Source: a bacterium (GTDB lineage: Bacteria > Actinomycetota > Acidimicrobiia > Acidimicrobiales > CATQHL01). From it: a stretch of 51,271 bases of DNA. Numbering within the stretch: the stretch's first letter is position 1; each line of letters opens with the position of its first letter. Shown one piece after another: positions 1-51,271 of the stretch. The stretch covers positions 1 to 51,271 of the forward strand of contig JAPOVS010000014.1 in NCBI GenBank assembly GCA_026708055.1, in the 5' to 3' direction. Below the pieces are notes generated by a model, which was given only the letters and a program-made list of their open reading frames with translations, did not search any database and was not told where the DNA came from. The position numbers and the translations under genes are program-made.

Positions 1-255
1 TTCGTCCGACCGGCGATCGTTGTCACCTCCGACGATGTGCTGGAGTTCCGGCAACACGCCATCGTCGTCGTGCCCTGCACGACCGCGAGGCGAGGATGGT
101 TGAGCGAAGTCGACATCGGTAGGTTCGGTGTCGCCCAGGCACACCTGCCGACGACCGTCAGCGTCGACCGCGTCATCGAGGCGACGGGCATAAACATCGG
201 GCCCGTGGCGCTGCGACAGGTTCGAGAGCTCATCGCCGACCTGCTCGAACTCTGA
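1..255 (+). CDS. MazF/PemK-like toxin, 3' part (cut by window edge)
   Basis: The reading frame is open from base 1 and ends at a TGA at 253-255, so the start lies outside the window. The visible 84 residues contain RPAIVV near the beginning, a VVPCTT block, then GVAQ, TTVSVDRV and a GPVALRQVRELIADLLEL tail. This order of blocks is typical of actinobacterial MazF/PemK endoribonuclease toxins (RPAVVVS, VVPxTS, SVDRL, C-terminal helix). Such toxins cleave mRNA and are held by an upstream antitoxin, which would be outside the window. Family assignment is by motif memory only; the N-terminal strands are missing. Confidence 0.7.
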   Translation, partial: FVRPAIVVTSDDVLEFRQHAIVVVPCTTARRGWLSEVDIGRFGVAQAHLPTTVSVDRVIEATGINIGPVALRQVRELIADLLEL

Positions 256-629
256 GGCGGCCGCCGACCCAATGACCGCGGGCACTCACCCGACCCGGTC
301 GGGGGTCTCGACGCCCGGGTGATCCACCTGTCTCGTCATCCTCATGCTCCCTCGTCGCAGACCCGCTCGCCTGCCATCCAAGCCCAAGCGCCGATGGTCT
401 GCCAGCGCCCCCGAAACTCTTCTGGTCCGCCCCCACCACCCCCGGCCCCGGCTACCCTCACCTCGAAACAACACACAGAAGCCACCGACCGCCGAATCTG
501 GTCCCACGCTGGCGGTGCCCACCCTTCCTCCTCATCCGACGGCGAGTGCCGGTCGTGACGCCCGGTGTCACATGGACGCTGTATCGTTGCTATCAGGAGC
601 AACTGCTGCCACCCGGAGGAGACCCAGCC
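256..629. other. Intergenic stretch, no convincing gene
   Basis: These 374 bases are pyrimidine-rich on the plus strand and hold only short overlapping open frames of low-complexity composition (Pro/Arg-rich in every frame), which I regard as chance. The last 80 bases, with GTATCGT and GCTATCA patches, may hold the promoter of the two genes that follow, but no clear -35/-10 pair can be fixed. No RNA gene or strong hairpin was recognised. Confidence 0.5.
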
Positions 630-830
630 ATGACCTATACCCCGCCATTCCTCCCCGAAGAACGCGCGGCCGATCAGTCACTGCCATCCCGTGTCGCGCG
701 GGCGCGCAAGCTCCGCGAGGAAGCCGCCGCGCAAGTTGAACAGCGCTACGCCGATGTCAAGCAACGCGAGGGCGAGTGGCGCTCTGGCGACTGTCGCGAC
801 TTGGAGATGGAGCAGTTGAGTGTCCTCTGA
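630..830 (+). CDS. Small hypothetical protein (66 aa) coupled to protease gene
   Basis: ATG at 630 is preceded by a good Shine-Dalgarno (CGGAGGA, about 10 bases upstream), so I prefer it over an upstream GTG at 546. The product is short, charged and probably helical in its middle (many Arg, Lys, Glu, Ala; residues about 22-50), with no signal peptide or membrane segment. Its last 11 bases overlap the GTG start of the protease gene, so the two are almost certainly translated together. I do not recognise the family; by position it could be an adaptor or regulator of the protease. Confidence 0.6.
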   Translation: MTYTPPFLPEERAADQSLPSRVARARKLREEAAAQVEQRYADVKQREGEWRSGDCRDLEMEQLSVL

Positions 831-1689
831 CAAGGACGCGCTGGCCGCGCCTCTGCAGAGTCCATTCTTCCGTGCCCTAAACGCGCCGCGATATGAGCGT
901 CAGACTGAAATCCGTCAATATGAAGAGGCCACCAGCCGCTCGTTGATCGTTGTCCACGGACCGATCGCCCAAACTGTGATCACGCCATTTGCCGACGCGA
1001 TCAATGACGTAGGCAGAGGTGATCCACTCGATTTGATGCTGACATCTCTTGGCGGAGATGGAGAGACGGCGCTGAGAATGGCTTCAATGTGCCACGGAGG
1101 ACGAGAGGATTTCCGGATTATCGTCGCTGACATGGCGGCCTCGGCAGCAACGCTCCTCGCACTCGCAGCAGAGACGATCGTCATGAGCGACACGTCGGCA
1201 CTCGGACCAATCGATCCACAGGTTCCGCTGCAAAGACGACGCCAGTATTTCCCTGCCAAAGACATAGTAGCGATTGTTGAGGACTTGGAGGAGCGCTCGA
1301 AGGAAAATCCTCAAGCATTTGAACTTTATGCGTCGTTGCTGGCTGACATCGATGCGGTCATCTATCAGACCGCAAAGGCTGCTATACGGCGCACTGAAGA
1401 ACTTGTTCCCGAACTACTGCGCCTTCGACTGCTGCCTCCTGATACAGAAGAGATCAACACGATCGCGAAAGAACTCCAGAGTCATGCACTCCATTCGGCA
1501 ACGATAGGCCATCAGCAAGCCAAAGAACTCGGGCTCCCGATCCTCTACATGCCTGGGCAGTCCGATGAGTGGGACATGCTGTGGAGACTGCACACTAGGT
1601 ATGTGGCGTTGCTTGGTGCATATCCCAACGAGAGTGTATCCATTGAAGGTCGCAGAGTATCGTTCCAGTTCAATGTGAGGGAGCCGTAA
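820..1689 (+). CDS. SDH-family ClpP-fold serine protease
   Basis: The 289-aa product resembles the serine dehydrogenase proteinase (SDH) family of the ClpP/crotonase fold. Visible marks are an LTSLGGDGETALRMA block (about residues 74-88, compare PGGxxxA), an MAASAATLLALAA block with the likely nucleophile Ser108 (compare xSAGTLIALAA), then IVMSDTSALGPIDPQV, which is the usual continuation in this family. No membrane segment is evident, unlike many SppA relatives. Codons such as AAA, AAT, TTT and ATA are much commoner than in the surrounding genes, which suggests recent transfer. The gene starts with GTG inside the preceding 66-aa gene. Members of this family are found in accessory and possibly defence regions; substrate unknown. 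Confidence 0.75.
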   Translation: MSSDKDALAAPLQSPFFRALNAPRYERQTEIRQYEEATSRSLIVVHGPIAQTVITPFADAINDVGRGDPLDLMLTSLGGDGETALRMASMCHGGREDFRIIVADMAASAATLLALAAETIVMSDTSALGPIDPQVPLQRRRQYFPAKDIVAIVEDLEERSKENPQAFELYASLLADIDAVIYQTAKAAIRRTEELVPELLRLRLLPPDTEEINTIAKELQSHALHSATIGHQQAKELGLPILYMPGQSDEWDMLWRLHTRYVALLGAYPNESVSIEGRRVSFQFNVREP

Positions 1690-1855
1690 TGCGCTCGATC
1701 CGGCACCGTCCACGGTGATATGCGTTAGGAGCGCTTCGGAAACTAGCGGGGAGTGACTCCGATGAGGGACTGCCCGCCGGGGGAGGGGACCGGTAGCGTG
1801 GCGCGGTGCCGCGCAGCGGCCGGCACGCGATCGACAGCGATCGGGAGGATCGAGC

Positions 1856-3004
1856 ATGACCGAGGCGTATATCATCGACGGGGTCCGCACGCCCATGGGT
1901 CGGTTCGGCGGGGGGCTGAGCCACGTGCACCCGGTGGACCTGGGCGCGCACGTGCTGCGCGGGCTCGTCGAGCGCACCGGCGTCGACGCCGGCGAGGTGG
2001 ACGACATCATCTGGGGTTGCGTCGGCCAGATCGGGGCGCAGGCCTTCAACCTGGGCCGCAGCTGCGCGCTGGTGGCGGGATTCCCCGAGCACGTGCCGGC
2101 GGTGACCATCGACCGGCAGTGCGGCTCGTCCCAGCAGGCCGTGCACTTCGCCGCCCAGGCGATCATGTCGGGCACCATGGACCTGATAGTCGCCGGCGGC
2201 ACCGAGGTGATGAGCCTCGTGAAGCTCAACAGCCAGGGCGACGTGGGGCCGCAACTCGGGATGGGCTACCCGTTCGACGCTCCCGGCTGGACGGAGCGCT
2301 TCGGCGACGAGCTGATCCACCAGTTCCGCGGCGGCAACCTCATCGCCGAGCGTTGGGGGATCACCGGTGAGGACATGAACGGCCTGGCGCTGCAGAGCCA
2401 CACCAAGGCGCACCGGGCCTGGGAGGAGGGGCGCTTCGAGGGCCAGGTGCTGCCGGTGGGCGACTGCGATCGAGACGAGGGCATCCGCCCCGACACCTCC
2501 ATGGAGAAGATGGCCGCGCTGCAGCCGTTCAGCGAGTTCGGTCCGCTGACCGCCGCCATGTCCAGCCAGATCACCGACGGGGCGGCCGCGCTCCTCGTGG
2601 CCTCGGAGGCTGCGGTGGAGCGCTACGGCCTCACCCCGCTGGCCCGGATCCACACCATGGCGGTCACCGGCAGCGATCCGGTGCTGATCCTCACCGGTCC
2701 GATTCCCGCCACCCAGATGGCACTCAAGCGGGCCGGCCTGAGCGTCGACGATGTCGACCTGTTCGAGTGCAACGAGGCCTTCGCCTCGGTGGTCCTGGCC
2801 TGGCAGGCCGAGGTGGGCGTGGACCCCGAGCGGGTGAACGTCAACGGCGGCGCCATCGCCCTGGGCCACCCCTTGGGGGCCAGCGGCGCCCGCATCATGA
2901 CCACCCTGGTACACGAGATGCGCCGCAGCGGCGCACGCCTCGGGCTGCAGACCATGTGCGAGGGCGGCGGCCTCTCCAACGCCACAATCCTCGAAGCCGC
3001 GTAG
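1856..3004 (+). CDS. Thiolase family acetyl-CoA acyltransferase
   Basis: A 382-aa thiolase, close to the usual length of about 390. The nucleophilic Cys89 sits in DRQCGSSQQ, the second-half His338 in GGAIALGHPLGASGAR, and the second catalytic Cys368 in MCEGGGLSNAT, so the full triad is present. Thiolases split 3-ketoacyl-CoA with CoA, or condense acyl-CoAs in reverse, in the cytosol. The ATG at 1856 has a clear Shine-Dalgarno (GGGAGGA). It heads a run of acyl-CoA genes and is followed after 23 bases by a VOC gene. The context favours a degradative 3-ketoacyl-CoA thiolase; chain-length preference cannot be read. Confidence 0.93.
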   Translation: MTEAYIIDGVRTPMGRFGGGLSHVHPVDLGAHVLRGLVERTGVDAGEVDDIIWGCVGQIGAQAFNLGRSCALVAGFPEHVPAVTIDRQCGSSQQAVHFAAQAIMSGTMDLIVAGGTEVMSLVKLNSQGDVGPQLGMGYPFDAPGWTERFGDELIHQFRGGNLIAERWGITGEDMNGLALQSHTKAHRAWEEGRFEGQVLPVGDCDRDEGIRPDTSMEKMAALQPFSEFGPLTAAMSSQITDGAAALLVASEAAVERYGLTPLARIHTMAVTGSDPVLILTGPIPATQMALKRAGLSVDDVDLFECNEAFASVVLAWQAEVGVDPERVNVNGGAIALGHPLGASGARIMTTLVHEMRRSGARLGLQTMCEGGGLSNATILEAA

Positions 3005-3027
3005 CCGCAACCGACGAAGGAGCAGCC

Positions 3028-3561
3028 ATGGGCATCCATCTCGACCACGTCTCGCTGCTGGTCAAGGACCTCGATGCGGCCGAGGCGGACTGGACGCGCA
3101 TCCTGGAGGTGCTCTCGCCCGGCCACACCATGCAGATCACCCGCGGCGAGGGCCTCGACGAGGTGGACGGCACGCCGATGCGCTGGCTGACCTTCCAGAA
3201 CCCCGACCCGCGCGGCGTCTCGATCCAGCTGTGGTCGCCGGCCGAGCCGGGCCACTGGCCCGACAAGGTGCTGGAGCGGCGCGGCGAGTACGTACACCAT
3301 CTGGCGTTCTGCTCCGACGACTTCGACGGCATGATCGACCGGGTGCGCGAGGCCGGCCTGCCGCTGGTGATGGACGAGGCCAGCCACCCTGACACCCAGC
3401 CCTGGCTGCGCTGGAACTTCCTGCCGCCCAGCGTGGCGCACGGCCCGCTGATCGAGCTGGCGACCCGCTACCTGGCCGTCGGCGAGGAGTGGCTTCCGCA
3501 CCCCGACAACGCCGAGAACGCCGACCTGGCCGCCGAACTCCACGACCGGTTCGCCGGCTGA
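3028..3561 (+). CDS. VOC (glyoxalase/dioxygenase-fold) protein
   Basis: The ATG at 3028 follows GAAGGAGC, a good Shine-Dalgarno, and gives 177 aa with two beta-alpha-beta-beta-beta modules. The first opens with IHLDHVSLLVKDLDAAEADW, the second with YVHHLAFCSDDFDGMIDRV, and the tail has GPLIELATRY. His and Glu at these places are the usual metal ligands of the vicinal-oxygen-chelate fold, as in methylmalonyl-CoA epimerase and glyoxalase I. The role is probably isomerisation or ring/epoxide chemistry in the same catabolic run. It lies between the thiolase and a luciferase-like oxidoreductase. The exact reaction is unknown. Confidence 0.85.
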   Translation: MGIHLDHVSLLVKDLDAAEADWTRILEVLSPGHTMQITRGEGLDEVDGTPMRWLTFQNPDPRGVSIQLWSPAEPGHWPDKVLERRGEYVHHLAFCSDDFDGMIDRVREAGLPLVMDEASHPDTQPWLRWNFLPPSVAHGPLIELATRYLAVGEEWLPHPDNAENADLAAELHDRFAG

Positions 3562-3606
3562 GTCGGCGGTCGCGCCCCGGCCACGTCGACCGACCACCTC
3601 GCAGTT

Positions 3607-4677
3607 GTGCCCGAGCCCGCCGATCCCTCCAAGGACGCCGCCGCGGCGACCGGGTCCCCTTCTGAACTGCCGGTTGGCGGCGGCGAGGTTCCCACCGCCG
3701 GCTACGGCATGACCATGCCCGTCGAGGACGGCCTCAGCGCCGAGCAGTTCCTGGCGCTCTACGCGGCGGCGGAGGAGGCCGGCTATCACACGGCGCTCTG
3801 CGGCGAGGTGGCCGGAGCGGAGGTGTTCTCACTGATGGGCATGGCCGCGATCCGGACCCGCCGGATCCGCCTCGGTTCGGGGATCCTGGCGACGTACACC
3901 CGCCCCGCGCCCCTGGCGGCCATGGGTTTCGCAACGCTCGCCTCGGCGGCCCCCGGTCGCATCGTGGCCGGGTTCGGCGCCTCCAGCCCCATCATCGTGG
4001 GCCGCTGGCACGGAATCGAGTTCCGCAAGCCCTACACCACCACTCGCGAGTACCTGGAGCTGTTCGCCCGGGCCATGGCCGGCGGCAAGATCAGCTACGA
4101 CGGCGACGAGCTGCGCTGCGAGGGTTTCCGCCTGCAGATGACGCCGCCCGAGCCGGTGCCGGTGTGGCTCGGCGCCATGGGCGACCGCATGCTGGGGTTG
4201 GCCGGCACGGCGGCCGACGGTGCCTTCCTGGCCTGGTGCCCGCCCGACGAGGTGGCGGCCAAGCGTGCGATCGTCCACGATGCGGCGCGGGCCGCCGGGC
4301 GAGACCCGGACTCGGTGGAGCTGGTCTGCTCGTTCTGGGGCTACGCCGGTGACCGCCCCGACGAGGCGCGGGAACGAATGCGCCGGGCGGTCCTCGCCTA
4401 CGCCATGGTGCCGACCCATCAGCACTGCTTCGCGGGCTGCTTCCCGCTCCTGGCCGAGGCTGCCGAGGCCTGGGCCGCCGGCGGTCGCCGCCGGGCACTG
4501 GGCTGCGTGGACGACGCGGTCGTGGACGCCGTCTGCGCGGTGGGGGAGGACGCCGTGCGCCGCCGCATCGCCGAGTACCGCGACGTGGGCATCGACACCC
4601 CCATCCTGCTGCCAACCGGGGCGGTGCCCGGCGACAGCGAGGGTTCCCTGCAGACGGTGCTTCGCTGCGCCCCGTGA
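3607..4677 (+). CDS. LLM-class (luciferase-like) flavin/F420 oxidoreductase
   Basis: A product of up to 356 aa with the TIM-barrel pattern of bacterial luciferase-like enzymes: AEQFLALYAAAEEAGYHTALCGE, RTRRIRLGSGILATYTRPAPLAAM, PGRIVAGFGASSPIIV and PPEPVPVWLGAMGDRMLGLAG. These are the segments that hold F420 or FMN. No Shine-Dalgarno is visible before the GTG at 3607 and the first 35 or so residues are low-complexity, so the true start may be downstream, for example an ATG near the GYGMTMP block. It probably carries out an F420-dependent oxidoreduction of a keto or hydroxy group in the cluster's pathway. Confidence 0.85.
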   Translation: MPEPADPSKDAAAATGSPSELPVGGGEVPTAGYGMTMPVEDGLSAEQFLALYAAAEEAGYHTALCGEVAGAEVFSLMGMAAIRTRRIRLGSGILATYTRPAPLAAMGFATLASAAPGRIVAGFGASSPIIVGRWHGIEFRKPYTTTREYLELFARAMAGGKISYDGDELRCEGFRLQMTPPEPVPVWLGAMGDRMLGLAGTAADGAFLAWCPPDEVAAKRAIVHDAARAAGRDPDSVELVCSFWGYAGDRPDEARERMRRAVLAYAMVPTHQHCFAGCFPLLAEAAEAWAAGGRRRALGCVDDAVVDAVCAVGEDAVRRRIAEYRDVGIDTPILLPTGAVPGDSEGSLQTVLRCAP

Positions 4678-4770
4678 CCACGCGCTGCACCCTGTTGCTC
4701 AACGGTCCGGCTGGCGCTTGCCCGGCACTCCCGGTGCATCACCGCGAGTGCTGACCCTCGGTCATCCATC

Positions 4771-4799
4771 TTGTGTGTCAAACGACCGTTTGATACGCT
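4771..4799 (+). promoter_or_regulatory. Promoter with palindromic operator inside the spacer
   Basis: A TTGTGT (4771-4776) and a TACGCT (4794-4799) are 17 bases apart, as in a sigma-70-type promoter. The spacer is filled by TCAAACG-AC-CGTTTGA (4778-4793), a perfect 7-bp palindrome with a 2-base centre, the size and shape of a TetR-family operator. Binding here would directly block RNA polymerase. The start would be near 4806, leaving a leader of about 65 bases before the FAD oxidoreductase gene at 4871. A related promoter lies at 25703-25731. Confidence 0.6.
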
Positions 4800-4870
4800 C
4801 AACATTGGAGGGGTGAGCCGGCAGAGCGGCCGTCATCGACCCCTCGTTGTGCCCGAGCGAGAGGATCCTG

Positions 4871-6262
4871 ATGGCCAGCTACGACGTGGTCGTGATCGGC
4901 GCTGGCGCGGCCGGGCTGTCGGCCGGCGCACTGCTGGCGCGCGAGGGTCGCAGCGTCTGCGTGCTGGAGCGGTCCCCGCATCTCGGCGGCCGCGCCCTGG
5001 CGGTGGATGACGAGGGCTTCAAGGTCAACCTCGGCGGGCATCTCATCGAGGACGGCGGCTCGGGCATCACCAAGATCTTCGAGTACGTGGGCGAGGAGTT
5101 GATCCACGGCGAGGTGTCCCACGACATGCCCGTGTGGGACAACGACGCCCGCCGCTGGGGCTCCATCCGCGACCGCTACAGCGGCAACAAGACCGAGCTG
5201 AAGAAGGTCATCAAGGCCCTCGTCGAGACCTCCTGGGACGAGCTGGAGGCCTGGGACGACCGGCCCTTGCGCGAATGGATCCACCAGCACACCACCGACC
5301 AGAGCGTGGTGGAACTCTTCGAGTTCCTGGCCGTGCTGGAGTGCCTCACCGACAACTGGTGGGACCACTCGGCCAGCGACAACCTGTGGGTCCGCAAGAT
5401 GCACTACGAGGAGCGGCACATGGCCGCCTACTCGTGCTGGCCCGGCCAGGGCTGGGACGGCATGTGGCGCGACCTGGCCGGCGCCGTGGGTCGCCACGGC
5501 GGCGAGGTGCGCCTAAACTGCGCCGCCGACCGGGTGCTCATCGAGAACGGCTCGGTGGTCGGCGTGGCGCTGGGGCGCGAGAACGTCATCGTGCCCAACG
5601 ACGTCGAGCCCGGCGAGGTGCTGGAGACCGGCTGCGTCATCTCCACCCTGCCGGTGTGGAGCGTGCTGCGGGTGGTGCCCGACTGGGAGCTGCCGGACTG
5701 GTACGTCAACCAGATCCGCTACCTCGCTCAGGACGCCTACCGGGTGACGTGGCTGGGGCTGTACCTGGCGACCGAGGAGCCGGTCACCATGTACGACCCC
5801 CGCGAGCTGTCCACCTGGCTGGCCACCCCGCACAGCCCCACGCCGGGGTTCATGTACGACCAGACCGCCATGGACCCCGACTCCACGCCGCCGGGGGTTC
5901 ACCTCTACTGCACCGGCGGCGTGATCCCCGGCTCCAAGGGCCGCGACCGCCGCTACGTCAGCGAGATGTACGACCGCTTCGAGGCGGGCCTGTTCGAGAT
6001 GTACCCGGGCCTGCGCGACCACGTGTGGCGCCGCCGGGGACTCGTCTTCGACCCGCCCTTCGGTGTCGTGCAGAAGCCGATGCTGGTGGGCACCTTCCGT
6101 CCCCACTGGCGCGCCCCCAACGTCGACGGCCTCTACTTCGCCTCCGAGACGTTCCGCAGCCGCGGCATCGGCACCGACCGGGCCGCCCGTGCCGCGCTCA
6201 CCTGCGTGGAGGACTATCTGGGCCACCGCATCGCCTTCTTCGGCGACGGCTGGCGCTACTGA
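4871..6262 (+). CDS. FAD-dependent NAD(P)-binding oxidoreductase, phytoene-desaturase-like
   Basis: The ATG at 4871 follows GAGAGGATC and places the dinucleotide-binding motif VVVIGAGAAGLSAGALLAREG at residue 5, so I choose it over a GTG at 4847. The 463-aa product has the amine-oxidase/phytoene-dehydrogenase layout: GxGxxG, an ERSPHLGGRA block, and a C-terminal VDGLYFASETFRSRGIGTDRA segment that closes on FAD. It should desaturate or oxidise a hydrophobic substrate. The palindromic operator promoter just upstream makes it the first gene of a regulated unit with the acyl-CoA dehydrogenase at 6293. Confidence 0.85.
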   Translation: MASYDVVVIGAGAAGLSAGALLAREGRSVCVLERSPHLGGRALAVDDEGFKVNLGGHLIEDGGSGITKIFEYVGEELIHGEVSHDMPVWDNDARRWGSIRDRYSGNKTELKKVIKALVETSWDELEAWDDRPLREWIHQHTTDQSVVELFEFLAVLECLTDNWWDHSASDNLWVRKMHYEERHMAAYSCWPGQGWDGMWRDLAGAVGRHGGEVRLNCAADRVLIENGSVVGVALGRENVIVPNDVEPGEVLETGCVISTLPVWSVLRVVPDWELPDWYVNQIRYLAQDAYRVTWLGLYLATEEPVTMYDPRELSTWLATPHSPTPGFMYDQTAMDPDSTPPGVHLYCTGGVIPGSKGRDRRYVSEMYDRFEAGLFEMYPGLRDHVWRRRGLVFDPPFGVVQKPMLVGTFRPHWRAPNVDGLYFASETFRSRGIGTDRAARAALTCVEDYLGHRIAFFGDGWRY

Positions 6263-6292
6263 CCGACGAGACCCCGAAGAACGGCAACCCGT

Positions 6293-7453
6293 ATGGACTT
6301 CTCGCTCACCCCCGAACAGGAGCTCTTCGCCAAGACGGTGCGTTCCTGGGTCGAGCGGGAGTGCCCCAAGAACGTGGCCCGGGACATCGAGATGCAGGAG
6401 TTCGAGTACCCGTTCGAACTCTGGGACAAGATGTCGGCGGCCGGGTTCCACGCCATCGGCCTGCCCGAGGAACTGGGCGGGGCCGGCGGCGACGTGCTCA
6501 CGCAGATGATCCTGACCCGCGAGCTGGCCCGCTCCCTCGCCGGGCTGACCTGGATCTTCGGCATCTCTTCGTTCTGCGCCAAGTCCATCGACGCCTTCGC
6601 CCGCCAGGACGCGCGCGAGGAGCTGATCCCCAGCCTCGCCACCGGCGACATCCGGGTGGCGATCTCGGTCACCGAGCCCTCGGGTGGCACCGACCTCATG
6701 GGCGCCATGAAGACGCGGGCGGTCGAGGTGCCGGGCGGCTGGCGGATCTCCGGCCAGAAGATCTGGTCAACCGCGGCGCACGTCTCGGACTACCTGTTCC
6801 TCATGGCCCGCACCTCCGACAGCCCCGACAAGCCGGCCCACGGGGTGACGCTGTTCCTGGTGCCCAACCCCTCTGACGGTCTGGAGACCCGCCAGATCCC
6901 CAAGCTGGGGATGCGCGCCGTGGGCTCCTGTGAGGTGTTCCTCGACGACGTGTTCGTGCCCGACCGCTACGTGGTGGGCGAGCCCGGCATGGGCTTCTAC
7001 CGCATGCTCTCCACGCTCAACAACGAGCGCGTCATGGTGGCGGCGCTGTGCACCGGCATCCTGGACGCGGTGCTCGAGGACGCCGTGGAGCACCTGAACG
7101 AGCGGGAGGCCTTCGGACGCAAGATCGGCGCCTTCCAGGCTCTGCAGCACTTCATCGCCGACATCGCCATGTGGCGCCAGCAGGCCGAGCTGCTCACCTA
7201 CTACGCCGCCTGGCTCTCCGATCAGGGCCGGGACTGCGGCATCGAGGCCAACATGGCCAAGGTGTGCGCCTCGGAGTACGCCGGGCAGGCCGCCGACCTG
7301 GGGATCCAGATGCTCGGCGGCATGGGGTACGCCGCCGAGACCAACATGCAGCGCTACTGGCGGGACGCCCGCCTCTACCGCATCGGCCCCATCAGCAACG
7401 AGATGGCCCGCAACAGCATCGCCGAGTCGTTCGGGCTTCCCCGATCGTTCTAG
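6293..7453 (+). CDS. Acyl-CoA dehydrogenase family protein
   Basis: A 386-aa flavoprotein with the ACAD fold: MDFSLTPEQELF start, ISVTEPSGGTD FAD/substrate loop, QKIWSTAAHVSDYLFLMART, AFGRKIGAFQALQH and QMLGGMGYAAETNMQRYWRDAR. At the place of the usual catalytic Glu (YEGTSEIQR) the sequence reads RIGPISNEMARN, so the base is absent from that position. This variant occurs in a known actinobacterial ACAD subgroup, and the base may be elsewhere. It is 30 bases after the FAD oxidoreductase, probably in the same transcript. Expected role is alpha,beta-desaturation of an acyl-CoA. Confidence 0.92.
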   Translation: MDFSLTPEQELFAKTVRSWVERECPKNVARDIEMQEFEYPFELWDKMSAAGFHAIGLPEELGGAGGDVLTQMILTRELARSLAGLTWIFGISSFCAKSIDAFARQDAREELIPSLATGDIRVAISVTEPSGGTDLMGAMKTRAVEVPGGWRISGQKIWSTAAHVSDYLFLMARTSDSPDKPAHGVTLFLVPNPSDGLETRQIPKLGMRAVGSCEVFLDDVFVPDRYVVGEPGMGFYRMLSTLNNERVMVAALCTGILDAVLEDAVEHLNEREAFGRKIGAFQALQHFIADIAMWRQQAELLTYYAAWLSDQGRDCGIEANMAKVCASEYAGQAADLGIQMLGGMGYAAETNMQRYWRDARLYRIGPISNEMARNSIAESFGLPRSF

Positions 7454-7485
7454 GGGCCTGACCCATGGCGCCGGAGACCGGAACC

Positions 7486-7579
7486 CGTCATTCCGGGGGA
7501 GGCCGGCGCCCAGCGATCCGTCATTCCGGCGAAGGCCGGCGCCCAGCGATCCGTCATTCCGGCGAAGGCCGGAATCCAG
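7486..7579. repeat. Three tandem copies of the 28-bp palindromic repeat
   Basis: Copies at 7486-7513, 7519-7546 and 7552-7579 are separated by the same 5 bases (CGATC), giving an exact 33-bp period. The third copy is the most complete: ATTCCGGC, a GAAG loop, then GCCGGAAT form an 8-bp stem. The first copy is degenerate in the stem. The array lies between the stop of the acyl-CoA dehydrogenase and the SDR gene. Confidence 0.9.
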
Positions 7580-7603
7580 ACCGGCCAAGTGGCGGGGGCT
7601 GAG

Positions 7604-8422
7604 ATGAACCCGGGCGACACTGACGGGGCCCTGGAGGGGCGCGTGGCGCTGGTGACAGGCGCCGGCCGCGGGATCGGCGCTGCAATTGCCCGCCGCTTCG
7701 CGGCCGCAGGCGCTGCAGTCGCCGTCAACGACACGGACGCGGCCGCGGTGGCCGAGGTGGTGGCGGCCATCGGAGACGCCGGCGGGCGGGCCGCGACGGC
7801 GCCGGGTTCGGTGGTCGACGACGCCACCGGGATCGTCGCCGCGGCCGCCGACCAGCTCGGCGGGCTTGACATCCTCGTGAACAATGCCGGTATCACCCGC
7901 GACGTGATGGTCCACCGCATGAGCGACGAGGACTGGGATGCGGTCCTCGACGTGGTGCTGCGCGGCACCTTCAACATGATCCGGGCCGCGGCGCCCTGGC
8001 TGCGACGCACCGACCGGGCGCAGATCGCCGCCGAGGGCTGCAAGAAAATCGTCAACGTGGCCTCGATAAACGGCATCTACGGCCTCGCCGGAAACGCCAA
8101 CTACTCCGCCGCCAAGGCCGGCGTCATCGGGCTCACCAAGTCGGTCTCCCGGGAGTGGGCGCGCTTCGGCGTGTGTGTCAACGCCGTGGCGCCCGGCTAC
8201 ATCGCCGGCACCCGCATGACGAGCGCCCGCGACCCCGAGACCGGCCTCGGCATGGCGCCCGAACTCGTCGAGCGGATCGAGGCGCAGATCCCCATCGGGC
8301 GCCCCGGACGGCCCGACGACGTGGCCGAGGCCTGCCTGTGGCTGGCGTCTGCGGCCAGCGATTACTGCTGCGGGCAGGTCATCGAGCTGCACGGCGGCCG
8401 CGAGATCATCGAGCTGGTGTGA
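7604..8422 (+). CDS. SDR-family oxidoreductase (FabG-like)
   Basis: ATG at 7604 is preceded by a GGCGGGGG stretch and gives 272 aa; a GTG at 7589 is an alternative. The Rossmann motif TGAGRGIG, the NNAG motif, the catalytic Ser in VNVASINGIYG and YSAAK are all present, so it is a classical short-chain dehydrogenase/reductase using NAD(P). A PGYIAGTRM loop follows as in FabG. It is 17 bases from the CoA-transferase subunit gene. In context it probably oxidises a 3-hydroxyacyl-CoA or a ring hydroxyl. Confidence 0.92.
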   Translation: MNPGDTDGALEGRVALVTGAGRGIGAAIARRFAAAGAAVAVNDTDAAAVAEVVAAIGDAGGRAATAPGSVVDDATGIVAAAADQLGGLDILVNNAGITRDVMVHRMSDEDWDAVLDVVLRGTFNMIRAAAPWLRRTDRAQIAAEGCKKIVNVASINGIYGLAGNANYSAAKAGVIGLTKSVSREWARFGVCVNAVAPGYIAGTRMTSARDPETGLGMAPELVERIEAQIPIGRPGRPDDVAEACLWLASAASDYCCGQVIELHGGREIIELV

Positions 8423-8438
8423 GCGGGGGAGCGGGCCG

Positions 8439-9326
8439 GTGCAGGTGAAGCAGACCACGCTCGCTGAGGCCGCGTCGCTGGTCTCCGACGGCGACGTCGT
8501 GGCCTTGCAGAACATGGCCACGCAGGCCGCGCCCATGGCGATGGTCCGCGAGCTCATCCGCCAGCGGCGCCGCGAGCTCGGACTGGTGTGCCTGGTGGGG
8601 GGCATCGCCCTGGACTGGCTGGCCGCGGCCGGTTGCATGAACCGCTTCATCGGCAATGCCGTGTCGATGGAGCAGTTCGGCCTGGCGCAGCGCTACCGCC
8701 GCGCCGTCGAGGCCGGAGCGATCCGCATGGAGGAACTGTCCGAGACGGCGCTGCTCGCAAGGCTCGGCGCCGGCGCCCGCAACCTGCCGTTCCTGCCCAC
8801 CCGGGGCATGATCGGCACCGACCTCATCGACATCAACGAGAACCTGAGGTTGCTGGAGGACCCGTTCGGCGGCCCGCCCGTGGTGGCGTGCCGGGCGCTG
8901 GTGCCAGACGTGGCGCTCGTCCACTGCCACCGGGCCGACCGCCACGGCAACGTGCAGTACGAGCCCACGGCGCTGTGGCCGGACATCGGCATCATGCCCA
9001 AGGCCGCCCGCCGCGTCATCGTCACCACCGAGCAGATCGTCGACAGCGACGTGCTGCGCGCCAACCCCGACCGCACGATCCTGCCCGGCTTCATGGTGGA
9101 TGCCGTCGTGGAGGTCCCCTGGGGCGCGCACCCCACCTCGTTCAACCCGCTGTACGGCTACGACGGCGCGCTGCATCTGGCGTGGGTGGCGGCCGCCCGC
9201 TCGGACGAGGCCACCGAGGAGTTCCTCGACAGCTACGTGCATGGCCCGGCCGGCCACGAGGCGTACCTGGAGGCCGTCGGGGGTGACGACCGGATGGCTG
9301 CGCTGGCGCGCTGGGAGACGGGCTGA
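8439..9326 (+). CDS. CoA-transferase family subunit A, IpdA-like (pair 1)
   Basis: A 295-aa product from a GTG start with GGGGGAG upstream. It has the class I CoA-transferase alpha layout: KQTTLAEAASLVSDGDVVAL, then AAPMAMVRELIRQ, then the MEELSETALLARLGAGARNLPFLP block (residues 97-120) with Glu98, Glu99 and Glu102 near the expected active-site position. The pattern is closest, from memory, to mycobacterial IpdA, which with IpdB hydrolyses the last ring of a steroid-derived CoA thioester. The stop overlaps the ATG of the subunit B gene. It may be a ring-opening hydrolase or a true CoA transferase; I cannot decide from sequence alone. Confidence 0.82.
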   Translation: MQVKQTTLAEAASLVSDGDVVALQNMATQAAPMAMVRELIRQRRRELGLVCLVGGIALDWLAAAGCMNRFIGNAVSMEQFGLAQRYRRAVEAGAIRMEELSETALLARLGAGARNLPFLPTRGMIGTDLIDINENLRLLEDPFGGPPVVACRALVPDVALVHCHRADRHGNVQYEPTALWPDIGIMPKAARRVIVTTEQIVDSDVLRANPDRTILPGFMVDAVVEVPWGAHPTSFNPLYGYDGALHLAWVAAARSDEATEEFLDSYVHGPAGHEAYLEAVGGDDRMAALARWETG

Positions 9327-10153
9327 TGAGCGCGCCCGCCTACCTGGACTCGCCGCCGGCGGAGGACTGGACCGTCGACGAGTTGATGATCGCCGTGCTG
9401 GCTTCGTGCTTCAGCGACGGCGACCAGGCCTGCAACGGCATGGCCAGCTTCCTGCCGGTCGCCGCCTTCCAGCTGGCCAAGCTCACCCACGCCCCCGACC
9501 TGGTCTGGCTGGCCGGCGCGGTGGGCTTGGAGCCACGGCCCGGGCCCATCCCGGCCTCCACGCTGGAGTCCCCGCTGTGGCGCGACGCCCTCATGTACGT
9601 CGAGCAGTACGGGGATTTCTGGACGCTGGCCCAGAACGGCCGCTGGCTGCAGAAGTTCTGCGTCGGCGCCGCCCAACTCGACCGCTTCGGCAACGCCAAC
9701 AACTCCGTCATCGGCGGCGACTTCCACACCCCGAAGGTCCGGCTCCCCGGCACCGCCGGCCTGGCCGACATGGGCTCGATCGGCAAGCTCCTCTATTACT
9801 GGAACCCCAACCACAATCCCCGATCCCTGGTGGGGCGGGTGGACTTCGTCTCCTGCGCCGGCTATCTGGGCGGAGGCGACGAGCGCGAGCGCCTCGGCCT
9901 CACCGGCGGTCCCGAACTCGTCGTCACCAACCTCTGCGTGATGGATTTCGAGCCCGACACCAAGCACATGCGGCTGCGCTCGGTGCACCCCGGGGTGACC
10001 GTCGAGCAGGTGCTGGAGGCCACCGGCTTCGAGCCGGCGCTGCCGCCCGGCGGGGTGCCCGTGACCCCGAAGCCGACCGCCGAGCAGGTGCGCCTCATCC
10101 GTGAAGTGATCGATCCGCACGGTACGCGCCACCGCGAGTTCCGCCGCCGCTAG
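9326..10153 (+). CDS. CoA-transferase family subunit B, IpdB-like (pair 1)
   Basis: A 275-aa product whose ATG overlaps the TGA of subunit A by one base. It has the IpdB-like opening (VDELMIAVLASCFSDGD), an AFQLAKLTHAPDLVWL segment, DRFGNANNSVIGG, and PGTAGLADMGS. C-terminally it has the HPGVTVEQVLEATGFE helix-turn common to CoA-transferase beta subunits. It is expected to form a heterotetramer with the product of the preceding gene. A second homologous pair lies at 25738-27511, so the genome has at least two such enzymes with different partners. Confidence 0.82.
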   Translation: MSAPAYLDSPPAEDWTVDELMIAVLASCFSDGDQACNGMASFLPVAAFQLAKLTHAPDLVWLAGAVGLEPRPGPIPASTLESPLWRDALMYVEQYGDFWTLAQNGRWLQKFCVGAAQLDRFGNANNSVIGGDFHTPKVRLPGTAGLADMGSIGKLLYYWNPNHNPRSLVGRVDFVSCAGYLGGGDERERLGLTGGPELVVTNLCVMDFEPDTKHMRLRSVHPGVTVEQVLEATGFEPALPPGGVPVTPKPTAEQVRLIREVIDPHGTRHREFRRR

Positions 10154-10183
10154 CAGACTTGCCCGCGATGTCGCCGAGTCCTG

Positions 10184-10211
10184 ACTCGTCATTCCGGCGA
10201 AGGCCGGAATC
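10184..10211 (+). repeat. 28-bp palindromic repeat copy
   Basis: A complete copy (starts CGTCATT, ends ATCCAG) with the 8-bp stem ATTCCGGC/GCCGGAAT and a GAAG loop, placed 30 bases after the subunit B stop and before the luciferase-like gene. Confidence 0.9.
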
Positions 10212-10278
10212 CAGGCGGAGCCGATCACCGACCTTGCCGGCCGGATCGTCCTCGACGGCGTAGGAGCGGAGCAAGTCC

Positions 10279-11382
10279 ATGGACATCCAGATCGGCGTTC
10301 CGGGCCAGCTGATGCCGCCGGCGGACCGGGCGGTGTCGCTGGCGCGGCGCAACGAGGCCGACGGGTTCGACGCCGTGTGGTGGCCGTGCCACCTGATGGG
10401 CTGGCACTCCGACTCGGTCTGGACGCCCGACATGACGCCGTTCGCCGCGGTGCAGCCCAGCCCGCACACCTACTTCGACCCTATGCTGATGATGGCCGTC
10501 GTCGGCAGCCAGACCAGCCGCATCCGCGTCGGCGTGGTCGTGACCGACCTGCTGCGCCGCCATCCCGCCATGGTGGCCAACATGGCCCTCACCCTCGACC
10601 ACCTCACCGAGGGCCGGGCGATCCTCGGGCTCGGCTCGGGCGAGCGCATGAACGTGGTGCCCTACGGGGTGGACTTCTCCCGCCCGGTGAGCCGCCTGGC
10701 CGAGGGCATCGAGGTGATCCGCCTGCTGTGGGGCGCCGACGGCCCGGTGGACTATGAGGGCCGCTACTTCCGCCTGAAGGACGCCGTGCTGGGGCTCGCC
10801 CCGTACTCCGACCGCCCGCCGCCGCTGTGGACCGCCGCGCACGGGCCCCGCATGCTCGGCATCACCGGCCGCCTCGCCGACGGCTGGCTGCCCACCAAGC
10901 TGTCGCCGCAGCGCTACGGCGAGGCGCTGGGAACCATCCGCCAGGCCTCGGTGGAAGCGGGCCGCGACGCCGAGGCGGTCACGCCCGGGCTGCTGGCCTA
11001 CGTGCTGGTGGCGCCCGACGAGGCCTCGCTGCGGCGCCTGCAGGAGGCCCCCATGGTGCGGGCCCTCATGGTGATGCTGCCCGCCGAGGTGTTCGAGTCG
11101 CTGGGCGTCGAGCCCCCCGAGGGCTTCCACGCGCTGGTGCCCGCGTCGCTGTCCCGCCCCGAGGCGCTGGCGGTGATCGACGGGATCCCGCCGCGGGTCG
11201 TGGACTACTACTGCTTCTGCGGCACGCCGGAACAGATCGCCGAGCAGGTCGCCGAGTACCACGCTGCGGGGCTGCGCCACCTCGTGATGTGGAACATCAC
11301 GCCGTTCGGCGATCCCGACCTGGCAGGCTGGTCCTTCCAGGCCCTCGGCGAGGTGAAGGACATCCTGCGGGACATGCCATGA
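10279..11382 (+). CDS. LLM-class F420-dependent oxidoreductase
   Basis: A 367-aa product starting MDIQIGVPGQLMPP with an AGGAGCGGAG Shine-Dalgarno region. It has LARRNEADGFDAVWWPCH, QTSRIRVGVVVTDLLRRHPAMVANMALTLDHLTEGRAILGLGSGE, and PPLWTAAHGPRMLGITGRLADGW. These match the F420-dependent branch of the luciferase-like family, such as the phthiodiolone ketoreductase and Adf/Mer relatives. It should transfer hydride between F420H2 and a carbonyl or hydroxyl compound. Its TGA overlaps the ATG of the NTF2-like gene, so both are co-translated. Confidence 0.88.
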   Translation: MDIQIGVPGQLMPPADRAVSLARRNEADGFDAVWWPCHLMGWHSDSVWTPDMTPFAAVQPSPHTYFDPMLMMAVVGSQTSRIRVGVVVTDLLRRHPAMVANMALTLDHLTEGRAILGLGSGERMNVVPYGVDFSRPVSRLAEGIEVIRLLWGADGPVDYEGRYFRLKDAVLGLAPYSDRPPPLWTAAHGPRMLGITGRLADGWLPTKLSPQRYGEALGTIRQASVEAGRDAEAVTPGLLAYVLVAPDEASLRRLQEAPMVRALMVMLPAEVFESLGVEPPEGFHALVPASLSRPEALAVIDGIPPRVVDYYCFCGTPEQIAEQVAEYHAAGLRHLVMWNITPFGDPDLAGWSFQALGEVKDILRDMP

Positions 11383-11768
11383 ACACCCAATCGCCCAGCA
11401 GCGTGGTGCGGCGCTACTTCGACGCTGTGGACGCCGAGGACTTCGACACCCTGCGCCAGGTCCTGCACCCCGACGTGGCATTGACGGCGTGCGGTTCGCG
11501 GCCCCGCCGGGGATCCGAGGCCGCGCTCGACCTGTTCGCCAAGATCTTCGAGCGCTTCCCTGTGCACTCAGACCGCCCCACCAGGCTGATCTGCGACGGC
11601 GACACCGTCGTGGCCGAGATCCACTTCGAGGGCCGCAGTGCCGCCGGTACCGACATCAGCTTCGAGGCCGTGGACATCTTCGACATCGTCGACGGCCGCA
11701 TCGTGCGCCTCACGCAGTGGCTCGACAGCGCTCACCTGGAACGCCAGTTACGTTCTCCGGGGTCGTAG
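11379..11768 (+). CDS. NTF2-like / SnoaL-like protein
   Basis: The ATG at 11379 overlaps the preceding stop (ATGA), giving 129 aa. The pattern VVRRYFDAVDAEDFDTLRQVLHPDVALTA, then DTVVAEIHFEGRSAAGTDISFEAVDIFDIVDGRIVRLTQWLD, is the alpha/beta barrel of the NTF2-like superfamily. Members isomerise or cyclise ketones (ketosteroid isomerase, SnoaL) or only bind ligands. Co-translation with an F420-type oxidoreductase suggests both act on the same cyclic keto intermediate. No catalytic residue can be assigned safely. Confidence 0.82.
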   Translation: MNTQSPSSVVRRYFDAVDAEDFDTLRQVLHPDVALTACGSRPRRGSEAALDLFAKIFERFPVHSDRPTRLICDGDTVVAEIHFEGRSAAGTDISFEAVDIFDIVDGRIVRLTQWLDSAHLERQLRSPGS

Positions 11769-11803
11769 TAGCAGCAGGCCGACCAATGCCGCCGAGTTCT
11801 GCC

Positions 11804-11831
11804 CGTCATTCCGGCGAAGGCCGGAATCCAG
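11804..11831 (+). repeat. 28-bp palindromic repeat copy
   Basis: A complete, undegenerate copy with stem ATTCCGGC/GCCGGAAT and GAAG loop, 35 bases after the NTF2-like stop. Confidence 0.9.
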
Positions 11832-11908
11832 GGCCTGGCGCAGGGATTGGCGTGGCGGCTGAGCGCAGAACATTCTCAAGTGGCCGAAGCTGGACCGAGG
11901 AGACAGTC

Positions 11909-13552
11909 ATGAGCTTCACGGAGCGACAGTGGGTGGAGGTCACCACGCTCGGTGACCTGATCGTGCGGGCGGCGACCCGCCATCCCGACGGCGACGCCGT
12001 CGTCTTCCCCGAGACGCGCCACACGTTCGGTTCGCTGCTGGAGGCCGCCGAGCGGGCCGCCCGCTCACTGCTGGGGCTCGGGATCCGGCCGGGCGACCAC
12101 GTCGGCATCCTCATGTCCAACTGCATGGACTTCGTGGAGGTCATGTTCGGGGCCGCACTCATCGGCGCTCCGGTAATCCCCATCAACGCCCGCTTCAAGG
12201 GCCGCGAACTCTCCTACGTGGCCCGCGACGCCGACCTGCGCCTGCTCGTCACCAGCGACATCATCGACCAGCACACCGACTACGTAGAGATCCTGCACGG
12301 CTGCCTGGAGGGTCTCGCCGAGGCGCCCGACGTCCATGACCTGCGCCTGCAGGCCGTCCCCGAGCTCCGCAGCGTCGTGTTTCTGGGCACCTCCTCACCG
12401 GCGGGGATGATCGACCGGGCCGGCTTCGAAGCGGCCGCCGAGGGCGTCGGGCTCGACACGGTGCACCTGCTGCGCAGCCGGGTGGCGCTGCGCGACATCG
12501 CCATGATGATGTACACGTCGGGCACGACCGCGGAGCCGAAGGGTTGCCCGATGACCCACGAGCAGCTCGTGCGCACCAGTTCGGTGGGCTGCGAGCGCTT
12601 CGAAATGACCTCCGCGGACGTGTTCTGGGATCCGCTGCCGCTGTTCCACATGAGTTCGATCCTGCCGCTCATCGGCTGCATCGAGGCGGGCGCCGGCTAC
12701 GTGACGCTCACCCACTTCGACCCCGCTGTGGCCATCGCCCAGCTGCGCGACGAGCGCGCCACCATCTGCTTCTCCACGTTCCCGACGGTCACGACGGTGA
12801 TGCTGAACCACCCCGACTGGGACCCGGCGGCCCTGAGCAGCATCCGGCTCATGAACAACGTCGCCTCACCGGCCGCCCTGGAGGAGATCCACAGAATGCT
12901 GCCCGGCATGGCCCACATGAACGCCTACGGGCTCACCGAGTGCGGCGGTGTCGTGGCCTTCACCGCCCCCGACGACCCGCCGGAGGTGCGCTCGACCACC
13001 TCGGGGCGGCCGTTCCGGGGCATCGAGGTGCAGATCCGGGACTTCGACGGTGGCGAGGTGGTGCCCACCTGGGAGCGGGGCGAGATCTGGTGCCGGGGCT
13101 TCAACGTCTTCGAGGGCTACTACAAGGATCCCGTCAAGACCGCGGAATGCTTCGACGACGAGGGCTGGTTCAACACCGGCGACATCGGGCGGATGGACGC
13201 CGACGGGCGGGTCGGCTACCTCGGCCGCGTCAAGGACATGCTGAAGGTGGGCGGTGAGAACGTGGCCGCCGTCGAGATCGAGTCCTACCTGCAGACCCAC
13301 GATGCCGTGGCGATCGCCCAGGTCGTCGGGATCCCCGACGAGCGCTACGTGGAGGTGCCGGCCGCCTTCGTGGAGCTCATGCCGGGCGCCGACGCTGCCG
13401 AGAGCGACCTGATCGCCTACTGCAAAGGCAACATCGCCTCGTTCAAGGTCCCGCACTACGTGCGCTTCGTGAAGGAATGGCCCCTCTCGGCCACGAAGAT
13501 CCAGAAGTTCCGCCTGCAAGAGCAACTGTGCGAAGAACTGGGCCTGACCTGA
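11909..13552 (+). CDS. Class I adenylate-forming acyl-CoA ligase
   Basis: ATG at 11909 lies after CGAGGAGA, a strong Shine-Dalgarno, and gives 547 aa. The AMP-binding motifs are complete: MMYTSGTTAEPKGCP (A3, P-loop), PLFHMSSILPL, AYGLTECGG (A5), FNTGDIGRMD (A7), GRVKDMLKVGGENV (A8 hinge) and a final SATKIQKFRL with the A10 lysine. It activates a carboxylic acid with ATP to acyl-AMP and then the CoA thioester. Another ligase follows after 148 bases. Substrate cannot be read; the neighbours suggest a cyclic or branched acid. Confidence 0.92.
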   Translation: MSFTERQWVEVTTLGDLIVRAATRHPDGDAVVFPETRHTFGSLLEAAERAARSLLGLGIRPGDHVGILMSNCMDFVEVMFGAALIGAPVIPINARFKGRELSYVARDADLRLLVTSDIIDQHTDYVEILHGCLEGLAEAPDVHDLRLQAVPELRSVVFLGTSSPAGMIDRAGFEAAAEGVGLDTVHLLRSRVALRDIAMMMYTSGTTAEPKGCPMTHEQLVRTSSVGCERFEMTSADVFWDPLPLFHMSSILPLIGCIEAGAGYVTLTHFDPAVAIAQLRDERATICFSTFPTVTTVMLNHPDWDPAALSSIRLMNNVASPAALEEIHRMLPGMAHMNAYGLTECGGVVAFTAPDDPPEVRSTTSGRPFRGIEVQIRDFDGGEVVPTWERGEIWCRGFNVFEGYYKDPVKTAECFDDEGWFNTGDIGRMDADGRVGYLGRVKDMLKVGGENVAAVEIESYLQTHDAVAIAQVVGIPDERYVEVPAAFVELMPGADAAESDLIAYCKGNIASFKVPHYVRFVKEWPLSATKIQKFRLQEQLCEELGLT

Positions 13553-13604
13553 AGTCGCGTCCAGTGTCCCTCTTCGGTCATTCCGCGTACGAGTGCCCTC
13601 CCTC

Positions 13605-13686
13605 CGTCATTCCGGAGGGTCAGGCCCGCCACCCGCCGGGGACACCGAACAGTATGAGTGTCATTCCGGCGAAGGCCGGAATCCAG
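13605..13686 (+). repeat. Broken plus complete palindromic repeat copies
   Basis: A complete copy occupies 13659-13686. At 13605 only the left half (CGTCATTCCGG) is left before the sequence diverges, and another left-half fragment (GGTCATTCCG) is near 13577. The cluster looks like decay of a former tandem group between two ligase genes. Confidence 0.7.
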
Positions 13687-13700
13687 TGCTGGACCAGCCC

Positions 13701-15296
13701 ATGACCCTCGGCCCGTGGCTGCGGGCCTGTGCCGAGCGCAACGGCGACCGCGAGGCCATCGAGGCCATGGGCGCGGCGAAGTCCTACGCCGGGCTCGACA
13801 CCGATGCCGACCGCCTGGCCGCAGGACTGACCGCGGGCATCGGCCTGGCGCCCGGCGATCGGGCCGCCGTCATCATGCGCAACAGCCTGGCCTGCGTGGA
13901 CACCTGGTTCGCCATGGCCCGCAGCGGCATCGTCGACGTTCCGGTCAACGTCGCGCAGCGAGGCGACGGGCTCGCCTACGTGCTGGGGCAGTCCCGCTCG
14001 CAGGCCGTTGTCTGCGACATCGAGTTCGCCGACCGGCTGGTGGAGGTGATGCCGGAGTTGCCCGAACTTCGCCACGTCGTCCTCCACCGCCCGGATGGCG
14101 GGGACCCGGGCACGCCGGAGTTCGGTCGCGGCGTGGCCGTGCACGAGTTGCCGTCGCTGTACGGCGACGCGGCGCCGGACCTGCCGGCGCTGGAGGCCAC
14201 CGATACCGCCGTGATCCTCTACACCTCGGGCACCACCGGGCCGCCCAAGGGGGCGATGCTGAGCCACGCCGCCAACCTGCGGCTGACCCGCCAGACACGC
14301 TGGCTCATGGGCTACGGCCCGAACGACGTCCTGTACACGGCCTTCCCGCTGTTCCACATCAACGCCCGGTACACCACGGTCACCGTCGCCATGGAGGCGG
14401 GCGCCCGCTGCGTGCTGGAGCAGCGTTTCAGCGCCGGAGCCTTCTGGGACACGTGCCGGGCCAAGGGAGTCACGGCCTTCAACTACATGGGCGCCCTGCT
14501 CATGATGCTGTGGAAGCAGCCGGCTCGGCCCGACGATGCCGACCACCCGGTGCGGCGAGGGTTCGGGGCACCGTGCCCGCCGGACATCTGGGAGCCGTTC
14601 GAGGAGCGGTTCGATGTGCGGCTCACAGAGGTGTACGGCTCCACCGAGGTGCCGATCGTGACCCAGAACGGCATGGCCGCCGCCGAGGGGGCCGACCGCC
14701 GCATCGGCACCGCCGGGCGGCCGTCGGGCCTGTACGACATGCGGATCGTCGACGAGGCCGGCGTCGAGGCGCCACCCGGGGTGGCGGGGGAGATCGTGGT
14801 GCGCTCGCGGCCCGAGAACGCCACCTTCAGCGGCTACTACGACATGACCGAGGCCACCGCGGAGGCCTGGCGGGGCGGCTGGTTCCACACCGGAGACCGG
14901 GGCGTCGTGGACGCCGACGGCTACCTCACGTTCATCGACCGTATGAAGGACTGCGTGCGCCGCCGCGGTGAGAACATCAGCTCCTGGGAGGTGGAGCAGT
15001 CGATCGCCCGGCATCCCGCCGTGCTGGAGGCCGCCGTGGTGGGGGTCCCCTCGGAGCTCAGCGAGGAGGAGGTGCTGGCCTGCGTGGTGCTGAAGCCGGA
15101 CCGCGCTCTCACCGAGGCCGAGTTGGTCGAGCACTGCACCGGCCGGATGGCCGACTTCGCTGTGCCGCGCTATATCCGCTGGATGGACGAGTTGCCCCGC
15201 AACGCCTCCGAGCGGGTCCAGAAGTTCCAACTTCGTGCCGAGGGCCTCACGCCCGGCACCTGGGACCGCCTCGCCGAGACCGGGGTCCGGCGATGA
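13701..15296 (+). CDS. Class I adenylate-forming acyl-CoA ligase
   Basis: I place the start at ATG 13701 (MTLGPWLRACAERNG). An upstream in-frame start at 13593 would add 36 residues translated from the palindromic repeat and is unlikely. The 531-aa product has ILYTSGTTGPPKGAML (A3), PLFHINARYTTV, EVYGSTE (A5), FHTGDRGVVD (A7), DRMKDCVRRRGENISS (A8) and a terminal ERVQKFQL segment with the A10 lysine. It resembles CaiC/FadD-type ligases. Its last bases overlap the start of the ketopantoate-reductase-like gene, indicating one transcript. Confidence 0.9.
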   Translation: MTLGPWLRACAERNGDREAIEAMGAAKSYAGLDTDADRLAAGLTAGIGLAPGDRAAVIMRNSLACVDTWFAMARSGIVDVPVNVAQRGDGLAYVLGQSRSQAVVCDIEFADRLVEVMPELPELRHVVLHRPDGGDPGTPEFGRGVAVHELPSLYGDAAPDLPALEATDTAVILYTSGTTGPPKGAMLSHAANLRLTRQTRWLMGYGPNDVLYTAFPLFHINARYTTVTVAMEAGARCVLEQRFSAGAFWDTCRAKGVTAFNYMGALLMMLWKQPARPDDADHPVRRGFGAPCPPDIWEPFEERFDVRLTEVYGSTEVPIVTQNGMAAAEGADRRIGTAGRPSGLYDMRIVDEAGVEAPPGVAGEIVVRSRPENATFSGYYDMTEATAEAWRGGWFHTGDRGVVDADGYLTFIDRMKDCVRRRGENISSWEVEQSIARHPAVLEAAVVGVPSELSEEEVLACVVLKPDRALTEAELVEHCTGRMADFAVPRYIRWMDELPRNASERVQKFQLRAEGLTPGTWDRLAETGVRR

Positions 15297-16273
15297 GAGT
15301 CGTCGTGCTGGGCGCCGGGGCCCTCGGCTCGGTGTACGGAGGCTGGCTTGCCGACGCCGGCGCGGAGGTGATGCTGGTGGCTCGCCGCCCACACGCCGAG
15401 GCCGTGCGCGAGCGGGGTCTGGAGGTCCGCTCGTTCGACGCCGGAACGAAGACCTGCCACGTCGACGCCACCGACGATCCCGCCGCGGCCGGCGACGCCG
15501 ATCTGGTGCTCGTGGCCGCCAAGTCGTTCGACGTGCCCGCGTTGCTGGCCGCCTACGGTGGCCGGTGCTCCATGGCCTTCTCCGTCCAGAACGGCGTGGA
15601 GCAGGCCCTCCCGCTGGTGGAGCGCTTCGGCCCTGCCGCCGTCGAGGGGGTGTCGATGGTGGGCGGCACGCTCGTGGGCCCGGGCGTGGCCGAGTACAGC
15701 TTCACCGGGGCGACCTACGTGGGCGACGTCGGCGGGACCACGCCCGGCACCGCCGCCCGGATCGCCGCCGCGCTGCCCGAGCGCATCACCGAACGCCCCG
15801 ACATCACCTCGGTGCAGTGGACCAAGGCCACGCTGGCGGTGGCCGCAATGGGCGTGGTGGCCCTCACGCGGTCGATCTACCACCGGATGTTCGTCACCCC
15901 GGCGCTGCGGGAGGTGTTCCTGGACCTGATGTGCGAGGCGGCCCTGGTTGCGCGCAGCGAGGGGGTCCCGCTGATCGACCTGCCGGGTCCCATGCGGGTC
16001 CGCACGTTCACGACCCTGCCCCGTGAGCAGGCCTTGGAGGTGCTGCGCGAGTTCGGCGAGCACCTGGTCGCAACGGGACAGACCGGTGTGAAGGTGTCGG
16101 CCCTCCAGAGCATCGAGCGCGGCCGGCCCCTGGAGGTGGATGCCGTCTTCGCCCCGTTCGCCCGGCGCGCCGCCGAGCGCGGCCTCGATGTGCCGCTGCT
16201 GGCGGGCGTCACCCGGATGATGTTCGGCATCGACGCGGCGATCCGCGAGGATGTCGGGGCAACTGCTGAGTGA
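15293..16273 (+). CDS. Ketopantoate reductase (PanE/ApbA)-family protein
   Basis: A 326-aa product starting MRVVVLGAGALGSVYGG, an NADP-binding GxGxxG. A VQNGVEQ block and a WTKATLAVAAMGVVALT helix with the expected catalytic Lys follow, then a QSIERGRPLEVDAV block, all usual in PanE/ApbA. True PanE reduces 2-dehydropantoate. Its location in an acyl-CoA catabolic run, overlapping a ligase gene (ATGA), suggests a different 2-keto or 3-keto acid as substrate, so I do not give the panE symbol. Confidence 0.85.
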   Translation: MRVVVLGAGALGSVYGGWLADAGAEVMLVARRPHAEAVRERGLEVRSFDAGTKTCHVDATDDPAAAGDADLVLVAAKSFDVPALLAAYGGRCSMAFSVQNGVEQALPLVERFGPAAVEGVSMVGGTLVGPGVAEYSFTGATYVGDVGGTTPGTAARIAAALPERITERPDITSVQWTKATLAVAAMGVVALTRSIYHRMFVTPALREVFLDLMCEAALVARSEGVPLIDLPGPMRVRTFTTLPREQALEVLREFGEHLVATGQTGVKVSALQSIERGRPLEVDAVFAPFARRAAERGLDVPLLAGVTRMMFGIDAAIREDVGATAE

Positions 16274-16292
16274 TGCTGCGAGGCAGCCGTCC

Positions 16293-16320
16293 CGTCGTTC
16301 CGGCGGAGGCCGGAAGTCAC
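16293..16320 (+). repeat. 28-bp palindromic repeat copy, degenerate
   Basis: CGTCGTTCCGGC, loop GGAG, then GCCGGAAGTCAC. The stem is one base pair shorter than in the best copies. Confidence 0.75.
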
Positions 16321-16432
16321 GTTCCGGCGGCTCTGCCGGTGCTGCGGGCGGGCCGCCCGGCAGGCTGCTCATGATGTCGGTTGCGCCTCGCCTGTGCCCT
16401 CGCAGCACTAGGTCGGACCGGAGACGCGTGTC

Positions 16433-17614
16433 GTGAAGCCGGGCGAGTTCCTCCGGCTGGTGCGGCTGCGGCCCCGCTCCACCCCGCCGCACTCCTACAA
16501 CGACTTCTGCCGTCTCGCCCGGCGCCGGCTGCCTCGCTTGGTCTACGACTTCGTGGAGGGCGGCGCCGACGGCGAGATCACGTTGCGGGCCAACTTCGAG
16601 GCATTCGACCGGGTGCACTTCACGGCCCGCTCGCTCGTGGACGTCACCGAACGGGATCCGGGAGTCACCGTGCTGGGCCGTCGTCTCGAGGTGCCGTTCA
16701 TCTGCGGGCCCGCGGGTCTGGCCCGCCTCGTGCATCGCGACGGCGAACTGGCCGCGGCGCGGGCGGCCGCCACCGCCGGCACCGTCTTCGTCATCAGCAC
16801 GGCCTCCAGCTACAGCATCGAGGAAATCGCCGCGGTGAGCGACGGGCCGCTGTGGTTCCAGCTGTACCTGTGGCGCAGCCCCGACGTGGTGGCGCGGCTC
16901 GTGGACCGGGCGGGCGCCGCCGGCTGCGAAGCGATCGTGCTCACGGTGGACGTACCGCTCATCGGCAAGCGCGAGCGCGACCTGCGCAACGGGATGATGA
17001 TCCCGCCGAGTATCGGCCCCGCCCAAGCGCTGGAGGCCATCCGCCGCCCCCGCTGGATGTGGCACCTCGCCTCCGGGCCGCCCGTGCATTTCGGCAGCCT
17101 CCTGGACCTCGTGCCGCCCAACACCGACATGGCGTCCATGTCCGCTTTCATGGACCGCGAGCTGTCCGACCTTTCCAAGACGTGGGATGACGTGGCCTGG
17201 CTGCGCGAGCGTTGGGACGGCCCCCTCCTCATCAAGGGGGTGATGAGCGCCGCAGACGCCCGCCGCTGCGTCGAGCAGGGCGCCGACGCCGTCGTGGTGT
17301 CCAACCACGGCGGCCGCCAACTCGACGGCCTGCCCGCCGCCCTCGACGTGCTCGGTGAGATCGTCGAAGAGGTCGGCGGAGAGGCCGAGGTGATCCTCGA
17401 CGGCGGGGTGCGCCGGGGGGCCGACCTCATCAAGGCTCGGGCCCTGGGCGCAACCTGCGCCATGGGCGGCCGGGCCTGGTTCTGGCCGCTCGCCGCCGGT
17501 GGCGAGGCGGGCGTGGCGCGGATGCTCGAGATCCTCCGCGGCGACGTCGACCGCCTCCTCGCCTTGCTCGGCCGCAACTCCTACGAAGCTCTCGACGCCT
17601 CCGTTCTCCGCTAG
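16433..17614 (+). CDS. FMN-dependent alpha-hydroxy acid oxidase/dehydrogenase
   Basis: A 393-aa product from GTG 16433 with the complete family pattern: YNDFCRLARRRLP, VYDFVEGGADGEITLR, QLYLWRS, and SNHGGRQLDG with the catalytic His at residue 292. An ILDGGVRRGADLIKARALGA phosphate-binding region follows. Members (lactate, mandelate and glycolate dehydrogenases) oxidise 2-hydroxy acids to 2-keto acids with FMN. It ends the plus-strand run and is convergent with the dienoyl-CoA-reductase-like gene. There is no clear Shine-Dalgarno before the GTG. The substrate is unknown. Confidence 0.9.
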   Translation: MKPGEFLRLVRLRPRSTPPHSYNDFCRLARRRLPRLVYDFVEGGADGEITLRANFEAFDRVHFTARSLVDVTERDPGVTVLGRRLEVPFICGPAGLARLVHRDGELAAARAAATAGTVFVISTASSYSIEEIAAVSDGPLWFQLYLWRSPDVVARLVDRAGAAGCEAIVLTVDVPLIGKRERDLRNGMMIPPSIGPAQALEAIRRPRWMWHLASGPPVHFGSLLDLVPPNTDMASMSAFMDRELSDLSKTWDDVAWLRERWDGPLLIKGVMSAADARRCVEQGADAVVVSNHGGRQLDGLPAALDVLGEIVEEVGGEAEVILDGGVRRGADLIKARALGATCAMGGRAWFWPLAAGGEAGVARMLEILRGDVDRLLALLGRNSYEALDASVLR

Positions 17615-17768
17615 CTGTGGTCCCGGTCCGGCTTGCGGTTGTCCGGGCGGGGCCTCCGGTGGCCGTCGGCGGATCGGCCGGCGAAATCGATCCAGCGCCC
17701 CCCGGCGTCCCCGCCCTCGGGCTGCGGTTCCGGTGCCGGCCCGATGCCGTTCGGGCGGAGGCCACGCG

Positions 17769-19751
17769 TCAGCCGGTGCGCGCCGGGAGCGACTCCACCG
17801 CTTGGCGGGCTTCGGCGATTGCGTCGCCGATGGTGCGGGGGCTGCGGGCGTCGCCGATGCGGACCGTGTGGATGCCGGTGGCGGCCGGTCGCTCCTCGTT
17901 GCGGCCCTGGGGCACCACGGCGGCGGGGACGTTCACCCGTACCGGTTCGGCCACGACGATGCTGCGAGCGGACAGCAGCGAACTCTCGCCGGCGGCGTCG
18001 CGCCACTCCACGCCGCCTGGGACGATCCGGAGGGCCTGACCCTGGACGGCGGCCTCGGGGGCCAGTCGCGTCAGGTAGGCCCGGCGGGCCAGACCGGAGG
18101 TGTCGTGGCCGAGCCGCTCGGCGCTCAGCAGCGAGACCCGGTAGCCGCCCCGGCGGCACCACAGGGCGGCTGCCAGGGCGCGGCTCCCCCCGCCGAGCAC
18201 CGTCACGGGGTCGATGAGGTGCCAGGTTCCGTGGCTGGAGGACCGGCCCTCCAGCAGATCCTCCAGCGTCCATGCCGGCAGGTGCTCATAGCCGTCGAGC
18301 ACTTCGGGGGCGGTCTCCGCGCCGGTGGCGAGGATGAGGTGGTCCGCCGGGATCCCGGCCAGGTCGTCGGCTGCGCTGACTTCGGTGCCGAGCGACACCG
18401 TGACGCCGAGCCGCCCGAGCTCGCCCTCATACCAGCCCGCCAGGCGCGCGAGGTGGCCCAGGCCGGGAGTCGCTGCGGCCAGGTTCAGGGCACCGCCGAG
18501 CCGGTCGGCCCGCTCCACCAGATGCACCTCGTGGCCGAGCTGGGCGGCACGGCGGGCCGCCTCCATCCCGGCCGGCCCGCCGCCCACCACCAGCACCCGG
18601 CCCGGTGCCTCGGCGCGCTCTGGAGGCCGGTGCGTCTCGCGCCCCACGCCGGGGTTCACCGAGCAGGAGATCGCCTCGCCGTACTGCAGCTGGCCGGCGC
18701 AGCCCTCCACCGTGGCGATGCACGGCCGGATCCGGTCGGATCGCCCACTCGCTGCCTTGGCGACCCAGTCCTCGTCCGCCAGCAGTGCCCGCCCCAGCCC
18801 CACGGCGTCGCAGCGCCCGGCGGCCAGCGCCTCCTCGGCGCTCTCCGGTGTGGTGATCCGACCCACGCCGATCACCGGCACGTCCACGTTGCGGCGCACC
18901 TCGGCGGCGAGATCCAGGAAGGCGCCCTCGGGGTCGTCCAGCAGGGGAATGGTCCACGGCACGGAGCCGTATACGCCCGCCGAGACGACGAAGGAGTCGG
19001 CGCCCGCCTCGGCGAACCGCTGCGCGGCCACCACGGCGTCGGCGACCTGCAGGCCGCCGGGCACGAGATCCGAGCCGTTGATGCGCACCACCACGGCCAA
19101 CTCCGGTGCGGCCTTGCGTACCGCCTCGATCACCTCGCAGCCGAAGCGGCTGCGCTCGGCGACGGTGGCGCCGCCGAAACGGTCCGTGCGCCGGTTGGAC
19201 TCGGCCGACAGGAACTGACCGATGAGGTAGCCATGGCCGCCGTGGACCTCCACCGCCGCGAAGCCGCTTGCTGCGGCCCGCTCGGCCGCCTGGCCGAACG
19301 CCGCCACGATCGCCTCGGCCTCATCGGTCGACAGCGGCCGCGGCGCGATCCGCACGTGCGCGCCGGCCTGTACCGCCGACGGCGCCACGGGCGGTTCGCC
19401 GATCACGTCCGGCGACACCTGGCGTCCCCCGTGACCGAGCTGGATGCACGGGTGCGCGCCCACCGACGCAATGGCCTCGGCGAGCGGTGCCAGCGCCTCC
19501 GCGGCCCCCTCGGGCCACAGCCAGGCGATGGCGTTCTCGACCCGTCCCGCCGGCGCCACCGCCGAGAAGCCCGCGGTGGCCAGCGCCGTGCCCCGGCTGC
19601 GGGTGCGGTAGTAGGCCAGCGCCTCGTCGTCCGGCGCGCCCTGCGAGAACCCGAACCCCGTCGTCATAGCCGACAACACGATCCGGTTGGGTAACTCCAG
19701 CCCGCCGATCCTCAGCGGGCTGAACAGCAGCGGATACGCCGATTCGGGCAC
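17769..19751 (-). CDS. Old-Yellow-Enzyme/2,4-dienoyl-CoA reductase-type FMN-FAD protein
   Basis: A 660-aa two-part enzyme. Residues 1 to about 335 form an OYE-type FMN barrel (PNRIVLSAM, HGGHGYLIGQFLS, DAVGLGRALLAD). From about 385 there is a pyridine-nucleotide-disulfide-type FAD/NAD module (VLVVGGGPAGMEAA). This is the layout of FadH 2,4-dienoyl-CoA reductase and trimethylamine dehydrogenase. The Fe-S linker has Cys344, Cys351 and Cys363 at exactly the FadH spacing, but the second ligand position (347) is Thr. The cluster may therefore be three-Cys ligated, altered or lost. It is transcribed opposite to its neighbours from an AT-rich region near 19836. Confidence 0.9.
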   Translation of the reverse strand: MPESAYPLLFSPLRIGGLELPNRIVLSAMTTGFGFSQGAPDDEALAYYRTRSRGTALATAGFSAVAPAGRVENAIAWLWPEGAAEALAPLAEAIASVGAHPCIQLGHGGRQVSPDVIGEPPVAPSAVQAGAHVRIAPRPLSTDEAEAIVAAFGQAAERAAASGFAAVEVHGGHGYLIGQFLSAESNRRTDRFGGATVAERSRFGCEVIEAVRKAAPELAVVVRINGSDLVPGGLQVADAVVAAQRFAEAGADSFVVSAGVYGSVPWTIPLLDDPEGAFLDLAAEVRRNVDVPVIGVGRITTPESAEEALAAGRCDAVGLGRALLADEDWVAKAASGRSDRIRPCIATVEGCAGQLQYGEAISCSVNPGVGRETHRPPERAEAPGRVLVVGGGPAGMEAARRAAQLGHEVHLVERADRLGGALNLAAATPGLGHLARLAGWYEGELGRLGVTVSLGTEVSAADDLAGIPADHLILATGAETAPEVLDGYEHLPAWTLEDLLEGRSSSHGTWHLIDPVTVLGGGSRALAAALWCRRGGYRVSLLSAERLGHDTSGLARRAYLTRLAPEAAVQGQALRIVPGGVEWRDAAGESSLLSARSIVVAEPVRVNVPAAVVPQGRNEERPAATGIHTVRIGDARSPRTIGDAIAEARQAVESLPARTG

Positions 19752-19925
19752 GACGCGGCAGTGTAGGTGCCCCCTGCACGTCCCGGCCGAGTGCCGCTGC
19801 CTCGGGTTGTAGGACTATTTCCAATGAAAACTAGTATTATATATTGAAACGTGACAGATTGTCTGCCGACAGGTTAGGCTTTGCCCCTCGGCAGGAGCCG
19901 CGGTAGGATCACAGGAGGTGCACGT
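19752..19925. promoter_or_regulatory. Divergent intergenic region with AT-rich promoter patch
   Basis: A sharply AT-rich patch (about 19815-19850) separates two diverging genes. On the minus strand a perfect TATAAT (19841-19836) can serve the OYE-type gene. On the plus strand TATTAT and TATATT overlap it and can serve the small gene at 19926. No consensus -35 was found for either direction, so an activator may be needed. Confidence 0.4.
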
Positions 19926-20204
19926 ATGAACACCGCAATCGTCTCGTCCATCATCGGTACCGTCGGTGCCGCTTTCATCACCGTTCTCGTCTTCTACCTT
20001 CAGAGCCTGCGCGACGACATCCGAGCGGTTGGAGTTCGGATCGACAAGGTCGAGTCGAGTCTGTCGTCGAGTCTGTTGTCGATCCACCAGAGCCTCGCTC
20101 GGATCGAAACGACCCTGGAGGAGCACGGCCGGCAGCTTGAGCGGATGGCCGATCATGGTGAGCGGATCGCTGCCCTCGAGAGCGCGGGCGCCGCGGTGTC
20201 CTGA
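19926..20204 (+). CDS. Small membrane-anchored coiled-coil protein (92 aa)
   Basis: ATG 19926 follows a near-perfect Shine-Dalgarno (AGGAGGTG, 6 bases upstream), the strongest seen in the window. Residues about 4-25 (IVSSIIGTVGAAFITVLVFYL) form one membrane segment. The rest is a polar helix with heptad-like spacing (LRDDIRAVGVRIDKVE, IHQSLARIETTLEEHGRQLERM), a likely coiled coil in the cytoplasm. No family recognised. It may be an anchor or scaffold, or a small phage-type regulator. It is not obviously part of the kinase operon that follows. Confidence 0.7.
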   Translation: MNTAIVSSIIGTVGAAFITVLVFYLQSLRDDIRAVGVRIDKVESSLSSSLLSIHQSLARIETTLEEHGRQLERMADHGERIAALESAGAAVS

Positions 20205-20252
20205 AACACTCGTGCCGGGTCAATCCCTCCCCGGCCGGCGGATCCTCTCACT

Positions 20253-21293
20253 TTGATTCCTGATCTGCGCCCCCTGGCGGTCGGTGCTGCGCTGGTGGAG
20301 GCCGGTGCGGCGCCGCGGCGGGACCGCGGCGGGGTGCCGGAGGTGGTCCGGCTGGCCGGGGGCTACTCGTGGATCACCTTGCGGGTGCGCTGGGGAGCCG
20401 ATCACGCCGTCATCGTGCGGGTGGCACCGGTGGGGGGGACGGTGGAGCCTTACGATCCGGCTGCGGAGGCCCGGCGACTGCGGGCTGTGGCCGGGGTGGT
20501 GCCGGCCCCGGAGGTGCTGGCGGTCCGCGATGTGCCGAATCCCATCGGGCGACCGTTTGGGGTACACTCGCTGGTGCCCGGCGAGGCCCAGCGGCGGCCG
20601 GCCGATCCGGCGCCGTACCGGGAGGCGCTGGCGACGGCGCTCGGAGCGCTGCACAGCCGGGGCGACCCGCGGGCTCTGGGCAATGTCGCCACCATCGGTG
20701 CCGCCTACGAGGCCGAGTTGGCCCGGCTGGCCGAGGCCTACCGGCGTTGCTGGCGGCACCTGGGGATCGACGTGGCGATGCGCTGGCTGGCACGCCATTG
20801 CCCAGAGAGCGAGGACCGGCCCGCTCTCTGTCACGGTGACTTCCGGCCGGCCAACGTGCTGTGGACCGCTCCCGGCGTCATCGGCGGCATCGTCGACTGG
20901 GAGCGGGCCTGGGTGGGCGATCCGCTGTGCGACGTGGCCTTCAGCATGCACCTCGGCGGTTGGGGGGCCATCGAGGGCGAGGCCGTCGCCCCGTACCGGG
21001 CTGCCGGCGGCGTCGAGATTGACACTCAGCGGCTGCGTTACGCGCTGCGATTCGAGCGCGTGCGGTCGTACCTGTCGGGCATGCAGGGCCTGGCTGCCCT
21101 GGAGGCGGGCCGGGCGGACGACCCGCGGTTGGCGGAGATCGGCGCCGCGGCGCAGGCGGGCGCCTGGGAACTCGTGGCCTGGCTCGAGCCCGACCTTCCG
21201 CCCCTGGGCGAAGTACTGGATCCGCCGGGGGCCTCGTACCCGGGCGGCGCCGATGAGCCCGGTCTGCCACGAGTCCAGTGGCGCGACATCTGA
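20253..21293 (+). CDS. APH-type phosphotransferase (ACAD10/11 kinase-like)
   Basis: A 346-aa product; the start is uncertain (TTG at 20253, no clear Shine-Dalgarno). It has the kinase-like fold of the aminoglycoside phosphotransferase family, with the catalytic loop LCHGDFRPANVLW and the metal-binding IVDWERAWVGDPLCDVAF. In actinobacteria such proteins are common in lipid catabolic clusters and resemble the kinase domain of ACAD10/11, which phosphorylates hydroxyacyl substrates. That would suit this acyl-CoA context better than antibiotic resistance. It is followed by the CrtC/AttH-like gene after 69 bases. Confidence 0.82.
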   Translation: MIPDLRPLAVGAALVEAGAAPRRDRGGVPEVVRLAGGYSWITLRVRWGADHAVIVRVAPVGGTVEPYDPAAEARRLRAVAGVVPAPEVLAVRDVPNPIGRPFGVHSLVPGEAQRRPADPAPYREALATALGALHSRGDPRALGNVATIGAAYEAELARLAEAYRRCWRHLGIDVAMRWLARHCPESEDRPALCHGDFRPANVLWTAPGVIGGIVDWERAWVGDPLCDVAFSMHLGGWGAIEGEAVAPYRAAGGVEIDTQRLRYALRFERVRSYLSGMQGLAALEAGRADDPRLAEIGAAAQAGAWELVAWLEPDLPPLGEVLDPPGASYPGGADEPGLPRVQWRDI

Positions 21294-21362
21294 GGGTGGC
21301 ACACCTGGCCTGAACTGCGAGACTGTGCAGCCGGCCGGAGCAGGCGGCCGGGAGGGATCACC

Positions 21363-22367
21363 ATGAACCTGAGCGAGCGCGACGAGTACCTCCACCACCC
21401 GCCCGACGACTCCGGCCGGCTGTGGAGCGACAACTTCTGGTTCTCGGTCTGCGACCGTGAGGCCGACGTCTTCGGCATCAACCACATCCACGCCAGCCTC
21501 TCCCACGGCTACATCCGGGCCAGCGCCTGCTACGTCATCGACGGGGTGCCGCAGCAGTGGGCGTCCCGGCAGCCCCTCGGTGGCGACCCGGTCTTCGACA
21601 CCCTCGGCGACGGCAGGGTGCGGTTCGAGGTCCTGGAGGCCTTCGGGCGCTACCGCTGGCAGTTCGACGGCCCCAAGTTCGGCTTCGACCTGAGCTACAG
21701 CGGCCGGTTCGACCCCTTCGACTACGACGACTGCCTCGGCGGCAACCCGCTGGCCACCTACGAGAACTACGGCGGCCACTACGAGCAGGCCCTCGACTGC
21801 GCCGGCAGCTTCGAGGCCCACGGCGGACCCCGCGCCGGCGAGCGCCGGCCGATCAGCTGCTGGGCGCACCGCGACCACTCCTGGACGCACCGCTTCGTAC
21901 ACGACTCCCCGTGGGTGCCCCGCCGGCGGCGCACCGCCGAGGCCGCCTGGGGCCATTTCTGGCCGTCGGTGCAGTTGCCGGGACGCCACCTCAACTCGTT
22001 CGGCTGGATGAGCCCCACCCAGCCGATCCCCGAGGGCCGAGCCCACAACGGAGGCTGGATCGCCGATGCCTCCGGCGCCCGCCCGATCCGCCACGCCACC
22101 TGCGTGCCCCGCATGGAGGACGACGAGCGCACCGCCATGGCCTTCACCATGACCTTCGAGATGCCCGACGGCGAGACGCTCACGGTGCTCACCGGACGAA
22201 AATGGGCGCAGACCCGCAACGGCCTGATGCGCGACGAGAACGACGCCGAGGTGCGCCTCGACTGCTACGAGCCGTTCTTCGACTTCGAGGTGGCCGAGAC
22301 CGGCGAGCGGGGCTACGGCGTCGTGGAGTATTCGATCCACCCGCCGCATCCCCGGTTCCGGTTCTGA
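21363..22367 (+). CDS. CrtC/AttH-like (double lipocalin-type) conserved protein
   Basis: A 334-aa product from ATG 21363 with GGGAGGGATC upstream. It is rich in Trp, Tyr, His and Asp with alternating beta segments (DNFWFSVCD, FGRYRWQFDGPKFGFDLSYSG, SCWAHRDHSWTHR, HLNSFGWMSP, RKWAQTRNG). The RDHSWT pattern and overall length recall the hydroxyneurosporene-hydratase/AttH-like lipocalin proteins found in actinobacterial catabolic clusters. It may hydrate or bind a hydrophobic substrate. Family recognition is moderate; no catalytic role is proven. The next gene starts 62 bases on. Confidence 0.6.
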   Translation: MNLSERDEYLHHPPDDSGRLWSDNFWFSVCDREADVFGINHIHASLSHGYIRASACYVIDGVPQQWASRQPLGGDPVFDTLGDGRVRFEVLEAFGRYRWQFDGPKFGFDLSYSGRFDPFDYDDCLGGNPLATYENYGGHYEQALDCAGSFEAHGGPRAGERRPISCWAHRDHSWTHRFVHDSPWVPRRRRTAEAAWGHFWPSVQLPGRHLNSFGWMSPTQPIPEGRAHNGGWIADASGARPIRHATCVPRMEDDERTAMAFTMTFEMPDGETLTVLTGRKWAQTRNGLMRDENDAEVRLDCYEPFFDFEVAETGERGYGVVEYSIHPPHPRFRF

Positions 22368-22429
22368 TGCGCTCGGAGGCCCGGCCACTCGCCCGGCCGC
22401 CCCGGCGCGGCGTGCTGAGGATGCGCTGA

Positions 22430-23365
22430 GTGCGATTCGGCCTGCACCTGCCGCAACTCGGGCGCTCCGCCGGCCTCGACCACATCGTGCGCATCGCCCG
22501 GCAGGCCGAGGAACTGGGCTTCGACGACGTGTGGGTGGCCGACCACGTGGCCGTTCCGACGGCGCTGGCGGGCATGCCGTCGTTCTTCCCCGAGCCGGTG
22601 CCGCTGCTGTCGGCCGCCGCGGCGCACACCAACCGGGTCGGGCTCGGGACCAGCGTGCTGGTGCCCGCCTACCGCAACCCCATGCAGTTCGCCAAGCAAT
22701 GGGCCACGCTGGACTGGCTGTCGGGCGGGCGCACCATCCTGGGCGTGGGCGCCGGCTGGCTGGACGAGGAGTTCGAGGCCTGCGGCGTGCCGATGCGACA
22801 GCGGGGGCAGCGCCTCGACGACTACATCGGCGGTTGGCGGGCCGCCTGGGGCGGCGCCGAGGAGTACGCCAGCGAGCACTTCAGCTTCCGCGACGTACGC
22901 GTCAAGCCGGCCCCGGCGGGACAGGTGCCCATCTGGATCGGGGGATCGTCGCCGGGCGCGCTGCGCCGCGCCGCTCGCTGCGAGGGCTGGATGGGCACGT
23001 GGGCGCCGCTGGAGGTCTTCACCGAGCGCCTCAGCGAGCTGCGGGCGCACGAGCAGGGTGCTGCCGGCGGCCGCCCGACCGTCGCCTCCATCCACATGGA
23101 GGTGCGCATCGGGTCGCCGCTGGACGGCGGTGGGCGCTGGAGCGAGGTGGGCGACGGCTACGGCGACCGGCCGGTGGCCACCGGTTCGATCCCCGAACTG
23201 GCCGAACTGCTGGCCGGCTACATCGAGGCGGGCCTGCAGCACGTGCTGTTCGTGCCGCTGGCGCGCAGCGAGACCGAATGGGCCGCGCACGTCGAAGCCC
23301 TCGTCGAGTTGAAGTCGCTGCTGGGCGCCGGGGATGATTCGGACGCTTGCGAACCGAGGAGGTAG
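22430..23365 (+). CDS. LLM-class F420-dependent oxidoreductase
   Basis: A 311-aa product from GTG 22430. It has MRFGLHLPQLGR, IARQAEELGFDDVWVADHV, TNRVGLGTSVLVPAYRNPMQFAKQWATLDWLSGGRTILGVGAGW, and VPIWIGGSSPGALRRAARCEGWMG. This is the standard pattern of actinobacterial TIGR03619-type luciferase-like proteins. It is the third member of this superfamily in the window and should use F420. The end overlaps the region before the VOC gene, suggesting one operon with it. Confidence 0.88.
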   Translation: MRFGLHLPQLGRSAGLDHIVRIARQAEELGFDDVWVADHVAVPTALAGMPSFFPEPVPLLSAAAAHTNRVGLGTSVLVPAYRNPMQFAKQWATLDWLSGGRTILGVGAGWLDEEFEACGVPMRQRGQRLDDYIGGWRAAWGGAEEYASEHFSFRDVRVKPAPAGQVPIWIGGSSPGALRRAARCEGWMGTWAPLEVFTERLSELRAHEQGAAGGRPTVASIHMEVRIGSPLDGGGRWSEVGDGYGDRPVATGSIPELAELLAGYIEAGLQHVLFVPLARSETEWAAHVEALVELKSLLGAGDDSDACEPRR

Positions 23366-23369
23366 GTCA

Positions 23370-23837
23370 ATGGTCGATCTGACAGCGCCGTTCCATGTCG
23401 GTGTCGCCGTCTCGAATCTCACCGAGGCCATGGAGTTCTACTCCGCCGGTACGGGGCTCACATGGCACAGCCCGCAGTCGCTGGACGTCGAGCACCTCGT
23501 CGAGGGCAGGGTCGTCGAGACGAGCGTGCGCTTCACGTACTCCGTGCAGGGCCCGGTGCAGGTGGAGCTCGTGGAGGGGCCGATCGGCTCGTTCTGGGAT
23601 CCCGGCACCGACGCGGGCACGTACCACATGGGCTACTGGACTGAGGATCTGCGGGGAGATCTCGGCACGCTCACCGGCGCCGGGTGGACCGTCCGCTTCA
23701 CCGGTGCCGGCCCCGACGGCGGTCCCGCCGGCTTCGCCTACCTCATCGGTCCGGACCGCCAGCAGATCGAACTGGTGGACGTGATCGTGAAGGCCGCCTT
23801 CGACAACTGGTACGCCGACGGCGACTTCACCCTGTAG
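23370..23837 (+). CDS. VOC-fold (glyoxalase superfamily) protein
   Basis: ATG 23370 follows CGAGGAGGTAGG, a strong Shine-Dalgarno, and gives 155 aa; an ATG at 23334 is upstream of that site and less likely. It starts TAPFHVGVAVSNLTEAMEFYSAGTG, has VQVELVEGPIGSFWDP, then TYHMGYWTEDL and RQQIELVDV. His, Glu, His and Glu at these places fit a metal-binding VOC fold. It probably works on the product of the preceding F420-type oxidoreductase. Distinct in sequence from the VOC gene at 3028. Confidence 0.82.
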   Translation: MVDLTAPFHVGVAVSNLTEAMEFYSAGTGLTWHSPQSLDVEHLVEGRVVETSVRFTYSVQGPVQVELVEGPIGSFWDPGTDAGTYHMGYWTEDLRGDLGTLTGAGWTVRFTGAGPDGGPAGFAYLIGPDRQQIELVDVIVKAAFDNWYADGDFTL

Positions 23838-23872
23838 CGATCCCGCCGCCGTCGGCATCCCCGGCCTCGCAT

Positions 23873-23900
23873 CGTCATTCCGGCGGAGGCCGGAATCCAG
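23873..23900 (+). repeat. 28-bp palindromic repeat copy
   Basis: A complete copy with GGAG in the loop (stem ATTCCGGC/GCCGGAAT), lying between convergent genes and 10 bases before the stop of the minus-strand selenoprotein gene. Confidence 0.9.
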
Positions 23901-23910
23901 TGGGTAATGA

Positions 23911-24447
23911 TCAGGCGGTCGTGAGGAGGTCGGCAACCTCGTCGGCGACTGCTGCGGCGTACTTACGGAGGTCGTCGTCGCCCACCGACGAGATGGGGTG
24001 GGGGACCGCGGCGGACGGGTAGCCGGGCGCCCCGACGGTCGGGGCGAAGCGGGCCGCCACGGCCACGAACGGCTCGGTGACCACGAGCGCGGTGGGCACG
24101 CCCCGGCTCTCGAGCAACACTGCGTCGTGCAGACTGCACGCCGTGCAGGCGCCTCAATCGCCGACGCCGGAGATCACCAAGTGCGAACGCGCCGCCAGCA
24201 TGTCGGCGACGTCGGCGTCGATCGGCTTGCCGGCGGCCGGCTTGGAGTACACGTCCACGGTCGCCAACGGCAGGCGGCTGCGCAGCTCGTCGGCCACATG
24301 GCCCAGCAGCGTGCGGGCGTTGGGCTTGCCGTTCTCGATCAGCGTGAGGTGCAGCGCGTCGGCGGCGCCGCGTGTACGGCGGGGGGCGCGGGCGATGCTG
24401 CGTGCCTTGGGGACGTGGTCCGGTCGAACGACGGTGATGGTGGCCAT
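23911..24447 (-). CDS. UGSC-family (seleno)protein read through an in-frame UGA
   Basis: Two open frames on the minus strand are in the same frame and are split only by one TGA at 24156-24154. Read through, the 178-codon product runs from MATITVVRPDHVPK to VADLLTTA. The split lies in LVISGVGD-U-GACTACSLHDA, followed by VLLESRGVPTALVVTEPF. This matches, from memory, the UGSC family, where selenocysteine precedes Gly-Ser-Cys; here the motif is U98-Gly-Ala-Cys101, a redox UxxC. A stem-loop follows the UGA (24126-24140). The gene is 50 bases downstream of its likely partner (24498-25640). Function unknown; a thiol/selenol redox or reductase role is inferred. A nonsense mutation is the alternative, but conserved residues continue on both sides. 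Confidence 0.8.
24126..24148 (-). promoter_or_regulatory. Candidate bacterial SECIS stem-loop after the UGA
   Basis: In the mRNA, 13 bases after the UGA, CGUGCA-GUC-UGCACG forms a perfect 6-bp stem (24140-24126). Its loop contains GU, as in E. coli formate dehydrogenase SECIS elements, where the spacing is about 11 bases. An overlapping alternative stem, CUGCAC-GGC-GUGCAG (24148-24134), is also perfect. The position fits recruitment of SelB; the fold has not been computed. Confidence 0.5.
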
Positions 24448-24495
24448 CGAGTCGAGCCTACGGTACGTCTGAGAGGTGCTGCGACTCTCTTCAGC

Positions 24496-24523
24496 GGTCA
24501 TTCCGGCGCAGGCCGGGATCCAG
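24496..24523 (+). repeat. 28-bp palindromic repeat copy providing a stop codon
   Basis: A slightly degenerate copy (GCAG loop, GGATCCAG end). Its TCA at 24498-24500 is read on the minus strand as the TGA stop of the 380-aa gene, whose last nine or so residues (IPGSRPAPE) are therefore repeat-encoded. Confidence 0.85.
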
Positions 24524-25640
24524 GGATCGAGGTCCGGCGCGTGCCGTCGGTGGCCACCGCAGGACTCGGCTGGTTCTGCGGCAGGCCCGCGCCCGGCACC
24601 GGCACCCGGCGCGTCACGGCGATGCTGTGCAGCGTCGGAGCCCACACCGGCAGGTACGCCGACCAGCCGGCGCCGTGGCCGCCGGAGGTCACCAGGAAGA
24701 CGTCGTCGGCGCTGCGCACCGTCGGAAGCCTGCCGTCGGGTCCCGGTGTCATGTCGTGCTGGGTGTCGACCTCGAGGAACACGCCTGCCGCTTCGATCTC
24801 GGCAGGTGTGACCCGGCTGGCGTCGGCGAGGAACTCCCGGACACGGCTGCGCGTCCAGCCCGCCTTGACGAGCGCGGCGGTGTGCTCGGGCCCCAGCACC
24901 ACCACCGCCTGGGCGCCCTTGCCGACGGGATAGGTGGCAGGGCAGCGCATGGCGGCCGCCATCGTGGTGAGGATGCCCTCCGGCGAGGGGTTGAGGTGGT
25001 TGGCCACCTGGCGCGGCCCCTCGGTGCCCAGGATCGTGACGGTGGAGTCCTCGAGGCCGTAACCCAACTCCACCCGCAGCGGCTCCCAGGGAGCGGTCGG
25101 CTCGTCCTCGGCGAGGCACAGCGTGAACTTGCCCGGGTGGCCGATGGAGGAGGCGTCCATCTCGCCGGTTCGGGCGCCGAAGACGTTGCGGGCCACGAGG
25201 CGCAGCGTGCGGCCCACGGCGGCGTTGGCGCGACTGCCCGGCCCGAGGGCGTTGTGGCGGGTGGCCATCTGCAACTCAGCGGTCACCGGCCCGCTCACGA
25301 GCAGGCAGAAGGCGGCCCCGCCGGTGCTGGTCATCACCGTGTGGGCGTTGAACGTCGGATCCAGCATGGCGCAGAGGGCCGCCACCACCAGCGGGAAGTG
25401 CCCGGGCGCGCAGCCGGCCATGACGGCGTTGGCGGCCGCCTGCTGGGCGTTGAGCGAGCGGCCCCGTGCCTCGATGGTGCCGAGCATGGTGTCGGGCGAG
25501 AGCCCCGCATGGTCCAGGAGCGCCCCCACACGCTCGGGCGTCGGCGCCACGACGGGCAGCCCGTCGGTCCAGCCCAGGCGATGGAACTCATCGAGGAAGT
25601 CGGCGTCATCGAAATCGATCGTGCGCAGACCGTCGGGCAT
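24498..25640 (-). CDS. Conserved protein of unknown function, partner of UGSC gene
   Basis: From ATG 25640 the product is 380 aa (MPDGLRTIDFDDADFLDEF); longer starts would add residues that are antisense to the CoA-transferase gene. Recognisable blocks are LGWTDGLPVVAPTPERV, AANAVMAGCAPGHFPLVVAAL, TSTGGAAFCLLVSGP and VFLVTSGGHGAGW. From memory, the WTDGLPVVxPT protein type recurs beside UGSC selenoproteins, so the two probably form one enzyme or complex. I know no assigned reaction. It has several Cys but no classical CxxC pair. The C-terminus ends in the palindromic repeat, so the ancestral tail may have been replaced. It diverges from the leaderless CoA-transferase operon. Confidence 0.75.
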   Translation of the reverse strand: MPDGLRTIDFDDADFLDEFHRLGWTDGLPVVAPTPERVGALLDHAGLSPDTMLGTIEARGRSLNAQQAAANAVMAGCAPGHFPLVVAALCAMLDPTFNAHTVMTSTGGAAFCLLVSGPVTAELQMATRHNALGPGSRANAAVGRTLRLVARNVFGARTGEMDASSIGHPGKFTLCLAEDEPTAPWEPLRVELGYGLEDSTVTILGTEGPRQVANHLNPSPEGILTTMAAAMRCPATYPVGKGAQAVVVLGPEHTAALVKAGWTRSRVREFLADASRVTPAEIEAAGVFLEVDTQHDMTPGPDGRLPTVRSADDVFLVTSGGHGAGWSAYLPVWAPTLHSIAVTRRVPVPGAGLPQNQPSPAVATDGTRRTSIPGSRPAPE

Positions 25641-25702
25641 GTCCGCACGGTACCGGTTCGCCCTCGCGCTCAGCTGTTCCTCGCGTCTCGGTGGCCCGTC
25701 AA

Positions 25703-25731
25703 TTGCGTTTCTACCGCTCGTTTGGTAAGTA
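25703..25731 (+). promoter_or_regulatory. Leaderless-type promoter with operator-like spacer
   Basis: TTGCGT (25703-25708) and TAAGTA (25726-25731) are 17 bases apart. Transcription should start about 25738, which is the G of a GTG start codon, so the message would have no leader. The spacer (ending CTCGTTTGG) matches the spacer of the promoter at 4771 in 11 of 17 positions and keeps the CGTTTG half-site, so both may answer to the same TetR-type regulator. Confidence 0.5.
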
Positions 25732-25737
25732 TTGGGC

Positions 25738-26634
25738 GTGGTAGGCCCCGTTTCGAAGCAGATCTCCCTGGCTGAGGCCGCCGCTTCGGTGCCCGACGGC
25801 GCCACTGTCGCCCTCGGCGGGCTGTCCATGAACAGCGCCCCCATGGCGTTCGTGCGGGAGCTCGTGCGGGCTGGCAAGCGCGATCTCACGGTGGTGGCCA
25901 TCGTGGCGGGCATGTGCGTGGACTGGCTTGTGGCTGCGGGTGCTGTGTCCCGGATTGTGGCCGGGCTCGTCAGCTTCGAGGGACTCGGCTTGGCCCCGCA
26001 CTTCCGCCGCGGCGTCGAGAGCGGCAAGGTGACCATGGAGGAGTACTCCGAGCACCTGCTGATCTGCCGGCTGCAGGCGCAGGCCCGGCGCCTGCCGTTC
26101 GTGCCGACCGTGGCCGGGCTCGGCACCGACGTGCCGGCCCTCCATGGCGCCTCGGGGGCGCTGCGCATCGAGACTGACGCCGTGACCGGCCGCCCCTACG
26201 TGGCCTGCACGCCGCTGGCGGTGGACGTGGCGGCGGTGCACGTCCACGAGGCGGACGCGATCGGCAACGCCCGCGTCAACCCCAAGCTGATCTGGATGGA
26301 CAGCGAGATCGTGAACGCCGCAGAGCGCACCATCGTCACCGCCGAGCGAATCGCCGGCACGGCCTCGTTCACCGCCGAGCCCCACCGCACCACCTATCCC
26401 CGCTTCATGGTCGACGCCGTCTGCGAGGCACCTCGCGGGGCCTTCCCCACGTCCTGCTTCCCCGAGTACGGCCACCACAGCGGGTTCTTCGAGGACTATC
26501 TGGCGGCGTGCGCCACACCGGAGGACTTCGCCGCGTTCTGGGAGCGTCGGATCGCGGGCCCCGAGACCTGGGAGGACTTCCTGGCGGCCAACGGAATGCC
26601 GGCCGCCGCCGACGGCGACGGGGCGGCGGCGTGA
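25738..26634 (+). CDS. CoA-transferase family subunit A, IpdA-like (pair 2)
   Basis: Start chosen at GTG 25738, where the promoter predicts a leaderless message; a TTG at 25732 is the alternative. The 298-aa product has SLAEAAASVPDGATVALGG, SAPMAFVRELVRAGKRDLTVV, and the MEEYSEHLLICRLQAQARRLPFVPTVAGLG region with Glu101, Glu102 and Glu105 near the expected active site. It keeps the RLPFxP/GLG blocks of mycobacterial IpdA better than pair 1. With subunit B it may open a CoA-linked ring by hydrolysis, or transfer CoA. It diverges from the minus-strand selenoprotein pair. Confidence 0.85.
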   Translation: MVGPVSKQISLAEAAASVPDGATVALGGLSMNSAPMAFVRELVRAGKRDLTVVAIVAGMCVDWLVAAGAVSRIVAGLVSFEGLGLAPHFRRGVESGKVTMEEYSEHLLICRLQAQARRLPFVPTVAGLGTDVPALHGASGALRIETDAVTGRPYVACTPLAVDVAAVHVHEADAIGNARVNPKLIWMDSEIVNAAERTIVTAERIAGTASFTAEPHRTTYPRFMVDAVCEAPRGAFPTSCFPEYGHHSGFFEDYLAACATPEDFAAFWERRIAGPETWEDFLAANGMPAAADGDGAAA

Positions 26635-26704
26635 GCGGTACGTCGGACGAGACGGTGATCGTGCGTTCCCCGACAGGGGCAGGCACCATCGCGGCGGGCG
26701 CATC

Positions 26705-27511
26705 GTGAGCGGTGCACCTGCGGCCGTGCCGGGCTACGGCTGCACCATCGACGAGCTGATGGTGGTGACGTTCTCCCGTGCCATGGCCAACGACACCCGG
26801 GCGTTCAACGGTGCCGTCTCGTTCATCCCCGTCTGCGGCTACCGCCTGGCGCGGCGCACCCACGCCCCCGACCTGGTGTGGGCGGCCAGTTCGATCGCCG
26901 TGGACGCCGACCCGGCCGTCGTCGGCTCCTCGACACTCTCCGACGAGATCTGGGGCGGTGCCTCGATGCTCGCCAACTCGCCGTTCGACTTCTGGTCCCA
27001 CGCCCAGGGCGCCCGCTACAACACCTTCGCCTTCCGGGGCGCCCAGATGGACGCCTGCGGCAACGTGAACAACAGCGTGATCGGCCCCTACGAGAGCCCC
27101 AAGGTGCGCCTGCCCGGCGGCGGGGGGATGGCCGACCTGGGCTGCATGATCCCCCGCATCTACCTGTGGAGCACCACGCACGACCCGCGCACGTTCGTGG
27201 AGCGGCTGGATTTCCGCTCGGGCATGGGCTGGGGCGACGGCGGCGACCATCGGGCCTCCCTCGGCATGCCCGGCGGCCCGCAGCTCTGCATCACCAACCT
27301 GTGCGTCTTCGACTTCGAGCCCGCCTCCAAGCGGATGCGGCTGGCCTCGCTGCATCCCGGCGTGAGCGTCGCCGACGTGCAGGCCGCCACCGGTTTCGAA
27401 GTGCTGCTGCCCGCGGGGGAGGTGCCCGCCACGGCCCGCCCCAGTGGCGAGGAGCTGCGCATCCTCCGCAGCGAGGTGGACCCCACCGGCGCCCGCCTGC
27501 GAGAATTCTGA
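26705..27511 (+). CDS. CoA-transferase family subunit B, IpdB-like (pair 2)
   Basis: GTG 26705 gives 268 aa. It has IDELMVVTFSRAMANDTRAFNGAVSFIPVCGYRLARRTHAPDLVW, GGGGMADLGCMIPR, and HPGVSVADVQAATGFEVLLPAGEVPATARPSGEELRILR, the same order as the subunit B at 9326. The 70-base gap to subunit A has no gene. The pair plus the following SDR (21 bases on) form one operon. Divergence between the two B subunits suggests distinct substrates. Confidence 0.83.
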   Translation: MSGAPAAVPGYGCTIDELMVVTFSRAMANDTRAFNGAVSFIPVCGYRLARRTHAPDLVWAASSIAVDADPAVVGSSTLSDEIWGGASMLANSPFDFWSHAQGARYNTFAFRGAQMDACGNVNNSVIGPYESPKVRLPGGGGMADLGCMIPRIYLWSTTHDPRTFVERLDFRSGMGWGDGGDHRASLGMPGGPQLCITNLCVFDFEPASKRMRLASLHPGVSVADVQAATGFEVLLPAGEVPATARPSGEELRILRSEVDPTGARLREF

Positions 27512-27532
27512 GATGCCAGGGGGGCTGGCGCT

Positions 27533-28303
27533 GTGAAGATCCAAGGCTCGGTCGCGCTGGTCACGGGAGGCGCCTCGGGCCTCGGCGCGGGCGTGGCGCG
27601 GGGCCTGGCGGCGGCGGGCGGCAGGGTGGTGATTGCCGACCTGGCCTCCTCGGCGGGGGACCAGGTCGCCGCCGAGCTGGGCGACGGCGCCGCCTTCGTG
27701 GCTGTCGACGTCACCCGGCCCGACGACGTGGAGTCCGCCGTGGCGGCGGCGGCGGCCGTCTGGGGGCGGATCGATTTGCTGGTGAGCTGCGCCGGCATCA
27801 GCTCGGGCCAGCGGATGCTCAGCCGGAGCGGCGAAGTGCACACCCTGGAGCACTTCCGGGCGCACATCGAGGTGAACCTCATCGGGCTGTTCGACGTGCT
27901 GCGCCACGTGGTGGTGCACATGGCGGCCAACGAGCCGAACGCCGAGGGCGAGCGCGGCGTGATCGTCAACCTGGGGTCCATCGCCGGGATCGAGGGCCAG
28001 GTGGGGCAGATGTCCTACAGCGCCTCCAAGGGCGGGATCATCGGCCTGACGCTGCCGCTTGCCCGTGACCTGGGTAGCCGGGGCATCCGGGTGATGGCCA
28101 TCTGCCCCGGCATCATGGACACGCCCATCCTGGCCTCGCTGAACGACGAGCAGATCGACGCCATCGTCGCCGGCAACGTCTTCCCCAAGCGCCTCGGCGC
28201 ACCCGCCGACGTGGCCAACCTGGTGCGCCACATCATGGAGAACACCTACCTGAACGGCGAGGTCATCCGGCTAGACGCCGGCATGCGCCTGAACATCTCC
28301 TGA
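27533..28303 (+). CDS. SDR-family oxidoreductase (3-hydroxyacyl-CoA dehydrogenase type 2-like)
   Basis: GTG 27533 gives 256 aa. The Rossmann TGGASGLG, LVSCAGI, catalytic Ser in VNLGSIAGIEGQVGQ, YSASKGG and PGIMDTP loop, with LPLARDLGSRGIRVMAI, are all present. The IAGIEGQVGQxxYSASK pattern is like HSD17B10-type 3-hydroxyacyl-CoA dehydrogenases, which use NAD. It follows the second IpdAB-like pair and probably acts one step before or after it. Confidence 0.9.
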   Translation: MKIQGSVALVTGGASGLGAGVARGLAAAGGRVVIADLASSAGDQVAAELGDGAAFVAVDVTRPDDVESAVAAAAAVWGRIDLLVSCAGISSGQRMLSRSGEVHTLEHFRAHIEVNLIGLFDVLRHVVVHMAANEPNAEGERGVIVNLGSIAGIEGQVGQMSYSASKGGIIGLTLPLARDLGSRGIRVMAICPGIMDTPILASLNDEQIDAIVAGNVFPKRLGAPADVANLVRHIMENTYLNGEVIRLDAGMRLNIS

Positions 28304-28376
28304 GCGTCGGAACGCCCTTCGTAGCGTGTCGAGCAGGCCGCGCGACCGGGTCGTGATCAGGCTGACCGCGACATCT

Positions 28377-28562
28377 CTAGCGGTCGGTGGAAGCTCCTTC
28401 GTCGCAGAGGGCCCGGGTAGCGAGCGTCTCATCGAGCACGCCGCGGTCGAAGCCCTGGCGGATGGAGTCGTTCACGGCCTGCTCGAAGCTGATGCCGCGC
28501 GTCGCCATCCGGTGGCGGATCATCTGCTCGGTGTCCAGAGCGAAGTCGACCGTCCTGCGCAC
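28377..28562 (-). CDS. Orphan VapB-like antitoxin
   Basis: From GTG 28562 the product is 61 aa: RRTVDFALDTEQMIRHRMATRGISFEQAVNDSIRQGFDRG, a short strand followed by two helices, as in ribbon-helix-helix VapB antitoxins. The start is supported by TTATCG (28575-28570) placed 7 bases upstream, a leaderless arrangement; longer in-frame starts exist up to 28694. No VapC toxin lies downstream, where only 73 bases separate it from the convergent SDR gene. It may be a remnant or an orphan regulator. Confidence 0.5.
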   Translation of the reverse strand: MRRTVDFALDTEQMIRHRMATRGISFEQAVNDSIRQGFDRGVLDETLATRALCDEGASTDR

Positions 28563-28871
28563 ACGTTCACGATAACAGCGGCCCCATGACGTTCTGAACA
28601 TGGCGTTTGACATCATTTGAGTGACGTCGGTCACGCCGGCCGGTGGTCGGGTGCCGTGGGACGGCGCGCTCGAGAGAACCGCCGGTTCCCGCAATCTCGG
28701 CCATGCGGCATGCGTCGAGGAGGAACCGATCCCACGACACGGCGGAGGCGATCCGTCTCAGCGGGCGATGGCGGATCGCCGATTCGACACGCTGTGCTGC
28801 GGGGGTTACGTCGAACGTGACACCTACCGCGCGACTAGGTTGGATGGAGCGCTTTGACCCAGGGGGGAGTC
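28563..28871. other. Intergenic region before the importer operon
   Basis: About 309 bases between the antitoxin and the binding-protein gene. Near 28830-28841 an ACTAGGTTGGAT patch can hold a -10 (TAGGTT), without a good -35. The Shine-Dalgarno AGGGGGGAG at its right end serves ATG 28872. Short open frames here are Arg-rich and look accidental. Confidence 0.4.
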
Positions 28872-30188
28872 ATGAGATCGTCGAAACGACTGTTTGTGTA
28901 TGCCGTCGCGCTCTTGGCGGTGTTCGCCTTGATTGCGGCGTCCTGCGGGGACGACGAGGCTGAGAGCACCCAGCCCGCAGCCCAACCGGCCCCCGAGCCG
29001 GCGCCGTCGCCGTCGCCGGATCCTGCGCCCGAGCCGCCGCCGCCCGAGCCGGCGCCGTCGCCGGATCCTGCGCCCGAGCCCCCGCCGCCCGAGCCGGCGC
29101 CGTCGCCGGATCCTGCGCCCGAGCCCCCGCCGTCGCCCGAGCCGGCGCCGGAGCCCCCGCCGCCCGACCCGATGGCAGAGTGCGTCGCCGACGCGGAGGC
29201 CGCGGTGGCGGCCGGCCAGCAGCCGATTCCCGTCCTGGGCCCGTCGAGGCCGCTGGACATGTCAGCGCTCGCCGGCAAGAGCATCTGGAACATCCTGATC
29301 TTCACCAACGAGTTCACCGGTGCGGTCACCGCCGGACTCGAGGAGGCGGCTGCCGAGGCCGGTATCGACGTCACGATCTTCGACGGTCAGGGTGATCCGA
29401 GCGAGTGGAATCTCGGCGTGGAGCAGGCCATCGCGCAGGGCGCCGACGCGATCATCCTGCAGGCCGTCGCCCCCGGCGCGGTGTCCGCACCGCTGGCGGA
29501 CGCCGCCGATGCCGGCATCGCCGTGGTCGACATCTTCAACGGCAGCTTCGATCAGCCGCTCCCGCCGGGCGTGTTCGCCCACGTCGCGCCCGACTTCCGG
29601 GCGAGCGGCGAGCTGATGGCCAACTGGATGCTGGCCGACTCGGGCTGCGACGTGCGCGCCGCCATCTTCGGCATCCGCGCCCTGCCGCTGCACGACGACA
29701 TGATGGTGGCGGCGCAGGCCAGGATCGAGGCGGCCTGCGACTGCAAGGCCGTGCTCGAGGACGTGGACCCGACCACGATCGGGAGTGACTTCGCTCCCAA
29801 CGTCAGCGCCGTACTGGGACGCGAGGGCGACATCAACTACCTGTTCCCGGTCTGGGACGGGTTGATGCCGCTGGCCAAGACGGCCGCCGAGGGATTCGAC
29901 GTCAAGTTCCTCGGCCACGACGGTGTCTCGTCGAACCTCGACGACATCCGCGCCGGCGGCCCGGGCGCGCAGTCGGCCACGGGAGCCTTCCCGCCGAACG
30001 AGTGGATCGGCTGGGCACTGCTCGACCAGGTCGGCCGGGCGCTGGCCGGTGAGGAGGCTCTCGACTGGGTCGTGCCGCACGCGGCGATCGACAGCAGCAA
30101 CGTCGGCCCGAGCAACGATCAACTCGGACCGTACGCAGATTGGACGAATTACCGGGACGCCTTCCGCGAGGCCTGGGGTCTCAGCTAG
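28872..30188 (+). CDS. Sugar-type ABC importer substrate-binding lipoprotein
   Basis: ATG 28872 has AGGGGGGAG just upstream. The 438-aa product starts with a lipoprotein signal peptide (MRSSKRLFVY, hydrophobic core, then IAASC with Cys25 as the anchor). A Pro/Glu/Ala-rich linker of about 60 residues, built of 15-residue repeats, follows. From about residue 130 there is an RbsB-like periplasmic-binding fold (KSIWNILIFTNEFTGAVTAGLEEAAAEAGIDVTIFDGQGD, ADAIILQAVAPGAVSAPLADAADAGIAVVDIF). It binds a small polar solute and delivers it to the permease and ATPase encoded next. The ligand cannot be read. Confidence 0.9.
   Translation: MRSSKRLFVYAVALLAVFALIAASCGDDEAESTQPAAQPAPEPAPSPSPDPAPEPPPPEPAPSPDPAPEPPPPEPAPSPDPAPEPPPSPEPAPEPPPPDPMAECVADAEAAVAAGQQPIPVLGPSRPLDMSALAGKSIWNILIFTNEFTGAVTAGLEEAAAEAGIDVTIFDGQGDPSEWNLGVEQAIAQGADAIILQAVAPGAVSAPLADAADAGIAVVDIFNGSFDQPLPPGVFAHVAPDFRASGELMANWMLADSGCDVRAAIFGIRALPLHDDMMVAAQARIEAACDCKAVLEDVDPTTIGSDFAPNVSAVLGREGDINYLFPVWDGLMPLAKTAAEGFDVKFLGHDGVSSNLDDIRAGGPGAQSATGAFPPNEWIGWALLDQVGRALAGEEALDWVVPHAAIDSSNVGPSNDQLGPYADWTNYRDAFREAWGLS
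28991..29170 (+). repeat. 45-bp in-frame tandem repeat encoding Pro-rich linker
   Basis: About four imperfect 45-bp units encode PEPAPSPDPAPEPPP-type blocks within the binding-protein gene. Units differ by small in-frame gains and losses (for example an added SPSP), so the linker length can probably vary between strains by slippage. Confidence 0.9.
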
Positions 30189-30215
30189 GAGTATCGCCTC
30201 GGCCGGAGGGCCGGC

Positions 30216-31235
30216 GTGCTGACGCCGGCCAGCGAGGGTTCGCGCGTGCCATCTGAGGCCCGCGAGGCCGGCCCCGGCGACCGGGACCGGCCGTGGACCG
30301 ACCTGCTGGCCCGCCACGGCGGGCGCTACGCGCTGGTCTTCGTGCTCGGCGCGTTCATTGCCACGTTCGCCATCTGGCTCCCCGACAAGTTCTGGACGGA
30401 GGCCAACTTCCGGGCGATGGTCAACTCGCAGGCCATCGTCCTGCTGCTGGCCCTCGCAGCGACGATCGTCCTGCGCACCGGGGACTTCGATCTCTCGATC
30501 GCCTCGGTGATGACGCTGACCGCGGCCACATCGGCGGTGATCGTCGAGGACGGGCGGTCACTGGGGCTCATCTTCGTCGTGGCGATCGCCGTCGGGATCG
30601 TCGTGGGGCTGATCAACGGGTTCCTGGTCGTCAAGGTCGGGGTCAGCTCGTTCATCACGACGCTGGGGATGATGACGGCCCTGACGGGAGTCGCCATCGC
30701 CGTCACGAACTCGCGCCAGATCTACAACCTGGAAGGGCCGATGCTCACCGTCGCCCGCTACAAGATCCTGGACTTCCCGCTGCGCACCTGGTACGGCTGG
30801 GCGCTCGTCGTCGTGCTCTGGTACGTCTACGAGCGGACGCCGGTCGGCCGCTACCTGCTCTTCATCGGCGGCGGCCGGGACGCCGCCCGCCTCGCCGGCC
30901 TGAACGTCGACGCCATCAGGATCGGCTCCTTCGTGGCCTCGTCGATCGTGGCAGCCCTGACCGGCATCGTGCTGGCCGGCTTCCTCGGCGGCATCGATCC
31001 CAACATCGGCCCGAGTTTCCTGCTGCAGCCGTTCGCCGCGGCATTCCTGGGGGCGACCGCGCTGCACATCGGCCGGTTCAATGCCGTCGGAACCATCATC
31101 GCCATCTACCTGCTGGTCGTCGGGATCACCGGGTTGACACTGCTGGGCGCCGAGCGCTGGGTCAACGAGGTCTTCAACGGCGGCGCGCTGGTGCTGGCGG
31201 TGATGTTCGCCCGCCTCGTGGGGCGCCGGAGGTAG
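30216..31235 (+). CDS. ABC importer permease, RbsC-like
   Basis: GTG 30216 has GGAGGG upstream and gives 339 aa; GTG 30246 is another option. After a polar N-terminus there are about eight to nine hydrophobic helices. The VGLINGFLVVKVGVSSFITTLGMM segment is the conserved motif of the RbsC/BPD_transp_2 family, and RYLLFIGGGRDAARLAGLNV is the cytoplasmic coupling loop. It forms the membrane channel with the ATPase at 31243, 27 bases downstream of the binding protein. Confidence 0.92.
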   Translation: MLTPASEGSRVPSEAREAGPGDRDRPWTDLLARHGGRYALVFVLGAFIATFAIWLPDKFWTEANFRAMVNSQAIVLLLALAATIVLRTGDFDLSIASVMTLTAATSAVIVEDGRSLGLIFVVAIAVGIVVGLINGFLVVKVGVSSFITTLGMMTALTGVAIAVTNSRQIYNLEGPMLTVARYKILDFPLRTWYGWALVVVLWYVYERTPVGRYLLFIGGGRDAARLAGLNVDAIRIGSFVASSIVAALTGIVLAGFLGGIDPNIGPSFLLQPFAAAFLGATALHIGRFNAVGTIIAIYLLVVGITGLTLLGAERWVNEVFNGGALVLAVMFARLVGRRR

Positions 31236-31242
31236 CGGGCGG

Positions 31243-32775
31243 GTGGCGACTCCGACCGATCCGGCTCTCGACGTTCGCGCGGTCAGCAAGCGCTTCGGCG
31301 GAGTGCACGCGCTCGTGGGGGTGGACCTCCGGCTGCGGCGCGGCGAGATCCTGGGTCTGGTCGGCGAGAACGGGTCCGGCAAGTCCACGCTCGTCAAGGT
31401 CCTGAGCGGCTACCACACGCCCGAGAGGGGCGCGACGGGCGAGGTGTTCGGCCGGCCGTTGTCGTTCCCCGTCAACAATCCCGGCGAACTCGGGATCGCC
31501 GTCATCCACCAGGATCTGGCGCTGGTCGACGAGATGACCGTCGTCGAGAATCTCGGGGTCTCCTCGAGTTACGGCTCGTCGGGGTTGCGGCCCGTGCGCT
31601 GGCGTCGCGAGCGGTCCCGGAGCGTCGAACTCCTGGAGCGGTTCGGCGTCGACGTGGATCCTGGGGCACGGGTCGGCGATCTGGCGCCCGCGGAGCGTGC
31701 CAGCGTCGCCATCGTCCGGGCGACCCGCGAGCTCTCCAGCCACGCGCACCGGCACATCCTGATCCTGGACGAGCCGACCTCGTATCTCACCGGAGCGGAG
31801 GCGCAGCGGGTGATGCGGGTGATGCGCACGGTCGCCGAGAGCGGGTCCAGCGTCATCTTCATCAGCCATCATCTCCATGAGGTGGTCGAGGTGGCCGACC
31901 GTGTCGTGGTGCTGCGCGACGGGCGGGCCGTCGCCGACGTCGACGCCGCCACCACGACCGAGGCCCGGATCATCGCCCACATGCTCGGCCGCGAGCTGGG
32001 CGATTTCTACCCGGCCCGGCTGGATCCGGCCGGCAGCCGCGACGTGGCGATGGTCGCCGAGCACGTGACCGGGGAGATCGTCGACGACCTCTCCTTCGAG
32101 CTGCGCCACGGCGAGATCCTGGGGGTCACGGGCCTGGCGGGCATGGGCCAGCAGGAGTTGCCCTACCTGCTGACGGGCGTGCAGGCCCCCGCCGCCGGCG
32201 TCGCCCGCCGCGGCGACGATCGGGTGCTCGGACGGTCGCCGGCCGCGACGCTGCGAGCCGGCGTCGTGCTGGTGCCGGGCAACCGGCAGCGGGACGGCGT
32301 CTGGCTGGATGCGACCGCGGCCGAGAACATCTCGCTTCCGGTGCTCCGGGAGTACTATCGCCGGGCCTGGCTGAACGGGCGCGAGGAATCCACCAGGGCG
32401 AAGGGCCTCATGCAGATGTTCCGTGTGCAGCCGCCGATTGCCGACCAGAAGGTCTCCAACTTCAGCGGCGGCAACCAGCAGAAGATCGTCCTCGCCAAAT
32501 GGCTCCAGGGCGAGCCCGACGTGCTGCTGCTGGACGAACCCACCCAGGGCGTGGACGCCGGTGCCCGCAAGGAGATCCTGGAAATCGTCCGCGCTGCCAC
32601 CGAGGCGGGGGCCGCCGTGGCGATCTTCTCCTCCGATCTGGAGCAGCTGGCCAACGTCTGCACGCGGGTGCTGGTGCTGTGGCGCGGGCGCGCCGCGGCC
32701 GAACTCGTCGGCGATGAGATCACCGAGGACTCGCTGCTGCAGGCCTGCCAGGGCGAGTCGTCGTTGGTGGCATGA
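31243..32775 (+). CDS. ABC importer ATPase, RbsA-like double domain
   Basis: GTG 31243 gives 510 aa with two ATPase halves. The first has GENGSGKST (41-49), an LILDEPTSYL Walker B, and a non-canonical signature (LAPAERASVAIVRA). The second lacks a full Walker A (GLAGMGQQEL) but has FSGGNQQKIVLAKWL and LLLDEPTQGVD. This asymmetry is usual in RbsA-type proteins. It powers the permease. The end overlaps the first HyuA gene, tying the importer to the downstream enzymes. Confidence 0.92.
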   Translation: MATPTDPALDVRAVSKRFGGVHALVGVDLRLRRGEILGLVGENGSGKSTLVKVLSGYHTPERGATGEVFGRPLSFPVNNPGELGIAVIHQDLALVDEMTVVENLGVSSSYGSSGLRPVRWRRERSRSVELLERFGVDVDPGARVGDLAPAERASVAIVRATRELSSHAHRHILILDEPTSYLTGAEAQRVMRVMRTVAESGSSVIFISHHLHEVVEVADRVVVLRDGRAVADVDAATTTEARIIAHMLGRELGDFYPARLDPAGSRDVAMVAEHVTGEIVDDLSFELRHGEILGVTGLAGMGQQELPYLLTGVQAPAAGVARRGDDRVLGRSPAATLRAGVVLVPGNRQRDGVWLDATAAENISLPVLREYYRRAWLNGREESTRAKGLMQMFRVQPPIADQKVSNFSGGNQQKIVLAKWLQGEPDVLLLDEPTQGVDAGARKEILEIVRAATEAGAAVAIFSSDLEQLANVCTRVLVLWRGRAAAELVGDEITEDSLLQACQGESSLVA

Positions 32776-34850
32776 TGCGCCGCGCCGCCAGTGACGTCGG
32801 CGGGACCTTCACCGATCTCGTCCTGCAGGACGCCGCAACGGGCCGCTTCACGATCACCAAGGTCCTCTCGACATCGCCGGATCCCAGCATCGGGGCGATC
32901 GCCGGCTTCGAGGCTCTGATCGATGCGGCCAACATCGAGGCGGGCGCCGTCGACTATCTCGCCCATGCCTCGACGGTTGCATCCAACCTGGTGATCGAGC
33001 GCAGCGGGGGACGCACGGCACTGCTCACGACCGAGGGGTTCCGCGACGTCCTGCACCTCCAGCGCCAGAAGCGGGCAGTGTCCCACGACCTGTTCTACGA
33101 CAAGCCGGCGCCGCTCGTGGACCGCCGCGACATCCTCGAGGTGCCCGAGCGGATGGCGGCCGACGGGTCCGTGCTGGTCGCCCTGGACGAGCGACGGACG
33201 GCGGAGTTGATCGCCGAGATCGCCGCCCGCGGCATCGAGTCGGTGGCCGTCGTGCTGTTCCACGCCTACGTCAACCCTGACCACGAGCACCGTGTACGGG
33301 AGGTCGCCGCCGACGTGGCGCCCGGGCTGCTGGTGTCGCTGTCGAGCGACGTCAGCCCGAAGTGGCGGGAGTACGAGCGATCGAGCACAACCGTGATCAA
33401 TGCGTACGTGAAGCCGCGTGTGAGCGGGTACCTCGACGGGATGCAGGCGTCGCTCGGCCGCCTCGGTATCTCCCGCCCCCTGCACGTCATGCAGTGCAGC
33501 GGCGGGTTGGCGGTCGTCGACGCGCTCAAGCGCCATCCCGTGACGCTCGTCGAGTCCGGGCCGGCGGCCGGTGCGCTCATGGCCGGCATCCTCGGGCGGG
33601 TGTCGGGGCGGGATCGGATTATCGCCTTCGACATGGGCGGCACGACCGCCAAGGTCTCGATCCTGCAGGACGGCGAGCCCCAGATGGTGGAGGACTTCGA
33701 GGTGGCGCCGACCACGAAGCTCCGCCCGGGCAGCGGATTGCCGATCACCACGCCGGCGGTGGATCTGATCGAGGTGGGCACCGGCGGCGGCAGCATCGCC
33801 CACCTCGAACTCGGCGTGCTTGCGGTCGGTCCCGAGAGTTCCGGTGCCAGCCCCGGGCCGGCGTGCTACGGGTACGGGGGCGACGCCCCGACGGTGACCG
33901 ACGCCAATCTGGTGCTCGGCTACCTGGATGCGGACTACTTCCTCGGCGGCGACCTCGTCCTCGATACCGCCGCGGCGCGCCGGGTCATCGAACGGGACAT
34001 CTGCGACCGGCTGGACCTGCCGCTCGAGGAGGGTGCCTACGCCGTCCATGCCGTCGCCAACGCCAGCATGGCCAACGCCATGCGGGCCATGACGATCCAG
34101 CGGGGCTTCGACCCCCGGGACTTCGGTGTGGTGGCGTTCGGCGGCGCCGGTCCGGCCCACGCGGTGAGCATCGCCACCGAACTGGGCAGCCGGGAGATCC
34201 TCGTTCCCGCCAACGCCGGCGTCAGCAGCGCCATGGGTCTGCTCTTCGCCCCGATCAAGTTCGAGTTCGTGCGCACGCTCGTCACCCGGCTCGAGACCGG
34301 CAGCCTCAAGCAGATGAACGAGGTGTTCGCCGAACTCGAGGAGCGGGGAGCGGCCGGTCTGGCCGAGGCGGACGCCACAGAGGGCGCCGGGTTCGTCCGC
34401 AACGCGCTGATGCGCTACGTCGGTCAGGGCTACGAGGTGGCCATCGGGATGCCGCCGGGGCGTCTCGGCGACGGCGACGTGGCGGCAACCAGGGCGCGGT
34501 TCCTCGCGACATACGAGCGGATCTACGGCTACGCGGAGCCCCAAGGGGAACTGGAGATCGTCGACTACCGCGTGACCGCCGCGGCCCCGGCGCCTCCGTT
34601 CGAGCTGCCTCGGGTTGAGCGGGGCGACGCGGCGGACGCAGCGGCGAGAGGCAGCAGGGACTGCTATTTCCCCGGAGCCGGTTTCGTGGAGAGCCCGGTG
34701 TGGGACCGCTACCGCTTGAGTCCGGCGACGAGCATCGACGGGCCGGCCATCGTGCAGGAACGCGAGTCCACCACGGTCATCCCGCCCGGCGCGGCGGCCG
34801 TGGTCGACGAGTGGCAGAACCTCGTGGTGTCGGTGGGGGAGGCGCCGTGA
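32772..34850 (+). CDS. Hydantoinase/oxoprolinase subunit A (HyuA-like, pair 1)
   Basis: 692 aa, overlapping the ATPase stop (ATGA). The N-terminal ASKHA-type nucleotide-binding block DVGGTFTDL is at residues 8-16, followed by STVASNLVIER, and FDMGGTTAKVSIL in the second half. SGLPITTPAVDLIEVGTGGGSIA and SPGPACYGYGG are typical of the family. Members (N-methylhydantoinase A, 5-oxoprolinase, acetone and acetophenone carboxylases) phosphorylate an amide or enolate oxygen with ATP. It works with the HyuB gene that overlaps it. Hydrolysis or carboxylation cannot be separated by sequence alone. Confidence 0.92.
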   Translation: MMRRAASDVGGTFTDLVLQDAATGRFTITKVLSTSPDPSIGAIAGFEALIDAANIEAGAVDYLAHASTVASNLVIERSGGRTALLTTEGFRDVLHLQRQKRAVSHDLFYDKPAPLVDRRDILEVPERMAADGSVLVALDERRTAELIAEIAARGIESVAVVLFHAYVNPDHEHRVREVAADVAPGLLVSLSSDVSPKWREYERSSTTVINAYVKPRVSGYLDGMQASLGRLGISRPLHVMQCSGGLAVVDALKRHPVTLVESGPAAGALMAGILGRVSGRDRIIAFDMGGTTAKVSILQDGEPQMVEDFEVAPTTKLRPGSGLPITTPAVDLIEVGTGGGSIAHLELGVLAVGPESSGASPGPACYGYGGDAPTVTDANLVLGYLDADYFLGGDLVLDTAAARRVIERDICDRLDLPLEEGAYAVHAVANASMANAMRAMTIQRGFDPRDFGVVAFGGAGPAHAVSIATELGSREILVPANAGVSSAMGLLFAPIKFEFVRTLVTRLETGSLKQMNEVFAELEERGAAGLAEADATEGAGFVRNALMRYVGQGYEVAIGMPPGRLGDGDVAATRARFLATYERIYGYAEPQGELEIVDYRVTAAAPAPPFELPRVERGDAADAAARGSRDCYFPGAGFVESPVWDRYRLSPATSIDGPAIVQERESTTVIPPGAAAVVDEWQNLVVSVGEAP

Positions 34851-36559
34851 CGGTCGATCCGCTCACCCTGGCCGTCATCTCCGGGGGCGTCGTGGCGATC
34901 GCCGAGGAGATGGGCTGGGCGCTGCGGCGCACCTCGTTCTCCGAGGCGGTGCGAGAGGGGGAGGACTGCTCGGCATCGGTGTTCAACGCCGCAGGCGACA
35001 TGATCGGGGCGGGCAACTACGCGCCCGGTCATCTGGGTACGAGCCCGACGGCGGTCGCCGGCGTCGTGGCGGCGTACCCGACCGAGGAGATGCGGCCGGG
35101 CGACGCCTTCCTGGTGAACGACCCGACGATGAACTCGGGCCACTTCCCGGACATCTTCTCGATCGCGCCCATCTTCTACGGCGACGAGATCGTCGGCTTC
35201 ACGGTGGTGACCGCCCACCACGTCGACGTCGGCGGCGCCGCGCCCGGCAGCCAGGCGATCATCGGCATCGTCGACATCCACCAGGAGGGGATCCGGATCC
35301 TGCCGGTCAAGTACTTCTCGGAGGGAAAGCCGATCCGCGAGGTGCTGGACCTGATCGCCACCAACGTCCGGATCCCGGATCAGGTGGTCGGCGATCTGCG
35401 GGGCCAGTTCAACGCCAACATGGTGGGCGCCGCCAAGGTCTGCGAACTCATCGACCGGTTCGGTCTGGAGACCTACCGGGCGGCGACCGACGAACTCCTC
35501 CAACGCTCGCATCTGGCCATGCGGGAGCACATCGGCGCCATCCCCGCCGGGCGCTACGAGTTCGTCGATCACATCGACGACTTCGGGCCCGACACCGATC
35601 CGATCCGGATGCAGCTGGCCATGACCGTCGGCGACGGCAGGATCGTCGCCGACTACACCGGATCCAGCCCGGTCACCCGCTCGGGCGTCAACTCCTACCT
35701 GGCGTTCACGACGGCTTACACGCTTCACGCCTCACTCTCGGTCGTTGGTCCTCGCGTGCCGCTCAACTCCGGGACCATGCGGCCCATCGAGGTGTCCGCG
35801 CCGCCGCACTGCTTCTTCAACGCCCGCTACCCGTCGCCGACCGGCGGCCGGGCGATCGTGGCGCGCTACCTCGTCGACGGCGTGCAGGGCTGCCTGGCCC
35901 AGGCCGTGCCGGACCAGGTCGTGGCGTCGTCCTCGCAACTCGCCAACTCCACGATCGGCGGTGTGGACCTCGAGGCCGAGCGTCCCTGGGTGTACTACGA
36001 CCTCACTTTCGGCAGCACCGGCGCTAGACCCTTCAAGGACGGGTGCGACGGGCTCGTGTCGGGCTTCAACACCGGCAACATCCCCATCGAGATCCACGAG
36101 GCGAAGTGGCCGGTCATCATCGACCGCTTCGGCTTCATTCCCGACAGCGCCGGGCCCGGCACGTACCGGGGTGGCATGGCCGTGCGTCGCGACGTGCGGA
36201 ACCTGGCTGATCTGGCCCGGGTCACCAACCTCCACGATCGTCACGTCTTTCCCCCCTGGGGCCTGTTCGGCGGCGGTGCCGGGTCGCTCGGCAACATCGT
36301 GTTGAACCCCGATCGGCCCGATGAGGCCGACCTGCACTCGAAGTCCATCGTGGACATCGGCCCCGACGACGTCATCAGCTTCCGCACCTGCGGCTCCGGC
36401 GGCTACGGCGATCCGCTCCGGCGCGATCCCGCTGCGGTCCTGCACGACGTCCTGGAGGGCTGGGTTACAGTCTCCGGGGCGCGCCGCGACTACGGCGTCG
36501 TCATCGCCGACGACCGGGTCGACGAGGCGGAGACGGCAGCGCTGAGGGGGATGAGATGA
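34847..36559 (+). CDS. Hydantoinase/oxoprolinase subunit B (HyuB-like, pair 1)
   Basis: GTG 34847 overlaps the HyuA TGA and gives 570 aa (VDPLTLAVISGG); longer upstream starts lie within HyuA and are unlikely. Motifs: AVREGEDCSASVFNAAGDMI, GDAFLVNDPTMNSGHFPDI, TAHHVDVGG, SSPVTRSGVNSYLAF, and the C-terminal TCGSGGYGDPLRRDP that ends family members. The size is normal for a hydantoinase B. It acts with subunit A. It is immediately followed (ATGA) by the E1 alpha gene. Confidence 0.92.
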   Translation: MTVDPLTLAVISGGVVAIAEEMGWALRRTSFSEAVREGEDCSASVFNAAGDMIGAGNYAPGHLGTSPTAVAGVVAAYPTEEMRPGDAFLVNDPTMNSGHFPDIFSIAPIFYGDEIVGFTVVTAHHVDVGGAAPGSQAIIGIVDIHQEGIRILPVKYFSEGKPIREVLDLIATNVRIPDQVVGDLRGQFNANMVGAAKVCELIDRFGLETYRAATDELLQRSHLAMREHIGAIPAGRYEFVDHIDDFGPDTDPIRMQLAMTVGDGRIVADYTGSSPVTRSGVNSYLAFTTAYTLHASLSVVGPRVPLNSGTMRPIEVSAPPHCFFNARYPSPTGGRAIVARYLVDGVQGCLAQAVPDQVVASSSQLANSTIGGVDLEAERPWVYYDLTFGSTGARPFKDGCDGLVSGFNTGNIPIEIHEAKWPVIIDRFGFIPDSAGPGTYRGGMAVRRDVRNLADLARVTNLHDRHVFPPWGLFGGGAGSLGNIVLNPDRPDEADLHSKSIVDIGPDDVISFRTCGSGGYGDPLRRDPAAVLHDVLEGWVTVSGARRDYGVVIADDRVDEAETAALRGMR

Positions 36560-37536
36560 GCCACCACACCTCGATCGAGCGGATGCTCGAACTGCTCGTG
36601 AAGATGGCCCGGATCCGCACGTTCGAGGAGACGATCGAGCGGCTGAACCGCGAGGGTCGCATTCCGGGATTCCTCCACACCTCGATCGGCCAGGAAGCCT
36701 CGGCCGTGGGGACCTGCGAGGTCCTCGAGGAGGGCGACTACGTGACTTCCACGCACCGGGGCCACGGCCACTGCCTCGCCAAGGGCGCCGACCTGCGGGC
36801 GACGATGTGCGAACTGTACGGCAAGGCCGGCGGGCAGAACGGCGGCCGAGGCGGGTCCATGCACGTCTCGGACTTCGGCGTCAACATGCTCGGTGCCAAC
36901 GCCATCGTCGGCGCCGGGCTCGGGATCGCCGTGGGCGCAGCCCTGTCCTCCAAGTTCCGGGAGTCCGGCAACATCGCGGTGGCGTTCTTCGGCGAGGGCG
37001 CCTCGAGCAACGGCGCCTTCCACGAGAACCTGAACCTGGCGTCGTCCATGGGGGTGCCGGTCCTGTTCGTCTGCGAGAACAACGGCTACGCCCATGAGGC
37101 GCCGGTGCAGAAGATGCTCAACGTGCCCAACGTCGCCGACTTCCACACCGGCTACGGCATACCGGGCGAGATCGTCGACGGTAACGACGTGCTGACGGTG
37201 CTCGACGTGATGACCGAGGTCACCGATGTGGTGCGGTCGACCGGGCGGCCGGCCCTCGTGGAGGCCAAGACCTACCGCCATCGCGGTCACCACGGCGGCG
37301 ACTCCGGCCGCCACTACCGGCCCGCGGAGGAGATCGAGGCGTGGCTGGCGAAGGATCCGATCCTGCGGCTCAGCCGGCGGCTGGCCGAGGCGGGTGTCGA
37401 CCAGGGGACGTTCGACGGCGTGCTCGCCGGCGCCCAGGCGGAGATCGACGACGCCGTCGAGTTCGCCGAGGCGGCGCCGCTGCCCGATCCCGAATCCGCG
37501 CTTCTCGGGGTGTACGGGGGTGATTCCGGTGAGTAG
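36556..37536 (+). CDS. 2-oxoacid dehydrogenase/acetoin dehydrogenase E1 alpha (TPP)
   Basis: 326 aa with HRGHGHCLAKGAD (68-79), GGRGGSMHVSD, and the TPP-binding motif FFGEGASSNGAFHE through VLFVCENN (144-176; Gly146-Glu-Gly to Asn175-Asn176). The TYRHRGHHGGD segment is the usual C-terminal loop. It closely resembles AcoA-type or branched-chain E1 alpha chains, which decarboxylate a 2-oxoacid or cleave acetoin with thiamine diphosphate. It overlaps the E1 beta gene by 8 bases. No E2 or E3 gene is in the operon; only a separate lipoyl domain is. Confidence 0.92.
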   Translation: MSHHTSIERMLELLVKMARIRTFEETIERLNREGRIPGFLHTSIGQEASAVGTCEVLEEGDYVTSTHRGHGHCLAKGADLRATMCELYGKAGGQNGGRGGSMHVSDFGVNMLGANAIVGAGLGIAVGAALSSKFRESGNIAVAFFGEGASSNGAFHENLNLASSMGVPVLFVCENNGYAHEAPVQKMLNVPNVADFHTGYGIPGEIVDGNDVLTVLDVMTEVTDVVRSTGRPALVEAKTYRHRGHHGGDSGRHYRPAEEIEAWLAKDPILRLSRRLAEAGVDQGTFDGVLAGAQAEIDDAVEFAEAAPLPDPESALLGVYGGDSGE

Positions 37537-38512
37537 GGAGACGACGTTCCTCGAAGCGACCCTCGAGGCGGTGCGCGAGGAGATGGCACGCGACGACCGT
37601 GTCTTCGCCATCGGTGAGGACTCCGGCGTGCGCGGCGGCAGCTTCCCGATCTTCAAGGGCATCGCCCAGGAGTTCGGCGACCACCGGCTGATCGGCACGC
37701 CGATCTGTGAGGGGGCCACGACCAACACGGCCCTCGGGGCTGCGATGACCGGCATGCGGCCGATCGTGGGGCTGCATTTCGCCGACTTCATGCTTCGGGC
37801 GATGGACGAGATCGGCGACCAGGTGGCCCGAGCCCGCTACACCTTCGGCGGCCAGTGCGACGTGCCGATGGTGATCCGCGCCTACGACGGGGTGGTGAAC
37901 TCGGCGGCCACGCAGCACTCGGGCGCCTACGAGGCGATCTTCGCTCACTTCCCCGGCCTCAAAGTCGTCATGCCGTCGACGCCGGCCGATGCCAAGGGAC
38001 TGCTGAAGACCGCAATCCGCGACGACAACCCGGTGATCTTCCTCGAGCACAAGCGGTTGCTCCGCACGCGCGGACCGGTGCCCGAGGGGAAGCATCTCAC
38101 GCCCTTCGGTCAGGCGGCGGTCCGGCGCTCCGGCACCGACGTGTCGATCGTCGGCTACGGGATCATGATGGCTCAGGCGCTCGCCGCCGCTGAACGACTG
38201 GCCACCGACGGCATCGAGGCCGAGGTGATCGACCTCCGCACGCTCGTGCCGCTCGACGAGGAGACCGTGCTGGCTTCTGTCGCCAGGACAGGTCGCCTCG
38301 TCGTGACCCACGAGTCGTGGCGCCGCAGCGGGTTCGGGGCCGAGGTGGCGGCCATCGTCGCCGAGAAGGGCTTCGCCGATCTCCGGGCGCCGATCATGCG
38401 CGTGGCCGGCGAGGACGTGCCCGTGCCCTTCAGCCCGGTCCTCGAGCAGCGCGTCATCCCGAACGCCGAGGGGATCGTCGCCGCCGCCCACAGCGCCTGC
38501 GCTCATGGCTGA
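37529..38512 (+). CDS. 2-oxoacid dehydrogenase/acetoin dehydrogenase E1 beta
   Basis: GTG 37529 (preceded by GGGGGTG) gives 327 aa; GTG 37520 in the same frame is possible. Motifs: AIGEDSGVRGGSFPIFKG, GTPICEGATTNTALGAAMTGMRPIV, HFADFMLRAMDEIGDQVAR, HSGAYEAIFAHFPGLKVVMPSTPADAKGLLK, and EVIDLRTLVPLDEETVLASV. These are standard for the transketolase-like beta chain. It forms an alpha2-beta2 E1 with the preceding product. It overlaps the second HyuA gene by 8 bases. Confidence 0.92.
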   Translation: MSRETTFLEATLEAVREEMARDDRVFAIGEDSGVRGGSFPIFKGIAQEFGDHRLIGTPICEGATTNTALGAAMTGMRPIVGLHFADFMLRAMDEIGDQVARARYTFGGQCDVPMVIRAYDGVVNSAATQHSGAYEAIFAHFPGLKVVMPSTPADAKGLLKTAIRDDNPVIFLEHKRLLRTRGPVPEGKHLTPFGQAAVRRSGTDVSIVGYGIMMAQALAAAERLATDGIEAEVIDLRTLVPLDEETVLASVARTGRLVVTHESWRRSGFGAEVAAIVAEKGFADLRAPIMRVAGEDVPVPFSPVLEQRVIPNAEGIVAAAHSACAHG

Positions 38513-40616
38513 TCGGCGGTATGTCTGCGCGATCGACACCGGCGGAACATTCACCGACTGCGTCGTCCTCGATGACCGCGGGAGGCTGACGCAGACCAAG
38601 TCGCCGTCCACGCCGACCGAGTTGGCGCGCGGCGTTTTCGACGCCATGGGCGCGGCAGCCGGTGCACTGGGGCAAGACCTCCGGGAGCTCCTCGCCGCAA
38701 CCAGCCACCTCATCGTGGGCAGCACGATCGGCACGAACGCGGTGCTCCAGCAGCGCGGGGCGCGGGTCGGCATGATCGTCACCCGGGGACACCGCGACGT
38801 GGTGGCGATCATGCGGGGTCACGGCCGCAATGCCGGCCGTCCCGTGGCCGAGGCCCTCGCCGTGCACCTCACCGACAAGCCCGACCCGATCGTGCCGCGC
38901 TCGAGGATCGTCGAGGTGGACGAGCGCGTCGACTGTTTCGGCGACGTCGTTGTGGGCCTCGACCGCGAGCAGGTGACCGCCGGCGTGGAGCGTCTGGTGG
39001 CGGACGGTGTGGATGCCATCGCCGTGTGCTTCCTGTGGTCGTTCATCAACGATCGCCACGAGCGCGAGGCGAAGGAGATCGTGCGAGCGGCGGCGCCGGG
39101 GCTGTTCGTGACGACATCCAGCGAGGTGGTGGCGCGCTGGGGTGAGTACGAGCGCTGGATGGCGGCGGTGATCAACGCCTCGCTCGGCGACCTGACGGCC
39201 CGCTTCGTGGAGGGCATCGAGGGTCGGCTGGGTGACCTGGACTACGGGGGGCAGTTCCTGTTGATGACGTGCAGCGGTGGCTGCGTGCCGGCGGCGGAGG
39301 CGAAGCGGCTGCCGGTGCTGCTGCTGGATTCGGGCCCGGTCGGTGGCATCACGGGGACGCGCTACCTGGCCCGGATGCTCGGGCACCCGAACGTCATCGC
39401 CACGGACATGGGTGGCACCAGCTTCGACGTGGGCCTCGTGCGCGACTTCGAGCCGGTGCGCTCGGGCGACCGGACCATCGGGCAGTTGAAGTACTACGTG
39501 CCCAACATCGACGTGCGCTCGATCGGCAGCGGGGGAGGCTCCATCGCCTGGGTGGACGAGAACCGGAATCTCCACGTCGGCCCCCACAGTGTCGGCGCCG
39601 ATCCGGGGCCGGCCTGCTACGGCCGCGGCGGGACGACGCCGTCGGTGACCGACGCGCACGTCGTCCTCGGCGGGATCTGCCCCGACTTCTTCCTCGGCGG
39701 CGAGTTGCCGCTGGATGCGGCCGCTTCGGAATCGGCGCTCGCCGGTATCGCGGTGCCGCTGGGGATGGACACCGCGATCGCCGCGGCCGGCGTGCTGCGC
39801 ATCACCGAGGCGCTGATGGCCGACCTGCTGCGGCGCATGACCATCGAGAAGGGCTTCGACCCGTCGGACTTCGTGCTCTACAGCTACGGCGGCGCGGGCG
39901 GGCTCCACGCCGCCGCTTTCGCCCGGGAGCTCGGCATCGGCACGGTCGTCGTGCCGCTGGCGGAGGCCGCCTCGGTGTGGTCGGCGTTCGGCATCGCCGC
40001 CTCCGACGTGCTTCATGTGTACGAGGCGGCAGAGTTGATGATCGCGCCGGTCGACGCGGCCGCCGTGGAGGCCAACGTGAAGGCTCTGGAGCAGCGGGCC
40101 CGCCAGCAGCTCGAGGCCGAGGGCGTGGCGCCGGCCGACGTTGCTCTGCGGCGCTTCGCGGCCATCCGCTATGGGCTGCAGGTGCACGAGCTCACCGTGC
40201 CGCTCGCCGGCGGCCAGATCGGCGACCGTGAGATCGCCGCGGCCATCGAGGCGTTCGAGCGGGCGTACGAGGACCGCTATGGCGCAGGGTCGGGATACGC
40301 CGAGGCGGGGTTCGAGTTCGTCTCCGTGTCCGTCGAGGCGGTGGGCACGATCAACAAGCCCACTCTCGCAACCGACGACGTCGAGGCCGACGAACCGGCG
40401 CGAAGCACCCGGAGCCGCCCCAAGCACTGGCCCGAGTTGGGCGGCTTCACCGACACGCCGATCTTCCGGCGCGACGACCTGGCGCCGGGGCGCACGATCA
40501 CCGGCCCGGCGATCGTGGAGTTGGCCACCACCACTGTGGCGGTCGGTCCGGGAGACGTCTGCCGCCAGGACGCGCTCGGCAACCTGGTCCTGGAGGTGGC
40601 TCGCCATGGCGCTTGA
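38505..40616 (+). CDS. Hydantoinase/oxoprolinase subunit A (HyuA-like, pair 2)
   Basis: 703 aa from ATG 38505. Phosphate-binding block DTGGTFTD at 11-18, then STIGTNAVLQQRGARVGMIVTRGHRD, ATDMGGTSFDVGLV, SIGSGGGSIAWVD, and GADPGPACYGRGG. It has the SIGSGGGSIA/GADPGPACYG blocks usual in acetone- and acetophenone-carboxylase type subunits as well as hydantoinases. It differs clearly in sequence from pair 1, so it is not a recent duplicate. It overlaps its HyuB by 11 bases. Confidence 0.92.
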   Translation: MADRRYVCAIDTGGTFTDCVVLDDRGRLTQTKSPSTPTELARGVFDAMGAAAGALGQDLRELLAATSHLIVGSTIGTNAVLQQRGARVGMIVTRGHRDVVAIMRGHGRNAGRPVAEALAVHLTDKPDPIVPRSRIVEVDERVDCFGDVVVGLDREQVTAGVERLVADGVDAIAVCFLWSFINDRHEREAKEIVRAAAPGLFVTTSSEVVARWGEYERWMAAVINASLGDLTARFVEGIEGRLGDLDYGGQFLLMTCSGGCVPAAEAKRLPVLLLDSGPVGGITGTRYLARMLGHPNVIATDMGGTSFDVGLVRDFEPVRSGDRTIGQLKYYVPNIDVRSIGSGGGSIAWVDENRNLHVGPHSVGADPGPACYGRGGTTPSVTDAHVVLGGICPDFFLGGELPLDAAASESALAGIAVPLGMDTAIAAAGVLRITEALMADLLRRMTIEKGFDPSDFVLYSYGGAGGLHAAAFARELGIGTVVVPLAEAASVWSAFGIAASDVLHVYEAAELMIAPVDAAAVEANVKALEQRARQQLEAEGVAPADVALRRFAAIRYGLQVHELTVPLAGGQIGDREIAAAIEAFERAYEDRYGAGSGYAEAGFEFVSVSVEAVGTINKPTLATDDVEADEPARSTRSRPKHWPELGGFTDTPIFRRDDLAPGRTITGPAIVELATTTVAVGPGDVCRQDALGNLVLEVARHGA

Positions 40617-42843
40617 GGGCGGGTTCTACGTGCCCCCCGCCGAGATCGCGATCGATCCGGGGCTGAGACTCTCGGGGGACTTCTCCTCCGAGATCGACCC
40701 GATCACCTACGAGGTCATCCGGCACAACCTCTGGAACATCAACGAGGAGCACGGGCTGACCCTGGCGAACGTCTCCGGGTCGCCGGTCGCCGTGTACGCC
40801 CATGACTTCAACCCGTCGATCCTCACCGAGCGTGGCGAGTTCGTGTACTTCGGTCCGTACATCCAGTTCTTCTCCGGCATGACCGACCTCGTGGTGAAGT
40901 GGGTGCTGGAGAACCGCAGCACCAACCCCGGCATCCGCGACGGCGACATGTTCCTTTCCAACGACCCGATGATCGGGACCCATCACCAGAGCGACGTCTT
41001 CGTGCTGTGCCCGGTGTTCTGGGAGGGCGAGCTGTTCGCCTGGACGGCCAACGCCCTGCACCAGTACGACATCGGGGGCAACACGCCGGGGAGCTTCTGC
41101 GTCGACGCCACCGATGTCTTCGACGAGCCCACGCCGATACCTCCCATCAAGGTGGTGGAGGCCGGCGAGCTGCGCGCCGACGTGGTCGACATGTATCTGC
41201 GGCACAGCCGCCTCCCCCGGATCATGGGACTCGATCTGCGCGCCCAGATCGCCGGCAACAACGTGGCCCGCGAGGGGCTGTACCGGCTGATCAACCGCTA
41301 CGGACCCCGCGTCGTCAAGGGGGTGATGCGCAAGATCCTCGACGACGCCGAGAGCGCCTTCCTGGCCAAGCTCGACGTCATCCCCGACGGCACCTGGAAG
41401 GCCAGGGGCTACCTCGAGACCGCCCATCCCGGCGACCGCGGGGTCTACGAGGGCCGCATGCGCGTCCGCAAGCAGAGCCACACGCTCACGTTCGACAACG
41501 AGGGCAGCCATCCCCAGACCGGGTCGCTCAACACCAGCTTCGCTGGCTGGCGGGGCGGCATCCTGGCGGTGCTCAACTCGTTCCTGTGCTTCGACATGCT
41601 GTTCGCCGTGGGCGGGGCGCTGCGCCACCTCCGTTTCGAGCCGTCGGCCGGCACGATCCTGTCGGTGGAGCACCCCGGCGCCACGAGCTGCGCGCCCGCC
41701 TTCGCCACCCAGATGGCCATCGATCTGGCCCACGAGTGCCTGGTGAAGATGGTGGCCGCGGCGCCGTCGCTGCGAGCCGGGGTTGTGGCGCCGGGAGGCC
41801 ACTCCCAGACCGCTCTTGTGACCCTGCACGGGATCGACCAGCGGGGCGCCAACTTCGGCACCATCCTGACCGACCACCTACTCGGCTCGGTCGGTGCCTT
41901 CTCCACCCGTGACGGGGTGTCGACCGGCGGGCTCTACTGGGACCCGTTCTCGGTGGCGCCGAACGTGGAGTTCAACGAGCAGAGCTACCCGATCCTCACG
42001 CTGTACCGCCGGGAGACCCCCGACAGCGGTGGCGCCGGTGCCCACCGGGGAGGCAACGCCGCCTCGATGGCGTTCATCCCGCACCGCACCGGCGAGGTGA
42101 ACCACGTGCTGATCGGGGCAGGTGTGGCGGTGCCGAGCGCAAGCGGTGTGGCCGGGGGGCTGCCGGGCGGCACGAGTTGGTACCGCTATCGCGACGGCAC
42201 CGACATCGCCGAGATGCTCGGCGGCGGGCGCATCCCCGCCAGCCTCGACGAACTCAGCGGCGGCGACGCCGCGCCGCCGCCCAAGACCGAGCTCGTCCAG
42301 TCCGGCGTCGATGTGTTCGAGTTCGGCTTCACGGCCTCCGGCGGCTACGGCGATCCCATCGAGCGGCTGCCGAGCGATGTTGCGGCGGACATCGAGGCGG
42401 GGTCGGTCAGCGAGGGCGCTGCCGGGGCGGTGTATCTCGTGGTGCCCGGTGACCCGGCGGCGACCGAGCGGCGGCGGGAGGCCGAACGCCGCCGCCGCCT
42501 GGCGCTGGGGTCGCCGAACGGCGGTGGCATCGTCGAGGGGCCGACGCTCGTGGAACTCTCCGAACATCTGGCGATCGTCGGGACGTCCAACGGCGGCACC
42601 ATCGTCTGCGCCGGTTGCCGGACGGCGCTGGCAGCCGCGGGCGACGACTACAAGTCCGGATGCATCCGCGAGGACCTGCCCCTGACCCGCGCCGGGCCGC
42701 GGGTCGGCAACACTGAGGACTTCATCGAGTCGCCGATGCAGTTCCGCTGCTTCTACTGCCCGGGCTGCGCGCGGCGCCTCGCCACCGAGGTCGCCCGGGC
42801 GGGCGACGAAGTGCTCGACGACGTCAGGCTGGTGGTGCCATGA
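40606..42843 (+). CDS. HyuB-like subunit with fused AcxC-like zinc domain (pair 2)
   Basis: ATG 40606 gives 745 aa, about 170 longer than the other HyuB. Residues about 25 to 600 have the hydantoinase B pattern: EIDPITYEVIRHNLWNI, GDMFLSNDPMIGTHHQSDV, HQYDIGGNTPGS, GGGAGAHRGGNAA-like and TASGGYGDPIERLP. After a charged stretch (residues near 620-640), a C-terminal domain begins (LSEHLAIV) with Cys668, Cys671, Cys686, Cys715, Cys718 and Cys721. The CAGC and CPGC pairs and order recall the acetone carboxylase gamma subunit. This supports ketone carboxylation, or similar ATP-driven chemistry, for pair 2. Confidence 0.88.
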   Translation: MALEGGFYVPPAEIAIDPGLRLSGDFSSEIDPITYEVIRHNLWNINEEHGLTLANVSGSPVAVYAHDFNPSILTERGEFVYFGPYIQFFSGMTDLVVKWVLENRSTNPGIRDGDMFLSNDPMIGTHHQSDVFVLCPVFWEGELFAWTANALHQYDIGGNTPGSFCVDATDVFDEPTPIPPIKVVEAGELRADVVDMYLRHSRLPRIMGLDLRAQIAGNNVAREGLYRLINRYGPRVVKGVMRKILDDAESAFLAKLDVIPDGTWKARGYLETAHPGDRGVYEGRMRVRKQSHTLTFDNEGSHPQTGSLNTSFAGWRGGILAVLNSFLCFDMLFAVGGALRHLRFEPSAGTILSVEHPGATSCAPAFATQMAIDLAHECLVKMVAAAPSLRAGVVAPGGHSQTALVTLHGIDQRGANFGTILTDHLLGSVGAFSTRDGVSTGGLYWDPFSVAPNVEFNEQSYPILTLYRRETPDSGGAGAHRGGNAASMAFIPHRTGEVNHVLIGAGVAVPSASGVAGGLPGGTSWYRYRDGTDIAEMLGGGRIPASLDELSGGDAAPPPKTELVQSGVDVFEFGFTASGGYGDPIERLPSDVAADIEAGSVSEGAAGAVYLVVPGDPAATERRREAERRRRLALGSPNGGGIVEGPTLVELSEHLAIVGTSNGGTIVCAGCRTALAAAGDDYKSGCIREDLPLTRAGPRVGNTEDFIESPMQFRCFYCPGCARRLATEVARAGDEVLDDVRLVVP

Positions 42844-43076
42844 AGCAGATCGTGATGCCGCGGATGGGGCTCACCCAGGAGACCGGCACCGTCATCGAAT
42901 GGCGCAAGAGCGTCGGCGACCGCATAACCAAGGGTGAGATCTTGCTCATCATCGAGACCGACAAGGTGGAGACCGAGGTGATGGCCGAGTACGACGGGAC
43001 CATCACCGAGATCCTCATCCCCGAGGGCCTCGAGGTGCCGGTGTTCACGCCGCTTGCGGTGCTTGAAGAGGGCTGA
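42840..43076 (+). CDS. Free-standing lipoyl-carrier domain
   Basis: 78 aa, ATG overlapping the HyuB stop (ATGA). The whole protein is one biotinyl/lipoyl-type barrel: MPRMGLTQETGTVIEWRKSVGD, then IIETDKVETEV with the target Lys in DKV, then IPEGLEVPVFTPLAVLEE. DKV/DKA is typical for lipoylation, while biotin sites read MKM. It lacks the E1/E3-binding and acyltransferase domains of a normal E2. It probably carries the acyl group made by the operon's E1. This separate carrier is unusual for E1 alpha-beta systems. Confidence 0.93.
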   Translation: MKQIVMPRMGLTQETGTVIEWRKSVGDRITKGEILLIIETDKVETEVMAEYDGTITEILIPEGLEVPVFTPLAVLEEG

Positions 43077-43099
43077 GTGATGCTGGGGCCTGATCTCAT

Positions 43100-43127
43100 C
43101 ATCATTCCGGCCGAGGCCGGGATCCAC
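43100..43127 (+). repeat. 28-bp palindromic repeat copy, degenerate
   Basis: CATCATTCCGGC, loop CGAG, GCCGGGATCCAC. Located between the lipoyl-domain gene and the acyl-CoA dehydrogenase gene, marking the end of the operon. Confidence 0.8.
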
Positions 43128-43187
43128 TGTCCGGCGTTTGGGTCCGGATTGCCGCCGGTCTGCTCTGCACGCGCCCAGGACTGACCG

Positions 43188-44333
43188 ATGGATTTCGAGA
43201 TCCCCGACGAGTTGACGATGCTCGTGGACAGCGTGCGGCGGTTCCGCGAGCGCGAGCTGATGCCGCTGGAGCAGCGGTTCCTGCGCGACGGCCGCCTGAC
43301 CTCCGAGACCCGCACCGCGCTGGAACTGAAGGCCCGGGACCAGGGGTTCTGGGCGCTGGAGGTGCCCGAGGAATACGGCGGGGGCGGGCTGAGCCACCTG
43401 GGAGCGGCCCTCGTGGCCGAGGAGTTGTACAAGCACCCGGCCATGTTCGACTTCGGCGGTGAGCCCGAGCCGGCCCTCTACCACTGCACCGACGAGCAGA
43501 AGCAGGAGTGGTTCCACCCGATCATCGCGGGCGAGAAGCGCTGCGCCTACGCCTTCACCGAGGCCGGCGCGGGCTCCGACATCGCCGGGCTGGCCACGAC
43601 GGCACAGGCCGACGGTGACAGCTGGATCATCAACGGCTCCAAGCTGTTCATCTCGTTCGTGCCGCGCGCCGACTTCGTCATCCTCTTCGCCACGGTGGAC
43701 CGTGCCGCCGGCGCCAGAGGGGTCACGTGCTTCCTGGTGGAGAAGGGGACGCCCGGCTTCGAGGTTGCCCGCTCCATCCCCACGATGGGCGACGACTGGG
43801 AACCGCACGAACTCGTCTTCACCGACTGCGTGGTGCCCGACGACCAGAGGGTAGGCGAGGTGGGCGGCGGCTGGAAGATCACCTACGACCAGCTGACCCA
43901 CGGGCGGGTCAAGATCGCCGCCTACCAGCTCGGCATCGCCCAGCGGTCCATCGACATCGCCACCGACTGGGCCCGGGAGCGCTCCACGTGGGGCAAGAAG
44001 ATCGCTTCCCGCCAGGCCGTCCAGTGGATGATCGCCGACTCGCTGGTCGAGTTGGAAGCGGCCCGGATGCTGACCTACCGGGCCGCGGTGGCCCACGACG
44101 ACGGCGAGCCCAACCAGACGCACGCCTTCATGGCCAAGCTGTACGCCACCGAGATGGCTCAGCGGGTGACCGACCGGTGCCTGCAGATCCTCGGCGGTCT
44201 CGGCTACAGCAAGGAACTGCCCGTGCAGAGCTTCTACCGCCAGGTGCGGGTGTGGCGCATCGGCCACGGCACTTCGGAGATCCACCGCTGGATGATCGCC
44301 CGCGACGCCCTCGGCTCGGCCGCCAAGGACTGA
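43188..44333 (+). CDS. Acyl-CoA dehydrogenase family protein
   Basis: 381 aa from ATG 43188 with no clear Shine-Dalgarno. Motifs: LEVPEEYGGGGLSHLGAALVAEEL, AYAFTEAGAGSDIAGL, IINGSKLFISFVPRADF, QLTHGRVKIAAYQLGIAQRSIDIA, and QILGGLGYSKELPVQSFYRQVRVWRIGHGTSEIHR. At the usual catalytic Glu place (EGTSEI) it has HGTSEI, a variant seen in CaiA-like members where the base lies elsewhere or is absent. The following ligase is CaiC-like, which fits a carnitine-like acyl-CoA set. Confidence 0.9.
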   Translation: MDFEIPDELTMLVDSVRRFRERELMPLEQRFLRDGRLTSETRTALELKARDQGFWALEVPEEYGGGGLSHLGAALVAEELYKHPAMFDFGGEPEPALYHCTDEQKQEWFHPIIAGEKRCAYAFTEAGAGSDIAGLATTAQADGDSWIINGSKLFISFVPRADFVILFATVDRAAGARGVTCFLVEKGTPGFEVARSIPTMGDDWEPHELVFTDCVVPDDQRVGEVGGGWKITYDQLTHGRVKIAAYQLGIAQRSIDIATDWARERSTWGKKIASRQAVQWMIADSLVELEAARMLTYRAAVAHDDGEPNQTHAFMAKLYATEMAQRVTDRCLQILGGLGYSKELPVQSFYRQVRVWRIGHGTSEIHRWMIARDALGSAAKD

Positions 44334-44366
44334 GGGACCGCCGGGTGATGCTGCGACCCGCTCCCT

Positions 44367-44394
44367 TGCCTTTCCGGCGAAGGCCGGAATCCAT
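44367..44394 (+). repeat. 28-bp palindromic repeat copy, left end changed
   Basis: The first bases are changed (TGCCTTTCC instead of CGTCATTCC) and the right end reads ATCCAT, but the central TTCCGGC-GAAG-GCCGGAA stem is intact. Confidence 0.8.
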
Positions 44395-44456
44395 CGTCCA
44401 GCGGCCCGGCCAATGCCCGTCCCGGACTTCTCGGCGAACTCCTAGGAATCCTGGCA

Positions 44457-45974
44457 ATGAGTGACCGGGTCGGTGACCGCACCCTGCGGGACCTGCTGGA
44501 CGAGCGGGCGTCCCGGCGGCCCGGGCACCCGTTCCTGGTGTTCGAGGACGCCGCGGGGGCGGTCCGGGAGTACAGCTACGCCGAGTTCACCGCAGCCGTC
44601 GACGCCGCGGCGGCGGGGCTCGCCGACTTGGGGGTGCAGCCCGGCACCAAGGTCACGCTGCACCTGCGGAACTGTCCGGAGTTCCTGTTCGCCTGGTTCG
44701 GTCTGGCGACCATCGGCGGTGTCGCGGTGCCGTCCAACGTCGCCAACACGGCCGACGAGTTGCGCTACGTGCTCGACTATTCCGACTCGGAGCTGCTGAT
44801 CACCGAGCCGCTGCTGCTGGAGACCGCGCAGGCCGCGGCCGCCGGCATCGCCGCCGTGCGCCACGTGCTGCGCACCGATGAGTCCGAAGCGTGGATGCCG
44901 GCCGGGGGCGAGCCTCCCCGGCCCCGGCTCGGCTCGGAGGACCCGGTCGAGATCCTGTTCACCTCGGGCACCACGTCACGACCCAAGGGCGTGGTGCTGA
45001 CCCACGCCAACTGCCTGTGGTCCGGCGAGCGGGTCGCCGCGGCGATGACCCTCGGCGACGACGCACGCTGCCTCACCTCGCTGCCGACCTTCCACGTCAA
45101 CGCCCAGTCGGTGACGGTGCTGTCGGCGCTCACCGCAGCCGGAACCTGCATCCTGCTGCAGGAGTTCAGCGCCCGCCGCTTCTGGGAGCAGATGCGCGCC
45201 CACCGGGCAACACAGACCAGCCTCGTGGCGATGCAACTGCGCACCCTGCTGGCGCAGCCGCCGGCGCCAACCGACACCCACCACAGCCTCGAGCGGGTCT
45301 TCTACGCCATCAACGTCACCGACGACGAGAAGAAGCGCTTTGAGGAGCGCTTCGGCGTGGCGTTGATCAACGGCTACGGGCTCTCGGAGGCCATGACGCT
45401 GGTGACCATGGCCCCGGTCTTCGGCGACAGGCGCTGGCCCTCCATCGGCCTGCCGCTGTACGACCGGAAGGTGCGCATCATCGGTGACGAGGGCGCCCCG
45501 CCGGCGGCCGGCGAGATCGGCGAGATCGTGGTCTCCGGGGTGCCCGGGCGGACCTTGTTCAAGGAGTACTACAAGGATCCCGACGCCACGGCCGCGGCGC
45601 TCGCCGACGGCTGGCTGCATACCGGCGACAACGGTTGGCTCGACGAGGACGGGTACGTGTTCTTCCTCGACCGGAAGAAGGACGTCATCAAGCGGGCCGG
45701 TGAGAACATCTCCGCCAGTGAAGTCGAGCGGGTCCTGATCGAGCACCCCGCCATCGAGGAAGTCGCCGTCATCGGCGTACCCGACCCGATCCGCGACGAG
45801 GCGGTGAAGGCCTTCGTCGTCCTGGCCGAAGGCGAAGGCGCCACCGCCGAGGACATCGCCGCGTTCTGCGCCACCCGCCTGGCCTCCTTCAAGGTGCCGA
45901 CCGTCTTCGAGTTCCGGGAGTCGCTCCCCAAGACCTCGGTCGGAAAGATCGAGAAGAAGGCGCTGAGGGTGTGA
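44457..45974 (+). CDS. Class I adenylate-forming acyl-CoA ligase, CaiC-like
   Basis: 505 aa. Motifs: ILFTSGTTSRPKGVVLTH (A3), LPTFHVNAQSVTV, INGYGLSEAMT (A5), LHTGDNGWLDEDG (A7), DRKKDVIKRAGENISASEVE (A8) and SVGKIEKKAL with the A10 lysine. The THANCLWSGE and KRAGENIS blocks recall crotonobetaine/carnitine-CoA ligase. It makes a CoA thioester from a small carboxylic acid. The stop sits in GTGTGA directly before a duplicated gene start (45971). Confidence 0.92.
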   Translation: MSDRVGDRTLRDLLDERASRRPGHPFLVFEDAAGAVREYSYAEFTAAVDAAAAGLADLGVQPGTKVTLHLRNCPEFLFAWFGLATIGGVAVPSNVANTADELRYVLDYSDSELLITEPLLLETAQAAAAGIAAVRHVLRTDESEAWMPAGGEPPRPRLGSEDPVEILFTSGTTSRPKGVVLTHANCLWSGERVAAAMTLGDDARCLTSLPTFHVNAQSVTVLSALTAAGTCILLQEFSARRFWEQMRAHRATQTSLVAMQLRTLLAQPPAPTDTHHSLERVFYAINVTDDEKKRFEERFGVALINGYGLSEAMTLVTMAPVFGDRRWPSIGLPLYDRKVRIIGDEGAPPAAGEIGEIVVSGVPGRTLFKEYYKDPDATAAALADGWLHTGDNGWLDEDGYVFFLDRKKDVIKRAGENISASEVERVLIEHPAIEEVAVIGVPDPIRDEAVKAFVVLAEGEGATAEDIAAFCATRLASFKVPTVFEFRESLPKTSVGKIEKKALRV

Positions 45975-46010
45975 TCCCTGAACTCGACGAGCAGTGCGTG
46001 CCGCTGGTGG
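45971..46010 (+). repeat. Decayed duplicate of the next gene's start
   Basis: Bases 45971-46010 match 46045-46084 with about seven differences in 40. Both would encode a start codon followed by IPxLxEQCxPLV. The upstream copy reads on for 23 codons and stops at a TGA overlapping the real ATG at 46045, so it looks like a broken tandem duplication. Confidence 0.7.
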
Positions 46011-46044
46011 AACCGGCGCGGCGCCCGCCCGGTCGACGGTCGCG

Positions 46045-46494
46045 ATGATCCCCGATCTGTACGAGCAGTGCCTGCCGCTGGTCGGGATCTCGACCACGGA
46101 GCACCTCGGCCGCATCGAGTCGTTGGCCGCGCAGCGCTTCGCCGTCGCCGCCGGCGCCATGCAGTCCGACGCGCCCCACCCGCTGTTCCTGTCCTCGGTC
46201 ATGGGCTGGCTGGCGGGTCCCGCCGAGAGCGAACTGTATCCCGACGGCACCGCCCGCGGCTTCGTTCCGGGCGTGCCGCTGGCCGACGTCCGCCTGATGG
46301 GTGCCGGCCAGGACCTCGAGTTCCACGAGCCGCCCCGGGTGGGCGCCGACGTCACGCTCGAGACGACGGTCAGCGACGTCCAGCTGAAGCACGGGCGGTC
46401 CGGCGACCTGCTGTTCATCGGTCTGACGCGCCGATACACGACGGCCGAGGGCACGCTGCTCACCACGTGCCGCGAGACCTTCATCGCCCGATGA
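46045..46494 (+). CDS. FAS1-like/MaoC N-terminal hot-dog dehydratase half
   Basis: 149 aa from ATG 46045; an in-frame upstream start at 45994 lies in the duplicated remnant. It has the N-terminal MaoC-like (FAS1-type dehydratase) pattern: HPLFLSSVMGWL, FVPGVPLADVRLMGAGQDLEFHEPPRVGADVTLETTVSDVQLKHGRSGDLLFIGLTRRY in segments. The domain usually pairs with a second hot-dog half carrying the active site. Here the second half is the next, overlapping gene. Together they should hydrate an enoyl-CoA or dehydrate a 3-hydroxyacyl-CoA. Confidence 0.8.
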   Translation: MIPDLYEQCLPLVGISTTEHLGRIESLAAQRFAVAAGAMQSDAPHPLFLSSVMGWLAGPAESELYPDGTARGFVPGVPLADVRLMGAGQDLEFHEPPRVGADVTLETTVSDVQLKHGRSGDLLFIGLTRRYTTAEGTLLTTCRETFIAR

Positions 46495-46883
46495 GCGATC
46501 CGCTGAACGGTCCTGACCCCCTCGTGTTCGAGCCGACGACCTTGCAACTGTTCCGCTTCAGCGCCGCCACCTGGAACCCGCACCTCATCCACTACGACAG
46601 CGGCTACGCCGAGACGGAGGGCTATCCGGACGTGCTCGTGCAGAGCCACCTGCACGGCTGCTTCCTCGTGGAGGTCGTGAGGCGCTGGATCGACGGGCGG
46701 GGCGAACTGCGGCGGTTCAGCTGGCGCAACCGCCACTTCGCCGTGCCGGGCGACGTGCTCACCTGCACCGGCCGCATCGTCGAGACCGATGGCGATCTCG
46801 TCACGCTGGAACTCGAGGAACGAAACCAGGACGACCAGGTCTGCGCCACCGGTTCGGCAGTGGTCGCCATGGGAGACTGCTGA
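46491..46883 (+). CDS. MaoC-like hot-dog hydratase, C-terminal half
   Basis: 130 aa; the ATG overlaps the preceding TGA (ATGA). It has FSAATWNPHLIHYDSGYAETEGYPDVLVQSHLHGCFLVEVV, where Asn and His in the hydratase-2 motif (xxxDxNPxHxD) should be catalytic. FAVPGDVLTCTGRI follows as in MaoC. It complements the first half. The pair lies after a CaiC-like ligase and an ACAD, giving a full activation, oxidation and hydration set. Confidence 0.85.
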   Translation: MSDPLNGPDPLVFEPTTLQLFRFSAATWNPHLIHYDSGYAETEGYPDVLVQSHLHGCFLVEVVRRWIDGRGELRRFSWRNRHFAVPGDVLTCTGRIVETDGDLVTLELEERNQDDQVCATGSAVVAMGDC

Positions 46884-46904
46884 GCAATGTTGCGCATCGC
46901 TCCT

Positions 46905-46932
46905 CGTCGTTCCGGCGGAGGCCGGAACCCAC
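46905..46932 (+). repeat. 28-bp palindromic repeat copy, degenerate
   Basis: CGTCGTTCCGGC, loop GGAG, GCCGGAACCCAC. The lower stem has lost pairing but the core is intact. Confidence 0.8.
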
Positions 46933-47004
46933 TTCGCAGCGGGTTCGTGTGCGCCTGCCGTCGATTGCGCGGCGCTCTCCTCGAGTCGAATAGGGAGGAA
47001 CCGG

Positions 47005-47370
47005 ATGACTGACGTGGATGCGCACTACGAGCGGCAACTGGGCGGCGTCCCGAAACCCATCAGCGGCCTCCGAGCCCACGCCCCGGAGTTCTTCGCCGGC
47101 ATGGCCGCAGCGAGGGCCTCGGTCATGGACAGCGACTCGCCTGACGGCCTCGACCGGGCCATGAAGGAACTCCTGATCATCATCCTCGACATCGTCTACG
47201 ACAACCCCGAGGGAGCCCTCATCCACCTGAAGGCCGGTCTCGAGGCGGGCCTAACGCTCGAAGCCCTACGCGAGGCCCTCCTGCTCACCGTCTACGTCGG
47301 GGGAATAGCAACCTGGGCCCAGTACGGCCAGATGATCTACGAGTCAGCCCTGGAGATGGCCGCCGAGTAG
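47005..47370 (+). CDS. AhpD/carboxymuconolactone-decarboxylase-like protein
   Basis: ATG 47005 follows GGGAGGAACC, a strong Shine-Dalgarno, and gives 121 aa. The all-helical pattern, with MKELLIIILDIVYDNPEGALIHLKAGLEAGLTLEALREALLLTVYVGG, is that of the CMD family. There is no CxxC pair at the AhpD active site, so it is not a peroxidase-type AhpD. It may act as a lactone decarboxylase-like enzyme or a binding protein. It ends the catabolic block. Confidence 0.85.
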   Translation: MTDVDAHYERQLGGVPKPISGLRAHAPEFFAGMAAARASVMDSDSPDGLDRAMKELLIIILDIVYDNPEGALIHLKAGLEAGLTLEALREALLLTVYVGGIATWAQYGQMIYESALEMAAE

Positions 47371-47510
47371 CCCCCGGATCTGCACCGGACAAGTCGAGCA
47401 GGGCGCCACCGAGTCATCGCCGGAGGCGACGCCTCTGTTGCGCGTGACGAGGCCCCCGGAGATTGCAATCAATGCATTGGGACTGTTGCAACTCTTACAT
47501 TGGCCGATTG

Positions 47511-48770
47511 TCAGTGGCGCACTATCGGGGGCCTCGCCCCACTGAGAGAGGCGGCGGACGGCCACTGCGGGGTGTCGCCCGTTCCGTGCGGCCGCAGTTG
47601 GGTCCAGATGGGCGCGTAGGCGTCGGGGCGCCCCTGGGCGATGGCGAACATCGGGCCGCTGGGGAGGTCGGCCTGCGACGACAGGCTCAGCGTGGCCTCG
47701 GCGAAGGCGCGGGCGTCGCCGGAAGCTGACTCCCGGCAGGCCTGGTCCACCAGCGACTCGTACCGGCCGATGAGCCGGTCGGCGGCGCTGCGGAACTCCG
47801 CCACGCAGGCGTCGTACCAGTGCCAGAATTCCTCCGGCAGGTCGGCTCGGACGCTGCCGACTACGTCGGGGCCACGGTCGACCAACGTGTCGACCACGTC
47901 GGGGGCGAGCCGCAGCCGGGTCGCCGCCTGCCGCCGGCTGAGGCCGCGCTGCACGGCGTCGGCGACGGCGACGATCTCCCACACCCGTGTCGCGGTCAGC
48001 CCGGTGAGCATCCGGTGCGTGACCACGTAGGCGGGGAACTTCAGCTTGAGGCGGACGTGCGGGCGGTCGGATCCGGTGTCGAAGCGCACCACGTAGCCCT
48101 CCCGTGCCGACTCCTCGCTGGCGCTCACGTGGTCCACGAGTTCGGCGAAGGACCCGAAGTCGTGCCGCGGTGCACGCGGCCCCGGCCAGTCGATGACCTC
48201 CAGCGGCAGGTCAGCACCTGTACCGATGTCGATGACCGCCAGCAGCACGAGGTCCCGCATGTCGCCGTAGTCGGTCACGATCCGATTCCCGGGGTAGACG
48301 ATCTCGAACAGCGGGGTCACGCCATGCCCGAAGCGGACGTGGGGGTACTTCTCGTGCCAGATGTCGGTGGCGACCGCGGCCTGAGCCGACGTCAGCGAGC
48401 CGCGCGTCGCCACGCGGATCTCGCTGCCGGGTTGGTGGTAGGCGATACCGAGCGAACCGTCGAGCTTCTCGGTGACAATCATCGACCGCCCCTCCGGCAC
48501 CGGCGGGGCGTCCGGCTCGGCCGGGCCGAAGAACTTCGGGAACGGTCGGGCCACCACGCGGTCGGCCTCGTCGACGATCAGGCCGCGGCACGCGAGCGTG
48601 GCCCCGTTCCAGACCCGATCATAGGTCGCCCGCGGCGTGTAGTTGAGGATGCGGAGAGATCCCTCGGGTCGGACCGACACGAGCCCCGAGGCGATGGCGT
48701 CCGACAGCAGCGCAGGATCGACGAGTTCGTCGAGGCGCGGAACGTCGCGGCCAAACGGCAGGGAGGCCAT
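47511..48770 (-). CDS. T4 Rnl1-like RNA ligase
   Basis: 419 aa from ATG 48770 (a GTG at 48785 is upstream in frame; no clear Shine-Dalgarno). The nucleotidyltransferase motifs are complete: motif I TEKLDGS with adenylated Lys102, PLFEIVYPGNRIVTDYGD (motif III/IIIa), EGYVVRFD (IV) and RLKLKFPAYV (V). It joins RNA 5'-phosphate and 3'-hydroxyl ends with ATP. No kinase, phosphatase or RtcB gene is near, so the RNA repair partner, if any, is elsewhere. The location in a gene-poor accessory stretch suggests phage or defence origin. Confidence 0.85.
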   Translation of the reverse strand: MASLPFGRDVPRLDELVDPALLSDAIASGLVSVRPEGSLRILNYTPRATYDRVWNGATLACRGLIVDEADRVVARPFPKFFGPAEPDAPPVPEGRSMIVTEKLDGSLGIAYHQPGSEIRVATRGSLTSAQAAVATDIWHEKYPHVRFGHGVTPLFEIVYPGNRIVTDYGDMRDLVLLAVIDIGTGADLPLEVIDWPGPRAPRHDFGSFAELVDHVSASEESAREGYVVRFDTGSDRPHVRLKLKFPAYVVTHRMLTGLTATRVWEIVAVADAVQRGLSRRQAATRLRLAPDVVDTLVDRGPDVVGSVRADLPEEFWHWYDACVAEFRSAADRLIGRYESLVDQACRESASGDARAFAEATLSLSSQADLPSGPMFAIAQGRPDAYAPIWTQLRPHGTGDTPQWPSAASLSGARPPIVRH

Positions 48771-49312
48771 TATGGAGGCGGACACCGAGGCGGCGGTTGG
48801 ACAGGCGACTCAGGCCGGAGCGAGGACGCCGTAGTAGCGGGCCGCGGCGAGATGCACGGCCTCCAGGCTAGAACCTCCCGAGCAACACTCTCTGGCGACG
48901 CGGTATACATCGACCTGGCATGCTGCGAGGACCGGCTCCGCCCGCCGCCCCCAACAGGGATGCTTGACGACTACCGCGCCCACTTCGCGACTCATGAGTC
49001 GCGGCCGTGGAAGTCTCTTGTCGAGCTGCCGCAGGAGAAGTTCACCGATGTCGCGATCGCATCGCATCTGCTTGGCAGCATGTGACAGTCATGATGTGGG
49101 GGTCGGTGGCCGGGCCCGGCGAGTGGCGTGATGTCGCGCTCTCTCTTCGTGAACCTCCTGCACAAGCGGACGGTTCAACGAGAAGAGGTGTTCCAGGGGG
49201 CGTAGAGTCCAGCGACGTGATGGTGGCTGAACCGTCGGCGGGGCACCCGAGCCCGCATGCCGTATGGCCGGTTCCGACCGGCGTGCCGGGTCGGGGTGGC
49301 CCTGCGCCGGCG
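48771..49312. other. Gene-poor stretch with remnants
   Basis: About 540 bases between two minus-strand genes. A plus-strand frame near 48899-49085 (MLDDYRAHFATHESRPWK and LPQEKFTDVAIASHLLGSM) looks like the tail of a real protein without a start, perhaps a decayed gene; I do not recognise it. At 49201-49255 there is a duplicated gene start (see repeat). Nothing else could be supported. Confidence 0.4.
49201..49255 (+). repeat. Upstream copy of a duplicated leaderless gene start
   Basis: These 55 bases match 51217-51271 with about nine differences. Both carry CGTAGAGTCC, then GTGATG and a frame encoding VMxAExSAGHxxP. Here the frame runs on only to 49411 with low-complexity residues, so it seems to be the truncated copy. 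Confidence 0.75.
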
Positions 49313-51061
49313 CTACTCGCCGGAACGCGCGGGGACGTAGTGGAAGTTGCGCCCGGCCCTGTTGGGGCGGCTCGGTGCCAACAGTTCCACATCGGACAGT
49401 GCCGCAAGTAGCTTGCCGGCGTAGGGCACGGAGAGCCCGAGAAGGTCTGCCGCTTCGGTTGAGGAGATCCGACCTCGGGCTTCGGCGAAACTGAGGATGC
49501 GGCTCCTGTGGCCCTCGACGGTGCTGGGCCGCTCGAGGCGGTGCGTGAGCCGCGCTCGGGGGAGGTCGGCCAAGCGGTAGGCAACGGGGAGTTCGTTAGG
49601 TCCTCCCTCGACACGGGTCAACAGGGAGTTCCCCCGAACCCTGGCTCGGACGATCCGTTCGAATGCGGTCTCGGTCTCCGGCAGCGAACGGTGCAGGACA
49701 GGAGCGGCCGTCGGGGCATCGATCCAACCGTGGCGGCTCAGATGTTCCAGAACGAGGAGCGCGTCGACGTCGGCTCTCAGAACGGCTGGCTCGATGTCGG
49801 CGATGAGGTCCGTCACCTCCTCGTCGGGGTCGCCCCCGGCGAGTACGACACGCACGTACGGTCCATCGATCTCGGTGATGTCCGGCGGTGGCCGTCCCTG
49901 GGAGATCATGTCGATGACCATGCGGTCCACGCCGATTCCCTCCCGCTCGGCCAGGTTCAGCGCCGCCATGGTCTCGGCGAGGCTGCGGTAGCGGGGTACG
50001 GCCGGATGCGTGATGATGTTGTCGGGGTTGACGCCGCCGACGAATCCGCCCGGCGAGGTGACCGACAGGGTGTCGCCGATGTGCTCGACCGTGGTCGGGT
50101 GGGGGGAGTGCCAGTCCCGGTGGACGATTCCGTTGACGACTGCCTCGCGCAGAGCCCGGGGCGGGATGGCCCGAAGTTGGCGGTGGGCGAAGCCCGCGGA
50201 GATATGGACCAGGCGGTTCGCCGCTGCGCCGGCGCGTTCCACCTCGGCGACCTGCTCCAGCAGCGGAGCGGCACTTCGTGTGCGATTGGTGCTGTCGCCT
50301 CCTGGCACGGTGCGGCGGATGTAGTCGATTCCCACCCACGGGGTCTCGACGAGTAGCAGCGATCCGGCGTTGGTGAGTCGGCCGTCGCCGTCGGTGAGGT
50401 TCAGGCGGCGGGGAAGGTCGGCTTCGGGAGCGACGGCCAGTTCCCGATTGGTGCCGTCGTCGGCCTCGGACAAGTAGCGACGGGCGATCCGCGTCGCTAC
50501 TGGACTGACGTCCTCGATCGTATGGCCGGAGGGTTGCGCCGACCAGTCGACACCTGTCCGGTGGAGGCGCCCCGTGTGCCACGTGGTCGGATCGATGTCG
50601 ACGCAGCTATCACCGACGCGCCAGCGCAGGCGTCCGTTGTAGCGGATCGGCTCCATCGCCTCGGCCGTGGTCAGTACGAGCAGCCGGCATCCGTCGAGTT
50701 CACCGGAGCGAACCGAGACGGTGAGCTTCTGCTGGGTCAACTGCCAGATGCGGTGGCGGAGCCATTCGGTGTCGAGCCGGGTGCCGATGCGGGTGCCGTC
50801 GTCGGCGATCCCGAGGATGATCGCGCCGCCGCCGGGAGTGTTGGCCATGCACGCCATCTCTCCGGCGATATGACGGGCGGCCTCATCGTTCTGGGGCTCT
50901 CCAGGGAGGATCCGGCGACTGCCCTGTCGTCGCCCCGGTTCCTCCTTCACGTCCACCTGCGTGGTCTCGATCAGATGGGGTGGTTCACCCCGTGACAGCT
51001 GCGCGAGCACCTGCTTGACCTGCTGTTCCAACGGGTCCGGACCGAGGAACTGGAACGCCAC
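49313..51061 (-). CDS. AlbA_2/HATPase_c_4 ATP-binding regulator-like protein
   Basis: I choose GTG 51061, preceded by GGAGGC; a TTG at 51094 would lie in the inverted repeat. The 582-aa product has three parts. The AlbA_2 (Schlafen-like) domain includes VKEEPGRR, GEMACMANTPGGGAIILGIADDGTRIG and RVGDSCVDI. A GHKL-type domain has RALREAVVNGIVHRDW and a PGGFVGGVNPDNIITHPA block. The C-terminal winged helix is ARGRISSTEAADLLGLSVPYAGKLLAAL. It is likely a DNA/RNA-binding regulator or toxin-like accessory factor. The inverted repeat at 51073 suggests self-control. Confidence 0.85.
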   Translation of the reverse strand: MAFQFLGPDPLEQQVKQVLAQLSRGEPPHLIETTQVDVKEEPGRRQGSRRILPGEPQNDEAARHIAGEMACMANTPGGGAIILGIADDGTRIGTRLDTEWLRHRIWQLTQQKLTVSVRSGELDGCRLLVLTTAEAMEPIRYNGRLRWRVGDSCVDIDPTTWHTGRLHRTGVDWSAQPSGHTIEDVSPVATRIARRYLSEADDGTNRELAVAPEADLPRRLNLTDGDGRLTNAGSLLLVETPWVGIDYIRRTVPGGDSTNRTRSAAPLLEQVAEVERAGAAANRLVHISAGFAHRQLRAIPPRALREAVVNGIVHRDWHSPHPTTVEHIGDTLSVTSPGGFVGGVNPDNIITHPAVPRYRSLAETMAALNLAEREGIGVDRMVIDMISQGRPPPDITEIDGPYVRVVLAGGDPDEEVTDLIADIEPAVLRADVDALLVLEHLSRHGWIDAPTAAPVLHRSLPETETAFERIVRARVRGNSLLTRVEGGPNELPVAYRLADLPRARLTHRLERPSTVEGHRSRILSFAEARGRISSTEAADLLGLSVPYAGKLLAALSDVELLAPSRPNRAGRNFHYVPARSGE

Positions 51062-51072
51062 TGTGCCTCCAA

Positions 51073-51104
51073 GAGTTATACTTTCTTGCAACAAAGTATA
51101 ACTC
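51073..51104. promoter_or_regulatory. Perfect 12-bp inverted repeat at the start of the AlbA_2 gene
   Basis: GAGTTATACTTT (51073-51084) and AAAGTATAACTC (51093-51104) are perfect inverted arms around an 8-base centre. The arms contain TATACT and TATAAC, which can act as -10 elements, and lie 12 bases upstream of the GTG start. An AT-rich operator overlapping the promoter is the simplest reading; a stem-loop in the mRNA leader is the alternative. Confidence 0.75.
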
Positions 51105-51216
51105 TCCGCAGGTCAACTGCCGGTTGTTAGGGTTTCGAGTCCCCGCGGTTCGACGATGCTGCCCGCGACATGGGCGTGCGATTCCCCGGTCGCACCAGAA
51201 CAGGCAGCCGAGGCGA

Positions 51217-51271
51217 CGTAGAGTCCGGGGGCGTGATGGCGGCTGAGGTGTCGGCGGGGCACTCGGGCCCG
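51217..51271 (+). repeat. Downstream copy of duplicated gene start, cut by window edge
   Basis: The second copy of the 55-base repeat (partner 49201-49255). TAGAGT is 8 bases before GTG 51233, a spacing that suits a leaderless start. The frame VMAAEVSAGHSGP runs off the window, so this may be the intact gene's start. Confidence 0.6.
51233..51271 (+). CDS. Possible gene start truncated by the window edge
   Basis: Only 13 codons are visible (GTG ATG GCG GCT GAG and on). Assignment rests on the similarity to the partial copy at 49217 and on the -10-like TAGAGT just upstream. No function can be given. Confidence 0.3.
   Translation, partial: MMAAEVSAGHSGP

Follow-up and report, generated by a model that had tools for sequence, protein, structure and literature searches.

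A UGSC-family selenoprotein gene and its constant partner in an acidimicrobial genome: a possible clue to what the family does

The window, by which we mean the whole stretch of 51,271 nucleotides analysed here (contig JAPOVS010000014.1 of assembly GCA_026708055.1), comes from an acidimicrobial genome that is 96% complete and carries on its minus strand a gene that begins with ATG at 24447-24445, runs through an in-frame TGA at 24156-24154, and ends with a further TGA at 23913-23911. Directly upstream lies the gene of a larger protein, which we call the partner, and the features of both genes are collected in Table 1. Other neighbours at the locus encode CoA-transferase subunits, an SDR, an F420-type oxidoreductase, and a sugar-type periplasmic binding protein. 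A short palindromic repeat of the GTCATTCCGGCGAAGGCCGGAATCCAG type is dispersed through the window, with seven copies in 51 kb (at 7520, 7553, 10188, 11805, 13660, 23874, and 24497); the partner gene takes its stop codon and C-terminal tail from one of these copies, and another lies just after the stop of the TGA-containing gene.

Table 1. Positions of the genes and features discussed in the text, numbered within the window.
Feature	Position	Strand	Description
UGSC-family selenoprotein gene	23911..24447	-	178 codons plus stop, with in-frame UGA; supported by PF24696, NF041046, and selection
TGA codon 98, predicted selenocysteine	24154..24156	-	Sec or Cys in relatives
Bacterial SECIS-type hairpin	24124..24142	-	Apical loop GUC; 19 nt from UGA to loop; -9.3 kcal/mol
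Constant partner protein gene	24498..25640	-	380 aa, beginning MPDGLRT; lies upstream of the UGSC gene in the same direction, with 50 bp between it and the UGSC start codon

A preliminary description of this DNA had proposed that two minus-strand half-frames are in register, split by the TGA only, and together encode a UGSC-type selenoprotein with Ala in place of Ser. Both proposals stand. The halves on either side of the TGA belong to a single frame with similar codon-position GC (GC3 of 0.92 and 0.93), and the read-through product is matched by the UGSC model PF24696 from residue 18 to 176, across the UGA, with an E-value of 5.7e-46 and 157.2 bits against a cut-off of 25; NF041046 scores 125.8 bits, barely over its cut-off of 125. 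The UGSC/UxxC motif of the family, headed by Sec or Cys, is present as U-G-A-C, within a longer stretch, GVGD-U-GACTACSLHD, in which the U opens U-G-A-C-T-A-C. The UxxC redox centre that had been proposed is correct, and it can be given more precisely as UxxCxxC, which a 2026 review (PMC13188914) describes as the motif of GrdB. The protein resembles the rest of the family in its full-length domain, in the site of Sec within UxxC, in its bacterial SECIS-type hairpin, and in its adjoining partner, and differs in the tetrad UGAC, which is common to its nearest relatives (L051, L034, and L040). On these comparisons, the gene belongs to a known selenoprotein family, of which it is an ordinary and well-proven representative, and we regard its assignment as a UGSC selenoprotein as nearly certain.

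Automated annotation had been expected to turn such a gene into fragments or a pseudogene. Because the family is already curated, the NCBI pipeline is able to name it, and in this respect the expectation went too far; it is borne out on plasmid p2-T1 of Acidovorax sp. T1, where a Sec-containing fusion of UGSC and partner (L176, 8640-10202) has no annotation beyond a hypothetical protein of 96 aa that stops at the UGA.

To standard annotation the in-frame stop, taken by itself, would mark a pseudogene, formed when a Cys gene acquired an ordinary nonsense mutation, yet a TGA occupies the codon-98 position in 96 distinct genes across phyla, among them the closest homologue (L051, 87% identical). 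Against this homologue, dN/dS is about 0.25 before the TGA and 0.05 after it, and by this measure purifying selection acts on the gene both before and after the UGA, strongly so downstream. The genome also encodes the machinery for selenocysteine, as had been anticipated: contig 26 carries selA and selB, separated by about 300 bases, and, about 10 kb from them, a tRNA-Sec with anticodon tca, while selD (L020) is found at contig 40:60240-61175. This selD has an in-frame TGA of its own, and its product is itself a probable selenoprotein. The same genome has another UGSC gene interrupted in frame by TGA (L019), at contig 74:14800-15300. Across the phylum, UGSC matches occur in 28 of 396 genomes, and selA is present in 21 of 22 genomes with Sec-type UGSC versus 1 of 16 genomes of the same order without UGSC (Fisher p 1.6e-8, uncorrected for relatedness). 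The TGA shared by 96 genes, the selection downstream of it, the Sec machinery, and the selected hairpin described below together make a pseudogene extremely improbable. We consider it very improbable, too, that the UGA is read as another amino acid, or that the part after it is a gene of its own with an internal start: the family model crosses the UGA unbroken, the hairpin occurs in UGA genes and not in Cys homologues, and close relatives with a sense codon at this site have Cys. The sense-codon relatives collected for the same comparison all carry TGC or TGT (10/10), so that the Cys homologues sought at the UGA codon do exist. Residues other than Sec or Cys are confined to divergent outliers in the sequences compared, such as L047, a fused and distantly related protein in which Met replaces Sec; an aldehyde dehydrogenase gene adjoins L047. 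The preliminary description had named beforehand two findings that would speak against a selenoprotein, a genome without Sec machinery and homologues with residues unrelated to Cys or Sec; both were examined, and the genome has the machinery and close homologues have Sec or Cys.

The hairpin downstream of the UGA lies within the published constraints on bacterial SECIS elements, which are a loop of 3-9 nt with G in one of its first two positions, a stem of 4-16 bp, a spacing of 16-37 nt, and a minimum free energy at or below -7.5 (PMC13188914); its core stem has 6 bp, and the remaining values are given in Table 1. When the 42-54 nt that follow the UGA in the window are folded, their energy is unexceptional (z of -0.1 to -0.8); the evidence for the hairpin is comparative. 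Rfam searches returned no SECIS family match, and we therefore assessed the hairpin by shuffling synonymous codons. In the 96 distinct Sec genes, where it spans positions 14-32 counted from the T of the UGA, the stem forms 6.95 of 8 possible Watson-Crick pairs versus 4.48 ± 0.12 (s.d.) under shuffling, and the loop begins with G-U in every gene (96/96). At a stem site usually filled by a codon ending in C, all 14 genes that instead encode Trp (TGG) have C rather than G as the paired third codon base. The hairpin is absent from the 10 Cys homologues, which form 3.4 pairs versus 2.9 expected and keep the AGT loop codon in no case (0/10). As judged from these alignments, the hairpin is conserved well beyond protein constraint, changes in its paired codons compensate for each other, and only UGA genes carry it.

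A tree of 74 UGSC proteins other than that of the window requires three changes of the Sec/Cys label, at least two of them forced by well-supported branches, and the Cys forms of the Mycobacterium-Candidimonas clade fall within a set of Sec forms. Such Sec-to-Cys switches provide naturally occurring Cys versions of the enzyme, suited to expression in standard laboratory hosts.

The partner is a constant companion of the UGSC gene. A same-strand partner lies within 800 bp of 109 of 110 UGSC hits, and a search with a partner profile recovered 80 loci in named genomes, in all of which UGSC adjoins the partner except for a few cut by contig ends; in one, the two genes are convergent. Because these 80 loci were selected via the partner, the unbiased test of linkage consists of the roughly 30 loci selected via UGSC, which agree. 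The two proteins are joined in frame in nine further cases besides the Sec-containing fusion of Acidovorax. The partner of the window matches no family in Pfam or NCBIfam, has no clear resemblance to PDB entries by sequence or fold, and shows no similarity to GrdB; the partner profile compared with that of GrdE, a pyruvoyl subunit of the GrdE/PrdA type (PF09338), gave an hhalign probability of 0.2%. A fusion of UGSC to an uncharacterised domain, UGSC/Unknown_1, was reported in the Global Ocean Sampling selenoproteome (PMC2398784), and the partner is probably Unknown_1, matched by description rather than by sequence. The earlier report described a fusion, whereas here the pairing is general and mostly involves separate neighbouring genes. 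From the near-invariable linkage and the natural fusions, we infer that UGSC and its partner form one enzyme.

A second lead comes from the Sec region, which matches GrdB-type models and not thioredoxin families. Individual UGSC proteins match the NCBIfam models for selenoprotein B of glycine, sarcosine, and betaine reductase and for PrdB; 15 of 23 members match the GrdB model and 14 of 23 the sarcosine model GrdF. The best GrdB-type match has an E-value of 1.2e-6 over the Sec region, while the window protein alone reaches 0.055. In hhalign comparisons of UGSC with GrdB-type profiles, Sec falls on Sec with pairwise E-values of 6.5e-5 and 7e-6 and probabilities of 64-85%, and when the GrdB profile was run against six-frame decoys, the best matches after one true GrdB relative were almost exclusively UGSC genes. 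The similarity is remote and spans about 85 residues; the UxxCxxC-type motif is followed, as in GrdB, GrdH, GrdF, and PrdB, by an E.xGIP segment and later by an HP motif. On this evidence, the Sec region of UGSC probably shares ancestry with selenoprotein B of the glycine, betaine, sarcosine, and D-proline reductases. We do not file the window protein as GrdB proper because the similarity is remote, PF07355 (GRDB) has no match in the source genome, and the partner is unrelated to GrdE; UGSC is also much shorter, at about 178 residues versus about 430. Hosts of UGSC in named genera are largely not amino-acid-fermenting anaerobes, unlike those of GrdB and PrdB. In the course of these searches we noted GrdB genes with a UGT motif in the same phylum (L131-L145), as well as short GrdB-like proteins, mostly with U-P-[LV]-C (L150-L159 and L062), that appear to be a further selenoprotein group of the superfamily in this phylum. 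The Pfam model for GRDB apparently breaks off at the UGA, perhaps because truncated proteins were used to build it.

A thioredoxin-like fold was suggested for UGSC in 2008 (PMC2398784). The predicted model (pLDDT 94) is instead a five-stranded alternating alpha/beta arrangement, with U98 at the N-terminal end of a helix; strand and helix alternate five times with no two consecutive strands, and the beta-beta-alpha unit of thioredoxin is absent. As judged from this model, which is not a solved structure, the thioredoxin fold does not fit, and the fold is predicted to be Rossmann or flavodoxin-like. Comparison with the PDB returned only generic Rossmann, flavodoxin, and receiver folds, and a sequence search of the PDB for a GrdB relative found none.

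Parts of a thioredoxin system recur around the pair, as they do in grd operons. The Arthrobacter operon has the order trxB-trxA-partner-UGSC, and Roseovarius, Variovorax, and Candidimonas have trxB in the vicinity of the pair; thioredoxin genes adjoin a minority of loci overall (3 of 80 genome loci). In several lineages and acidimicrobial loci, the partner bears an N-terminal CxxC thioredoxin-like extension with weak Pfam support. The window's partner lacks this extension, which is present in the partner that precedes the paralogue L019 of the same genome. The other genes near the pair belong, from locus to locus, to small-acid, CoA-ester, and transporter types with no constant member, and neighbourhood clustering found no constant third gene. 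The catabolic context that had been proposed is only loosely supported by the types of neighbouring genes, and the lack of a constant third gene tells against it.

These observations can be joined into a working model. SelB and tRNA-Sec would decode the UGA at codon 98, directed by the downstream hairpin, a step with strong comparative evidence, and the UGSC protein would pair with the partner encoded upstream. The UGSC protein may then work like GrdB: its selenolate would attack a carbon bearing a leaving group in a small carboxylic or acyl-type substrate held by the partner, Cys101 would resolve the adduct to leave a selenenyl-sulfide, and thioredoxin, separate or fused to the partner, would reduce this again. 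Attack, resolution, and reduction are modelled on the relation to GrdB and the published chemistry of GrdB and PrdB. For the whole chain, from Sec insertion to a two-subunit, thioredoxin-fed, GrdB-like reductase, we put the chances at about even. A different role would make the protein a selenoprotein all the same, acting as a general thiol or selenol oxidoreductase on peroxides, disulphides, or sulphoxides, with the partner as its protein substrate or regulator. The UxxC motif, the thioredoxin genes adjoining some loci, and the guess in the literature from a supposed thioredoxin-like fold would all suit such a role, but the alternating strands and helices of the predicted fold, the match of the Sec region to GrdB-type models, and a fixed pairing with a single large partner, unusual for a general redoxin, make it rather unlikely in our estimation.

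The constant partner and the GrdB-like Sec region, both recognised by comparison of sequences, suggest a lead on the function of the UGSC family, and with the recurring thioredoxin parts they replace "function unknown" by a definite assay with two proteins. More tentatively, and with somewhat less than even confidence, we propose that UGSC and its partner may constitute a new class of selenium-dependent reductase, in which a Sec domain related to GrdB and PrdB is combined with an unrelated, non-pyruvoyl substrate-binding subunit, and which would be thioredoxin-coupled and widespread in bacteria, many of them aerobic, and in some haloarchaea. The GrdB-like reading would give an abundant and unexplained family a testable function, and the new reductase class, if true, would bring selenium-carbon chemistry of the glycine-reductase type into aerobic catabolism.
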